Assembly (NCBI GenBank): GCA_946624575.1
Contig: CAMOSH010000006.1
Location: 1 to 50,855, forward strand
Source: an uncultured Verrucomicrobiota bacterium
GTDB lineage: Bacteria > Verrucomicrobiota > Kiritimatiellia > RFP12 > UBA3636
DNA length: 50,855 bases
Direction of reading: 5' to 3'
Made by a program: the position numbers and the translations under genes. Position 1 is the first letter of the stretch. Each line of letters begins with the position of its first letter. This document shows positions 1 to 50,855 of the stretch, one piece after another. The notes beneath the pieces were generated by a model. It had not been told where the DNA came from. It saw only the letters and a list, made by a program, of their open reading frames with translations, and searched no databases.

Positions 1-2
1 AG

Positions 3-155
3 AAAACGTCCCACCGCCTGATGTTCTTTGAATCGACCGCGGCCGACAAGAACATGCTCGGCAACATCGACGCGGTGAGGTTCTGGCGCGGGACGCCCGA
101 TCCGTCGCAGTTCCTCGGGCGGGTTCGCGCCCCGTTGGTGATGGTTGTGCGGTAG
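3..155 (+). CDS. C-terminal fragment, possible LamG/concanavalin-like domain protein (partial, 5' end outside window)
   Basis: An open frame enters from the left edge and stops with TAG at 153-155, leaving 50 residues of a longer protein. The segment GNIDAVRFWRGTPDPSQFLG resembles the closing strand of LamG-type lectin domains, which typically read G-ID-VR-yy-G-L-P-eF. That would fit a secreted carbohydrate-binding protein, as is common in polysaccharide-degrading PVC bacteria. The match rests on one short motif. No start, signal peptide or neighbour upstream can be seen, so the function is tentative. Confidence 0.45.
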   Translation, partial: KTSHRLMFFESTAADKNMLGNIDAVRFWRGTPDPSQFLGRVRAPLVMVVR

Positions 156-460
156 GCGCGGGGGCTGGCATCGCCCGCCTCCCGGCCCCTGTCTGCGGCG
201 TGGCGAGCTGACAAACGCGGCGACGGACTCGCGTCCGCCGCCGCGTCGCTTTTTCCATCCATGTAACGGCGAAAAACGGTTGACTTTCGACTACTTCCAT
301 GGCATAATTCCCGCCAAATTCCGAATCGGCGTCCGGAGGCAGATTTCAAGCCAGAAAAACACCTCCTCGATTCGCATGCGCGCGCCGCGCCGCGCCATGC
401 CCCGCCCTCCGTCCAGGAGGTCTTTTCGTTTCACCTCCAGCATAAGACATCAGACAGAAA
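156..460. other. Intergenic region upstream of the symporter
   Basis: This 305-base stretch holds no convincing gene. A short plus-strand frame in its second half runs into the symporter gene out of frame and has arginine/proline-rich shadow composition. The only clear signal is the sigma70-type promoter at 280-308. An AGGAGG at 414-419 lies too far from the ATG at 461 to act as its ribosome binding site. Confidence 0.5.
280..308 (+). promoter_or_regulatory. Sigma70-type promoter for the SSS symporter
   Basis: TTGACT at 280-285 is followed after 17 bp by CATAAT at 303-308, a near-consensus housekeeping promoter. Transcription would start near 315 and give a leader of about 145 nt before the ATG at 461. 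Confidence 0.6.
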
Positions 461-2761
461 ATGTTCACCTGGTACCACTGGCTCATCATCATCGTTCCGA
501 TAATCGGAGTTTTCATCGCGGCATGGCATTGCAGGAAGTACGTCCGAAGCGTGACTGACTTCCTCGTCGCCGGACGTTGCGCGGGGCGCTACGTGCTGCT
601 TTCCGGAGGCATGATGGGCGGACTCTCGGTCGTGACGTTCGTCGGGAACGCCGAAGTCCACTACAACACCGGCTACGGGATGAACTACTGGAACCAGATA
701 CTGCTGCCCATGTCCATTCTCATGAGCATGTTCGGGTGGATCAGCTACCGATTCCGCGAAACGCGCGCCATGAGCTGCGGGCAGTTCCTCGAAATGCGCT
801 ACAGCCGCGGGGTGCGGCGGCTGGCCGCGATCCTGCGCGGCACGGCCGACGCGCTGGCCAACTGCATCGGCCCGGCGGTCGCGGTCCGCTTTCTCATCTA
901 CCTGCTCGGCATACCGCACAGGTTCACGCTCTTCGGCATTGTCATGCCGTCATTCCCGTTCATGCTGGCCGGCTGCCTCTTCATCGCCGTGTTCTTCATC
1001 CTCTGCGGCGGCCGCATATCGCTGCTGGTGACAGACGCCATACAGGGACTCGTCGCGTACCCGATATTCGTCATAATGTGCGTCTACATCTTCACCGAGT
1101 TCTCGTGGACGAACGAGATTTCGGCGGTGATGGCAGACAGAGTCCCGCACGAAAGCTTCATGGATCCGTTCGACATCTCCGAACTGCGCGACTTCAACCT
1201 CTTCGCGCTCGTCGTGACGGTCTTCCACCGCATCTTCGGCGGGGCCTGGGTCGGCAACGGATACGGCACGGTGGCGCGTTCGCCGCACGAGCAGAAGATG
1301 TCCGGAATCACCGGCAACTTCGGCAACGGGTTCTCCGCGCTGCTGCCCATTCTCTTCGTGCTCGCGCTCCTCACTGTCATGAACCACAAGAACTTCGCCG
1401 ACACCGCGCACGAAATCCGCCAGGAGCTCTCCGTGCGCGTCTCCGACGAACTGTCCGACGACGATGCGCTCGTGGCCGCGGTCGGCGAGAAGCTCTCGTC
1501 CCTGCCTGTGCAGCGCCACGAAATCGGCGTGGACCCGCCCCTTTCGCGCGCCAAGAACCTCGACACCCCCTATCTGGAAGCCGTCCACGACACGTATCTG
1601 GAAAAGATGGCCGACGAGGCGAGCGCGAACAAGCTCTACCAGGGATACCGGACAACCTACATGCAGCAGATGCTGCCGATGGTGATCCGGAACTTCTTCC
1701 CGCGATGGCTCACCGCGATGCTCGTGATGCTGTGCATCCTGCTGGTGGTCTCGACGGACGACACCCGAATCTTCGACTCCACGAACACGTGGATACAGGA
1801 CTTCGTCCTGCCATTCTTCAAAAAGCCGCCGTCGCAGCGGACGCACCTAATGATGTTCAAGTGCGGCGTAGTGCTGATGGGGGTGATTTTCTGGTGCGGG
1901 TCGTACTTCCTGGCTCAGATGGACTACATCAACATGTTCGTGTCCATTGCGTGCTCGATCTGGATCGCCGGCGCGGGCATCGTGGTGACCGGAGGGCTCT
2001 ACTGGCGGCGCGGGACTTCCGCCGGCGCGTATTCTGCGCTGGCAGCCGGCGGCATCCTGGCGCTCGCGGGCATACTGATACAGCGCAACTGGCAGACCGG
2101 AGTCTATCCGTGGCTCGTCGCCAACGGCCTCGACACCGGGCTAAGGCACTTGCTGGAGCGCATTCCGCACTGGCTCCACATACATCCGATCGTCGACTGG
2201 GAAGTCTCGGACGAACTCTGGCCCGTGAAGTTCCCGATCAACTCGACGGAAATCGGGTTCATCGCCGATCTCGTGGCGTATTTCCTGTACATCACGGTTT
2301 CGCTCGCGACCTGCCGCGAACCGTTCAACCTTGAGCGCATGCTGCACCGCGGCAAGTGGGCTGGCGCCGACGGCGCCAAGCCGATTCACACCCGCCTGAC
2401 GTGGAAGACGCTGCTCAACCACTTCGTCTCAATCACGCCGGAATACTCGCTCGGCGACAAGATCATCACCTGGTTCGTGTTCGTCTACACGGTGTTCTAC
2501 AAGTTCCTGCTGGTGTTCGTCGGGGCGTACATAGCGAGCCAGACGTTCCACTGGGGAGTCAAGCAGTGGAGCAACTACTTCTTCGTGATAACGCTGGCCG
2601 TTCCGTTCGTGCTGGGAATCGGGACCACGATCTGGTTCACCATTGGATCGATCGTTGACATCCGCCGCCTCTTCCGCGACCTTGAGACCCGCACTCGCGA
2701 CGCGCTCGACAACGGCATGGTCGAGGGCCACGTCTCGCTCGCCGACAGGGCCAATGGCTGA
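461..2761 (+). CDS. Sodium:solute symporter family (SSS) transporter, large form
   Basis: The 766-residue membrane protein begins with a transmembrane segment, then the characteristic first-helix region (VTDFLVAGR, LSGGMMGGLSVVTFVGNAEVHY) of SSS sodium:solute symporters. It should couple sodium entry to uptake of a sugar, amino acid or organic acid; the substrate cannot be read from sequence. At 766 residues it is well above the usual 500-600. A charged, predicted soluble segment occupies about residues 308-403, and extra hydrophobic helices lie at the C-terminus. The ATG at 461 is the first credible start; no Shine-Dalgarno is adjacent, but a good promoter lies upstream. The gene ends 4 bp from the convergent DMT transporter gene. 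Confidence 0.85.
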   Translation: MFTWYHWLIIIVPIIGVFIAAWHCRKYVRSVTDFLVAGRCAGRYVLLSGGMMGGLSVVTFVGNAEVHYNTGYGMNYWNQILLPMSILMSMFGWISYRFRETRAMSCGQFLEMRYSRGVRRLAAILRGTADALANCIGPAVAVRFLIYLLGIPHRFTLFGIVMPSFPFMLAGCLFIAVFFILCGGRISLLVTDAIQGLVAYPIFVIMCVYIFTEFSWTNEISAVMADRVPHESFMDPFDISELRDFNLFALVVTVFHRIFGGAWVGNGYGTVARSPHEQKMSGITGNFGNGFSALLPILFVLALLTVMNHKNFADTAHEIRQELSVRVSDELSDDDALVAAVGEKLSSLPVQRHEIGVDPPLSRAKNLDTPYLEAVHDTYLEKMADEASANKLYQGYRTTYMQQMLPMVIRNFFPRWLTAMLVMLCILLVVSTDDTRIFDSTNTWIQDFVLPFFKKPPSQRTHLMMFKCGVVLMGVIFWCGSYFLAQMDYINMFVSIACSIWIAGAGIVVTGGLYWRRGTSAGAYSALAAGGILALAGILIQRNWQTGVYPWLVANGLDTGLRHLLERIPHWLHIHPIVDWEVSDELWPVKFPINSTEIGFIADLVAYFLYITVSLATCREPFNLERMLHRGKWAGADGAKPIHTRLTWKTLLNHFVSITPEYSLGDKIITWFVFVYTVFYKFLLVFVGAYIASQTFHWGVKQWSNYFFVITLAVPFVLGIGTTIWFTIGSIVDIRRLFRDLETRTRDALDNGMVEGHVSLADRANG

Positions 2762-2765
2762 AGCG

Positions 2766-3701
2766 TTAAAGTGGCGAGGCTTTGAAAGCCCGGCCCCTCC
2801 GCGAAGTAGCCGGCAGAGAGGAAACCACCTGGCAGACGATCACGGCCGCGAACACAAGCGCGCATCCGAGAAGCTGGCGCGGCGACTGCCTGTCGCCGCG
2901 CAGCAACCATCCGAACAGCAGCGCGAACGCGGATTCCGGGCTCATCAGCAGAGCCGCCACGGATGGGGCCACCTTGCCCTGCGCGTAGATCTGGAGCGTG
3001 TACGCCACGCCTGACGACATGACGCCGCAGTAGAGGATTCCGGACAGCGCGGCGCGGAAGTTCTCGGGGCGCAGCAGCGCCGCCTCTTCCGGCAGGGCCA
3101 GAAACGGAAGCGACAGCGCCGCGCCCGTCAGGAACTGCACACACGACATGGCCAGGGCGTCCGCCTTCGGCGCGTATCGTCCCACGACCAGTATCTGCAG
3201 CGCGAAGCAGAACGCGCAGACGAGCGTCAGCGCCTCGCCCCTGCCAAGGCCGACGCTTTCGCCAGGCTGGACGCATATCAGCCACAGTCCGCATGCCGCA
3301 AGCGCCACGCCCGGCCAGACCGCGAGCGGCGGCCTGCGCCCGGCAAGCGCGCCCAGCACCGGAACCAGCACGATGTAGACCGACGTCAGAAAGCCGCTCA
3401 CGCCGGGCGTCGTGTACTGGATCCCGGCCTGCTGGAAACACGTCGCGACGAAGAGCGCGGCGCCAGACGCGCATCCCGCCACAAGCGACGTGCGGGAAAG
3501 CACGCGCTCGCGAAGGCGGCCGAAGCTGCCCTTTTCGAGCGCGAGAACAAGCGCCGCGATCGAAAAGGCGCCCAGGAGGCTGCGCGCCCCCGTGAAGGCG
3601 AAAGGGCCAAGGTGCCCGGACCCGGATTTCTGCGCGAGAAACGCCGCGCCCCAGATCACGGCCGTGAAAACCAGCAAAAGCGACGGAACGAAATTCTTCA
3701 T
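2766..3701 (-). CDS. DMT-superfamily (EamA) transporter
   Basis: The 311-residue protein has about ten hydrophobic helices in two homologous halves, as in EamA/RhaT-type drug/metabolite exporters. It starts MKNFVPSLLLVFTAVIWGAA, a typical EamA helix 1, and the second half carries the matching SGVAYTLQIYAQ segment. The frame stays open far upstream, but homology begins only at the Met at 3701, so that start was chosen. It lies 98 bp downstream of glmM on the same strand and may be read through from that operon. The substrate is unknown; members export amino acids, nucleosides or sugar derivatives. A second, distinct EamA-type gene lies at 36223-37143. Confidence 0.85.
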   Translation of the reverse strand: MKNFVPSLLLVFTAVIWGAAFLAQKSGSGHLGPFAFTGARSLLGAFSIAALVLALEKGSFGRLRERVLSRTSLVAGCASGAALFVATCFQQAGIQYTTPGVSGFLTSVYIVLVPVLGALAGRRPPLAVWPGVALAACGLWLICVQPGESVGLGRGEALTLVCAFCFALQILVVGRYAPKADALAMSCVQFLTGAALSLPFLALPEEAALLRPENFRAALSGILYCGVMSSGVAYTLQIYAQGKVAPSVAALLMSPESAFALLFGWLLRGDRQSPRQLLGCALVFAAVIVCQVVSSLPATSRRGRAFKASPL

Positions 3702-3799
3702 CTTCGTGCGCCAAGCGCCCACGGCGACCGCGCCGCGCGCGTAGCGCGCCGCATGGTGCCGCACGCCCGCCAGATTGTCAACAGCCGGGCAAGGCGGCG

Positions 3800-5158
3800 T
3801 CAGCCGATCGCGGCGCGGACTTCGGCGGCGATCGCCGCACTGATTCTGTCGACCGCCTCCTGCGAAGCGGCCTCGACCATGACGCGGCAGAGCTTCTGCG
3901 TTCCGCTGTAGCGCACGAGCACGCGCCCGGAGCGCCCAAGCTCCTTCTCCGCGGCAGCGATCGCGGCCGCCACTCCGGAAAGGCTCTCGACCGGAGGCTT
4001 TTCGCGGACTTCCACGTTCACGAGCCGCTGGGGCGCCTCTTCGAAGATCGACGCCAGATCGGAAAGCTTGCGCCCCGAATGCTTCATCGCGGCAAGAATC
4101 TGGAGCGCCGAGACTATGCCGTCCCCTGTGGTGTGCTTGTCGAGGAATATCACGTGACCGGACTGCTCGCCGCCAAGAGAGGCGCCGTCCTTCTGCATCC
4201 GCGCGAGAACGAGCCTGTCCCCCACCCCGGCGTCCTCCCAGCGCACGCCCATCTTGTCCAGCGCGAGGCGCAGCCCGAGATTGGACATCGGGGTCAGCAC
4301 GACGAGATTGTTGCGCAACGTCCCGCGCTGGAGCATCGCCTGGGCGCAAATGGCGATCGTGTGGTCGCCGGACACCTCGCGCCCGGTCTCGTCAACCGTG
4401 ATCAGGCGGTCGGCATCGCCGTCGAAGGCCAGTCCTATGTCGGCGCCGAGGGCCAGGACGCGGGAACGGAGATCTTCGGTGTGCTGCGAGCCGCAGCGCT
4501 CGTTTATGTTCGTGCCGTCTGGCTTAGCGTGTATGGTGTCAACCTCGGCGCCAAGTTCGCGGAACACGTCCGGCGCAACCCCGTACGCGGCGCCATTGGA
4601 ACAGTCGAGCACGATTTTCATTCCTTCGAGCGTGTACTCGCCAGGGAACGTGTTCTTGCAGAACTCGACGTACCGGCCGCGCGCGTCGGAGATGCGCTTC
4701 GCTCGCCCAATGCCGCGCGGCGGCGGCAGATGCTGGAGGAGTTCGCCGGGGTTGTCGATGAGGGCTTCGATTTCGGCCTCGGCGGCATCCGGCAGCTTGA
4801 AGCCGCCGGAATTGAAGATCTTGATGCCGTTGTCCTCGAACGGATTGTGGGAGGCGCTGATGACGATGCCGGCCGCGCACCGCATCGTCCTCGTGAGGAA
4901 CGCGATGCCTGGCGTCGGTATCGGCCCGGTCAGGAGGACGTCGACGCCCATCGAGCAAATGCCGGCCGTGAGCGCGCTTTCGAGCATGTAGCCGGACAGG
5001 CGGGTGTCCTTGCCGACGAGGATGCGGTTTAGCCCCTTGTGCTCCCGCTTGAGCACATACGCCGTGGCGCGCCCGATGGCGAGCGCAGTCTCCGCGTTCA
5101 TCGGCGCGAGATTCGCCACGCCGCGGACTCCGTCCGTTCCAAAGTACTTGTTGGCCAT
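3800..5158 (-). CDS. glmM: Phosphoglucosamine mutase
   Basis: GlmM interconverts glucosamine-6-phosphate and glucosamine-1-phosphate in the cytoplasm, the second step toward UDP-GlcNAc for peptidoglycan and LPS. The 452-residue length is normal. The N-terminus KYFGTDGVRG is diagnostic. The active-site loop ISASHNPFEDNG puts the phosphoserine at Ser103, DGDADR provides the metal site, and RYSGTQKLCR near the C-terminus is the phosphate-binding loop. It lies 69 bp downstream of a GlmU-C-like acyltransferase gene, which follows glmS, so three consecutive pathway steps are grouped. No strong Shine-Dalgarno precedes the ATG. Confidence 0.96.
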   Translation of the reverse strand: MANKYFGTDGVRGVANLAPMNAETALAIGRATAYVLKREHKGLNRILVGKDTRLSGYMLESALTAGICSMGVDVLLTGPIPTPGIAFLTRTMRCAAGIVISASHNPFEDNGIKIFNSGGFKLPDAAEAEIEALIDNPGELLQHLPPPRGIGRAKRISDARGRYVEFCKNTFPGEYTLEGMKIVLDCSNGAAYGVAPDVFRELGAEVDTIHAKPDGTNINERCGSQHTEDLRSRVLALGADIGLAFDGDADRLITVDETGREVSGDHTIAICAQAMLQRGTLRNNLVVLTPMSNLGLRLALDKMGVRWEDAGVGDRLVLARMQKDGASLGGEQSGHVIFLDKHTTGDGIVSALQILAAMKHSGRKLSDLASIFEEAPQRLVNVEVREKPPVESLSGVAAAIAAAEKELGRSGRVLVRYSGTQKLCRVMVEAASQEAVDRISAAIAAEVRAAIG

Positions 5159-5227
5159 GATTTGTCTGTTTTCCCTTTTGAAGTGAATTGCAGTGAAAGA
5201 TCGTGAAATCGTCTCGCGCCAGGCATG

Positions 5228-6433
5228 TCAGTCCAGCAGCGAGCGGACGCGCCCCAGCCACGCGGAAAGAGCCTCCGCGCCGGACTCGGGAAGCGACTGG
5301 ACGCGGCGCGTCCAATCCTCCTCGCCCAAGGCGAGCAGCGCGGAAATGGCGGCTGCGGCCGGAGACCCGGCCTCTGGCGCCGGCGGCGGTGCGGCGAAAC
5401 GCTCCCTGACGAGCGCCAGCTCCGGCGGCGCGGCCGCCCCGGACTTCGCGAGAAGGTCTTCGAGCCGCTTGATTCTCTCGCGCAGAATTTCGTCGATCCG
5501 TCGCGTCGCGCCGTCGAGGCATGCCGCGCCCCACGGGGTGGCGCTCATCACCGGAGCCCTCGCGCACGCGTACCAGGCGCGCAGCGCCAGAACCTCGCCG
5601 ACGTACAGGACGCAATTGGCGACGCGGCGTTCGATTCCGGAGAAGCGCCCCGTATCCCACGGGACATCACCGCCGGCGGGCCGCGATGGGCCGGATCCGC
5701 CACGCACGAGGACGCCCTCGGTCTCCACGTCGCGCCGCAGGGTCACGCCGGCCGGAACGACCACGCCGAAGGCGACGCGGCGCGGGCCGGCAAGTCCGCC
5801 CTGGCCTCCGAGAAAAATCCGCGGCGAGCGCAGCAGCGCCCCGCGCGGGACGTCGCCGAGGATCGAGGCGGTCGCCTTGTCGCCGTGCGGAGTGAAATTG
5901 AAATGCACGTACCCGGAGCCAACTTCAGTGTGGTCCCTGGGGCCGGTGCCGCCAGTCGCAATTGCGTCGCAGAAATTTATCAGCGACCCGAATTCGACGA
6001 ACGGGAAAAGCACGGTCTGCTTGAGACCGACGGCGTGCGCGACGCCGCTGCGCTCCTCCATGAGCGTGCCCGGGCGTCCGTGGAAATCCGCTCCCGCGGA
6101 TGCGCCGTCGAGCAAAGTGCAGCGATCGGCGAAACCCGACGCGATTTTCGCACCTGCACCAAGCTGCGAATCCACGAGCGTAACCGGCCCCTCGCGCCCG
6201 ATCTCCGCGCCGGGCCCCATGGCTGCGGCGCTCCCGCGGACACGGCATCCGGGATGGATCACGGCGCCACGGTGGAAGCGCCCGGGATCGACGTCCGGGG
6301 AGAAATGCGTCATCTGCGGCGCAACGACTTCAACGCCGCGCGCGACAAGCGCCGCCGCGATTTCCGCGCTTGAATCGGCAGCACCCGCGGCCGCGCCGCG
6401 CCCCGCGCAATCGTTTTCCGTCTGCTTCGTCAT
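5228..6433 (-). CDS. Left-handed beta-helix acyltransferase resembling the GlmU C-terminal domain; probable glucosamine-1-phosphate N-acetyltransferase
   Basis: The 401-residue protein has hexapeptide-repeat (LbetaH) sequence over about residues 55-240, then an alpha-helical tail. Its core reads DHTEVGSG, then VHFNFTPHGDKATASILGD, then VPAGVTLRRDV. This parallels the acetyltransferase half of GlmU (GDAEIG, CNYDG, ATIAAGTTVTRNV) in order and spacing. It has no N-terminal nucleotidyltransferase Rossmann domain and no GG-GTRL motif. The ATG at 6433 is preceded by GGGAGGA at good spacing, so the long open frame upstream is not used. It sits between glmS (22 bp gap) and glmM, which argues for acetylation of GlcN-1-P. 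The role is inferred; another sugar-phosphate acyltransferase or a structural LbetaH protein is possible. Confidence 0.7.
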   Translation of the reverse strand: MTKQTENDCAGRGAAAGAADSSAEIAAALVARGVEVVAPQMTHFSPDVDPGRFHRGAVIHPGCRVRGSAAAMGPGAEIGREGPVTLVDSQLGAGAKIASGFADRCTLLDGASAGADFHGRPGTLMEERSGVAHAVGLKQTVLFPFVEFGSLINFCDAIATGGTGPRDHTEVGSGYVHFNFTPHGDKATASILGDVPRGALLRSPRIFLGGQGGLAGPRRVAFGVVVPAGVTLRRDVETEGVLVRGGSGPSRPAGGDVPWDTGRFSGIERRVANCVLYVGEVLALRAWYACARAPVMSATPWGAACLDGATRRIDEILRERIKRLEDLLAKSGAAAPPELALVRERFAAPPPAPEAGSPAAAAISALLALGEEDWTRRVQSLPESGAEALSAWLGRVRSLLD

Positions 6434-6455
6434 TGGACTTTTCCTCCCACGCGCA

Positions 6456-8297
6456 TCACTCGACCGTGACCGACTTGGCCAGGTTTCTCGGCTGGTCGAT
6501 CGGTTCGCCGCGCAACCGCGCCACATGGTACGCGAAAAGCTGCTCGACGACAACAACCGGCACCGCCGCCGTGAAATCCGGACACTGCGGGACGCGGATG
6601 ACGTCTTCCGTGAACGCATCCACGGAAGAGTCGCCCTCGGTCGCGATCGCGATCACCGGGGCCTTGCGCGCGCGGCATTCCTGGATGTTGCCGAGCATCT
6701 TGTCGTGACCCGGCCCGAGCGGGGAAAGCGCCACCACGGGGACGTGCTCGTCGAGAAGGGCGATCGGCCCGTGCTTGAGTTCGGCAGCATGATAGCCCTC
6801 GGCATGGAGATACGATATCTCCTTGAGCTTGAGCGCGCCTTCCAGCGCGGCCGGATACTGCCAGCCGCGGCCGATGAAAAACGCGTCGCGCGCGCCGGCG
6901 AACTTCTCGGCTATCCTGACGATTGCGTCCTCCTGCGCGAGAGCCGCGCGCACGAGGTCCGGCAGGGCCTTGAGCGCGCCGACGATCGTGCGGCCCTCCT
7001 GGCACGAGAGCCGGCGGGTGCGCCCGAAAAGCAGCGCCATCATCGAAAGCACCGCCACCTGGCAGAGAAATGCCTTGGTCGAGGCAACGCCGATTTCCGG
7101 ACCGGCGTGCAGGTAAACCCCGCGTCCCGCCTCACGCGCGATGGTCGAACCGACGACGTTGCACACCGAAAGGACAAGAGCGCCCTTGCGCTTCGCCTCG
7201 CGCACCGCAGCGAGCGTATCGGCCGTCTCGCCGGACTGCGACAGCGACACCAGCGCGGTCTCCGGGGCGACGATGGGGTTGCGGTACCGGAATTCCGCGG
7301 CCTGCTCGATGCGTGACGGGATCCCCGAGAACTGCTCGAAGGCGTAGGTCCCGTGCAGCCCGGCGTAGTACGAGGTGCCGCAGGCCGTCACGACCACGCT
7401 TTGCAGCGCCGCGATGTCGCGCGGCTCCATGCGCAGGCCCGAAAGCTTCGCGGTGCCGTCTTCATCGACAAGCCGGCCGCGCAGGCAGTTTTCCAGCGCC
7501 TCGGGCTGCTCTGCGATCTCCTTGCGCATGAAGTGCTCGTAGCCGCCCTTTTCAATCGCGTCCGGCGCGAAGTCGAGCGGCGCTGCGGGGCGGACGACCG
7601 GGGAAAGCGCTTCGATGGAACGCACTTCGAAGCCACCGGGGACGAGCAGCGCGATGTCCCCGTCGTCGAGGTACGCGACGCTGTCGGCGCGACCCGCGAG
7701 GGCGGCCGCATCGCTGGCGACGCACGCGACGCCGTCGGCCGCGGCTATCGCGATCGGCGAACCCTTGCGGGCCACGACAATCTGGCCGGGCGCCCAGGAC
7801 GCGGCAACCGCGATTCCGTACGTGCCCGACACGAACGAAAGCGCCCGCCGCACCGATTCCAGGAGGGTGTCGGCGCGGCACGCCTCCACAAGATGCGCCA
7901 GCGCCTCGGAATCGGTTTCGGACCGGAAGACGAAGCCCTGCGAGACAAGTCTCTCGCGCAGCGCCAGAAAGTTGTCGATGATGCCGTTGTGGACGAGTGC
8001 GATCGATCCGTCGCGCGACAGGTGCGGGTGCGCGTTGCGCTCGGACGGCGCGCCGTGCGTCGCCCAGCGGGTGTGGCCGATGCCAAGAGGGGCGGACGCG
8101 TCGACCGGGGACTCGGAAATCGCGGTCTCAAGCGCCGCGACCTTGCCGACGGCACGCCGGACCTGCGGGGCGCCGCCACCGGCCGGAAGAAGTGCAACTC
8201 CGGCCGAATCGTAGCCGCGGTATTCCATGCGGTGAAGTCCGGAGAGGAGTACTGGAAGGGCCGGGCCACGCCCGGTGTAGCCGACAATGCCGCACAT
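6456..8297 (-). CDS. glmS: Glutamine--fructose-6-phosphate aminotransferase (isomerizing)
   Basis: GlmS makes glucosamine-6-phosphate from fructose-6-phosphate and glutamine, the committed step of amino-sugar synthesis. The 613-residue length is typical. The start MCGIVGYTG exposes the catalytic Cys of the class II amidotransferase domain once Met is removed. HRMEYRGYDSAG and GHTRWATHG are glutaminase signatures. Two SIS isomerase domains follow (SLSQSGETADT in the first), and the protein ends in LAKSVTVE, matching the GlmS consensus. It is the first gene of the glmS, acyltransferase, glmM operon. Its leader contains a strong hairpin with a T-tract (8337-8390) downstream of a candidate promoter, so attenuation or read-through control is possible. 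Confidence 0.97.
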   Translation of the reverse strand: MCGIVGYTGRGPALPVLLSGLHRMEYRGYDSAGVALLPAGGGAPQVRRAVGKVAALETAISESPVDASAPLGIGHTRWATHGAPSERNAHPHLSRDGSIALVHNGIIDNFLALRERLVSQGFVFRSETDSEALAHLVEACRADTLLESVRRALSFVSGTYGIAVAASWAPGQIVVARKGSPIAIAAADGVACVASDAAALAGRADSVAYLDDGDIALLVPGGFEVRSIEALSPVVRPAAPLDFAPDAIEKGGYEHFMRKEIAEQPEALENCLRGRLVDEDGTAKLSGLRMEPRDIAALQSVVVTACGTSYYAGLHGTYAFEQFSGIPSRIEQAAEFRYRNPIVAPETALVSLSQSGETADTLAAVREAKRKGALVLSVCNVVGSTIAREAGRGVYLHAGPEIGVASTKAFLCQVAVLSMMALLFGRTRRLSCQEGRTIVGALKALPDLVRAALAQEDAIVRIAEKFAGARDAFFIGRGWQYPAALEGALKLKEISYLHAEGYHAAELKHGPIALLDEHVPVVALSPLGPGHDKMLGNIQECRARKAPVIAIATEGDSSVDAFTEDVIRVPQCPDFTAAVPVVVVEQLFAYHVARLRGEPIDQPRNLAKSVTVE

Positions 8298-8336
8298 TGC
8301 TGGGAAATGGATTGCGTTCTAACAAAAGGGAATCGG

Positions 8337-8390
8337 AAAAAACCGTGTCCCGGAGACGGTCGCCGCGATCGGCAACCGCGTCCGGGACGC
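8337..8390 (-). terminator. Rho-independent terminator or attenuator hairpin between the RraA gene and glmS
   Basis: Two 21-nt arms (8345-8365 and 8370-8390) pair almost completely around a 4-nt loop. On the minus strand the stem is followed directly by six T residues at 8342-8337. It can end the sugar-acid operon transcript. It also lies between a candidate promoter at 8424-8452 and glmS, so it could act as an attenuator in the glmS leader. Confidence 0.75.
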
Positions 8391-8423
8391 GTGAAAGGCT
8401 GGAAGCAACGTTGAATGGCGCGA

Positions 8424-8452
8424 ATGCTACCACATCAGTCCGTTTCGCGCAA
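8424..8452 (-). promoter_or_regulatory. Candidate glmS promoter upstream of the hairpin
   Basis: On the minus strand TTGCGC (8452-8447) and TAGCAT (8429-8424) are separated by exactly 17 bp. The pattern resembles other candidate promoters in this window (TTGCG, 17 bp, TAGNAT). Transcription from here would make a leader of about 120 nt containing the hairpin at 8345-8390. A weaker alternative -10 (TAGAAC) lies after the hairpin. Confidence 0.45.
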
Positions 8453-8472
8453 TCGGCCCTGGCGGCCCCGCC

Positions 8473-9228
8473 TTAGAAGTAGCCGCCCTTGTCGATGATT
8501 TCGGAAATCGTGTCGCCCTGGCGCACCCAGGAGAAGATGTCGATTTCGTTTTTCTCGATTCCCTCCGCGCGAAGAAGCACGTCGTACGCGATTTCGCGTG
8601 GGATGCACAGCACGCCGTCGATGTCGCCGAAGATGATGTCGCCCGGGCGTACCGTCACCTTGCCGATCTTCACGGGAACCTGGTAGTGCGTGATCATGCA
8701 ACGCCCGAGGGACCCGTTTGAAGTGCGGTACCGGTAGAACACCGGGAAATCCTGCTCCAGTATCTGCTTGGTGTCGCGAATGCCGCCGGCGATGACCGCG
8801 CCGCGGATGCCCTTGGTCTTGGCCGTCGCGGTCATCACACCGCCCCAGAGGCTCGCCTCGACGTCCGACGACGTGTCCCACACGACGACGCCGTCCGGCT
8901 TGAATTCGTCGAGCATCTGCGCGCGGAACGTCATTTCGCCCTCGATCATGACGTTGGGAGCGCTCTTCACGGTAAACGCCTCGCCGCAGACCGTCATCTG
9001 GTCGCGCAGCGGCATGATGTCGCTCGGCAGGTTCTGGTCGAGCAGCGTCAGTTCGCGCATGACGTCGTTGATGCAGCCCGTGTAGAGCCGTTCGTAGCGT
9101 TCGCAGAGTTCCTTGACCGGAATCGGGAACTTGTTGTCGGGAATGGACTGGCGCTTGGCGATCAGTCGGTCGAGCTTCATGAGACCGGCCTCTTTGGCCT
9201 TGGTTCGCATGTCTGCAAGTGATGGCAT
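8473..9228 (-). CDS. RraA-family protein, probable HMG/CHA-type class II aldolase
   Basis: The 251-residue protein carries the RraA/HMG-aldolase core: WGGVMTATAKTKGIRGAVIAG followed by GIRD with Arg151 and Asp152, the substrate- and metal-binding pair of these aldolases. It is longer than plain RraA (about 160 residues) because of an N-terminal helical extension, as in demethylmenaquinone-methyltransferase-like family members. The Met at 9228 has AAAGGA upstream and was preferred to a start 48 bp earlier. The last gene of an IclR, dehydratase, SDR, aldolase series, it probably performs retro-aldol cleavage of a 2-keto-3-deoxy or diketo-deoxy sugar acid to pyruvate and an aldehyde. The substrate is inferred from context. 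Confidence 0.8.
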   Translation of the reverse strand: MPSLADMRTKAKEAGLMKLDRLIAKRQSIPDNKFPIPVKELCERYERLYTGCINDVMRELTLLDQNLPSDIMPLRDQMTVCGEAFTVKSAPNVMIEGEMTFRAQMLDEFKPDGVVVWDTSSDVEASLWGGVMTATAKTKGIRGAVIAGGIRDTKQILEQDFPVFYRYRTSNGSLGRCMITHYQVPVKIGKVTVRPGDIIFGDIDGVLCIPREIAYDVLLRAEGIEKNEIDIFSWVRQGDTISEIIDKGGYF

Positions 9229-9297
9229 GTTGAATTCCTTTCGTTGTGAATCGTGGTTTGACGCCGGCCGTCGCAAGCCGGCAGTGGAAAGTCGCGG

Positions 9298-10047
9298 CTA
9301 AAGGGACATACCGCCATCGACGGAAATGTCCGCCCCGGTGACGTACGAACACGCATCGGAGCAAAGAGCGAGGACGATTCCGGCGCAGTCCTCCGAAGTC
9401 CCGAACCGTTTGGCCGGGATGCTTTCGCGCAGCGGTTCGGCGAAGGACGGGTCAGAGAGGACCTTGGCGTTGCGGTCAGTGGCGATCACGCCCGGGGTGA
9501 CGGTGTTGACCGTGACCCCGCGCGCGGCCCATTCCCTGGCCGCCGTGAGCATCAGGTTCTTCTGCGCGGCCTTGGTGGCCGCGTAGATCGCCAGCCGCGG
9601 CGCGGGATGCCCCTGGTTGACGCTGCCTATGGAAACGATACGCCCCCAGCCTTTTTCGGCCATGGCCGGCCCCAGCAGTCGCACCAGCTGAAACGAAGAA
9701 CGCAGGTTGGTGCGGACCATGCGGCTGAACTCGTCATCGTCGAAATCCTCGATTTTGCCATAGCTCTGGACCGAGGCGTTCAGCACCAGGATGTCGGGAC
9801 GGTCGGACTCGGCCGCAAGTCTGCGGACTTCGACCGAGTCGCCCAAATCGCCGACGATCTTCCGAGCCTCCATCCCCTCCGCCTGAGCCGCGGCTACCGT
9901 GTCGCGCAGCGCGCCCGAATCGGATGCGCCGTGAAAGATCACCGCCGCGCCCGCACGGCCCAGCGCCATCGCAACGGCACGCCCGATGCCACGGGACGAA
10001 CCGGTCACAAGCGCGGTTTTGCCTGAAATGTCGAATGGTTCGTTCAT
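9298..10047 (-). CDS. SDR-family oxidoreductase (probable sugar-acid dehydrogenase)
   Basis: This classical 249-residue short-chain dehydrogenase has the TGSSRGIG dinucleotide-binding loop at residues 15-22, catalytic Asn114, Ser142, Tyr155 and Lys159 (YAATK), and the C-terminal ISVDGGMSL typical of FabG-like enzymes. TAGGAG lies 7 nt before the ATG and overlaps the stop of the upstream dehydratase gene, a coupled arrangement. Between an enolase-superfamily dehydratase and an RraA-type aldolase, it most likely oxidizes a 2-keto-3-deoxy sugar acid, as L-2-keto-3-deoxyfuconate or rhamnonate dehydrogenases do in non-phosphorylative pathways. Cofactor preference and exact substrate cannot be fixed from sequence. 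Confidence 0.88.
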   Translation of the reverse strand: MNEPFDISGKTALVTGSSRGIGRAVAMALGRAGAAVIFHGASDSGALRDTVAAAQAEGMEARKIVGDLGDSVEVRRLAAESDRPDILVLNASVQSYGKIEDFDDDEFSRMVRTNLRSSFQLVRLLGPAMAEKGWGRIVSIGSVNQGHPAPRLAIYAATKAAQKNLMLTAAREWAARGVTVNTVTPGVIATDRNAKVLSDPSFAEPLRESIPAKRFGTSEDCAGIVLALCSDACSYVTGADISVDGGMSL

Positions 10048-10056
10048 GCTTCGCTC

Positions 10057-11367
10057 CTACGACCACCTGCGGTCGTTCGCCCATTCCTTGTTCCACTCGT
10101 CGGTGGGGGTCCAGGGTTCCGGGAAGTCCGAATGAGCCTTCTCGCGGATCAGCGCCTCGTTGAGGGACTCGATGCCGAGTCCGGGCGCGTCGGGCACCGG
10201 AACAAAGCCGTTCTCGATCCGGAACGCCGGCTCGACCAGGTCCTTCCACCACGGCACGTCCACCGAATGGATTTCCAGCGCGACGAAATTGCGCGTCGCC
10301 GCCGCGACATGCACCGCCGCCATCGCCGCGATCGGGCTCTCCGCCATGTGGATGTTCATCTGGACGCCGCGCTCTTCGGCGTAGTCGCCGACGCGCTTGG
10401 TCTCGGCGATGCCGCCCGCGGTGAGCAGGTCGGGATGGACCACCGCCAGGGCGCCGCTGTCCAGCAACGGCTTGAAGGAGTTCAGCAGATAGATGTCCTC
10501 GCCCGTGCCGAGCGGGACGCTCGTGGCGGCGTGGAGCTGCTTCCACATTTCAGTCTGCTGCCACGGCAGCGCGTCCTCCATCCACGAAAGGTTGTACTTT
10601 TCCAGGCGGCGCCCAAGGCGTATGCAGTCTTCGAGCGGGATGTGGCCCAGATGGTCGATCGCAAGCGGGATTTCGTACCCGACCTCCTCGCGGCATTCGC
10701 GAAGGTACCCTTCGAGGAAATCCAGACCGCGCTCGGTCACGTGGATGCCGGTGAGGAAGTGCTCCGTGTTGAAAAGGTCGTACGCCTCGCCGCGCATCGC
10801 GCGCGGGTCGATCGAGCCGTGCGGGGTCTTGACGGCGTGCTTGAGGCGACGCATGTCGTCGAGGAATCCCACTGGAGCGCAGAGCGCGCCGGGAACGTCC
10901 ATCAGCAGTTCGATGCCGAGGTCCATCTTCAGATAGGTGTAGCCCTGCGCGACGCGCTCCTTGAGCGCGCGGCCCATGTCGCGACCGCCGCCTTCGCTGT
11001 CGGTGTCGCAGTAGACGCGCACCCTGTCGCGGAACTTGCCGCCTAGCAGCTGCCACACCGGAACGCCCCAGAACTTGCCAGCGATGTCCCAGCAGGCCAG
11101 CTCGATCGCGCACACTCCGCCAGCCTGGCGCGAGTCGCCGCCGAACTGCCGCACGCGGCGGAACACCTTTTCGACGTTGAGTGGATTCTCGCCGAGAATG
11201 CGGCTCTTGAGCATCGCGGCGTACGTGCGGGACGACGCGTCGCGCACTTCGCCGTAGCCGACGAGTCCTTCCTGGTTCGTGTAGAGCTTGACGAGCGTGC
11301 AGCGCTTCGGGGCGCCGTCGATGTCGGCAAAACGGATGTCGGTGATTTTGAGTTCCGATGGATTCAT
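10057..11367 (-). CDS. Enolase-superfamily (mandelate racemase/muconate lactonizing enzyme) sugar-acid dehydratase
   Basis: The 436-residue protein has the N-terminal capping domain and a TIM barrel with the expected metal ligands: Asp238 (IDHLGH), Glu264 (MEDA) and Glu290 (GEDIY). Lys147 lies in YLKMD, and His340 (MNIHMAESP) is at the C-terminal barrel position typical of galactonate/mannonate-dehydratase subgroups. It should abstract the alpha proton of a sugar acid and eliminate water to give a 2-keto-3-deoxy acid. Its ATG overlaps the IclR stop as ATGA at 11364-11367, which fixes the start and implies translational coupling. Assignment to the MR/MLE superfamily is firm; substrate specificity is not. 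Confidence 0.9.
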   Translation of the reverse strand: MNPSELKITDIRFADIDGAPKRCTLVKLYTNQEGLVGYGEVRDASSRTYAAMLKSRILGENPLNVEKVFRRVRQFGGDSRQAGGVCAIELACWDIAGKFWGVPVWQLLGGKFRDRVRVYCDTDSEGGGRDMGRALKERVAQGYTYLKMDLGIELLMDVPGALCAPVGFLDDMRRLKHAVKTPHGSIDPRAMRGEAYDLFNTEHFLTGIHVTERGLDFLEGYLRECREEVGYEIPLAIDHLGHIPLEDCIRLGRRLEKYNLSWMEDALPWQQTEMWKQLHAATSVPLGTGEDIYLLNSFKPLLDSGALAVVHPDLLTAGGIAETKRVGDYAEERGVQMNIHMAESPIAAMAAVHVAAATRNFVALEIHSVDVPWWKDLVEPAFRIENGFVPVPDAPGLGIESLNEALIREKAHSDFPEPWTPTDEWNKEWANDRRWS

Positions 11368-12140
11368 TGTCGTGTAGGTTTTGTCTTGGGAAAGCTGCAT
11401 TCGGCGGCGGCCGAGAGAAGCAGTTCGACCAGCGCGGGATCGGTCGCCCTGGCCGACGGCACCACGAACGTCAGCGCACCGGCGACGGACCCGGACGAGT
11501 CGCGCACCGGAGCCGACATCGCGGCAATCGGCCAGTCGAGGATCTTGGGCCTGTGGCACCAGCCCTTAGAGTGCAGGTCCGCAAGCGCCGCTCGCAGAAA
11601 CCTTATGTCGGTCTGGCTCGTGCCGGACTCGGCGAACACCGACGAAACCGCGCTTTCGTCAAGATCCGCCAGCAGCGCCGCGCCGGAGGAGCCTTCGACG
11701 AGGGCGAACTCCGCGCCTTCCCGCCCGGTGGTCTGCACCTGGCTGGCAGGCTCGGCGCGCGCCAGCACCAGCTGGCGCATCCCCCGCCGCACAGAAAACT
11801 TGCAGCCGATACCGTGCCGCGCCGCGATGCGATGCATCACGACGCGCGCCCGTTCCACGACCGACGCCGGATCGCCAAGCACCGATGCCACCGGGAAAAG
11901 TCCGCCGCCGGAAAGCTTCCAGCGCCCGCGGCTCTCCTTGCGCACCCACCCGCGCACCGCCAGCGAACGCAGAATCCGGTAGCACGTGCTGGTGGAGACG
12001 GACGCGCGCCGCGCGAGCTCAGCCTGCGAAAGTCCTTCGCCTCCGTTGCCGGCAAGCGTCTCGACTATCTCCGCCGCCGCAAGGACCGACGGTATCGCGT
12101 GGCTCAATTCCGCGCCGATGACTTTGGTCGATGTTGACAT
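11364..12140 (-). CDS. IclR-family transcriptional regulator
   Basis: The 258-residue protein has an N-terminal winged helix-turn-helix (LSQAELARRASVSTSTCYRI, about residues 37-56) and the C-terminal IclR effector domain. It heads the sugar-acid operon, and its TGA overlaps the dehydratase start. Upstream lies a strong minus-strand promoter (12192-12220), and beyond it AT-rich repeats (12228-12263) that would suit an IclR dimer or tetramer site between the two divergent promoters. It therefore probably controls its own operon and the divergent GH127-nagA-tmk genes, using a pathway intermediate as effector. No Shine-Dalgarno is evident before the ATG at 12140. Confidence 0.9.
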   Translation of the reverse strand: MSTSTKVIGAELSHAIPSVLAAAEIVETLAGNGGEGLSQAELARRASVSTSTCYRILRSLAVRGWVRKESRGRWKLSGGGLFPVASVLGDPASVVERARVVMHRIAARHGIGCKFSVRRGMRQLVLARAEPASQVQTTGREGAEFALVEGSSGAALLADLDESAVSSVFAESGTSQTDIRFLRAALADLHSKGWCHRPKILDWPIAAMSAPVRDSSGSVAGALTFVVPSARATDPALVELLLSAAAECSFPKTKPTRQ

Positions 12141-12191
12141 TTCGCAATTGTGTGTGATGCGCGGCGGCCACTGCGCGCCCCGTGCCCCGGA

Positions 12192-12220
12192 ATCCTATCC
12201 GCCAAGCTCGGCGGTGTCAA
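12192..12220 (-). promoter_or_regulatory. Promoter of the IclR/sugar-acid operon
   Basis: On the minus strand TTGACA (12220-12215) and TAGGAT (12197-12192) are spaced 17 bp apart, a near-perfect sigma70 promoter. The spacer contains the inverted repeat CCGCC, 6 nt, GGCGG at 12199-12214, which could be a regulator site. Confidence 0.7.
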
Positions 12221-12227
12221 TTGCTTC

Positions 12228-12263
12228 GTTCAAATGTTCACAATTGAATGTTCAAATGAGAAC
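12228..12263. promoter_or_regulatory. Operator-like repeats between divergent promoters
   Basis: GTTCAAATG occurs at 12228-12236 and again at 12250-12258, 22 bp apart (about two helical turns). AATGTTCA occurs at 12233-12240 and 12247-12254. The second copy is part of the inverted repeat GTTC, 6 nt, GAAC (12250-12263). The AT-rich block stands out from the GC-rich surroundings and sits just upstream of the IclR promoter, about 30 bp from the -35 of the divergent promoter. An IclR binding site is the simplest reading. Confidence 0.5.
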
Positions 12264-12291
12264 AAAGTGAAAAAAGAAAATCGCGCGGCCC

Positions 12292-12321
12292 TTGCCTTGC
12301 CGCCGGGGCCGGGGGTATGAT
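12292..12321 (+). promoter_or_regulatory. Candidate promoter for the GH127-nagA-tmk operon
   Basis: TTGCCT (12292-12297) and TATGAT (12316-12321) are 18 bp apart. Transcription would begin near 12328. This rules out a translation start at the ATG at 12317, which lies inside the -10 box, and supports the start at 12395. Confidence 0.45.
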
Positions 12322-12394
12322 TGCGCGCCGTGCCACGGGGCTCAATGCGGCGGCTCCGCGCGCGACGAAAACAAACCGACGGATTTCACGCACG

Positions 12395-14107
12395 ATGAAA
12401 GACAGATACAAGCACTTCGACCCTCGCGCGATGGCTGAGCGTTCGCTCAACTACCTCACGCGAATGACGGACCCGGCCAACGACCACCTGCCCTACTGGC
12501 TGATCCTTCCAAACAAGAAGCCGGCCGAAGCCGCGCATTGCAGGGTTGACGACGCTGAACTGGTCGCCTCCTGGTACGAGGGACTCGACGCGACGATGAA
12601 AATCCTCGGCGACGGCCGCGGCGCGGACGTCCTGGCGTCGTTCCGCAGGTTTCTTCTCCGCTCATGGGGCCCTGCCGGCCTGCGCTACCACGAGAAATAC
12701 CCGTGGACTCACACGATGCACTCCTCGTTCCACGAAATGGGGTACGTGCTTTCCGCACTCGACCGCATACTGCGCAACGACCCGGACGATGCCGAAACCG
12801 AAAAGCGCACGGCGGGGCTCGTCCGCGGAATGCGCAAACTCGTGATCGAACGAAAGGTGCGCACATTCTGGTCCGGCGACTTCACCGAAACCTGGGCCGA
12901 CTACGAGTTTCCCAACGACGTGTACCTGCTCGACGGCGGATTCGACCTGTCGCGCCACACCGGGCGCGGCGAGCAGTGCATCCGCAACGCCGTGGTGATG
13001 GAAGGCCTCGCCGACCGCTACGCGGCTACGGGGGACGAAGTGGCGCTTGACCTCGCGTCCGGGCTCGCGGCCTCGCTTCTGGGCCAGTCGCGCTACTTCA
13101 ACTGGAAGCGCGAATTCATGGGCCACGTGCATTCCTCCGTGTGGGTGGCTGTCGGCCTCGCGAAGCTCTCGCGCTTCACTGGCGACAAGCGCCAGCTGGA
13201 CGCGGCCAAGGGCATCTACGACTACGCTCGCTCCCTCTCCTCCTCGTTCGGCTGGGTCCCCGAATACGCGCAGTGGCACCCCATGACGGAAGAGCACTGC
13301 GAGACGTGCTGCATCAAGGACATGATCGCGTGCGCCCGCGAACTCGTGCGCTCCGGGTACCCGGAATACTGGGAGGACATCAACCTGTTCGCCCGCAACC
13401 AGCTCGCGGAAAACCAGATCGACAGCGCGACGTACGTCGTGTGCGACAACTCCAAGCCGGACTCGCCAGACGGCTCGATCACGTACCACGACATCGGCGG
13501 CAGGATGATCGGCGGCTTCACGGGCGGTTCGCTCCCGAACAGCATCTCGATCAGCAAGTTCCGCTCCATCGCCGGCTGCTGCGGCGGCACCGCCCCGCAG
13601 GCGCTTCAGATCGTCTGGGAGTCCGCTGTCACGAAGGAAAAAGGCGGCATCTACGCTGTGAACATTCCGCTTGACCGCGAAACAACAGAATGGAAGCTCG
13701 CCTCGCGCTACCCGGACGAGGGAAGCGTCGCGCTGACCCTCAAGCGCGCCGGTCGCGCCGCGTTCCGCAAATACAAGTACATGGGGCGCAACCCGAAGCT
13801 CTTCGTGGACGGAGTTGAAACGCCGTTCGAGGAGAAGGACGGACTGCTCGTGTCGCCGCGCCTCGCGAAGGGCCAGACCGCGGAGCTGCGCCACACGGTG
13901 CGCACGGTCACCAGGCCAGAACACGTCGCGGGCCGCATCTACAAGCCGGTCTGGCGCGGACCGGACGTGATCGACATCTCGCCCCGCGGCGAACACCTGC
14001 GACTCTACCAGCGCGACTTGACGAAACGGCCGTACATGCCGAAGCCGTCCGACGTGACGAGCGTGACGGCGGCCAACTACGGCCCCACTCAGCAGAAGAG
14101 GACCTAA
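12395..14107 (+). CDS. GH127-like glycoside hydrolase (beta-L-arabinofuranosidase family, DUF1680-like)
   Basis: The 570-residue protein has the alternating helix pattern of an (alpha/alpha)6 barrel. It also carries the cysteine-glutamate zinc-site pattern of GH127 enzymes: Glu303-Thr-Cys305-Cys306 in EEHCETCCIKD, and Cys395-Cys396 in SIAGCCGGTAPQ. In characterized GH127 members an E-x-C pair and a CC pair bind zinc, and one cysteine acts as nucleophile. The C-terminal third looks beta-rich. No signal peptide is seen, so it should be cytoplasmic. It is divergent from the IclR operon and followed by nagA (30 bp) and tmk. The true family could be a GH127 relative (GH142 or GH146), and the substrate may not be arabinofuranoside. 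Confidence 0.7.
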   Translation: MKDRYKHFDPRAMAERSLNYLTRMTDPANDHLPYWLILPNKKPAEAAHCRVDDAELVASWYEGLDATMKILGDGRGADVLASFRRFLLRSWGPAGLRYHEKYPWTHTMHSSFHEMGYVLSALDRILRNDPDDAETEKRTAGLVRGMRKLVIERKVRTFWSGDFTETWADYEFPNDVYLLDGGFDLSRHTGRGEQCIRNAVVMEGLADRYAATGDEVALDLASGLAASLLGQSRYFNWKREFMGHVHSSVWVAVGLAKLSRFTGDKRQLDAAKGIYDYARSLSSSFGWVPEYAQWHPMTEEHCETCCIKDMIACARELVRSGYPEYWEDINLFARNQLAENQIDSATYVVCDNSKPDSPDGSITYHDIGGRMIGGFTGGSLPNSISISKFRSIAGCCGGTAPQALQIVWESAVTKEKGGIYAVNIPLDRETTEWKLASRYPDEGSVALTLKRAGRAAFRKYKYMGRNPKLFVDGVETPFEEKDGLLVSPRLAKGQTAELRHTVRTVTRPEHVAGRIYKPVWRGPDVIDISPRGEHLRLYQRDLTKRPYMPKPSDVTSVTAANYGPTQQKRT

Positions 14108-14137
14108 GCGCGATTCGCGAACATCAGAGGAAAACCG

Positions 14138-15289
14138 ATGAAAAAACTTGTAAACGTGCGCGTCGGCGGCAGGGTGCGGTCGATCGTCTTCGAGGGCGAC
14201 AGGATCGCCGCAGTGGAGGAAGGCGCCCTTCCGGCGGCGCCGGGCGACATCGACGGCGGCGGTGCCATCGCGACGCCAGGGCTAGTCGACATCCATGCGC
14301 ACGGCTGCATCGGCCGCGACACCATGGAGGCCGACTTCGCCGAAATGGCGGCCTGGCGCGCGGCCAGGGGCACGACGACATGGCTGCCCACGACCATGAC
14401 CTGCTTCCGCGAAGATCTGGAACGCGTTGCCGCCGCTTCGCGCGACGTGCCGGGCGCCCGCCTGCCCGGAATCCACCTCGAAGGACCGCACATCGCGAAA
14501 TCGCGCAAGGGCGCCCAGAACGAGGAGTGCATACGGCCGCCGGATCTCGACGAGCTGCGCGCGCTTCGCCCCGCCGCGCTACGCGTCACGATTGCCCCGG
14601 AGCTTCCCGGCGCGCTCGAATACATCCGCGGCGCCGCCGCCATGGGCGTCTCCGTCTCGCTCGGCCACACGGACGCGACTTTCGAACAGGCCTGCGCAGC
14701 GTTCGACGCCGGAGCATCGAGCCTCACGCACACGTTCAACGCGATGCCCGGACTAGGGCACCGCGCCCCGGGTCCCGTCGGCGCGGCAATGGAAAAGGGC
14801 GCGTTCGTGGAACTGATATGCGACGGATTCCATGTCATGGGACCAGTCGTGAAAATCCTCTACAAGGCATTCGGCCCCGACCGAGTCGTATTCGTGTCAG
14901 ACAGCATCCGCCCCGCCGGCGCCCCCGAAGGGCGCTACGATTGCGGCGGCCTGGACGTCTTTCTAAAAAACGGCGAGGCCCGGCTGGCGGACGGCACGGT
15001 GGCCGGCTCCGTTGCGACGCTCTGGCAGTGCGTGGAAAAGGCCGTTTCGTTCGGAATACCCTTTGATGACGCAATACGCATGGCCACGGAAACTCCGGCA
15101 CGCGCCGCTGGGCTCGACGCCGGCGTCATCGCGCCGGGACGTCCGGCCGACGTGCTGCTCGTGGACGACTCCGGCGACGCCCCGCGGTTGCGCGCGGTGA
15201 TCCTGCGCGGAGAGGTCTATGCCCGCGACGGCGAACCCATTGCGCAGGGAGCGGGCGATTCCTCCGCCGTGCCTTCAACCGGAGCATGA
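14138..15289 (+). CDS. nagA: N-acetylglucosamine-6-phosphate deacetylase
   Basis: NagA removes acetate from GlcNAc-6-phosphate to give glucosamine-6-phosphate, feeding glycolysis or recycling amino sugars into the GlmM branch. The 383-residue amidohydrolase shows PGLVDIHAHG (the HxH pair), HLEGPHIAKSRKGA (metal-ligand Glu), SLGHTDA, LTHTFNAM and VFVSDSI (catalytic Asp), all in standard order. AGAGGA precedes the ATG at good spacing. It follows the GH127-like gene and overlaps tmk by ATGA. No nagB is visible nearby, so the product may pass directly to the glm pathway. Confidence 0.95.
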   Translation: MKKLVNVRVGGRVRSIVFEGDRIAAVEEGALPAAPGDIDGGGAIATPGLVDIHAHGCIGRDTMEADFAEMAAWRAARGTTTWLPTTMTCFREDLERVAAASRDVPGARLPGIHLEGPHIAKSRKGAQNEECIRPPDLDELRALRPAALRVTIAPELPGALEYIRGAAAMGVSVSLGHTDATFEQACAAFDAGASSLTHTFNAMPGLGHRAPGPVGAAMEKGAFVELICDGFHVMGPVVKILYKAFGPDRVVFVSDSIRPAGAPEGRYDCGGLDVFLKNGEARLADGTVAGSVATLWQCVEKAVSFGIPFDDAIRMATETPARAAGLDAGVIAPGRPADVLLVDDSGDAPRLRAVILRGEVYARDGEPIAQGAGDSSAVPSTGA

Positions 15290-15951
15290 ACATGTCATCC
15301 AGCATTGAAACGACGGCTGGGCGGCGCGGTCGCCTCGTGACGTTCGAGGGGCCGGAGGGCGGCGGCAAGACGACGCAGGCTCGCTTTCTCGCGGAGGCGC
15401 TGCGCGAAGCGGGGCTGACCGTCCTCACGACCCGCGAGCCCGGCGGCACTCCGCTCGGGGAGATCGTTAGGAAGATTCTCCAGAACGACCTGGCCGGCGA
15501 GGCGCCGTGCGACGCCGCAGAGGCGCTTCTCTTCTGCGCGTCGCGGGCGCAGCTCTGCCGCAACGTGATCGCGCCGGCGCTTGAACGCGGCGAATGGGTC
15601 GTTCTCGACCGGTTCACCGACTCCACTCTGGCGTATCAGGGCTACGGGCGCGGCTTTTCCGTGGACACGCTCCGGACGCTGAACGAGTTTGCGACGGGGG
15701 AGGTCAAGCCAGACCTGACGATCCTTCTCGACATTCCCGTGAAGGACGGCCTCTCCCGCGCGCTGGCGCGCTCCGGCTCCAAGGACCGAATCGAAAGCGC
15801 GCCGACGGAGTTCCACGAGCGCCTTCGCGGCGGATACCTCGAACTTGCCGCGTCGGAACCGGAACGCTTCGAGACGATTAGCGCCGCCGGAACCCCGGAC
15901 GAGGTGCGCGCCCGCGTGCGCGACGCGGTTCGCCGCCACCTTGGCATCTGA
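15286..15951 (+). CDS. tmk: Thymidylate kinase
   Basis: Tmk phosphorylates dTMP to dTDP in the cytoplasm. The 221-residue protein has the P-loop GPEGGGKTT at about residues 22-30, the DR(F/Y) motif in VVLDRFTDSTLAYQG, and the LID region RALARSGSKDRIE. The start is taken from the ATGA overlap with nagA (15286-15289); a second in-frame ATG lies 6 bp later. About 14 residues precede the conserved core, slightly more than usual. Coupling of an essential nucleotide kinase to an amino-sugar gene looks like operon convenience, not a pathway link. A bidirectional terminator follows. Confidence 0.95.
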   Translation: MNMSSSIETTAGRRGRLVTFEGPEGGGKTTQARFLAEALREAGLTVLTTREPGGTPLGEIVRKILQNDLAGEAPCDAAEALLFCASRAQLCRNVIAPALERGEWVVLDRFTDSTLAYQGYGRGFSVDTLRTLNEFATGEVKPDLTILLDIPVKDGLSRALARSGSKDRIESAPTEFHERLRGGYLELAASEPERFETISAAGTPDEVRARVRDAVRRHLGI

Positions 15952-16000
15952 GGCGAGGCCGCGCCGGCCGCACCGCCGTTGATGGAGGGGCGGCCGGGCA

Positions 16001-16047
16001 AAAAAAATCCCGCGACGACGGCGCGTTCGCCGGTCGTCGCGGATTTT
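16001..16047. terminator. Bidirectional Rho-independent terminator
   Basis: Arms at 16010-16023 and 16028-16042 form a GC-rich stem with one bulged base and a 4-nt loop. An A7 run precedes the left arm and TTTT follows the right arm, extending the pairing. It can terminate tmk on the plus strand and the convergent glycogen-binding protein gene on the minus strand. Confidence 0.85.
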
Positions 16048-16067
16048 CTTGGCGGCTAACGCGACCG

Positions 16068-16436
16068 TCAGACACGCAGGACGCTGTTGAGCGTTCCGAG
16101 GCCGTTCTGCGTCCAGTCCCTGTCGGGATCGGGATCGAGAGTCCAGACACCGTTGATCACGAACTTGTATTCGTAGATTCCGGGCAGGAGCGCCACGGTC
16201 GCGCTGTAGACGCCATTGCCGGCCTTGTCGACCATGCGCAACGCGGCGGGGTCCCAGTTGTTGAACGAACCGGCCAGGAAGACCGTGGATCCGGGATCCG
16301 CCTGGACAGTTATGACCTTGCGCTCAGGCTTGGGGCCAGCGGGGCGCGCGGTGCGTTTCGCGACGGTTGCGGCCTTCGCCGCCGCCGCACGGCGGACGGG
16401 AGCCTTCTTGGTCGCGGTAGCTGTTTGCTTTTTCAT
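16068..16436 (-). CDS. Glycogen-binding (AMPK-beta/CBM48-like) protein with a basic Ala/Lys-rich tail
   Basis: This small protein (122 residues from the chosen start) has a C-terminal early-set/CBM48 domain of about 80 residues: VFLAGSFNNWDP, a strand pair ending in GIYEYKFVINGVW, and LDPDPD with a final Asn. These are the AMPK-beta glycogen-binding signatures. The first 40 residues are almost all Ala, Lys, Arg, Thr and Pro, like bacterial histone-H1-like tails. No enzyme domain or signal peptide is present. The Met at 16436 has GGAG 9 nt upstream; a Met at 16451 is also possible. It is divergent from pgk and convergent with tmk across a shared terminator. A scaffold or sensor role on storage glucan is inferred, and fits glgP elsewhere in the window. 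Confidence 0.8.
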   Translation of the reverse strand: MKKQTATATKKAPVRRAAAAKAATVAKRTARPAGPKPERKVITVQADPGSTVFLAGSFNNWDPAALRMVDKAGNGVYSATVALLPGIYEYKFVINGVWTLDPDPDRDWTQNGLGTLNSVLRV

Positions 16437-16589
16437 CTTTGCATTCTCCATATCGTTGTGGGTTGATTCCAAACGAAAAACCGGCGGCGCCCAACCGCGC
16501 CGCACACTCCTGCACCCGCAGGAGGGGCGCGGAGTCTATGCCAAAGCCCTTTCTTGTGCAAGCGAAATAACGCAAATGCTTGCGGGGGC

Positions 16590-16618
16590 TTTCATTGTCG
16601 GCCGGTTTCTGGTAGTAT
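16590..16618 (+). promoter_or_regulatory. Candidate pgk promoter
   Basis: TAGTAT at 16613-16618 matches the window's recurrent TAGNAT -10 pattern. The -35 match (TTTCAT at 16590-16595, 17 bp spacing) is poor. Expected position: about 60 bp before pgk. Confidence 0.3.
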
Positions 16619-16679
16619 CCGCGCCCGTTTTCACAAACAACACAGGCCGCCGCACAGGCGGCGTCAACGCAAAAAAAAG

Positions 16680-17945
<1,266 letters not shown>

Positions 17946-17980
17946 CAGCGTCCAGCGCGCGCTGCGCGCGATTCGCGACC

Positions 17981-18025
17981 GCAATGCCCCGTACCGTCCT
18001 TTCGGTGCGGGGCGTTGCCTTTTTT
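17981..18025 (+). terminator. Rho-independent terminator of pgk
   Basis: A 15-bp stem (17981-17995 with 18004-18018, including two G-U pairs) is followed directly by TTTTTT at 18020-18025, 36 bp after the pgk stop codon. Confidence 0.9.
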
Positions 18026-18073
18026 GAGACCCTTTTGTCAGATTCCCCTCCGGCGCGCGTATGACATATTGAG

Positions 18074-18088
18074 CGGACATAGTGTCCG
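18074..18088. promoter_or_regulatory. Perfect palindrome upstream of the small secreted protein
   Basis: CGGACA, TAG, TGTCCG forms a perfect inverted repeat with 6-bp arms, about 28 bp before the ATG at 18116. It lies where a transcription start or operator would be expected, just after a possible -10 (TATGAC). The binding factor is unknown. Confidence 0.35.
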
Positions 18089-18115
18089 TTCGCAACATTC
18101 AACGCAACACACACA

Positions 18116-18322
18116 ATGAAAAAGAAAATCTTGATCGCCGCCGTCGCAATCGCGGCCGCCGCCGCTCCGGCTTTCGCCGTCGCGTTCAACAGCCACAGGC
18201 ACGAACAGGGCGTGAACAACATTGTCTGCAGCCTGTGCAAGGGCAACGGATTGAGCAACAACGGACGCGGCCCGTTCCGCTGCCCGTGGTGCAAGGGCAG
18301 CGGGTTCCAAGGCTCCTACTAG
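18116..18322 (+). CDS. Small secreted protein with paired DnaJ-type CxxCxG zinc motifs
   Basis: The 68-residue protein begins with a clear signal peptide (MKKK, a hydrophobic Ala-rich core, cleavage after AFA). About 45 residues remain. They carry CSLCKGNG and CPWCKGSG, two CxxCxGxG repeats as in the DnaJ cysteine-rich domain, with 15 residues between the pairs. Two such pairs can bind one zinc ion. DnaJ has four repeats in a J-domain protein; here the half-domain is alone and exported. It has its own upstream region with a palindrome and is followed by an inverted repeat. A redox or metal-binding role in the periplasm is possible; no family name can be given. Confidence 0.75.
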   Translation: MKKKILIAAVAIAAAAAPAFAVAFNSHRHEQGVNNIVCSLCKGNGLSNNGRGPFRCPWCKGSGFQGSY

Positions 18323-18332
18323 CGAGTTGTCG

Positions 18333-18376
18333 CGGCCCGCATGGCGGCTTTTGCTTCCATGCGGGCCGTCGTTTTC
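18333..18376 (+). terminator. Perfect 12-bp inverted repeat with short T-rich tail
   Basis: Arms at 18333-18344 and 18357-18368 pair perfectly around a 12-nt loop and are followed by TCGTTTTC. This is probably the terminator of the small secreted protein gene. Both early ATG codons of the next open frame (18341 and 18359) lie inside the hairpin, which argues that its true start is 18389. Confidence 0.55.
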
Positions 18377-18388
18377 AGGTCTCTCTCC

Positions 18389-19981
18389 ATGATCCGGCCC
18401 CTTCCGCTAGTGGTTGCGGGGTGCCTTGCCGCTTCACTAGCAGGGTCTGCCCATGCGGAGGAAAGCCCGCGCGACGTCCGCATCGCGCTTTTCGAGTATT
18501 GCCAAAACGTGGCGTGGTCGTATGGCCACGATGGCGTTCCGACGACGAATTCCGAGGTCCGCGCCGGTCCGGAGCCTGAAGCCGCCGCACGATCCACCGA
18601 TCCGGATCGGGACGCTTTTTTTCTCGCTGGAGGGCGGGAGGACCGCCTCGGCGCATTTCTGGACTGGGCATTCCTCGAACGATCCGTTCCCGGGGAATTC
18701 TCTTTTGTCGCGGGATTTGATCGGGGCGGCGTAATTGCCATTTCCGACCGCGGATCGGAAATCCGCTGCCTGAAACGGTTCGATGTCGCCGCCGGAACCG
18801 TCGAGTGCCTCACCCCCACGAATGGCCGGCACGACCTGCTAGGGCCGATTTTCGCCGAAGACGCCGGAAGTCCCAGCTGGCGTCTTGCGGGAGTCCGCTG
18901 GCTGGATGAGCACGGGCCGTCCAACGAGTGGTTCGACGCCGCCATGGCCGCTGCCGAGCGGCGGCTTTGCGAGGCGTTTCCGGGCTGCCGTCCGGAATGG
19001 ATCGAACAATCGCCAACGAGTCCGGACAGGTGGATCGTGGAATGCCGCTTCGCCGACCGACCTCCGGTTTGGATGGAAACTGACGTGCGTTCGGGATTGG
19101 TCCGGACTCTGTCCCGGTTCGGCGGGAACATTTCGCCAATGCGCCGGGAGGTGTTCCGCTGGCGGGCACGGGACGGAGAGACGGTTTCCGGGATCGTTTC
19201 GCTTCCGGGAGGCGACGGGCCTTTCCCGCTTGTCGTATTTCCGCACGGCGGACCCGGCACGCTGTCGGACGCGACATTCGACGAACGCGTCTGGGCGCTC
19301 GTCGATTCTGGCTTTGCCGTCCTTCAACCCAACTACCGGGGTTCGTCGGGGTTCGGGCTCGAATTCAGGCTGGACGGCTGGGGCGCCGACGGCATCCAGC
19401 GGGCATTGGACGACATCTTCGGCATGATAGAGGCGGTGCGGGGCGACGCGCGTCTTCCGGTCGCGTCGTCAAAGCCGGTTCTGCTCGGCGGGTCGTGGGG
19501 CGGATACTGCGTTCTGGCGCTGCTCGCGCTGCATCCGGAGTCCTGCGCTGGTGGCGTTTCGTTTTTCGGTGCGTTCGATCTTCCGGCGCTCGTCGCAGGC
19601 GAAGCCGAGCGCATCGAGAAGGAAGGCGGGCGCGACAGGGGAACCGGGAAACTGGCGCTTTTCAGGCAATTCGGCGACCCGTCCGACCCGTTGGCAATGG
19701 CGCGCCTTGCGGACTTGAGTCCAGTCAACCGCGCGTCGGACATCGCCGCTCCGGTTGTCCTTTGCCACAACCGGGGAGACACCGTGATTCCGTTCGCGCA
19801 GTCCGAGGCCATGTTCGCGGCGTTGACGAACTGCGCCTCACCGGTCGAACTGCTCGCTGGAGACGGCTGCCATGGTTTTTCCCCTGCGGAGGAGGTCGAT
19901 ATTTATTCGTCGCTGGCGCGTCGGTTCGACTTGTGGATCCTGGCCCCGGCGACAGGCAGGAGACCATTGGCCATTCGCTAA
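18389..19981 (+). CDS. Secreted S9-family (prolyl oligopeptidase-like) serine peptidase
   Basis: The 530-residue protein has a signal peptide (MIRPLPLVVAG to SAHA) and a poorly conserved N-terminal half. An alpha/beta hydrolase domain follows from about residue 255. Catalytic residues read as Ser369 in LLGGSWGGY, Asp464 in HNRGDTVIP and His495 in DGCHGFSP. The oxyanion region PHGGPG and the GYAVLQPNYRGSSG-like segment are typical of S9 peptidases (acylaminoacyl peptidase/DPP4 type). It should cleave short peptides in the periplasm. The beta-propeller expected in S9 enzymes is not obvious in the N-terminal half and may be reduced. The gene overlaps the convergent kinase by 4 bp. Confidence 0.8.
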   Translation: MIRPLPLVVAGCLAASLAGSAHAEESPRDVRIALFEYCQNVAWSYGHDGVPTTNSEVRAGPEPEAAARSTDPDRDAFFLAGGREDRLGAFLDWAFLERSVPGEFSFVAGFDRGGVIAISDRGSEIRCLKRFDVAAGTVECLTPTNGRHDLLGPIFAEDAGSPSWRLAGVRWLDEHGPSNEWFDAAMAAAERRLCEAFPGCRPEWIEQSPTSPDRWIVECRFADRPPVWMETDVRSGLVRTLSRFGGNISPMRREVFRWRARDGETVSGIVSLPGGDGPFPLVVFPHGGPGTLSDATFDERVWALVDSGFAVLQPNYRGSSGFGLEFRLDGWGADGIQRALDDIFGMIEAVRGDARLPVASSKPVLLGGSWGGYCVLALLALHPESCAGGVSFFGAFDLPALVAGEAERIEKEGGRDRGTGKLALFRQFGDPSDPLAMARLADLSPVNRASDIAAPVVLCHNRGDTVIPFAQSEAMFAALTNCASPVELLAGDGCHGFSPAEEVDIYSSLARRFDLWILAPATGRRPLAIR

Positions 19982-21171
19982 CGGCCATCCGCCGATTGCC
20001 GCAGCTCCTTGGCGTTTTCCTCGATTGACTTCTGCATTTCATCGATCCATTCCCACGATGGTTTTTCGTAAACCTTGGGCGCAAGCAGCGGCTTGAGGAT
20101 TTTGTAGGGAAAAGGCCAGACCGTTTGGGCTTTCACCCAGTCAGCCTGAAGCATTAGAACCCTAAAATTCACGAAATTCCAGATTGCGGGGATTATGAAC
20201 GGAAGCAAGATGGCAATCGCGACGAGGCGGGCGCGGCGGCTGGCGCGCACTGCGTGCGCGAAGCGAAGTTTGGCGATCGCCCGGCGCATGGCTTTCGCGG
20301 AGCGGAAGCGCCTGCCGGGAGACGGGTTAGTCGCCTTGCCGACAATGGCGAGAAACCGCCAGAAATCGGGATCGTCCGTGTCGGCCTCGGCGCACGGCGC
20401 AAAACCCGCCTCTTCAGGCGAGCGCCCGGTGCCGATGCGCCAGAGCGTCTTGCCGAGACTGAACACGTCGCCCTGCGGCGTGCCGTGATTTTCCGGCGGA
20501 ACGTAACCCGGGGTGCCGACGAGAGAAGCGGCCTCCCTGACGTCCACCACCAGTCCGGCGTCGGCGATCACCGGCTTTCCTCCGACAAACAGCACGTTGC
20601 CGGGTTTCACGTCGCGGTGCAGCAGATGGTGTTTCTGCAAATGCTCAAGCGCGGAGGCCAGCGCCTCCCCGATCTTCAAGACGCGCGCAAGCGGGAGCGC
20701 AACTTCCGATTCCGCCACGGACGCGAGCGTGAGCGGACTGTAGTCTTCGAGGGAGGGGCCAGTCGCCTGCATCTCGGAATCCGCGAGCTGCATCGCGACC
20801 CAGAACGCCTCTCCGTCCTTGGTTTCGGAACTGCGGAAAACCCTCACGATGCCGGGATGCGGCGGAATGCGTGACAACAGCGCCCAGCCGCGCTTTTCCC
20901 GCTCCCAGTCCGCCAACCGCTCCGGATCGTCGGGTTTCCTGCTGACCTTCAGCGCCACGTATCCTTCCGGCCCCGTTGCGATCGACACTTCGCCGTGAGC
21001 GCCTTCGCCTATTTTCCGGATGGGGCGGTAAGGACCAAACGTGGAGAGCCGGATCGCCGGGGGATCCCCGTTTTGAACATTTGCCTTGCTAACGCGGATT
21101 ATCCGCCTGGGGCGGTGTGGACCAAACGTGGCGCGCCGGTCCGACTCGGAATCGCCGCCTGGAACATTCAT
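19978..21171 (-). CDS. Membrane-anchored Ser/Thr protein kinase (Hanks type)
   Basis: The 397-residue protein has a kinase domain at about residues 50-300: Gly-rich loop IGEGAHGEV, Lys75 in VALKVS, catalytic loop HRDVKPGN with Asp187, and a metal Asp204 that sits in DAG instead of DFG. The activation segment ends GTPGYVPPEN. A transmembrane helix follows at about 317-336, with a 60-residue tail beyond it that is probably periplasmic. The ATG overlaps the stop of the ECF sigma gene as ATGA, so the pair is coupled. The first 54 residues contain two copies of TFGP(H/Y)RP, coded by an imperfect DNA duplication. Phosphorylation control of the partner sigma factor is a reasonable inference from PVC sigma-kinase pairs. 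Confidence 0.87.
   Translation of the reverse strand: MNVPGGDSESDRRATFGPHRPRRIIRVSKANVQNGDPPAIRLSTFGPYRPIRKIGEGAHGEVSIATGPEGYVALKVSRKPDDPERLADWEREKRGWALLSRIPPHPGIVRVFRSSETKDGEAFWVAMQLADSEMQATGPSLEDYSPLTLASVAESEVALPLARVLKIGEALASALEHLQKHHLLHRDVKPGNVLFVGGKPVIADAGLVVDVREAASLVGTPGYVPPENHGTPQGDVFSLGKTLWRIGTGRSPEEAGFAPCAEADTDDPDFWRFLAIVGKATNPSPGRRFRSAKAMRRAIAKLRFAHAVRASRRARLVAIAILLPFIIPAIWNFVNFRVLMLQADWVKAQTVWPFPYKILKPLLAPKVYEKPSWEWIDEMQKSIEENAKELRQSADGR
21011..21144. repeat. Imperfect direct repeat in the kinase 5' end
   Basis: A 46-bp unit at 21011-21056 recurs at 21099-21144 with 37 of 46 bases identical, offset 88 bp. On the coding strand both encode a TFGPxRPxRxI segment. One lies before the kinase domain proper, the other at its start. 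Confidence 0.6.
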
Positions 21172-21785
21172 GGGAGAAGTGGAGCGTCGATGTCGTCCAA
21201 CGCCTGGACAAGGAGCTTGGCGAACGCGGATTTCATGCGCTTGCGGATCTGGTAGAGATTGTCGCGGGAAACGTGGTAGATGTTCATTACGCTTTCCGTC
21301 GGCAGCTCCTCGACGACGCTTGCATGGAAGATGGCGAAGTGTTCGGGGGCGGACGATTCGCGCAGGCGGCGCAACGCCTCGTCGCGCGCCGCCTCCATCC
21401 AGTCCGCGTCGTCGGGTCCGGCGGCTTCCGGCGGCGCCGGGATCGCGTCGAAGTCGATCTCCTCCTCGGCCGGCGGCGGAAACACGGAGACGCGGGTCCG
21501 CCGTTTGTCCACGATCCTCCATTCGACGCGGCGCCGCAGCCATGAGCGGAAGGACCCCTTGCCGCGTTCGTATCCGTCGAACCCGCCTGGAGCCGAAAGC
21601 CCGGAAAACACGGTCTGGACGATTTCGTCGGCGTCCGGGACAGACATCCCGGCCCGTCGGGCCAGGCCGTAGACGTAGCCGGCGTAGATGTCGAAGAAGC
21701 GCCCCCACGCCTCTTCCGTACCGGAGCGGACGCCCGACAGGACGGACGTGCGCGTCTCCTCGTTGCGAAAACGTTTGTAGTTCAT
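21168..21785 (-). CDS. ECF-type RNA polymerase sigma-70 factor
   Basis: The 205-residue protein has sigma region 2 (AWGRFFDIYAGYVYGLARRAG, then DADEIVQTVF) and a C-terminal region 4 helix-turn-helix (ESVMNIYHVSRDNLYQIRKR), joined by an acidic linker (about residues 105-130). Region 3 is missing, as in extracytoplasmic-function sigma factors. It is translationally coupled to a transmembrane Ser/Thr kinase, and no anti-sigma factor is encoded next to it. ECF-kinase pairs are common in Planctomycetes and relatives, where phosphorylation may replace anti-sigma control. The target promoters are unknown. Confidence 0.87.
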   Translation of the reverse strand: MNYKRFRNEETRTSVLSGVRSGTEEAWGRFFDIYAGYVYGLARRAGMSVPDADEIVQTVFSGLSAPGGFDGYERGKGSFRSWLRRRVEWRIVDKRRTRVSVFPPPAEEEIDFDAIPAPPEAAGPDDADWMEAARDEALRRLRESSAPEHFAIFHASVVEELPTESVMNIYHVSRDNLYQIRKRMKSAFAKLLVQALDDIDAPLLP

Positions 21786-21869
21786 GCGAAGCCGCCGCGT
21801 GCGAGGAACGCGGCCCTCCTAAAAACAGCATTTGAAACGGCGCTCATCGTCGATGGTCGGTTGCGGTCG

Positions 21870-22475
21870 TCAGCGCCCGGCGATCCCGTCCGGAAACACC
21901 ACGGCGTCCATCGCGACATCGTGCGGCTCGTCGGGAAGGTCGCCGTCGGTCATTTGCCACGGGTAGGCCAGCGCCACCACTGCGGCGTCATGTCTGCGGC
22001 CCGACAGTATCCTGTCGAAATAGCCCTTGCCATGCCCGAGTCTACGGCCCTTTCGGTCGAACAGCATCCCCGGCACGACGAACAAGTCGATTTCCTCGGG
22101 GCGAACCCAAATCGGATTGGCTGGTTCCGGAATGCCAAGCGGACCGTTCGCGAGCGCCTCCGCGGCGCCGGCGTACAGCGCAGGGGCATACGTGCCCGGC
22201 TCCGGCCAGACGCAAGATCCAGACACCGCGGCGGGGACCCAGGCCGGCACGCAGACGCGCCGCCCCGCCGCCAGACGATCTGCGACAAGATCGGCGGTCG
22301 GCGGCTCCCATGGTCCCTGCGGCAGATAGAGAAGCGTCGTTCCGGCGCGCCCCCACTGAGGCAAGCGCGAAAGCGCGGAAAGAACGGAACTCGGCGGGTC
22401 AGCGGCGTGCTCTTCGCGAAGCGCGCGCGCCAGGCGCCGCAACGCGCGCTTGGCCTCCGACGCGACGCCTACCAT
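21870..22475 (-). CDS. 5-formyltetrahydrofolate cyclo-ligase
   Basis: This 201-residue enzyme converts 5-formyl-THF to 5,10-methenyl-THF with ATP. The hallmark GRRLGHGKGYFDR (about residues 140-152) forms the phosphate and formyl-THF site, and a basic N-terminal helix is present (SEAKRALRRLARALRE). The start at 22475 overlaps the end of the outer-membrane protein gene by 7 bp; the longer frame upstream is that gene's shadow. Sequence conservation outside the loop is low. It is functionally unrelated to its upstream partner. Confidence 0.88.
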   Translation of the reverse strand: MVGVASEAKRALRRLARALREEHAADPPSSVLSALSRLPQWGRAGTTLLYLPQGPWEPPTADLVADRLAAGRRVCVPAWVPAAVSGSCVWPEPGTYAPALYAGAAEALANGPLGIPEPANPIWVRPEEIDLFVVPGMLFDRKGRRLGHGKGYFDRILSGRRHDAAVVALAYPWQMTDGDLPDEPHDVAMDAVVFPDGIAGR

Positions 22476-23167
22476 GAAAACCTGATTCCGCCGATGACGG
22501 TCAGGCCGGTCAAATCGACGTCGCCCCTGAAGGCGCCGGCCTTGCCGTTGGCGAAGTCGAGCTCGAACGTCTCGTTGTCCTTGCTTGCGGAGCGGTACTT
22601 CGCCTCGGCGAACACCTTGACGACCGGGAAGTCGATTTCCGCGCCGGCGGCGGCCCACCAGCCAACCATGTTCGAAACCGAATCCGTGGAAACCGTGCGG
22701 CCATTGTACGTGACGTCGAATCCCGGCATGTAGTACCAGCCAGCACCGCCGCCGCCGTAGATGGCGAGCACCCCGAACAGGGCAGGCGGGCGCAGCATCA
22801 GGCCGGCCTCTACAGGCACCACGGAAAAGTCCTCCAGCGTGGCCTTCGACGGATCCACCCCGATGTCCGCCAGAACGCGCTTGGCGTTGTTGCCCGCGGT
22901 GAAACCGGCCTCGGAAAGCGAAAGGTCGTCGAATCCACCCTCAAAGCCGCCGCGCAGGCGCAGATGGATCCAGGGCAGGGCTTCGATTTCCAGGTCGCCG
23001 CCGAAGGCCACGCCCCGTTCGAAGGTCTCGGTGTCCACGACGCCGCCCCATGCGCCAAGCCCGGCGTGTGCGGCTGTCGGCATTGCGAACATGGCTGCGG
23101 CGAGCGCGGACGCGACGAGCGCGGCGCGACTGATGAATTCGTGGCGGTGTTGTCTGGAGTCTTTCAT
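22469..23167 (-). CDS. Outer-membrane beta-barrel protein
   Basis: The 232-residue protein has a signal peptide ending AAHA, then alternating amphipathic strands with glycine/aromatic turns (LRLRGGFEGGFDD, YGGGGAGWYYMPG, KVFAEAKYRS) and a C-terminal strand ending in the aromatic SW (GGIRFSW). This is the pattern of small OmpA/OmpW-type barrels. No peptidoglycan-binding domain is seen. The start at 23167 follows from the signal peptide; no Shine-Dalgarno is visible. Pore or structural roles cannot be separated from sequence. Confidence 0.75.
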   Translation of the reverse strand: MKDSRQHRHEFISRAALVASALAAAMFAMPTAAHAGLGAWGGVVDTETFERGVAFGGDLEIEALPWIHLRLRGGFEGGFDDLSLSEAGFTAGNNAKRVLADIGVDPSKATLEDFSVVPVEAGLMLRPPALFGVLAIYGGGGAGWYYMPGFDVTYNGRTVSTDSVSNMVGWWAAAGAEIDFPVVKVFAEAKYRSASKDNETFELDFANGKAGAFRGDVDLTGLTVIGGIRFSW

Positions 23168-23244
23168 TTGCACTTGGATTTGCGACGCCGCGTCGCAACA
23201 CGCGCGCGGCTTGGCACCAATTGTAGCGCAATGCGCCCGGCCTT

Positions 23245-24432
23245 TCAACGGCGCCCGGGATTTTTTCGCGGAACGCCCAGTCCAAGCGCGGCGCCGAACC
23301 TGATCCGCGCTTCGTCCACGGCGGAAAAAAGCGCGTCGCGCTTCTCCTCCTTCCCGGAATCCGCCGGCGGTCCGAACAGATCCGGCTGCACCGGCGGGGG
23401 CGGCGAATCGGAAAAACCGGAAACCCCGAACCCCACGAGCCGCACCGGGCGCGCCGGAAGCGACTCCCCGAAAAGCGCCAGCGCGGTTTCACGGTACGAA
23501 ATGTCGTCGCGGCATGGCCGCCCGAACCGGATTTGCCTGGTGACCGTGCGGAAGTCGTCGGTGCGCAGCTTGAGCTTCCCGGTGGCGGCCCACCGCCCAG
23601 CGGCGCGCACCTGGCGCGCCACGTCCGACGCCAGCTCAAGAAGCGTTTCCTCGACTGTCTTCCGGTCCGAGACGTCCTCGTCGAATGTGTGTTCCCGGGA
23701 AATCGACTTTTCCTCGCGCTCCGTTTCCACTTCGCGCGAGTCGCGCCCGAAGGAGAGATCCTTCAGAGCCGCCGCAGCCGCGTTCCCGACAAGGCGCGCG
23801 AGGCGTGCGAGATCCGCGCGCTGGATGTCGCCTATCGTGCGGATGCAATGGGCTTCCAGAATCCGCGCCGTCGCCTTGCCGACGCCGAAAATCCGCGTCG
23901 CCGGAAGCGGCGCGAGAAACTCGCGTATGGCATCGTCGCCTTCCGGCACGACCACAAGGGCGTCCGGCTTGCGCAGGTCGGATGCCAGTTTCGCGAGAAA
24001 CTTGTTCGGGGCCACTCCGACGGACGCCGTGAGGCGCAGCTCGGTCGCGATGTCGGAGCGGATCCGCCGCGCGATGGTCTCCGCGTCGCCGAAAAGCAGC
24101 CGCGCGCCAGAAACGTCAAGAAACGCCTCGTCGCACGACAGTCCCTCGACGAGCGGCGTGTAGCGCTCGAAAATCGAAAAGACCGCGGCGGACACGGCCC
24201 CGTAGCGCTCCATGTCCGGCGGCAGGAACACGCCCTGCGGACAAAGGCGGAATGCCTCGCGCGACGGCATTGCGCTGTGCACGCCGAAGCGACGCGCCTC
24301 GTACGAGCAGGTGGACACGACGCCGCGCTCGTGCGGCCCGGCTCCCACTATGACCGGCTTGCCGCGCAGTTCCGGGCGGTCGCGCTGTTCGATCGCCGCG
24401 AAAAACGCATCCATGTCCACGTGCAGAATCAT
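23245..24432 (-). CDS. dinB: DNA polymerase IV (Y-family translesion polymerase)
   Basis: The 395-residue protein begins MILHVDMDAFFA with catalytic Asp6, has SYEAR, and carries the second catalytic pair Asp101-Glu102 in LSCDEAFLDV (most homologues have S-I/Y-DE). The palm is followed by a helix-hairpin-helix (PATRIFGVGKATA) and the little-finger domain. The tail contains QPDLF, a beta-clamp-binding motif, so it should work at stalled replication forks. GGGGAG precedes the ATG by 7 nt. It lies 31 bp after the UvrA paralogue, consistent with a DNA-damage operon. No LexA-type box could be recognized. Confidence 0.95.
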   Translation of the reverse strand: MILHVDMDAFFAAIEQRDRPELRGKPVIVGAGPHERGVVSTCSYEARRFGVHSAMPSREAFRLCPQGVFLPPDMERYGAVSAAVFSIFERYTPLVEGLSCDEAFLDVSGARLLFGDAETIARRIRSDIATELRLTASVGVAPNKFLAKLASDLRKPDALVVVPEGDDAIREFLAPLPATRIFGVGKATARILEAHCIRTIGDIQRADLARLARLVGNAAAAALKDLSFGRDSREVETEREEKSISREHTFDEDVSDRKTVEETLLELASDVARQVRAAGRWAATGKLKLRTDDFRTVTRQIRFGRPCRDDISYRETALALFGESLPARPVRLVGFGVSGFSDSPPPPVQPDLFGPPADSGKEEKRDALFSAVDEARIRFGAALGLGVPRKNPGRR

Positions 24433-24463
24433 GTCCGAGCTCCCCTTGCCGCCGGAACCGCCT

Positions 24464-26989
24464 TCACAGAAACGGCGCCAGTTTCGACGCGGCGCACCGC
24501 CGCACTTCGTCCGGCGTTCCCTGCACGACCAAGTCGCCGCCGCCTTCGCCGGCGCCAGGTCCGAGATCGACTATCCAGTCCGCGCGCCGCGCAATTTGCG
24601 GATGGTGCTCCACCGCGACGACCGTGCCCCCCGCGTCGCGCAGCCGCAGCAGCGTCGCGAGAAGCCGCTCCAGATCCAACGGATGCTGGCCGGCACCCGG
24701 TTCGTCGAGCAGGTACAGGGTACGCTCCGGAGGCGTCGCGCGGAATCCGCGTCCTGGCTTCGAAAGCTCGGTCGCAAGAAGAAGGCGCTGCATTTCGCCG
24801 CCAGACAGCGATGCTGTGCGCTGGCCGAGAGCCAGATGCCCGAGTCCCGCCTCGACGAGCGCCGAGAGTATCCGGGACAGCGCCGGCACGGCGGAAAATT
24901 CGACGGCCGCTTCAGACGCCGTCATCTCGAGCGTGTCGGCGATGGAGCGGCCCATCCAGTGCACTTCGAGCGTTTCGCGGTTGAAGCGGCGCCCCCCGCA
25001 CGTTTCGCAGGCGGTTTCGATGTCGGGAAGAAAGCCCATTTTCAGTCTAGTGACGCCTTCCCCGCCGCAGGCCTCGCAGCGCCCGCCGCGCGCGTTGAAG
25101 CTGAAGCGCGCCTGCCCGTACCCGCGCGCCTTCGCAAGCGGCGTCGCGGCGTAGAGTCCCCGCAGCGTTTCGAACGCCCCGCACGCGGACAGCACGATCG
25201 AGCGCGTGTTGCGGACGCGCGCGGCCCGGCCGACCTCCACGACGCGGCTTGCCGCGGCGGCGCCGACAACGGCCTTGCAGTTCACGGGGCGCCCAGCCGC
25301 CAGGGTCGCCGCCAGCACGTCGCGCACGAGCGACGTCTTTCCGGACCCGGAAACGCCGGTGACGACGGTGAATCTTCCGAGCGGAAAATCGACGTCGATT
25401 CCACGCAGGTTGTTCGCCGATGCGCCGATGACGCGGATACTCCCCTTCGCCGGCGGCGGCGGCCGGACAGCGACGGCCGCCATCGCGCCGCCGGGTGCCG
25501 CGGGCCGACGCGGAAAGAATTCCGACGGCGGCCCCTCCCTCACGATGCGGCCGCCCTCCGCTCCGGCTCCGGGGCCGAATTCGAATATCCTGTCCGCCGC
25601 GCGCAGGGTAGTCTCGTCGTGTTCGACTACCACGACCGTGTTTCCGGCGTCGCGAAGCGACTTCAGGAGCGGGACGATTAGCTCCGTGTCGCATGGATGC
25701 AGTCCGGCGGCAGGCTCGTCAAGCACGTACAGCGCGCCGCCAAGCCGGCGTCCGAGCGCGGCGGCAAGGCGGACGCGGCGGAGCTCACCGCCGCTGAGCG
25801 TGGACGCGGCGCGCCATGGCGCCAGGTAGCCCAGTCCGGCCCTAGCAAGGAATCCGAGCCTTTCGGCTATGCCCGGAAGCAGCGTCGCCGCCAACTCCGC
25901 TGACGCCCCGCCGCGCGACATGGCGGCCCGTGCGCGCTCCGTCCAGCCGCGCAGTTCGGAAACTGGGCGCGAAAGTAGTTCCGGAAGATTCGGTCCGTCG
26001 CCATCATCCTCCGACAGCGGCAGCCGGCACGCGACGACTTCGGGCCGCAGCCTGGCGCCGCCGCACGACTTGCAGACGTTTCCAGAATCGTCCAGCCCAG
26101 TCCCCTCGCACTTTTCGCAGGCACCCGCGCGGGACAGGAAGGAAAACCGCTCCGGGGTCAGAGGTGGAAGCGCCAATTCGCAGTCAGGGCAGAAGAAACG
26201 CGACGATTCGTTGCGCAGCGTGGGCGCAGCGTTCGAGCCTGCGGCCCACGAAAGGATCCTGATTTCGCCGCCGCTGCGCTCCATCGCCAGCGCCACGGAA
26301 TCGACAAGCCGCGCGCGGATCCCCTCGCGCACCACGATGCGGTCGACAACTGCGTCGATTTCCCTCGCGCCGGAACCGGCACCGGCGTCCAGTTCGTCGA
26401 GCGACCGCATTTCGCCGTCGATTCTGACGCGCACGAATCCGGCGCGGCGAGCCTCCTCCAGCGTCTCTTCGGCGTCGCGGACCGCCTGACGCGCCGCATT
26501 TCCCCCGCCGCGTTTCCTCAGCATCGGCGACAAGATCGCCAGCCTGGTTCCCTCCGGCATCGCGAGCAGCCGTTCGGCGAGCGCGCCGGGCTCGATGGCG
26601 CGGACGACGCGGCCGCATCTCGGACAGTGCGCGGTCCCGGCGTGCGCGAAAAGCAGCCGGAACGGATCGAGAAGATCCGCTTCGGTGGCGAGGATAGCGC
26701 GCGGTCCGGGCGCGACATCGCCCTGCGCCACCGCTATCGCCGGCGCCAGTCCGTCAACGAAATCGACCGCCGGGCGGTGCAGCTTTTCCAGCCCCGCGGC
26801 CGCACGTCCCGGCAGGCTCTCCAGATAGCGACGCCGGCCTTCGGCGAAAAGCGTGTCAAACGCCAGCGAACTCTTGCCGGACCCCGACACGCCCGCAAAG
26901 GCGGATATCTTGCCGTGCGGGATGCGCAGCGAGACGTTTTTGAGATTGTGCTCCCGCGCCCCGCGGATTTCCACGAACCCGTCGTTCAT
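24464..26989 (-). CDS. uvrA: UvrA-family excinuclease ATPase, divergent short form (UvrA2-like)
   Basis: The 841-residue protein has the full UvrA order: Walker A GVSGSGKSSLAFDTLFAEGR near residue 35, the UvrB-binding region (HCPRCGRVV to ILSPMLRKRGG), zinc module CPDC...CEKC, ABC signature LSGGELRRVRLA, a second Walker A GVSGSGKTS, the second zinc module CEACGGEG...CETCGG, and LSGGEMQRLLLA. It is about 100 residues shorter than housekeeping UvrA. Motifs deviate: LDEPAAGLHP and LDEPGAGQHP replace the LDEPTxGLH forms. That suggests a UvrA2-type paralogue in damage tolerance, with a canonical uvrA likely elsewhere. Its ATG overlaps the 3D-protein stop by ATGA, and dinB follows. Confidence 0.88.
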   Translation of the reverse strand: MNDGFVEIRGAREHNLKNVSLRIPHGKISAFAGVSGSGKSSLAFDTLFAEGRRRYLESLPGRAAAGLEKLHRPAVDFVDGLAPAIAVAQGDVAPGPRAILATEADLLDPFRLLFAHAGTAHCPRCGRVVRAIEPGALAERLLAMPEGTRLAILSPMLRKRGGGNAARQAVRDAEETLEEARRAGFVRVRIDGEMRSLDELDAGAGSGAREIDAVVDRIVVREGIRARLVDSVALAMERSGGEIRILSWAAGSNAAPTLRNESSRFFCPDCELALPPLTPERFSFLSRAGACEKCEGTGLDDSGNVCKSCGGARLRPEVVACRLPLSEDDGDGPNLPELLSRPVSELRGWTERARAAMSRGGASAELAATLLPGIAERLGFLARAGLGYLAPWRAASTLSGGELRRVRLAAALGRRLGGALYVLDEPAAGLHPCDTELIVPLLKSLRDAGNTVVVVEHDETTLRAADRIFEFGPGAGAEGGRIVREGPPSEFFPRRPAAPGGAMAAVAVRPPPPAKGSIRVIGASANNLRGIDVDFPLGRFTVVTGVSGSGKTSLVRDVLAATLAAGRPVNCKAVVGAAAASRVVEVGRAARVRNTRSIVLSACGAFETLRGLYAATPLAKARGYGQARFSFNARGGRCEACGGEGVTRLKMGFLPDIETACETCGGRRFNRETLEVHWMGRSIADTLEMTASEAAVEFSAVPALSRILSALVEAGLGHLALGQRTASLSGGEMQRLLLATELSKPGRGFRATPPERTLYLLDEPGAGQHPLDLERLLATLLRLRDAGGTVVAVEHHPQIARRADWIVDLGPGAGEGGGDLVVQGTPDEVRRCAASKLAPFL

Positions 26990-27480
26990 GGCTTCTTCCA
27001 GACGGAGACCGCCACTCCCTTTCGCCGCCCCCATTTCAGCGCCTCGCGCTCCGTGCCGAACCAGAGATCGAGGCGGTTTGGCCCCTTGATCGCGCCACCG
27101 GTGTCCTCCACCACCGCCCATCCGTATCCCGGAACGTACATGACGGTGCCAAAAGGATAGTACTTCGGGTCGGCGGCGGCGGTGCCACGCTTAGCCCGCT
27201 TCCCGCTGGCAGTTATGCCGACGGCCTTAGGCTTTCCCTTGTTCGGGCCGCTCGCGATCACGGGGCGCCCGTACCAATTGCGCTTCCAGTTGCATGAGCG
27301 CGGCCCGGAGTCGTACCCCGTCACCTCCATCCTGACCACGGTCTTCGTCCGGCCCCGTATGTCCATTTCCGGACGCCTGAACGAGCGGCACCCCGCAAGA
27401 AACGCGAACAGCCCCGCCGCCGCCGCGACCGCCACCGCCGCCAGCGCCTTTTGCGCAATGTCTCCGAACCCCTGCTTCAT
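26986..27480 (-). CDS. 3D-domain lipoprotein (MltA-like cell-wall protein)
   Basis: The 164-residue protein has a lipoprotein signal (hydrophobic stretch ending FLAGC, lipobox LAGC). It is followed by a 3D domain: VTGYDSG, then GTVMYVPGYGWAVVEDTGG and NRLDLWF, with the three aspartates that name the fold. 3D domains share the double-psi barrel of MltA lytic transglycosylases and act on peptidoglycan. Its stop overlaps the uvrA start, so a wall protein heads a repair operon, perhaps only by transcription convenience. A -10-like TAGGAT (minus strand, 27512-27507) lies upstream with a poor -35. Confidence 0.82.
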   Translation of the reverse strand: MKQGFGDIAQKALAAVAVAAAAGLFAFLAGCRSFRRPEMDIRGRTKTVVRMEVTGYDSGPRSCNWKRNWYGRPVIASGPNKGKPKAVGITASGKRAKRGTAAADPKYYPFGTVMYVPGYGWAVVEDTGGAIKGPNRLDLWFGTEREALKWGRRKGVAVSVWKKP

Positions 27481-27579
27481 GGAAATGCCCCGCGTCCTTT
27501 TCCCCAATCCTACCACAACGCGCCTTCCGATTCCATACCCGGATCGCCCGCGCCGGCGCGAACGCCCGCCCCCCCCCCG

Positions 27580-27608
27580 TTGCGGGGAAAGCGTTTGTTT
27601 GCTAGAAT
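27580..27608 (+). promoter_or_regulatory. Promoter of the hom operon
   Basis: TTGCGG (27580-27585) and TAGAAT (27603-27608) are 17 bp apart. A run of ten C residues (27569-27578) ends one base upstream of the -35. The gene start is 55 bp downstream. Confidence 0.6.
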
Positions 27609-27662
27609 CCGCTTCCGCCACTTCATCCGCGCCGATGCACGGCGCGGTCGGCTTTGCATGAC

Positions 27663-28955
27663 ATGACGGAAATCGGCGTTGGAATACTTGGGTTCGGCAC
27701 GGTCGGTGCCGGCGTTGCAAAAGGTCTGCTCGAAAACGGGGACGTTCTCCGCGAGCGCACCGGTCTGGACATCCGGCTCGTACGCGTGGCCGATCTGGAC
27801 ACCACGACGGATCGCGGCGTCGCCCTCCCGCCTGGAACGCTCGTGAGCGACGCGCGCGCCACGATCCACGACCCCGCGGTGAACGTGGTTGTCGAACTGA
27901 TCGGCGGCACGGGCGTGGCCAAGACGTTCGTCCGCGAGGCGCTCGAAGCCGGCAAGCCGGTCGTGACGGCCAACAAGAAGCTTCTGGCCGAATGCGGAGC
28001 CGAACTGTTCGCGCTGGCGAGCGAACGCGGCGTCGACCTTTTCTTCGGTGCCTCGGTCGGCGGCGGCATCCCCGTCATCCGCTCGCTGCGCGACGGCCTC
28101 GCCGGCGCACGCGTCAAGACAATCTACGGCATTCTCAACGGCACGTGCAACTACATCCTCTCCGCCATGGAAAAAGACGGCGGCCGCTTCGAGGACGTCC
28201 TCGCCGACGCGCAGCGGCTCGGCTTCGCGGAGGCGGACCCGACGCTCGACGTCGACGGCTTCGACACTCTGCACAAGGCCGCGATTCTCGCCGCCCTGGC
28301 GCACGGGTTCCAGCCCGACGTCCACTCGCTTCCAGTACGCGGCATACGCGGCGTTGTCAGCGCGGAGGACATCGAGCAGGCTCGTTCGCTTGGCTACAGG
28401 ATAAAGCTCCTGGCCATCGTCAAGTCCGGCGAAGACGGGCTTGAGCTGCGCGTCGATCCGACGCTCGTGAAGGCCGACGGCATGCTCGGCTCCGTGTCGG
28501 GCGTGTTCAACGCGGCCATGGTGCAAAGCGATTTGGACGACTGGACAATGTACTACGGACGCGGCGCAGGCCGTCTGCCTACGGCCTGCACCGTGATCGG
28601 CGACATCGCCGACGCCGCGCGCAACCTCGCCGCCGGCACCCATCGGCCCGTTTCCATGCCCTGCGCCGCCAAGGCGCCGAAGATCAAGAAGATCGGCGAC
28701 GGCGTCTCGCGCTTCTACGTGCGCCTTTCCCTGCGCGACGCCCCCGGCTCGCTGGCCGCGGCCACCGCCGCGTTCGGAGAAAACGGAGTCTCCATCGCAT
28801 CGGCGGTGCAGCGCGGCGCGAAGGACGGTTTCGCCACGGTGATCGTGCTGACCCACGAGGCGAAACGCTCCGCGGTGGACGCCGCGCTCAGTCGCATTCG
28901 CGACTCCAACGCGTCCGGCGGAGAGCCTGTGCTCTTCGGAATCGAGGACGTCTGA
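27663..28955 (+). CDS. hom: Homoserine dehydrogenase
   Basis: Hom reduces aspartate semialdehyde to homoserine for threonine and methionine synthesis. The 430-residue protein has an N-terminal Rossmann motif GILGFGTVGAGV, the junction VVTANKKLLAE, the catalytic region ILNGTCNYIL with the following EADPTLDVDGFD, and a C-terminal ACT domain (YVRLSLRDAPGSLAAATAAF) for threonine feedback control. The frame could begin at TTG 27654, but the ATG at 27663 directly precedes the conserved start MTEIGVGIL. It leads a run with the AGCS symporter and rsmE, and has its own promoter. Confidence 0.95.
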   Translation: MTEIGVGILGFGTVGAGVAKGLLENGDVLRERTGLDIRLVRVADLDTTTDRGVALPPGTLVSDARATIHDPAVNVVVELIGGTGVAKTFVREALEAGKPVVTANKKLLAECGAELFALASERGVDLFFGASVGGGIPVIRSLRDGLAGARVKTIYGILNGTCNYILSAMEKDGGRFEDVLADAQRLGFAEADPTLDVDGFDTLHKAAILAALAHGFQPDVHSLPVRGIRGVVSAEDIEQARSLGYRIKLLAIVKSGEDGLELRVDPTLVKADGMLGSVSGVFNAAMVQSDLDDWTMYYGRGAGRLPTACTVIGDIADAARNLAAGTHRPVSMPCAAKAPKIKKIGDGVSRFYVRLSLRDAPGSLAAATAAFGENGVSIASAVQRGAKDGFATVIVLTHEAKRSAVDAALSRIRDSNASGGEPVLFGIEDV

Positions 28956-29056
28956 AGTCCCCCGCCTGCCACCGCCCTCCACGCGCACGCCGCGCCGCCG
29001 CATCCCACGGCGCCCCGGCAACGATCTCCCATCCGCCCCTGAAAACAAGAAATCAA

Positions 29057-30751
29057 ATGAAAACCACGATTGCCCAGTTGCTGGCGTTCTCGCTGGCATT
29101 CGCCGTCGCGCCGCTCCGCGCGCAGGAAACCGCCGTTCCCGCAGCCCCCGCGTCAGCTGAATCGGCGCAGGCCGAACAGGAGTCGGCAGCCGCGCCCGGC
29201 GCCACGGCCCTCGCCACCATCGCCGCAGAAATCACGAAACCGGAGGACGCCGACGTCGCCGCCACGTCCGAAGCCAAGAGCGCTTGGCTCGACAATCTCA
29301 CCGCCGTCGTCAACAAGGCCGACGACTTCGTGTGGGGGCCGACGCTCATCGGAGCGATTCTGGTCACCGGGATTCTGCTGACGTGCATTCTGCGCCTCGT
29401 CCATCTCTTCAACCTCAAGCGCGCGTTCCGCTACACGTTCGCGACGGAATCCGACGGCCACGGGGAGGTGAGCAGCTTCGGCGCGCTTTGCACCGCCCTC
29501 TCCGCCACCATCGGCACTGGCAACATCGTGGGCGTCGCGACGGCGATCGGGACTGGCGGCCCCGGCGCGCTCTTCTGGATGGAAGTCGCCGCATTCTTCG
29601 GCATGGCCACGAAATACGCCGAAGGCCTGCTTGCCGTGCAGTACCGCGAAGTGTCCCCCGACGGCAAGGTCCTCGGCGGCCCGTTCTACTACATCGAAAA
29701 GGGCCTCGGCTCGAAATTCAAGTGGCTCGCCGTGTTGTTCGCCGTGTTCGGCGTCGTGGCCGGCATCATGGGCATCGGCACAATCACGCAGATCCAGGGC
29801 ATCACCTCCGCCGCCGATCGTTTCTTCCGCCTCTGCGTCTACGAAAACGGCACCGATCCCGGCTTCGTTGCGCCAGGGTTCGAGCTTTTCGGATCGCACT
29901 ACTCCTGGGCCATCGCCGTCACCGGCGTCGTCGTCACGCTCTGCGTCGCGCTCGTCGTCATAGGCGGCCTCAAGCGCATCGCCAGCGTTTCGACGATCGT
30001 GGTGCCGTTCATGGCCGTGTTCTACGTGATCATCTGCGCGTTCCTGCTACTCGGCAACCTTTCCAAGGTGACGGCGGCTCTGGAGCTCGTCGTCAAGGCG
30101 GCGTTCAATCCCAAGGCATTCACCGGCGGCATGGTCGGCACGATTTTCATCGCCATGCAGAAGGGCATCGCGCGCGGAATCTTCTCCAACGAGGCCGGGC
30201 TTGGCTCGGCCCCGATTGCCGCCGCCGCCGCGAAGACGAACGAACCTGTGCGCCAGGGCCTCGTCTGCATGACCGGAACTTTCATCGACACGATCGTGAT
30301 ATGCACCATGACCGGTCTGGCGATCGTCGTCACCGGCACCTGGGAGCCCTCGCTTGGACTCAAGGGCGTCGACATCACGATCGAGGCATTCACCAGGGGC
30401 CTTTCGTTCCTGCCAAACGCCAATGTCGTCGGCCCGCTCTTCCTCTCTGTCGCGCTGGCGTTCTTCGCCTTCACGACGATTCTCGGATGGGACTACTACT
30501 CCGAGAAGTGCCTCGAATACCTCGTCGGCACGAAGCACAGGACGATCGTCGGGATCTACCGTCTGCTGTACGTAGTCGTCGTGTTCATCGGACCCTACCT
30601 GACCGTCTCCGTCGTCTGGGGCGTCGCCGACACGTTCAACGGCCTGATGGCGTTTCCGAACCTCGTGGCTCTCATACTGCTCTCCCCGACAGTCGGGCGG
30701 CTGACGCGCGACTACTTCCACCGCCTCAAGACGCACCAGATCCAGGACTGA
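29057..30751 (+). CDS. Alanine/glycine:sodium symporter (AGCS family) with N-terminal extension
   Basis: The 564-residue protein has the AGCS core from about residue 85: DDFVWGPTLIGAILVTGILLT, then SSFGALCTALSATIGTGNIVG (the conserved substrate/Na site), GGPFYYIEKGL, and IFSNEAGLGSAPIAAA. It should import alanine or glycine with sodium through the inner membrane. Unusually, the core is preceded by a signal-peptide-like segment (residues 1-22, ending LRA) and about 60 residues rich in Ala, Glu and Pro, probably outside the membrane. It follows hom by 101 bp, and rsmE begins 23 bp later. Confidence 0.92.
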   Translation: MKTTIAQLLAFSLAFAVAPLRAQETAVPAAPASAESAQAEQESAAAPGATALATIAAEITKPEDADVAATSEAKSAWLDNLTAVVNKADDFVWGPTLIGAILVTGILLTCILRLVHLFNLKRAFRYTFATESDGHGEVSSFGALCTALSATIGTGNIVGVATAIGTGGPGALFWMEVAAFFGMATKYAEGLLAVQYREVSPDGKVLGGPFYYIEKGLGSKFKWLAVLFAVFGVVAGIMGIGTITQIQGITSAADRFFRLCVYENGTDPGFVAPGFELFGSHYSWAIAVTGVVVTLCVALVVIGGLKRIASVSTIVVPFMAVFYVIICAFLLLGNLSKVTAALELVVKAAFNPKAFTGGMVGTIFIAMQKGIARGIFSNEAGLGSAPIAAAAAKTNEPVRQGLVCMTGTFIDTIVICTMTGLAIVVTGTWEPSLGLKGVDITIEAFTRGLSFLPNANVVGPLFLSVALAFFAFTTILGWDYYSEKCLEYLVGTKHRTIVGIYRLLYVVVVFIGPYLTVSVVWGVADTFNGLMAFPNLVALILLSPTVGRLTRDYFHRLKTHQIQD

Positions 30752-30774
30752 AAGCCTGAATCCAGTCAGGACCG

Positions 30775-31563
30775 TTGAACAGAATCGTTTTCGAATGCGC
30801 CGAACGCGGCGGTGGAGACACCGTCGCGTTCGGCGGTGAACGCGCCCGGCACGTCTTTTCGGTGCTCGGCGCAAAGCCTGGCGACACGCTCCGTGTCGGC
30901 GAAATCGGCGGACTGAGATACGACACGGCGAAAATCCTGGCCTGCTCGGAATCGCGGTGCGAAGTGGAGCTCGGCCCCGGTTCGCCGCCGCCGCCGCGCT
31001 GCGGCGCGGACCTCCTGCTCGCCCTGCCCCGCCCCAAATGCCTGCGCAGGCTGCTGCCGCAGCTTGCGGCGCTCGGCCCGGCGCATGTGTTCATCACCGC
31101 AGCCGAAAAAGTCGAAAAATCCTACTGGGGATCGGCGTTGCTTGACGAAGCGCGCGTTCGTCCCCTGTTGCTGGAAGGCCTTTCCCAGGCCGGGGACACC
31201 ATCTTGCCGCAAATCCGCCTTTGCAGGCGACTCAAGCCGCTCGTTCAGGATGAATTGCCGGCGCTGTACCCAGCGGAACGGCGCTTCATTGCCCATCCCT
31301 CAGGAACCGACGCCCATCAGTCCGCAGCCGATTTCGGCGTCGCACCCGCCCGAACCGCGCCCGCAGGCGCAGACGGTGCCGCGACGGCAGGCGCGGACAC
31401 TACGCCGCCTGCGCTTGTGGCCGTCGGCCCTGAAGGCGGTTGGAGCGACTTCGAACTGAATCTCTTCGAAGAGCGTGGCTTCCGGCGCATATCGCTCGGA
31501 GAGCGCCCGCTTCGAACCGATACCGCCGTCGTCGCATTGCTATCGCGCTTTCTGCCGCGCTGA
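30775..31563 (+). CDS. rsmE: 16S rRNA (uracil-1498-N3)-methyltransferase
   Basis: RsmE methylates N3 of U1498 in 16S rRNA using SAM. The 262-residue protein shows a PUA-like N-terminal domain (HVFSVLGAKPGDTLRVGE) and the SPOUT knot with VAVGPEGGWSDFEL and LGERPLRTDTAVVALLS at the C-terminus. An Ala/Thr/Gly-rich insertion of about 35 residues sits just before the VGPEGG motif and looks like a flexible loop. The start is TTG at 30775 with CAGGA upstream; no in-frame ATG gives a full N-terminus. It lies 23 bp after the AGCS symporter. Confidence 0.93.
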   Translation: MNRIVFECAERGGGDTVAFGGERARHVFSVLGAKPGDTLRVGEIGGLRYDTAKILACSESRCEVELGPGSPPPPRCGADLLLALPRPKCLRRLLPQLAALGPAHVFITAAEKVEKSYWGSALLDEARVRPLLLEGLSQAGDTILPQIRLCRRLKPLVQDELPALYPAERRFIAHPSGTDAHQSAADFGVAPARTAPAGADGAATAGADTTPPALVAVGPEGGWSDFELNLFEERGFRRISLGERPLRTDTAVVALLSRFLPR

Positions 31564-31635
31564 CGCCGGAACGGAACAAAACTCCGGCCGCGAACAAAGA
31601 CCGCATTCGCGAAATCTCCATTCGTGCTTCGAAAA

Positions 31636-31712
31636 TGGTGCGCCCGGTTGGACTTGAACCAACGACCTAGGGATTATGAGTCCCCAGCTCTGACCGACTG
31701 AGCTACGGGCGC
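31636..31712 (-). tRNA. tRNA with CAT anticodon (elongator Met or Ile2)
   Basis: A complete 77-nt cloverleaf runs from 31712 (GCGCCCG acceptor arm) to an encoded CCA at 31638-31636. The anticodon loop is CTCATAA, on a 5-bp stem, and the T-loop contains GGTTCAAGTCC. A CAT anticodon fits Met-tRNA or the lysidine-modified Ile2-tRNA. The AGGTC variable loop and TTCAAGTCC T-arm resemble Ile2, but the call needs covariance scoring. An initiator tRNA is unlikely because the acceptor arm starts with a G-C pair and the GGG/CCC anticodon-stem signature is incomplete. Confidence 0.93.
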
Positions 31713-31888
31713 AAAACAACGCTTACGACGATTCAGGAGATTCCCAGAGCGGGAAGCGGCCTTGGCCGCCACGCATGGAGCCAGATGCGTCGTGCGGGGA
31801 ATGCTAGCGCATCGCGCAAAAAAATGGAAGCGAAAAATCCGCGCGGTTCCGCTGCCGTGCCGGGATTCGCGACGGCGACGGCGGAGTC

Positions 31889-31917
31889 TTGCGCCGAAAG
31901 GGCCGTTCGGGTAGACT
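31889..31917 (+). promoter_or_regulatory. Candidate promoter of the glgP operon
   Basis: TTGCGC (31889-31894) and TAGACT (31912-31917) are 17 bp apart, about 67 bp before the glgP start. The pattern matches other promoters in this window. Confidence 0.5.
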
Positions 31918-31983
31918 TCCGGCCCGTTCGCACAGCCGCAGCCGCATGTCGCGACCGCGCCCGGAACCGAACAAGATTCAGCC

Positions 31984-34533
31984 ATGCCGAACTTCACATC
32001 GTTCAACGTCTCGCCCAAAGTACCGGAAAACCTTTCGTTTCTGGAAACGCTCGCCAACAACGCCTGGTGGTGCTGGAACGTCGACGCGGCGGCGCTTTTC
32101 CGCCGCGTGAACCCGTCGCTTTTCCGCGAACTGGAATTCAATCCGGTCAGATTGCTCGCGCATGTCGGGCAGGAACGCCTCGAAGAGCTTTCCGCAGACG
32201 CGTCGTTCCTCGCGCATCTTGAATCCGTGCGCGCGCAATTCGAGAAGGAAGTCCTCACTTCCAGGCACTGGGCGGTGCCCGGCGAAACCCATCGCCGCGT
32301 CATAGCCTATTTCTCGATGGAATTCGGTCTGCACGAAAGCGTACACATCTATTCCGGCGGTCTGGGCATTCTCGCAGGAGACCATCTCAAGAGCGCTTCC
32401 GACCTTGATCTGCCGCTCGTGGGCATCGGACTGTTCTACCGCGAAGGATATTTCGAGCAGACGATCGACGCCAACGGCTGGCAGGTGGAAGGATATCCCG
32501 AAAACGACGTGCACCGCCTGCCGGTGACGCGCTGCCTTGACGCGTCGGGGCGGCCGCTGCTGCTCGAAGTGCCGCTCGCCGAGGGGGCGCTTCGCTTCAC
32601 GGCCTGGAAGCTCGACGTCGGGCGCATTCCACTGATCCTGCTCGACTCGAACATTCCCGAAAACCCCGCCGAGCTGCGCGGCGTGACCGGCCAGCTCTAC
32701 GGCGGCGACAAGCTCAACAGACTGCGGCAGGAGGTTCTGCTCGGCGTCGGCGGACTGCGCGCCGTTGAGGCGCTTGGATTCGAAGTCGCCTGCTCGCACA
32801 TGAACGAGGGCCACGCCGCGTTCCTCGGACCGGAGCGCATCGCCAAGACGATGGCGCGCAACGGCCTGACGTACGACGAGGCGAAGGCGTTCGTGCGCCG
32901 CACGTCGGTCTTCACGACGCACACCCCGGTCCCGGCCGGCAACGAGACGTTCCCGCTCTCGCTGCTCTGGCCGCAGCTTGAGGCGTTCGAGCGCGAAGGC
33001 GGACTCCCGGCCGAAACCGTCAAGAACCTCGGCCGCGCCCCGGGCGACAAAAGCGACGAGCTTTCGATGACGATCCTCGGGCTCGGCTGCTCGCTCTTCA
33101 ACAACGGAGTCGCGAAGCTCCACGGCGTCGTCGAGCGCGACATGTGGCACCATCTCTGGCCCGACTTCCCGACCGACGAAGTGCCGATTGGCCACGTCAC
33201 CAACGGCATCCACGTGCCGACCTGGATCAGCACAGACAACGTAAACCTCTACGCCACCGTGCTCGGCCCGGACTGGGAGAAGGCCCCAATTTCGGCGGCG
33301 CAGGCGTCGCGCATCGACCACATCGCCGACGAGGAGATCTGGCGCGTCCACGAAAGCGCGCGTGCCCACCTCGTGCGCTCGGCGCGCGAGATACTCGAGC
33401 GCAACGCGCGGCGGCGGCACGCGCCGCCTGCCGAAGTCGAGGCCTGCCGCAACGTGCTGGACAAGGACGCCCTGACGATCGGATTCGCGCGGCGCTTCGC
33501 CACCTACAAGCGCGCGACGCTGCTTCTCTCCGACCCGGCCCGCCTGAAGCGGCTGCTCACGGATCCCGCTCACCCGGTGCAGATCGTGTTCGCCGGCAAG
33601 GCGCACCCCGCCGACAACGGCGGCAAGCAGCTCATCCAGCGCATCGTGGAGTTCTCCCGCGACCCCGAGGTCAAGGGCCGCATCGTGTTCCTCGAAAACT
33701 ACAACATCCACATCGCAAGGCGCATGGTGCGCGGCGTCGACGTCTGGCTCAACACGCCGCGCCGCCCGATGGAGGCAAGCGGCACTTCCGGCATGAAGGC
33801 CTGCGTGAACGGCGCGATCCACGTGTCGACGCTCGACGGCTGGTGGCCCGAAGGCTACGACCCCAAGTGCGGCTGGCAGATCGGCGACGGGCAGGAGTTC
33901 AGCGACGAGGGACTCCAGAACGCCAACGACGCGCAGTCGCTCTACAACCTGCTGGAAAGCGAAATCGTGCCCGCGTTCTACGACCGCCCGCACGGCGAAC
34001 TTCCCCTGCGCTGGATCGGGATGATGAAGGAGTCGATCAAGATGTCGATCGCCAACTTCTCGTCCTCCCGCATGGTATCGGACTACTTCGCTGGATCCTA
34101 CTCCCCCGCCCTCGCCAACTACGACAGGCTTTCCGGGGACGGGTTCCAGTCGATTCGAGCCGACATTGCGCGCCGCAACGACCTCTTCGCGAAATGGGAT
34201 TCCGTGCGCGTCGAGGCGGTCGAGGCGGACCGCGATCTCGGGCGCAACGTCGTCGGCGACTCGTTCGAGGTCTCCGCCAAGGTGCGCCTTGAAGGAGTAG
34301 ATCCGGCCGACGTTCGCGTCGAGCTCTACCTGGGCCGTCCGGACGCGCAGGGCCACGTCAGCGGAGGGGTTGCGCTTCCGATGGAGCAGGCCAAGCGGCT
34401 GTCGCAGTCGCTGTACCTCTTCAAGCGCACGGTCGAATGCGCCAGCACCGGGGCTTTCGCCTTCACGGCGCGTGTCGTCCCTGCGTCCGACCCGTGGCGC
34501 ACATCGATGCCCGGCTACGTGCGCTGGGCCTGA
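31984..34533 (+). CDS. glgP: Alpha-glucan phosphorylase (GT35, TIGR02094-type)
   Basis: This 849-residue PLP enzyme cleaves alpha-1,4-glucans with phosphate to glucose-1-phosphate. It has the N-terminal region of Thermotoga/maltodextrin-type phosphorylases (LANNAWWCWN), the AYFSMEFGLHE and SGGLGILAGDHLKSASDL segments, FTTHTPVPAGN, RFATYKRA, and the PLP-site segment EASGTSGMKACVNGAIHVS with the Schiff-base lysine in SGMKA. An extra C-terminal beta domain follows residue 740. No Shine-Dalgarno is seen. A HAD phosphatase gene starts 12 bp later. Together with the glycogen-binding protein at 16 kb this suggests storage-glucan turnover. Confidence 0.95.
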   Translation: MPNFTSFNVSPKVPENLSFLETLANNAWWCWNVDAAALFRRVNPSLFRELEFNPVRLLAHVGQERLEELSADASFLAHLESVRAQFEKEVLTSRHWAVPGETHRRVIAYFSMEFGLHESVHIYSGGLGILAGDHLKSASDLDLPLVGIGLFYREGYFEQTIDANGWQVEGYPENDVHRLPVTRCLDASGRPLLLEVPLAEGALRFTAWKLDVGRIPLILLDSNIPENPAELRGVTGQLYGGDKLNRLRQEVLLGVGGLRAVEALGFEVACSHMNEGHAAFLGPERIAKTMARNGLTYDEAKAFVRRTSVFTTHTPVPAGNETFPLSLLWPQLEAFEREGGLPAETVKNLGRAPGDKSDELSMTILGLGCSLFNNGVAKLHGVVERDMWHHLWPDFPTDEVPIGHVTNGIHVPTWISTDNVNLYATVLGPDWEKAPISAAQASRIDHIADEEIWRVHESARAHLVRSAREILERNARRRHAPPAEVEACRNVLDKDALTIGFARRFATYKRATLLLSDPARLKRLLTDPAHPVQIVFAGKAHPADNGGKQLIQRIVEFSRDPEVKGRIVFLENYNIHIARRMVRGVDVWLNTPRRPMEASGTSGMKACVNGAIHVSTLDGWWPEGYDPKCGWQIGDGQEFSDEGLQNANDAQSLYNLLESEIVPAFYDRPHGELPLRWIGMMKESIKMSIANFSSSRMVSDYFAGSYSPALANYDRLSGDGFQSIRADIARRNDLFAKWDSVRVEAVEADRDLGRNVVGDSFEVSAKVRLEGVDPADVRVELYLGRPDAQGHVSGGVALPMEQAKRLSQSLYLFKRTVECASTGAFAFTARVVPASDPWRTSMPGYVRWA

Positions 34534-34545
34534 GGACTTTCGCAC

Positions 34546-35241
34546 ATGGACGCGCCGCGCCACGTCCTACTGGACTTCAACGGAACGCTTCAGGACGACG
34601 TGGAGGCGGCGGTCGCGGGGACGAACGCGATCCTGCGAGACCAGGGCTCACCGGAAATCACCGTCGAGCGCTACCGCGACGTGTTTTCGTTCCCCGCGCG
34701 CGGCTGCTACGAGGCGCTCGGCATCGCCGTGACGGAAAAGAACTGGCCCGCTCTCTGCGACCGGTTCTTTTCCGTGTTTGCGGCGCATCCATCGATTCGG
34801 CTCGTACCCGGAGCCACGACAGCGCTCGCGACGCTTCGCGCGGGCGGTATCGGCCTCTCGATCGTCTCGGCGTCGGAAGGTGCCGAATTGGAACGCGCGC
34901 TGGCCAGGCACGGGGTGCGCGGATTCTTCGAATGCGTCAGCGGGCAGCAGGGCACGTTCGCCGGATCAAAGGTGGAACGCGCGCTTGAGCTTTTCCGCTC
35001 GCTTGGAGTCTCGCCTTCCGACGCAGTCATGGTTGGCGACACGGGGCACGATCTTGAAGTCGCGCGCGAAATCGGATGCGGATGCGTTCTGGTGGAAACT
35101 GGCTACGAATCGAGGAGCAGGCTGCTCGCGCGCGGAGTGCCCGTGATTCCGTCCATCGCCGCTCTGCCGGCGCTTTTCGGACTCGGCGCTGGTGAAGACC
35201 ATTACGGCGACGACGCCCGCTCCCCGCAGGACCGTCTTTGA
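34546..35241 (+). CDS. HAD-superfamily hydrolase (phosphoglycolate phosphatase-like)
   Basis: The 231-residue protein has HAD motif I as LLDFNGTL: nucleophile Asp10 is present, but the usual second Asp is Asn12. Motif II is ISIVSAS-like (LSIVSAS), the motif III lysine lies in FAGSKVERAL, and motif IV is VMVGDTGHDLEVAR. The cap is helical, as in Gph/beta-phosphoglucomutase relatives. GAGGA precedes the ATG. It follows glgP by 12 bp, so a sugar-phosphate substrate is plausible. Asn in place of the general acid/base could slow turnover or shift it to another reaction, though such variants do occur in the superfamily. Confidence 0.85.
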   Translation: MDAPRHVLLDFNGTLQDDVEAAVAGTNAILRDQGSPEITVERYRDVFSFPARGCYEALGIAVTEKNWPALCDRFFSVFAAHPSIRLVPGATTALATLRAGGIGLSIVSASEGAELERALARHGVRGFFECVSGQQGTFAGSKVERALELFRSLGVSPSDAVMVGDTGHDLEVAREIGCGCVLVETGYESRSRLLARGVPVIPSIAALPALFGLGAGEDHYGDDARSPQDRL

Positions 35242-35260
35242 AACGAAAGGAAACCGCCAG

Positions 35261-36226
35261 ATGAAACCCAGAATCGGCCGCTGCCCGGCGACGGTGGCGC
35301 TGCTTGCCGCCGCCGCGTCCTTCGCCCTGACGTTCCGGGCCTCTGCGCGACAGTTCAGATTCGTGCAAATCTCCGACACGCATCAGGGCCGCGCCATCCA
35401 CCAGTACCGCTACCGCGAGGCCATCCGCCAGATCAACGCGCTGCCGTTCGAGGTCGATTGCGTGATCCACACCGGGGACATCGTGTCAAACGGAGTGAAA
35501 AGTCCGGACGTGGCAGGCGCCGCGTCGAACTTCCTCGCGTCGATCAATGCGCCCAAGGTGGTCTGCCCCGGAAACCACGACATCCTTTTCCAGTACTCCG
35601 ACCCGACGAACCGCTTTCTGAGAACGGCGGAGGCGTACCAAAGGCATTTCGGACCGCTGGCGCAGTCGCACGAGACGTCAAACGCGGTCTACATCGCAAT
35701 ATGCACCGAAACCCTGCGGCGCAACGCGGCTCCGGAAATCCCGGGCTTCGATCCGCTCGACTGGCTCGAAAGGCGCCTCGCTGCCACGCCTCCGGAAAAA
35801 CCGGTCTTCGTGTGCACCCACGTACCCGACTGCGACGACTACAGCGACGGCAAGTTCACCCCCGGATGGGAGAACGCCGACGGACTCGCCGCGTGGCGCG
35901 CCGTCCTGGCCCGCCACCCTAACGTCAAGGCGGTGCTTGCGGGGCATTTCCACCGCAACGCATACGCCGAACACGCAGACGGCGGCCCGCCGACCGTCGT
36001 GGCGTCGTGCTTCGCGTCGTTCTGGCAGCGGCAGGCCTCGTACAGGATATTCACCGTGACGGACGGGCGGCTGTCCTGGCAGGACGTCTACATCCTGGAC
36101 CCGCCACCGGACGCGCATGTGTCCGGCGACGGAACCATCGTGGCGGACTCGGCGCTCGACGTCCCGCCGCCTGCGGCGCCGGTAGACACCGCCGATCTGG
36201 TATCCCAGCCGCAGCAGCGCGAATGA
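35261..36226 (+). CDS. Exported calcineurin-like metallophosphoesterase
   Basis: The 321-residue protein has a signal peptide (residues 1-29, ending RASA), then the metallophosphoesterase ligands in order: Asp39 and His41 (ISDTHQG), Asp73 (HTGDIVS), Asn105-His106 (GNHD), VCTHVPD, and GHFHRNAYAEH. This makes a di-metal phosphatase of the Icc/purple-acid-like class that acts outside the cytoplasm. AAAGG lies 10 nt before the ATG at 35261; an earlier start in the same frame overlaps the HAD gene and lacks a signal peptide. Its stop overlaps the next start (ATGA). The phosphodiester or nucleotide substrate is unknown. Confidence 0.87.
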   Translation: MKPRIGRCPATVALLAAAASFALTFRASARQFRFVQISDTHQGRAIHQYRYREAIRQINALPFEVDCVIHTGDIVSNGVKSPDVAGAASNFLASINAPKVVCPGNHDILFQYSDPTNRFLRTAEAYQRHFGPLAQSHETSNAVYIAICTETLRRNAAPEIPGFDPLDWLERRLAATPPEKPVFVCTHVPDCDDYSDGKFTPGWENADGLAAWRAVLARHPNVKAVLAGHFHRNAYAEHADGGPPTVVASCFASFWQRQASYRIFTVTDGRLSWQDVYILDPPPDAHVSGDGTIVADSALDVPPPAAPVDTADLVSQPQQRE

Positions 36227-37143
36227 GAACGCTGGCGCGAATCCCGAGGTACATGGGCGCCTGGCTATGGGCGGCGGCGGCGATTGTCTGCTGGGGCGTC
36301 ATGTTTCCCGTGGGCGACCTGCTAATGAAACACGGGAGCATGGCACCCTCGTCCGTGGGCATGGCGCGCTACCTGCTTGCCGCCCCGCTGCTTTTCGGAG
36401 CGGGATTCGCGACTCTCGGGCGCAAGGCCATGGTTCCGCGCGGAGCTGGCGACACCGCGAAGCTGGCGCTGCTCGGCCTCGTCGGTTCCGCGGCGATGGC
36501 CCAGCTTCTTTTCGTGGCGCAGGAAAGCGTCCCGTCCGTAAACGCGTCACTTCTTGAATCGTACGTGCCGATGCAGGTACTCGTCCTGACGATGCTCGGC
36601 GGCTCGAACACCACTTGGAGACACGTGTGTTGCGTCGCGGTTGGTTTTGTGGGCAGCCTGCTCGTCCTGAAGGCGCTCGACGGCACCGGGCTGCGACTGG
36701 GAGCGCTGTCGCGCGGCGACCTGCTGGTGTTTCTGTCCGGACTGTGCTGGGCCGTCTACACGGTCTGCGGGCGCCCCCTGGCGCGGCGGCTCGGCGGGCT
36801 GCCTTTCACGGCATGGACCGTGTTTTTCGGCGGGCTCTGGCTTCTTGCGTGGCACGCGGCAACCAGCATGTGCCCGACGCCGCCGCAAACCCGGCTAGAA
36901 TGGGGCTGCATCGCATTCCTGGCCGCGTTCCCGACCGCCATCGCGTTTCTTGGATGGAACGAAGCGCAGAAAGGAGTACCCCTTTCGCACCTGAGCTTTC
37001 TCGAATACTTTCCGACACTTGTCGCCGCCGCGACGGGCGCCGCGTTCTTCGGCGAACGCATCACCGCGTTGCAGTGGCTGGGAATAGCGACCGTGTTGTT
37101 GTCGGCCCGGCTAGTCCCGAAGGAGACCGCCGCCCAACCGTAG
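36223..37143 (+). CDS. DMT-superfamily (EamA) transporter
   Basis: The 306-residue protein has ten hydrophobic helices in two EamA repeats. Helix 1 reads AAAAIVCWGVMFPVGDLL; the end of the second repeat reads HLSFLEYFPTLVAAATGAAFFGERI, the signature of the family. The start is set by ATGA overlap with the phosphoesterase stop. Its 3' end overlaps the convergent UAP1-type gene by 33 bp. The substrate is unknown. It shares only family-level similarity with the transporter at 2766-3701. Confidence 0.88.
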   Translation: MRTLARIPRYMGAWLWAAAAIVCWGVMFPVGDLLMKHGSMAPSSVGMARYLLAAPLLFGAGFATLGRKAMVPRGAGDTAKLALLGLVGSAAMAQLLFVAQESVPSVNASLLESYVPMQVLVLTMLGGSNTTWRHVCCVAVGFVGSLLVLKALDGTGLRLGALSRGDLLVFLSGLCWAVYTVCGRPLARRLGGLPFTAWTVFFGGLWLLAWHAATSMCPTPPQTRLEWGCIAFLAAFPTAIAFLGWNEAQKGVPLSHLSFLEYFPTLVAAATGAAFFGERITALQWLGIATVLLSARLVPKETAAQP

Positions 37144-38568
37144 CGGTCCGCCCTCCCATTCGCGCAGGGCGAAACCGGCGCCACCGGACAAACGCGAATG
37201 CGCTTCGGCGAGGGCCTCGGGCGAATCCGCAAACACCGGGTCGATCTCGACAGGCCCCAGGCACGCGCCGCCAAACGGGGCGTGCGCGAGCCAGTCGCTC
37301 CACCAGGGATCGTCGCGAAGCCACCGCTCCCACTTGAACGAAAGATCCCGCCTTGCGCTGTCGGGCGACTTGTCGCCTTTCGCGTTCTTCACGGGAGAGA
37401 ATTCCTGTTTGCGGTCGAACTCCAGACAACGGACGCGCTTAACCAGCGGCAGCGCGTCGAATACGAATTTCTCGAACTTGTAGGCATTGGGGGAATCTGG
37501 CTTCACGGTCGCGCCGTCGGGTCCCGCGAAGGGGACCTTCTTGTGCGCCAGATGGAAAGGCAGTCCCGCGCCCGCAGCGCGCTCAAGAAACGCGACCGAC
37601 AACATGTGAATCGCCGGGGCGCCCCAGCGGAAGCGCAATGTTCCGTCCGGAGCCAGTCCCGTGCGCATTTGCACCGGCTGCTCGGTGTATTCGAAGAACT
37701 CGACGCGCCCGTCGCGCATGGCGGGCATCCCGATTTTCTCCTCGGCGCCGGCCCGCTCGCACACCTTCATCGTCCAATCCGCGCCGGTTTCAAGGTGATG
37801 CCCGACGAACGCGGGATCGGCCACGTCAAGCATCGGATTGTCAACCTGGAAGTAGTAGAGCATTTCCACGCCGCGGCGGCGCATGTCGGCGAACGCGCCG
37901 GACTTTTCCAACGCGGAAAGCACCCCGCCGTGACCGTCCGGCGAAAGGAATACGCGGCCAGGCGCCTCCAGGATCATGCGCCCCTGCGGATCAAGCGCCG
38001 GACTGGAGCCCTGCATGAAGAAAAACACGTCTTCCGGCGCGAGTCCGAAATAACACTCCCGCTTGAAAAAACGCCGCGTCTCCGCGTCGTTTCCGGCGCT
38101 CGTCATCACATACAGCGGCACGGGACGGCCGTACTTGCGCTTGCGGGCGAGCAGCTTGCGCGCATGGAAGTAGAAAAGCGAGAAGTCGGAAACGGGGCCG
38201 ATGGGGCAGCAGCCCTTCGGACCGTCAAAGCCGAGGCGCGTCCCCTGCCCTCCCGCGACAAGCAGCGCCCCCACAGCGCCGACGCGCAGCGCTTCCTCGC
38301 CACGACGCACGGCGGCCGCTCGCCCGGCCGCGTCCAGCGTCGTCACGGCAACTGGCTCTAGCGCCGTTGCCGAGACATCCTGGACGGCGGCCGCGACCCG
38401 ATCGCCGGCCGGGAGCATCGCCTTGAGCGCGTCCACATGGTCGAAGTCGATTTCCGCGAGCTGGTCCAGAAGGGCCTGGCGCGCCGAATCGTCGAGCATG
38501 TCGTAAAAGCCGAGAAGATGTTCCTGGCCATGGGCAGCAAGAAGGGATTTTGCGGCGTCGAGGTTCAT
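37111..38568 (-). CDS. UDP-N-acetylhexosamine pyrophosphorylase, eukaryotic UAP1 type
   Basis: The 485-residue protein makes UDP-HexNAc from UTP and HexNAc-1-P. It follows eukaryotic UAP1 motif by motif: LLVAGGQGTRLGF with PKGCCPIG, LSPDGHGGVLSAL, YYFQVDNPMLDVADPAFVG, AHKKVPF, KPDSPNAYKFEKFVFD, and EFSPVKNA with DSARRDL. These fit UAP1 better than UGP-type glucose enzymes. Bacteria normally use the N-terminal half of GlmU; here the glm operon carries only a GlmU-C-like protein, so this gene could supply the missing uridylyltransferase. The start at 38568 overlaps the GT90 stop as ATGA. Its 3' end overlaps the convergent transporter by 33 bp. HexNAc specificity (GlcNAc or GalNAc) is not proven. 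Confidence 0.85.
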   Translation of the reverse strand: MNLDAAKSLLAAHGQEHLLGFYDMLDDSARQALLDQLAEIDFDHVDALKAMLPAGDRVAAAVQDVSATALEPVAVTTLDAAGRAAAVRRGEEALRVGAVGALLVAGGQGTRLGFDGPKGCCPIGPVSDFSLFYFHARKLLARKRKYGRPVPLYVMTSAGNDAETRRFFKRECYFGLAPEDVFFFMQGSSPALDPQGRMILEAPGRVFLSPDGHGGVLSALEKSGAFADMRRRGVEMLYYFQVDNPMLDVADPAFVGHHLETGADWTMKVCERAGAEEKIGMPAMRDGRVEFFEYTEQPVQMRTGLAPDGTLRFRWGAPAIHMLSVAFLERAAGAGLPFHLAHKKVPFAGPDGATVKPDSPNAYKFEKFVFDALPLVKRVRCLEFDRKQEFSPVKNAKGDKSPDSARRDLSFKWERWLRDDPWWSDWLAHAPFGGACLGPVEIDPVFADSPEALAEAHSRLSGGAGFALREWEGGPLRLGGGLLRD

Positions 38569-39599
38569 TGGCGTTGGCTTGTTCGAATGGAGGCGTCGCC
38601 GGTGCGCTGCCCGGTGGCGCGGAAATAGCGGTCTAGCACCCGCAGAGAAACGAGCGCCTCGCGCCCGGGATCGCGAAAGCGCATCGTCCAGGCATTCGCG
38701 GCGGCGCGCAGGCGGGCGCGCTCCTCGGGATGCGCCTCCAGCCGCGCCACCACCTGCGCCACGTCGGAGCCGTCGGGAGCGATTTCGGCATAGTGCACCC
38801 ATGGCCGCAGAAGCCCCTCCTGGAACCAGGTCTCGTATTTCGGACGCGGCATCAGGGCGATGGAGCCGGACGAAAGTATCCACTTCAGGTTAGAGGCGAC
38901 ATCGTTGCCTTCGAGCGACAGGATGTACCGGAACTTGAGCTGCTCGTCGATCGAAAGCTTCGGGGTGGCCCATTCGGGGCGCGCCGGGCGCGAGGACGTG
39001 TCGCCCAAGTCGAGGCCGGCGCGGCCGAAATTCCTCGCGAAAAACGCCTCGCGAAGGGGCTTGCCGCGCACCTTGCCGCGAAAGACGGCGCAGGGGATCT
39101 TTTCCGCGTCCGGCCTCGCGTCGCGCACGAACGTAAAATGCCGCACCTTGTTGAGATTGAGCAGGACGGAATTGGCGTTGGCGCTGGCCGCGCCCTCGTC
39201 GGCCGCAACGGGGCGAGACTTGACGATCGTGGGAAAGTCCGGGACGTGGGTGATGTCGCCGGGCAGGTGCAGCCAGCGCAACCATGTCGGGAACCAGCGC
39301 AGCCACTCGCGCGTGTCGAAGTAGTAGACCTGCCCCTTCCACGGAAGGCGCTGATCGCGCAACTGCGGCGCATCCGGCGGCAGAGGTGCTGCCGGATGCG
39401 CGCCGTCCGCCGGATCGAGTCGGCAGCAGTACGCTGCGCGCCCCTCGATTTCGGCGGCGTCCGGACGCGACGCGATCGAGGCGAGCACCGCTTCAAGACG
39501 CCGCCTGTAGAAGACGCGCGGGACGAGCATTGACAGGCCCGCCCGCGCAAAATACAGCGCTTTGGGATTCTTACCCGATCTCGCCCAATAGGGAAGCAT
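38565..39599 (-). CDS. GT90-family glycosyltransferase (CAP10/LpsA-like)
   Basis: The 344-residue protein ends with the GT90 core: LKFRYILSLEGNDVASNLKW, SGSIALMPRPKYETWFQEGL, and PWVHYAEIAPDGSD. These match CAP10 xylosyltransferases and bacterial LPS-modifying LpsA-like proteins. It probably adds a sugar to a surface glycan using a UDP-sugar. The ATG at 39599 has GGAG 8 nt upstream and was chosen over a TTG at 39644, whose extension crosses a T8 run. It lies between an SSS symporter and the UAP1-type gene and overlaps the latter, so donor synthesis and transfer may be linked. Confidence 0.82.
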   Translation of the reverse strand: MLPYWARSGKNPKALYFARAGLSMLVPRVFYRRRLEAVLASIASRPDAAEIEGRAAYCCRLDPADGAHPAAPLPPDAPQLRDQRLPWKGQVYYFDTREWLRWFPTWLRWLHLPGDITHVPDFPTIVKSRPVAADEGAASANANSVLLNLNKVRHFTFVRDARPDAEKIPCAVFRGKVRGKPLREAFFARNFGRAGLDLGDTSSRPARPEWATPKLSIDEQLKFRYILSLEGNDVASNLKWILSSGSIALMPRPKYETWFQEGLLRPWVHYAEIAPDGSDVAQVVARLEAHPEERARLRAAANAWTMRFRDPGREALVSLRVLDRYFRATGQRTGDASIRTSQRQ

Positions 39600-39651
39600 C
39601 GTCGCGTCTCCGAAAAAAAAGTGATGAACTACATCGCTCGGCAACCGGGCG

Positions 39652-41280
39652 CTACGCTTCCGGGACCGCGCGCCGCCCGTCGTCGCCTTCCGGGGCGACG
39701 CCGAGCGCGACGGACTGGCTGACCAGCGTCTTGCGGCCGTAGCACGCGAACGCGGATTCGACGAGCGCGGCCGGAGGACGCCGGGTGAAGAGCGAAACCG
39801 CAGGCACGATCACAAGCCCGGCCAGCATTGCGATGGAGCCGGAATGAATCGGATTGAGAACGCCAAGCCCGAGCACCACCGGCTTCCACCAGAACACGTT
39901 GGCGACGGTAAGCGACACCGCAAAAACGAAACACGCCCAGCAGGAGGCCGCAGTCACGCGCCGGGAATAGAGCGAGTACAGGAACGGAGCCAGGAACGAC
40001 CCGGCCATGGCGCCCCAGGACACGCCCATCATCTGCGCGATGAACGCGATGGGGCTGGAACTGTTGTACTGCACAAGCGCCATCGCCGCGCTTATCGCGA
40101 TGAACACGACGAGCAGTATCCGTATCCAGAGCACCTTGGCTCGGGCCGACAGCCCGCGCCGGACCACGGTCCCGTCAATGAAGTCGAGCGTGAGCGTGGA
40201 ACTGGACGTCATGACAAGGGACGAGAGCGTGGACATCGACGCCGAAAGCACAAGCACCACGACGAGCGCCATCAGCAGGCCGTCCGGGGAAATTGCCGAT
40301 TCCAGCATCTTCGGCACGACGGAATCGAATCCGCCCGCAGGGGCACCATTGGGGGCGACGCCGATTTCGGCGGAGAAAAGCCGCCCGAATCCGCCAAGGA
40401 AGTAGCAGCCGCCCGCGATGACGAAGGCGAAGAGCGTGGAGATGAGCGTTCCCTTCTTGATCGCGCCCTCGTCCTTGATCGCGTAGAACTTCTGCACCAT
40501 CTGCGGAAGTCCCCAGGTGCCAAGCGACGTGAGAACGACGACGGCCAGAAGATTCAGGGGATCAGGACCGAGGAACGACGTGAACACGCCCGGCGTCGGG
40601 CCGGCGCCCGGAACCAGCTCAGGGCCGGGCACGCGCGCAAGTCCGTCCATCGCAGCCACAAGCCCACCCTTGCGCGCCAGGACGGCCACTATGACTGACG
40701 AAATGCCGAAGAGCATCACGAGACCCTGTATGAAGTCGTTGATCGCCGTGGCCAGGTAGCCACCGGCTATCACGTAGACCGCCGTGAGGACCGCCATCAC
40801 GACGATGCACCACGAATACGAAAATCCGGGAAACGCCATGGAGAAAAGCCGCGACAGCCCGTTGTAGAGCGACGCCGTGTACGGGATCAGGAACACGAAC
40901 ACGATCGCCGACGAGGCCAATTTGAGCGACGGACTGCCGAATCGCTTTGCGAAGAAATCGGGCATCGTGGCGGAATCCAGATGCTGCGTCATGATCCTCG
41001 TGCGGCGCCCAAGCACGGCCCACGCCAAAAGCGACCCGATGATCGCGTTGCCGATGCCGGCCCAGGTCGCGCTCACGCCGTAGCGCCAGCCGAACTGCCC
41101 GGCGTATCCCACGAACACGACGGCGGAAAAATAGCTGGTCCCATACGCGAACGCGGTGAGCCACGGCCCGACGGAACGCCCGCCAAGCACGAAACCGTCC
41201 ACGCTCGCCGCCTTGCGACGACACCAGAAACCTATTGCCAGCAGAAGTGCGAAGTATGCTGCCAGAAGTGTGATTTTCAT
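39652..41280 (-). CDS. Sodium:solute symporter (SSS), probable sugar/solute uptake
   Basis: The 542-residue protein has about 13 hydrophobic helices and the SSS pattern: DGFVLGGRSVGPWLTAFAYGTSYFSAVVFVGYAG at the first sodium site region, AVYVIAGGYLATAINDFIQGLVM (the family signature in helix 5/6), and SASMSTLSSLVMTSSSTLTLDF near Na2. This is close to PutP/SGLT-like bacterial symporters. It is divergent from the polysaccharide locus, so uptake of released sugars is an attractive but unproven role. A -10-like TATGAT lies on the minus strand at 41379-41374. The start at 41280 is the only Met in front of the first helix. Confidence 0.9.
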   Translation of the reverse strand: MKITLLAAYFALLLAIGFWCRRKAASVDGFVLGGRSVGPWLTAFAYGTSYFSAVVFVGYAGQFGWRYGVSATWAGIGNAIIGSLLAWAVLGRRTRIMTQHLDSATMPDFFAKRFGSPSLKLASSAIVFVFLIPYTASLYNGLSRLFSMAFPGFSYSWCIVVMAVLTAVYVIAGGYLATAINDFIQGLVMLFGISSVIVAVLARKGGLVAAMDGLARVPGPELVPGAGPTPGVFTSFLGPDPLNLLAVVVLTSLGTWGLPQMVQKFYAIKDEGAIKKGTLISTLFAFVIAGGCYFLGGFGRLFSAEIGVAPNGAPAGGFDSVVPKMLESAISPDGLLMALVVVLVLSASMSTLSSLVMTSSSTLTLDFIDGTVVRRGLSARAKVLWIRILLVVFIAISAAMALVQYNSSSPIAFIAQMMGVSWGAMAGSFLAPFLYSLYSRRVTAASCWACFVFAVSLTVANVFWWKPVVLGLGVLNPIHSGSIAMLAGLVIVPAVSLFTRRPPAALVESAFACYGRKTLVSQSVALGVAPEGDDGRRAVPEA

Positions 41281-41454
41281 TGCGTTTGCGAAGTTGCGCC
41301 TTGCGAGATAGCGCGGACGGCCGCTGCGGAAGGCATCGCCTTCAACGTCGGGGCGCGGCGCGCATCGCGCGCAATCATACGCCAATCGACACTAAAAAAA
41401 AAGCCGTTTCCGCATGCCCGGAAACTCCGGACTCTTGCGTGTCAAAAAAACAAC

Positions 41455-41483
41455 TTGACTTTAGTCGCGACTTGCAATATCGT
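41455..41483 (+). promoter_or_regulatory. Candidate promoter of the beta-helix/GH50-like operon
   Basis: TTGACT (41455-41460) follows an A-rich stretch, and TATCGT lies 17 bp further at 41478-41483. The -35 is strong and the -10 is imperfect. The divergent SSS gene would be read from about 41370. The 287-bp gap holds no other gene. Confidence 0.45.
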
Positions 41484-41567
41484 TTCGACCGACGGTTCCC
41501 GTGCGATACCGGAAAAGCCGTCGGACAAACCAACAACCATCAAAACGAACTGAGAAAGGTTCAAACG

Positions 41568-44519
41568 ATGCACCAAGTGAAACGTGCGGCGTTCTTCGCC
41601 GCCGCGGCCTTTGCCGCAATGAATTGCGCCAACGCGCTTTCGGGCTATGTCTATTACGTCGCCGATGGCGGCAGCGACGAGAACGACGGCCTCTCCGCCA
41701 AAACCCCGTTCGCGACGATCGACAAGGCGATAACGGTAGCCGAAAATTCCGACGATGAAATTCGCGTCGCGGCCGGAACCTACTCGACGACGAACCAGTG
41801 GGGTCCAAACCTCAAGGCGAAGCTCGTCGGCACAGGGGAAACGCGCGACGACGTCATCATCCAGTCGGCCGGCACCTACCGGACGCTCCGCATGGCGGCG
41901 GGGTCGATGGTCACAAACCTCACCGTCGTCGGCATCACCGTCCACACGTCCAACGCGGACAAAGGCGGCGCGATCGAGATGGCGGGCGGAACCCTAACGG
42001 ACTGCGTAATCCGCGACGGGCATTCCGATTACAAGAGCGCCCGTTCCGGCGGAAACATCTTCATGACCGCAGGGCTTGTCGAGAACTGCGTGATCAGCAA
42101 CGGCAACGCCAAAAGCCGCGGCGGCAACATCAACATGGAGGGCGGCACGGTCCGCAACTGCGTCATCGCCGACGGACAGGCCACGGCTTGGGGCGGCAAC
42201 GTGTACATCAAGGGTTCGTCGGCCGTCGTGACGAACTGCGTCATAAAAGATGGCGTCAACAATACGACCGCCGCCAACGCATACGGTGGCAACGTCCACA
42301 TCGAAAACGCCGGAACCGTTGCGGACAGCGAGATTTCCGGCGGAGTCTCCTATAGTGACGGAGGGAATGTTTACATAACCGGCGCGGGAATCCTGAAGGG
42401 CTGCATGATCACGGGCGGCACAAGCCGCAACGGCCATGGCGGCAACGTTCGGATCACCGGCGACGCGGCCGTCGTTTCTGATTGCACGATTTCGGATGGA
42501 ACGTGCGAAAACACGGCGAACAACATCTTCGGCGCAAACCTCTATGTGAACTCCGCAGCTACCCTTTCACGGTGCCGATTTTCCGGCGGCACCATCGGCA
42601 CATACAACGGCGGCAGCCTCTGCGTAAACAATTCCAGCGCCGTGGTGGAGGACTGCCTCATCGAGGGATCCCAAAGCGGCGGCGTACTGCTTTACACGAC
42701 AAGCCATCTTTACAACTGCACGATTGTTGGCAACAGCGCATACGGCGTCTGGGCGTGGAACGACAACCAGCACCTTTTCAATACCGTCATCTACGGGAAC
42801 ACCGAAAATGGCTCGGCAAAGGACTGGACCGGCAACCAGCCGACGCACGCATCGGCGGAATTTCTGAACTGCGCGGTCACGTCCGGCTCGCTTTCGACTT
42901 CGACTTTCCCGACGCTTGTGGAAATCGACTCCTCCGCCTTTGCCGACTACGCGAACGGCGACTACTCGCCGGCGTCCGGCGGCGCGCTCGTCGATGGCGG
43001 TACGTCCGATCCGCGCGGCGCTAGCGCCTCGGCGACCGACCTCGCCGGCAACCCGCGCGCGAGCGGCGCCATCGACATCGGCTGCTACGAGTACCAGAAG
43101 CAGGACATGACCGTCCGCATCGACGGCGCGACCTACAGCCAGGTCTTCGCCCCGGCGACGGTGACGTTCACCCATGCCGTGGAGAATTCCGCCGATCCGG
43201 ACACCATCGTCTTCACCTACGACTTCGGCGACGGCTCGGCCACCGAGACCACCTCGGAGGCTACGATTTCCCACCCCTACGCCGAACCCGGCGTTTACAC
43301 GGTGACGATTTCGGCCGAGAGCGAATGCGGGGACGATGTCCCGGCCAACATGGTTTACGAAGGCTACGTCCGCGTCGCGTCGTCCACCATTTACGTGACG
43401 CCTGGAAATGGTTCGGGGACGTTCCCATACGACACGGCGGAAAAGGGATACGGCAACCTCAAGACGGCTGTCCAGAATGCGCTCGACGGCTACACGATCC
43501 TGCTCGGCGAGGGCGTCCACGAAACGACCGACCAGGTGTCGTTCAGCAAGGCGCTCACGCTGCGCGGTCTTGGCGCGACGCCCGAGGCGGTGATCGTGCG
43601 CAACACGACGGCGACGCCCGACACCTACTACCACAGGGTACTGGAGATGAACAACGCCGACGGCCGCATCGAAAACCTCACGATCGAAAACGGCTGCGTC
43701 TCTTCGTGGTCTGGCAATGACCAGTACGGCGGCAATCTGCGGCTTGTGGCGGGCGTTGTCTCCAACTGCGTGATCCGCGGCGGTCGCGCGGTCGTCAGCG
43801 GCGGGAACGGCGCCGGAGCGGGCGTCGCGATCGCGGGCACGGCGACGCTCACGCACTGCGTGATCTCCAACAACGTTGTCGAGGGGACGTCCGCGAACAA
43901 CGGCTATGCCGGCGGCGCGGTGTTTCTGTGGTACAGCGTCCAGAACGCCCGCATCTCGAACTGCCTCGTTTCCGGCAACCGCTACGTGACGAGCGGCGAA
44001 ACCGTGAAATCCGGAGCGGCGGGCATTCGCTTCGGCGGGAGCAACAATAACACCGCCGTCGAGAACTGCACGGTCGTCGCCAACACGGTCGAGGGAGAAC
44101 TCTCCGACGATTCCGCCGGCATCCACTGCACGACGTGGTACGGGCGCCTGCGCAACAACATCGTGGTCGGCAACTACGAGACGGGCAAGGAGAAATTCAC
44201 CTCCGTCAAGCTCGACTTTAATTCGGGCAACGACTACACCTACCACAACAACATCACGGACGACTCCGTCATCGAAACCTCCGGCACCAAGAGCAAGGAC
44301 AACAAGCTCGCGTCCGCCGCGTCGCTCTTCAAGAACTTCGCAAATGGCGACTTCAGGCTGAAGACCGGCAGCGCCGCCTACAACGCCGGAACGCGCTCTG
44401 GACTCGCGCTCCTGCCGGCCGTGGACCTCGACGGCAACCCGCGCGTGGCGTTCAACAAGATCGACATCGGCTGCTCCGAGAGCCAGGACCTTCCCGCGAC
44501 AGTGTTCATCCTCCGGTAA
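41568..44519 (+). CDS. Secreted right-handed beta-helix protein with PKD domain
   Basis: The 983-residue protein has a signal peptide (cleavage after CANA), a DUF1565-like start (YYVADGGSDENDGLSAKTPF), and a first beta-helix to about residue 510. A PKD domain follows at about 513-600 (YDFGDGSATETT, then PGVYTVTISAES), then a second beta-helix to the C-terminus. Within the first helix a unit beginning (R/W/D/H)GGN(V/I) and ending C-I-x-x-G recurs about eight times (42046-42650). No catalytic pattern of a pectate lyase could be fixed, and no sorting tag was recognized. AAAGG precedes the ATG by 9 nt. Its TAA overlaps the next ATG (TAATG). Polysaccharide binding or lyase action at the surface is a reasonable guess. 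Confidence 0.8.
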   Translation: MHQVKRAAFFAAAAFAAMNCANALSGYVYYVADGGSDENDGLSAKTPFATIDKAITVAENSDDEIRVAAGTYSTTNQWGPNLKAKLVGTGETRDDVIIQSAGTYRTLRMAAGSMVTNLTVVGITVHTSNADKGGAIEMAGGTLTDCVIRDGHSDYKSARSGGNIFMTAGLVENCVISNGNAKSRGGNINMEGGTVRNCVIADGQATAWGGNVYIKGSSAVVTNCVIKDGVNNTTAANAYGGNVHIENAGTVADSEISGGVSYSDGGNVYITGAGILKGCMITGGTSRNGHGGNVRITGDAAVVSDCTISDGTCENTANNIFGANLYVNSAATLSRCRFSGGTIGTYNGGSLCVNNSSAVVEDCLIEGSQSGGVLLYTTSHLYNCTIVGNSAYGVWAWNDNQHLFNTVIYGNTENGSAKDWTGNQPTHASAEFLNCAVTSGSLSTSTFPTLVEIDSSAFADYANGDYSPASGGALVDGGTSDPRGASASATDLAGNPRASGAIDIGCYEYQKQDMTVRIDGATYSQVFAPATVTFTHAVENSADPDTIVFTYDFGDGSATETTSEATISHPYAEPGVYTVTISAESECGDDVPANMVYEGYVRVASSTIYVTPGNGSGTFPYDTAEKGYGNLKTAVQNALDGYTILLGEGVHETTDQVSFSKALTLRGLGATPEAVIVRNTTATPDTYYHRVLEMNNADGRIENLTIENGCVSSWSGNDQYGGNLRLVAGVVSNCVIRGGRAVVSGGNGAGAGVAIAGTATLTHCVISNNVVEGTSANNGYAGGAVFLWYSVQNARISNCLVSGNRYVTSGETVKSGAAGIRFGGSNNNTAVENCTVVANTVEGELSDDSAGIHCTTWYGRLRNNIVVGNYETGKEKFTSVKLDFNSGNDYTYHNNITDDSVIETSGTKSKDNKLASAASLFKNFANGDFRLKTGSAAYNAGTRSGLALLPAVDLDGNPRVAFNKIDIGCSESQDLPATVFILR
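42046..42650 (+). repeat. Beta-helix repeat block in the secreted protein
   Basis: About eight imperfect units of 24-32 codons each begin with GGN(V/I) or a variant and end with a C-(V/M/T)-I-x-x-G segment. They correspond to rungs of a right-handed beta-helix. The DNA is diverged, so the repeats are old and kept at protein level. Confidence 0.6.
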
Positions 44520-46399
44520 TGACCGCCTCGCCACTGGCTTACGCCTCGGAGGGGGGCGGCGAACTCCCGTTCGCCGCGAAGCCCAGCGGCGGTCTGGAGA
44601 CCGCCTCCCCACTGGCCGTTGCGGCGATTCTCCTCGCCGCGGCGCTGTTGCCGCAGGCGGCTTTCGGAACCGGCGCGGACGATGCACTTTCGCTCGCGAA
44701 AGGCAGGGCGGAGGCGGTCTACGGAGGGCGGCTGACGTTCGAATCCGGCGGTTCGGTCGTTCTGCGCAGTTCGAACGCCGAATACCATTCCGGGATGCGC
44801 CTGCTGCCGCCGCCGGGAAAGGCGACGTTCGACCTTTCGTCCGGTCGTTACCTCGCCGCCGACCTGGAGAATCTCTCCGACCACCAGCAGCGGCTTTGCC
44901 TCAAGATCGACGACGCCGCCCGCGACGCCTACGCCTCCATCACGCTCGACCCCGGCGAAAAGGGAACGGTCAAGCTCCAGCTTCCGCACAGATCGGTTTA
45001 CTCGTTTCCGACCGGTGCGACAGGCGTGAGAACGCTCGACACCGCCGCAATCACGAACGTGGCGTTTTGCGTCGTGTGGCCATACGAGGGACAGTTTTCC
45101 GGGCTCCTGAACTTCAGGATTTCCAATGTCCGCCTCGTCGGTTCTCCGGATTGGGCGCGCAGCGTCGCCCCGGCGGCATACCTGCCTTTCGTCGACAAGT
45201 TCGGCCAGTTCGCGCATGGAGACTGGAAGGGGAAGGTTTCGTCGGCCGACGAACTCCGGGCGGACCTCGCAGCCGAGAACGCCTCGCTCAAACCGCCGCC
45301 GGCGAGCTGGGACGGATACGGGGGCTGGAGAAACGGACCGCAGCTCGCCGCCACCGGGAACTTCCGCACAGAGAAGGTGGACGGCAAGTGGTGGCTCGTG
45401 ACGCCATCCGGTCACCTGTTCTACTCGCTCGGAATCAACGTCGTGAAAGTCGATAGCGACGCGCCGGACGGACGGCTCCACCCCGACTGGTATGAAAGCC
45501 CGGCGCAGGCGTCGATGGCGTTTCCGACATGGAACATGCGCGAAAAGTTCGGCAAGTCCGATTTCCGCATGGACTGCTACGACCTCGTGCTGCGGCGGCT
45601 CGACTCGTGGGGAATCAACACGATCGGGAACTGGAGCGACGGACTTCTCACGTCGCTTTCGCGCAAGCCATACGCCATCGTCGCCGCGTCCAGGCCCGCC
45701 GACGTGCCGTATCTCCCCGGAGGATTCTACGACACGCTCGACGAGACGTTCGCAGAAAAAATGAGCCAGGCCGTGGCCGCCGCGTTCGCGGCGCCGGGCT
45801 CCGCGCTCGAAACCGCGGCCGGCGACCCGATGTGCATCGGGTTCTTCATCGACAACGAACTTTCGTTTCCCTCCGACGCCGCCTACTTCGAGCCGTATTT
45901 CAAGGCCTGCAAGGAGGCTCTCGCCGCCGCAGCCCCGGGCAAGCTGTATCTTGGATGCCGCTTCAAGGGACTGCGAAATCCGGATGCGCTCTGGAACGCC
46001 GCCGCGAAGTGGTGCGACGTGATCTCGGTCAATTCATACGTCGGGAGCGTCGAAGTATTCGGTCGCGGGGAATACGCCGCGCCGGCGATCGACAAACCGA
46101 TCCTGCACAGCGAGTTCCACTTCGGCACGATGCAGCGCGGGATGTTTTCGGCCGGACTCTGCCCGGTCGGCGACCAGTGCGAACGCGGACGCGCGTTCCG
46201 GCGAGTCGTGGAAGGCGCGCTGCGGCACCCGCTGTTCGTCGGATCGCACTGGTTCCAATACCGCGACCAGCCCCTCGTGGGGCGCGGCGACGGTGAAAAC
46301 TACCAGATCGGATTCGTGGACGTCTGCGACAGGCCTTACGTGAAACTCGCCGAGGCCGCACGCGCCGTTGGCGAGACGATGTACGAATTGCGATTTTGA
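44519..46399 (+). CDS. GH50/agarase-like glycoside hydrolase 1
   Basis: The 626-residue protein has a signal-like hydrophobic segment at 31-50, an N-terminal jelly-roll-like domain (about 60-210), and a TIM barrel that starts FVDKFGQFAHGDWKGKV. It continues FRTEKVDGKWWLVTPSGHLF and DSWGINTIGNWSD, sequences typical of beta-agarase/GH50-type enzymes. Predicted acid/base is Glu447 (FFIDNELSF) and predicted nucleophile Glu532 (HSEFHFG). It should cleave a galactan or a related polysaccharide outside the cytoplasm. The start overlaps the beta-helix stop as TAATG; an unusual 30-residue leader precedes the hydrophobic segment. The two following genes are paralogues. Family number and substrate are inferred from motif memory, not a search. 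Confidence 0.72.
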   Translation: MTASPLAYASEGGGELPFAAKPSGGLETASPLAVAAILLAAALLPQAAFGTGADDALSLAKGRAEAVYGGRLTFESGGSVVLRSSNAEYHSGMRLLPPPGKATFDLSSGRYLAADLENLSDHQQRLCLKIDDAARDAYASITLDPGEKGTVKLQLPHRSVYSFPTGATGVRTLDTAAITNVAFCVVWPYEGQFSGLLNFRISNVRLVGSPDWARSVAPAAYLPFVDKFGQFAHGDWKGKVSSADELRADLAAENASLKPPPASWDGYGGWRNGPQLAATGNFRTEKVDGKWWLVTPSGHLFYSLGINVVKVDSDAPDGRLHPDWYESPAQASMAFPTWNMREKFGKSDFRMDCYDLVLRRLDSWGINTIGNWSDGLLTSLSRKPYAIVAASRPADVPYLPGGFYDTLDETFAEKMSQAVAAAFAAPGSALETAAGDPMCIGFFIDNELSFPSDAAYFEPYFKACKEALAAAAPGKLYLGCRFKGLRNPDALWNAAAKWCDVISVNSYVGSVEVFGRGEYAAPAIDKPILHSEFHFGTMQRGMFSAGLCPVGDQCERGRAFRRVVEGALRHPLFVGSHWFQYRDQPLVGRGDGENYQIGFVDVCDRPYVKLAEAARAVGETMYELRF

Positions 46400-46408
46400 A
46401 AACTTGAC

Positions 46409-47887
46409 ATGGTTACGCAAAGATATTCCCTTCTCTCCCCGGCGGTTCCATTCGACGCCTTACGACGACCGTTCATCGACCGCTTCGGCCAGTTCGCGCA
46501 TTCCGAGTGGCCGGAAAAGGTCCACAACGAGCGCGAGCTTCCGGACGACCTCGCCAGGGAACTCGCGACGATGCGCGCGGCTCCGTCGAACTGGAACGAA
46601 TGGGGCGGCGCGAAGGACGGCCCGGCGCTTGAGGCGTCGGGCGCGTTCCGCACCGAGAAAATCGACGGCCGCTGGTGGCTCGTCGATCCGTCCGGCCATC
46701 CGTTCTTTTCCCACGGCCTCGACACGCTTCGCCACTACACCGACGCCGCGAACGGCCGCGAGCATCCGGACTGGTATGAAACGGAGCCGCCCAAAAACGG
46801 GCGCATGACATTCACGCACTGGAACCTGCAGCGCAAGTTCGGGAAGATCGACTACATTTCCGACTACTACCGTTTCATCCACGCGCGCCTCGCATCGTGG
46901 GGAATGAACACGATCGGGCGCTGGGGTGCATGGCGGCTCCCATCGTGCGGGCGCACTCCATACATCCTTCTGCTGGACTCTCCCGCAAAGGCCCCGCGTC
47001 TGCCTGGCACGCGGATCTACGACGTGTTCCACCCAGACTTCGGGGAGAAATTCAAAGCCGGAGTGCTGGACCAGGCCCGGACGGAAAAGGCGATCGCCGC
47101 CGCCGTGGACGATCCGCTCTGCATCGGACTTTCGCTGGACAACGAATTTTCGTTCGACGCGATGATCGGAGTCATGATGGCGCAGGACATCCGGAATTCG
47201 GCCGCGAAGAACGCCTTTTTCGCCCATGTCCAGCGCAAATACGGTTCGCTCGCGGCGATCAACTCGGCGTGGGGCACCAACCTTTCAACCTGGCCCTCGC
47301 TGGCGACGCTTTCGGTGCCGCTTCCGGGAGCGGGCTTCGCGGCCGACGCCGAGGAGTTCCGCCTCGACTGGCTGGAGCGCTACTTCGGAGCGGCGCGCGC
47401 CGCCGTGAAGGCTCTTGCGCCGGACCGCCTCTACTTCTCCGCCGCGTTCGCCGGCATGGAGCAGCCAGCCGCCGCGTGGGACGCCGCCGCGCGGTTCGCC
47501 GACGTGCTCGTCGCGGATGTCCACGAACGCGACGCCGCCGCGTTGAGCCCGCTCGGCTCGGCGTCAATGCCGGACAAGCCTCTGCTTGTCGGGGCGTTCA
47601 CGTTCGGATGCCTCGACCGGGGAATGTTCGCGGCCGGCCCCTGCCCCACCCCGGACCAGACCGCGCGCGCCGCCGCATACGGTAATTTCATGCGCGGGGC
47701 GCTCGAAAACCCGCGCATCGTCGGATGCCACTACTTCCAGTATCGAGACCAGCCGCTTGTCGGGCGCGACGACGGCGAGGCGTTCCAGATCGGCTTCGTC
47801 GACGTCTGCGACAGGCCATACGGGAAACTCTCCGCCACGGCCAGAAAGTTCGGCGAAACAATGTATGGACGATTCAACAGCAAATGA
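46409..47887 (+). CDS. GH50/agarase-like paralogue 2, lacking the nucleophile (probable pseudoenzyme)
   Basis: The 492-residue protein has the same barrel (FIDRFGQFAHSEWPEKVHN, RTEKIDGRWWLVDPSGH, SWGMNTIGRWG) but no N-terminal jelly-roll domain and no signal peptide. Predicted acid/base Glu246 is kept (SLDNEFSF). The nucleophile position is Ala396 (VGAFTFG; paralogues have S/G-EFHFG), coded GCG at 47594-47596, with the adjacent His replaced by Thr. The frame is intact, without stops. An insertion of about 45 residues (about 262-310) resembles GH42-type barrels. It lies 9 bp after gene 1 and overlaps gene 3. It may be a cytoplasmic binding protein, may use another residue, or may act on a different linkage. 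Confidence 0.75.
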   Translation: MVTQRYSLLSPAVPFDALRRPFIDRFGQFAHSEWPEKVHNERELPDDLARELATMRAAPSNWNEWGGAKDGPALEASGAFRTEKIDGRWWLVDPSGHPFFSHGLDTLRHYTDAANGREHPDWYETEPPKNGRMTFTHWNLQRKFGKIDYISDYYRFIHARLASWGMNTIGRWGAWRLPSCGRTPYILLLDSPAKAPRLPGTRIYDVFHPDFGEKFKAGVLDQARTEKAIAAAVDDPLCIGLSLDNEFSFDAMIGVMMAQDIRNSAAKNAFFAHVQRKYGSLAAINSAWGTNLSTWPSLATLSVPLPGAGFAADAEEFRLDWLERYFGAARAAVKALAPDRLYFSAAFAGMEQPAAAWDAAARFADVLVADVHERDAAALSPLGSASMPDKPLLVGAFTFGCLDRGMFAAGPCPTPDQTARAAAYGNFMRGALENPRIVGCHYFQYRDQPLVGRDDGEAFQIGFVDVCDRPYGKLSATARKFGETMYGRFNSK

Positions 47888-49902
47888 AAGCACTCTTCTT
47901 CGTAATCGCATTCATCGCCGCCGCGATCTTCGCGGTGCATCGCCTCGCCCCGCGCCAGATGGAGGCCCATGAAAGCCAAACTGTTCTGGAGGAACCGGAG
48001 GCACCAGAAGGACCGGGCGTATCGGAAGGTTCGGAAGGACCGGATGGATCGGAAGAACCGGGTGGAACGGGTGGATCGGACAAAGCGGAAAGTGCGGAAA
48101 GTTTTTCCTTCGCGACGTGCCGCCTTTCGCCAGTCCACGGGGCCACGGTCCTGCCCGACGGCGAAGGCGCCGTCGTTCTGCGCATGCCAAGCGCTGAGTG
48201 GAGCTGCGGCCTGAGGCTCGATCCACCGGAAGGCCGCCGATCGCTCGACCTTTCACGCGGGCGCTTTCTCGCACTTGACGTCGAAAACCTCTCGACGACG
48301 CGCCAGATGCGCCTCACGATGCACGTCTCAAGCGGCGGCGCCAACAGCGAGGCGGCCGATCACGCCGTCGCGAACTTCACGAAAAACCGCTCCGTCAACA
48401 CCGGCATCGGCCTCAACCCCGGCGAAAAGGGAACAATGCGCCTCTTCCTGCCGCACCCGTCTTATGCGACGCCCGACGGCGCTCCCGGACCGCACCTCGT
48501 TGACACAGCGCACGTGAACTGCATCGAGCTTCAGTGCCAGTGGCCGTTCGAGCGCGAATTCAAATGGGTGGTCGATTGCCGCCTATCGAACCTCCGGCTC
48601 GAAGGCGAGCCGCTTCCGCCGCCTCCGCAAGGCGCGGCGTTTTTCCCGTTCATCGACCGCTACGGCCAGTATCGCCACGCCGAATGGCCAGAAAAAGTGC
48701 ATTCCGACGAAGAGCTGCGCGAGGACCTGCGCAGCGAAGAGGCCCGGATCGCGGCCTCGCCGCGCCCGGCGTCGTGGGACCGATACGGCGGCTGGGCAGC
48801 GGGTCCCAGGCTCGCGGCCACGGGTTCCTTCCGCACGGAAAAGGTCGATGGCAAGTGGTGGCTCGTGACGCCAGAAGGGCACCTCTTCTTCTCCACCGGC
48901 ATCGACGTCGTGCGCGACAACACGGACTCCTCCGACGGCACCAAGCACCCGGACTGGCACGAAACGCCCGTTCCGCCGTCGCGCATGATGGCCTACCCGG
49001 CGTGGAACATCGCCAGGAAGTTCGGCAAGGACGACTACCGCGCGGACTACAACCTTTTCGCGCAGAGGCGGCTGTGTTCGTGGGGCGTGAACACGATCGG
49101 CAACTGGTCAGGCGGCGACCTCCTGCGGACGGCGCGCATCCCCTACGTCGCGAGCGTCCTGGAGCGCGGACGCGGCGTCCCGCGCCACCCGAAATTCCAC
49201 ATCTACGACTTCGCGGCGCCAGATTTCGAGGAAAAGATGCGCGCGGCCATCCGCGAAAAGTTCGCGACCGACGAAACGTTGCGCCACGCCGCCGGCGACC
49301 CGCTGTGCATCGGATTCTTCATCGACAACGAGCTGCAATTCCAGAAGTGGATTCCGGAAGTCGGCGCCGAAAAGGCCGCGCCCCTGCTCGACCTCTACTT
49401 CCGGCTCTGCAAGGAGGAGCTTGGGCGCGCGGCGCCGGGCAAGCTATACCTCGGCTCGCGCTTCGTCGGCTTCCGGCAGGCCGGAATCCTCTGGCGCGCC
49501 GCCGCAAGGCATTGCGACGTCGTGAGCGTGAACGCCTACGCCAACAGCGTCGCCAACATTCCCGACAACCTTTTCGAGCCGGGCCTTGAAAAGCCGATCC
49601 TGCTGGGGGAATTTCATTTCGGCTGCATGGACCGGGGAATGTTCCGGGCGAGCCTCTGCCCCGTGGGCGACCAGACGGAGCGCGGCCGCTCCTACGCGCG
49701 CCTCGTGGAAGGCGCGCTTCGGCACCCGCTCTTCGTCGGTTGCCATTACTTCCAGTATCGCGACCAGCCGCTCATAGGGAGAGGCGACGGCGAAGCGTAT
49801 CAGTGCGGCTTCGTCGATGGCTGCGACCGGCCCTACGCCCCGCTTTGCGCCGCCGCGCGCCAGATCGGCGAAACGATGTATCCCATGCGCTCCGGACGCT
49901 GA
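47884..49902 (+). CDS. GH50/agarase-like glycoside hydrolase 3, membrane-anchored
   Basis: The 672-residue protein begins with a single hydrophobic anchor or signal (MKALFFVIAFIAAAIFAVHR), then a Glu/Gly/Ser/Pro tripeptide-repeat linker at about 35-72, a jelly-roll-like domain (about 75-240), and the barrel from FIDRYGQYRHAEWPEKVHS. Predicted catalytic residues are Glu483 (FFIDNELQF) and Glu576 (LGEFHFG), both present. No Cys lipobox is seen. It should be tethered at the envelope and act with paralogue 1. The ATG overlaps the stop of paralogue 2 as ATGA, fixing the start; the open frame upstream is a shadow. The linker is coded by a 9-bp tandem repeat. Confidence 0.74.
   Translation: MKALFFVIAFIAAAIFAVHRLAPRQMEAHESQTVLEEPEAPEGPGVSEGSEGPDGSEEPGGTGGSDKAESAESFSFATCRLSPVHGATVLPDGEGAVVLRMPSAEWSCGLRLDPPEGRRSLDLSRGRFLALDVENLSTTRQMRLTMHVSSGGANSEAADHAVANFTKNRSVNTGIGLNPGEKGTMRLFLPHPSYATPDGAPGPHLVDTAHVNCIELQCQWPFEREFKWVVDCRLSNLRLEGEPLPPPPQGAAFFPFIDRYGQYRHAEWPEKVHSDEELREDLRSEEARIAASPRPASWDRYGGWAAGPRLAATGSFRTEKVDGKWWLVTPEGHLFFSTGIDVVRDNTDSSDGTKHPDWHETPVPPSRMMAYPAWNIARKFGKDDYRADYNLFAQRRLCSWGVNTIGNWSGGDLLRTARIPYVASVLERGRGVPRHPKFHIYDFAAPDFEEKMRAAIREKFATDETLRHAAGDPLCIGFFIDNELQFQKWIPEVGAEKAAPLLDLYFRLCKEELGRAAPGKLYLGSRFVGFRQAGILWRAAARHCDVVSVNAYANSVANIPDNLFEPGLEKPILLGEFHFGCMDRGMFRASLCPVGDQTERGRSYARLVEGALRHPLFVGCHYFQYRDQPLIGRGDGEAYQCGFVDGCDRPYAPLCAAARQIGETMYPMRSGR
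47988..48101 (+). repeat. Coding 9-bp tandem repeat (minisatellite)
   Basis: About 12.7 degenerate copies of a 9-bp unit with consensus GGAAGGACC run without gaps. In the reading frame each unit adds a tripeptide of the type E-(G/E/A)-(P/S). Copy-number changes would keep the frame and alter only linker length. Confidence 0.8.
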
Positions 49903-49927
49903 CGGACGATCCGGCGCTACACCCGTG

Positions 49928-50689
49928 TCAGAATCCACGCAGGGCAGAAGCCTCGCGTCCGAGAACCGCCGGATCGTCGCCTGGAACAAATTCGAGAAAG
50001 CGTGGCGCCGCCGCCGGAAGAAGCGCGAGGTAGCGGCGCCACGGCTCTGCTCCGTCCGCCAGCGGATGGCGGACGATCTTTCCTTCGGAAGAAAGCGACC
50101 AGTTAAACACATGGACCGCCTTCACGCGAACGGTCACCGCCGACGCATACGCGAGATTCCACGCTTCGTCATGGAACTGATTCGGCTGCCAATGGGTCCC
50201 GAACGATTCCCCAGGGCACTCAGCAAGTAGCGACAGCGCGGCCTCGGGATCGTCGGTAAGAGTTCCCTGATGGCATTCAAGAGAAATGCAAAGACCTTCG
50301 CGTGCGGCAAGAGCCACAGCCTCTCGCGCGGCGGCGTGGACCGCTTCGCGCTCCTCGCGCGAAGTCTCGGCGGATCCCCTGCCCCCAGCCCAAACGCGAA
50401 CAATCGGAGCGCCCAGCGCCTTTGCGGCCGCAAGCACTCCGGGTAGCTCTGCATGGTCGCTGACGCCAAGACGGTAATACGAACCGTATGACGCCACTGC
50501 CAGCCCGGCGTCCCTTGTGGCGCGGCCCAGCGCGCGAAGCGCGTCAAGTCCCAGCGACGGCGGCGCATGCACGTCGCCACCCCACTCGATGCACGAAAGA
50601 CCTGCGTCGCGCGCAGCGGACAACACATCTCCGGCGGAGAGCGGACGAAACGAGACGGAGCAAACGCCAAATTTGGAATCGTTATTCAT
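49928..50689 (-). CDS. Sugar phosphate isomerase/epimerase-like TIM-barrel protein (xylose isomerase-like)
   Basis: The 253-residue protein (from 50689) has the AP-endonuclease-2/xylose-isomerase-like barrel: SVSFRPLSAGDVLSAARDAG, then CIEWGGDVH, LGAPIVRVWAGG, LCISLECHQGTL (metal Glu, His), and THWQPNQFHDEA. Members epimerize or isomerize keto-sugars, inositols or sugar phosphates. No signal peptide, so cytoplasmic. GAGG lies 11 nt before the Met at 50689; Mets at 50698 and 50710 are alternatives. It is convergent with the GH50-like operon, 25 bp apart, and may process the sugar those enzymes release. The exact reaction is unknown. Confidence 0.82.
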   Translation of the reverse strand: MNNDSKFGVCSVSFRPLSAGDVLSAARDAGLSCIEWGGDVHAPPSLGLDALRALGRATRDAGLAVASYGSYYRLGVSDHAELPGVLAAAKALGAPIVRVWAGGRGSAETSREEREAVHAAAREAVALAAREGLCISLECHQGTLTDDPEAALSLLAECPGESFGTHWQPNQFHDEAWNLAYASAVTVRVKAVHVFNWSLSSEGKIVRHPLADGAEPWRRYLALLPAAAPRFLEFVPGDDPAVLGREASALRGF

Positions 50690-50831
50690 GTTTTTCATGA
50701 CCTCTTTCATGCCGTTGGCAAATAATAGGCCTTTTGGACCTTTAACAAAAACTTTTTTTTCGTGACGTTGTCAATTTACCCAGATGTAGCCAATAATCCT
50801 AAAAACGCAGTTGACACGAACAGACTTTCTC

Positions 50832-50855
50832 ACACAGAGGCACGGAGGCACTGAG
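50832..50855. repeat. Short tandem repeat at the right edge
   Basis: GAGGCAC occurs twice with 8-bp period, followed by TGAG, and the sequence is cut by the window edge. The 145 bp right of the last gene are otherwise AT-rich and hold no gene. Confidence 0.35.

Follow-up and report, generated by a model that had tools for sequence, protein, structure and literature searches.

Does a glycoside hydrolase gene that has lost its catalytic nucleophile, and that lies between two intact relatives, represent a dying copy or a protein with a function of its own? The question is raised by three consecutive GH50-like genes in the window, by which we mean the whole 50,855-nucleotide stretch analyzed here, from an uncultured Verrucomicrobiota bacterium; their coordinates are collected in Table 1. 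The initial annotation had described the middle gene as an intact, coupled copy carrying alanine in place of the nucleophile, with the acid/base glutamate retained and both the signal peptide and the N-terminal domain lost, and each of these points was borne out. The 46409-47887 reading frame is uninterrupted, the alanine codon is correct to the base, and the two flanking paralogues have their glutamates in the EFHFG motif exactly as claimed. Even when the frame was extended upstream as far as the preceding stop codon, no reading gave a hydrophobic N-terminal segment (maximum KD13 0.95; paralogues 1 and 3, 2.96-3.07), and the alignment shows that the N-terminal domain is absent. The gene begins 10 bp past the stop codon of paralogue 1, and the overlap of its own stop codon with the start codon of paralogue 3 suggests that these two are translationally coupled.

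Table 1. Features of the GH50 cassette, in window coordinates.
Feature	Position	Strand	Remarks
Large secreted protein	41568..44519	+	Two predicted right-handed beta-helices, PKD linker, C-terminal choice-of-anchor Q
Paralogue 1, secreted GH50	44519..46399	+	E447/E532 intact, EFHFG
Nucleophile-less GH50 homologue	46409..47887	+	492 aa; without signal peptide and N-terminal domain
Arg171 codon	46919..46921	+	Strand 2 end; Asn in 16/16 active GH50s, Arg in 10/10 clade members
Glu246 codon	47144..47146	+	Acid/base kept (Aga50D Glu534); DNE motif; invariant in clade, 10/10
Ala346 codon	47444..47446	+	Strand 5; replaces the Arg of every active GH50
Asp370 codon	47516..47518	+	Strand 6; 8/10 clade members have Asp, every active GH50 Asn
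His372 codon	47522..47524	+	Strand 6 end; Tyr in all active GH50s; in clade His 9/10, Arg 1/10
Ala396 codon, GCG	47594..47596	+	Nucleophile position (Aga50D Glu695); motif GAFTFG
Thr398 codon	47600..47602	+	Strand 7; Thr/Ser/Asn in clade, replacing the His of every active GH50
AATGA, TGA stop overlapping ATG of paralogue 3	47883..47887	+	Same overlap in G001, G006, G023
Paralogue 3, membrane-anchored GH50	47884..49902	+	E483/E576 intact, EFHFG

None of the three GH50s matched an NCBIfam model or reached the Pfam cut-off. In a phmmer comparison with solved structures, the product of the middle gene (hereafter the Ala protein) matched GH50 agarases with E-values of 8.6e-62 to 2.5e-57 (AgWH50C, 8.6e-62; Aga50D, 4.9e-59). 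Structure prediction with AlphaFold2 gave a confident (beta/alpha)8 barrel of the GH50 fold (pLDDT 90.7, pTM 0.91), for which the best 15 Foldseek matches were GH50 agarases (TM 0.79-0.86 by query), followed by BpGH50 and then by GH42 and GH2 enzymes. By sequence and fold, the Ala protein belongs to the GH50 lineage. We aligned it with Aga50D, using the active-site residues given in PMC11079163, and found that E246 corresponds to E534, A396 to E695, N245 to N533, R453 to R752, E457 to E757, and F443 to F742. Since A396 occupies the position of E695 and E246 that of E534, the glutamate that was lost is the nucleophile and no other. This glutamate is kept in all solved-structure GH50s of the alignment, including the divergent BpGH50, and a substitute carboxylate, which had been envisaged along with the original observation, was sought within the nucleophile motif, where none is conserved in all members. 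Compared with the exo-beta-agarases Aga50D (4BQ2-4BQ5), AgWH50C (5Z6P), and PfGH50B (6XJ9), which share its family and fold, the Ala protein keeps the equivalents of the acid/base Glu, Asn533, Arg752, Glu757, and Phe742, but it lacks Glu695, the N-terminal domain, and the export signal, and the equivalents of N460, R646, N670, Y672, and H697 are replaced.

Thus, the sequence similarity, the fold, and the strand 4 acid/base of a retaining GH50 are present, and the strand 7 nucleophile is absent. An export signal and an N-terminal CBM-like domain are usual in agarases; here the signal is absent from all ten orthologues described below, and the domain occurs only in the deepest of them, G011. Because the residue that defines the mechanism is missing, the protein should be annotated neither as an agarase nor as a retaining hydrolase of GH50. 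Annotation by similarity would name it an agarase or galactosidase, an activity that is impossible by the standard mechanism. The initial prediction of inactivity is therefore correct for that retaining mechanism and does not extend beyond it.

We searched relatives and genome contigs and found orthologues of the Ala gene in nine other genomes, all Kiritimatiellae from two families of one order, with some of the contigs coming from stomach samples of roe deer, sheep, and yak. Position 396 is Ala, or Thr in one case, in 10/10 orthologues (nine distinct; 50-99% identical), while Glu and His occupy the nucleophile motif in all 53 other unique GH50 sequences that have the motif. As the substitution is common to all orthologues, it cannot be a chance or private mutation. 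In a 53-row tree the ten form a single clade with support of 100/99, and the nucleophile would most simply have been lost once. A profile search of 346 genomes of the class placed nine clade members at E <= 1e-265 and ordinary GH50s at E >= 1e-191, a gap that indicates that the clade is limited to a few genera; the G012 copy, which is shorter and whose profile match is split, is also counted in the clade.

The combination of N-terminal truncation and catalytic residue loss is common in decay, and would fit a degenerating duplicate. However, the frame is open in ten genomes across the 50-99% identity range, and relaxed selection, which had been named as the sign of a decaying gene, was not observed: dN/dS between the Ala gene and its orthologues in five closer genomes was 0.10-0.21 (same pairs: paralogue 1, 0.08-0.15; paralogue 3, 0.06-0.21), and two more distant pairs gave 0.32. 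These are pairwise NG86 values only; the closest pair is separated by just 4 non-synonymous and 12 synonymous changes, and dS is high (0.8-1.5) in the others. The Ala gene is under purifying selection, like its active paralogues, and 133 positions are invariant across the clade. A stop inside the G003 gene, considered as a sign of a broken copy, sits at the natural C-terminus and was dismissed. As the sequences come from independent assemblies and several studies, an assembly error fares no better than decay, and we reject both as having a negligible probability. The gene is neither dying nor the product of a chance mutation; it encodes an ancient, conserved nucleophile-less glycosidase that stands beside active sisters.

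Deep and shallow clade members record the order of the changes. G011 still has the N-terminal domain and no clear signal, and thus the signal and the nucleophile were gone before the domain; the losses of nucleophile and signal peptide came first, and N370D and the loss of the domain are later changes. A GH42-like stretch (KYGSLAAINSAWGTNLSTW, residues 251-321) follows strand 4 of the Ala protein and is present in nearly all clade members and most GH50s; paralogues 1 and 3 have lost it by deletion, as has, independently, the clade member of G012 (L048:1132-2706). In the latter protein DNE has also become GSE before the acid/base, with E246, R171, and A396 kept, and it may be drifting further.

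The lack of a hydrophobic N-terminal segment extends to the whole clade (10/10; best 13-residue mean 0.25-1.25 with a usable start), the readable active paralogues having such a segment with a 13-residue mean of 2.15-3.5, and the clade proteins are therefore likely to be cytosolic. The genomic context was also informative. The description of the locus as a triplet is accurate for the three genes in the window, but the constant unit is a pair: a membrane-anchored active GH50 of the paralogue 3 type lies within about 100 bp downstream of the Ala gene in all ten genomes, with overlapping stop and start codons in four of them, and only six of the genomes have paralogue 1. The genes overlap or are closely spaced, and in every case an active GH50 immediately follows the Ala gene. 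This could point to a partner subunit, in which a dead copy would join the operon's active GH50s in a complex and adjust their activity allosterically, and Aga50D is a homotetramer (PMC11079163). However, no clade member has a signal peptide, and the active partners have either a signal or a membrane anchor. With the Ala copy in the cytosol and the active copies exported, the two would reside in different compartments, and we therefore regard such a subunit as improbable. Of the roles first suggested for the gene, binding or regulation on the one hand and altered chemistry on the other, the partner-type role is thus disfavored, while binding and new chemistry still stand and the composition of the pocket leans toward a new specific function.

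In six inspected loci the cassette opens with a homologue of the large protein encoded at 41568-44519 (47-72% identity in five relatives). In G011, G014, and G012 a PA14 protein or its relative lies upstream instead of the beta-helix protein, and the upstream gene of G023 falls outside the comparison because the contig ends. The PA14-domain protein that opens the cassette in G014 and G011 (L090:14415-18221 and L091:15116-18751, respectively) has about 1200 aa, and the partial upstream protein of G012 is a relative at 36% identity. Reading the substrate from the beta-helix neighbor was considered and dropped, as its model was weak (pLDDT 69.6, pTM 0.52) and matched only generic beta-helix structures. 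Outside the cassette, no conserved genes were found in the inspected loci.

Next to the nucleophile position, the active site has been extensively altered. Using 16 aligned active GH50s as a reference, we defined 82 invariant columns, of which 58 are kept in all ten clade members; the retention of E246 is therefore unremarkable by itself. Ten active-invariant sites are replaced in every member (N171R, F242S/C/A, L343F, G344S/A/P, R346A/P, C364A, Y372H/R, E396A/T, H398T/S/N, and L411P/Y), so that the change is larger than the initial annotation had claimed, with nine family-invariant residues replaced in addition to the nucleophile. According to the strands of the model, the replaced sites are nearly all at or beside barrel strands 2, 4, 5, 6, and 7, and strands 1 and 8 have no change among invariant sites. 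At seven of the ten changed sites the residue is common to at least 8 of the 9 non-redundant members, compared with a background of 130/386 positions (34%; p-value 0.036, Fisher test). A pocket freed from constraint would vary, whereas in this clade the new state is maintained. The residues E246, R453, E457, F443, W172, and H441 are kept in 10/10. The basic residues R171, H372, and H109 (the last at a strand end, new, and present in all ten members) were gained, and R346 and H398 were lost. The fixed new residues lean toward a new specific function, although by themselves they do not decide between catalysis and binding.

We propose, with a probability of about one in three, that the Ala protein is a cytosolic, neofunctionalized GH50 relative that acts as an inverting glycoside phosphorylase on an imported oligosaccharide. 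A GH50 gene would have been duplicated in the ancestor of these Kiritimatiellae; one copy would have lost its signal peptide, the nucleophile Glu and, later, the N-terminal domain, and its pocket would have been rebuilt in concert (N171R, R346A, N370D, Y372H, E396A/T, H398T, and others) and then frozen. Oligosaccharides released by the exported paralogues would be imported and met by the Ala protein in the cytosol; an imported oligosaccharide is the simplest candidate substrate, since the protein appears to be a cytosolic homologue of exported glycan degraders that is under selection. In such a reaction E246 would be the proton donor, R453, E457, and F443 would be retained as sugar-binding residues, and the anomeric carbon would be attacked in a single displacement by a nucleophile from outside the protein, most likely inorganic phosphate, which Arg171 and His372 would position close to where the Glu had been. 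An enzyme with a proton donor and without a nucleophile may work by single displacement with phosphate, with water and another base, or by substrate assistance. The clade has the phosphorylase-type combination of one catalytic acid and no nucleophile carboxylate, its predicted cytosolic location also suits this mode, and we favor phosphate because of precedents in GH112 and GH130.

In GH112, a phosphate site takes the place of the nucleophile and the acid is kept within a GH42-like barrel, the phosphate site and the catalytic acid lying near the positions of the GH42 nucleophile and acid/base, and a kinship to retaining beta-galactosidases has been suggested (PMC8106489). As far as compared, GH112 and the Ala protein are not sequence relatives, and phosphorolysis by the latter is a prediction. 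In GH130, basic residues define the phosphorylases and glutamates the secreted hydrolases, with location tied to intracellular phosphate, so that a basic/acidic swap in the nucleophile pocket and a cytosolic versus secreted location split the two chemistries (PMC4599007). GH130 is a different family from that of the Ala protein, and its hydrolases are the exceptions, having gained carboxylates. A conserved strand 2 Arg assists the nucleophile in GH2, which is related through clan GH-A (PMC12243196), and by this analogy Arg171, which stands out among the gained residues, should reach the vacated nucleophile site. If the proposal is true, the cassette would present a second, more recent conversion of the GH42-to-GH112 type with the active sister gene still adjoining. 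That a phosphorylase arose from GH50 in this way, by loss of nucleophile and export signal and gain of a phosphate site, and is the first in the GH50 lineage, is a tentative and rather doubtful claim.

Several observations weigh against phosphorolysis. With two pocket basic residues lost and three gained, a net basic pocket is unsupported, and D370 adds a negative charge in 8/10 members. Just ahead of the acid/base, 2/10 members have Ser in place of N245 and one has Gly in place of D244. GH112 was not among the best 50 fold matches listed for the Ala-protein model, and no conserved sugar-1-phosphate, phosphate/galactose pathway, or transporter gene was found in or beside the cassette. A search for GH112 in the bacterium's own genome gave no match, but the control genomes likewise gave none, so that this result carries no weight either way.

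Alternatively, the protein may be a cytosolic, non-catalytic binder that holds an imported oligosaccharide in what is preserved of its cleft, serving as a sensor, a buffer, or a regulator of the locus, which we consider almost as likely as a phosphorylase. Klotho (GH1) and the GH18 chitinase-like lectins, eukaryotic and mostly extracellular, have lost the catalytic Glu and have a fold and cleft under selection. Here the nucleophile and its likely neighbors were lost together, the fold is conserved under purifying selection despite the loss of an essential catalytic residue, the retained R453, E457, F443, W172, and H441 are consistent with sugar binding, and the fixed pocket residues would be equally in keeping with a specific ligand and with a new reaction. 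On the other hand, E246 is retained just as strictly as these residues, the protein has no DNA-binding or signalling domain, the cassette is without a conserved regulator, and the active paralogues that might be regulated by contact sit across the membrane. We found no example of a cytosolic bacterial GH50 pseudoenzyme in a literature search, nor, among open-licence papers only, any report of a nucleophile-less GH50. Should it be non-catalytic, the Ala protein would provide bacteria with a well-defined instance in which a glycosidase has become a sugar-binding protein inside the cell; as an active enzyme, it would show a route from retaining hydrolase to phosphorylase and would represent a new enzyme activity in rumen bacteria.

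The acid E246 could also cooperate with a different base, making the protein a cytosolic hydrolase (or lyase/transferase) that inverts by way of Asp370 or of a water held by Thr398, or that uses substrate assistance on an N-acetyl or charged sugar. In 8/10 members N370D introduces a carboxylate where strand 6 ends, making Asp370 a possible alternative carboxylate, and H398 has become T/S/N. However, residue 370 is Asn in the two deepest members, which already lack the nucleophile, so that D370 cannot be the founding change, and none of the new carboxylates of the clade is invariant within it. We therefore consider this chemistry unlikely, and we retain phosphorolysis as the preferred reading.

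As for the substrate range of the family, GH50 enzymes are not agarases alone: VadG925 is a GH50 beta-galactosidase from Victivallis vadensis, and GH50_2 and GH50_3 comprise beta-1,3-glucanases (PMC11079163). These are relevant here because the host belongs to a gut or rumen lineage; they are described as conventional GH50s and are set beside the Ala protein by that description only. A sodium:solute symporter gene (39652-41385, minus strand) adjoins the cassette, and among the other inspected loci only that of G011 likewise has a flanking SSF gene. A FAD-dependent oxidoreductase (PF12831) directly follows the cassette in G032 and G003 (L087:8631-10556 and L092:12165-13925; 52% identity), in opposite orientations relative to it. 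In the 3.9-Mb genome to which the window belongs (G000), we detected 25 matches to the Ala protein (on contigs C42, C56, C66, C138, C176, and others), and the genome encodes several more GH50 paralogues together with many distant GH42/GH50-like proteins.
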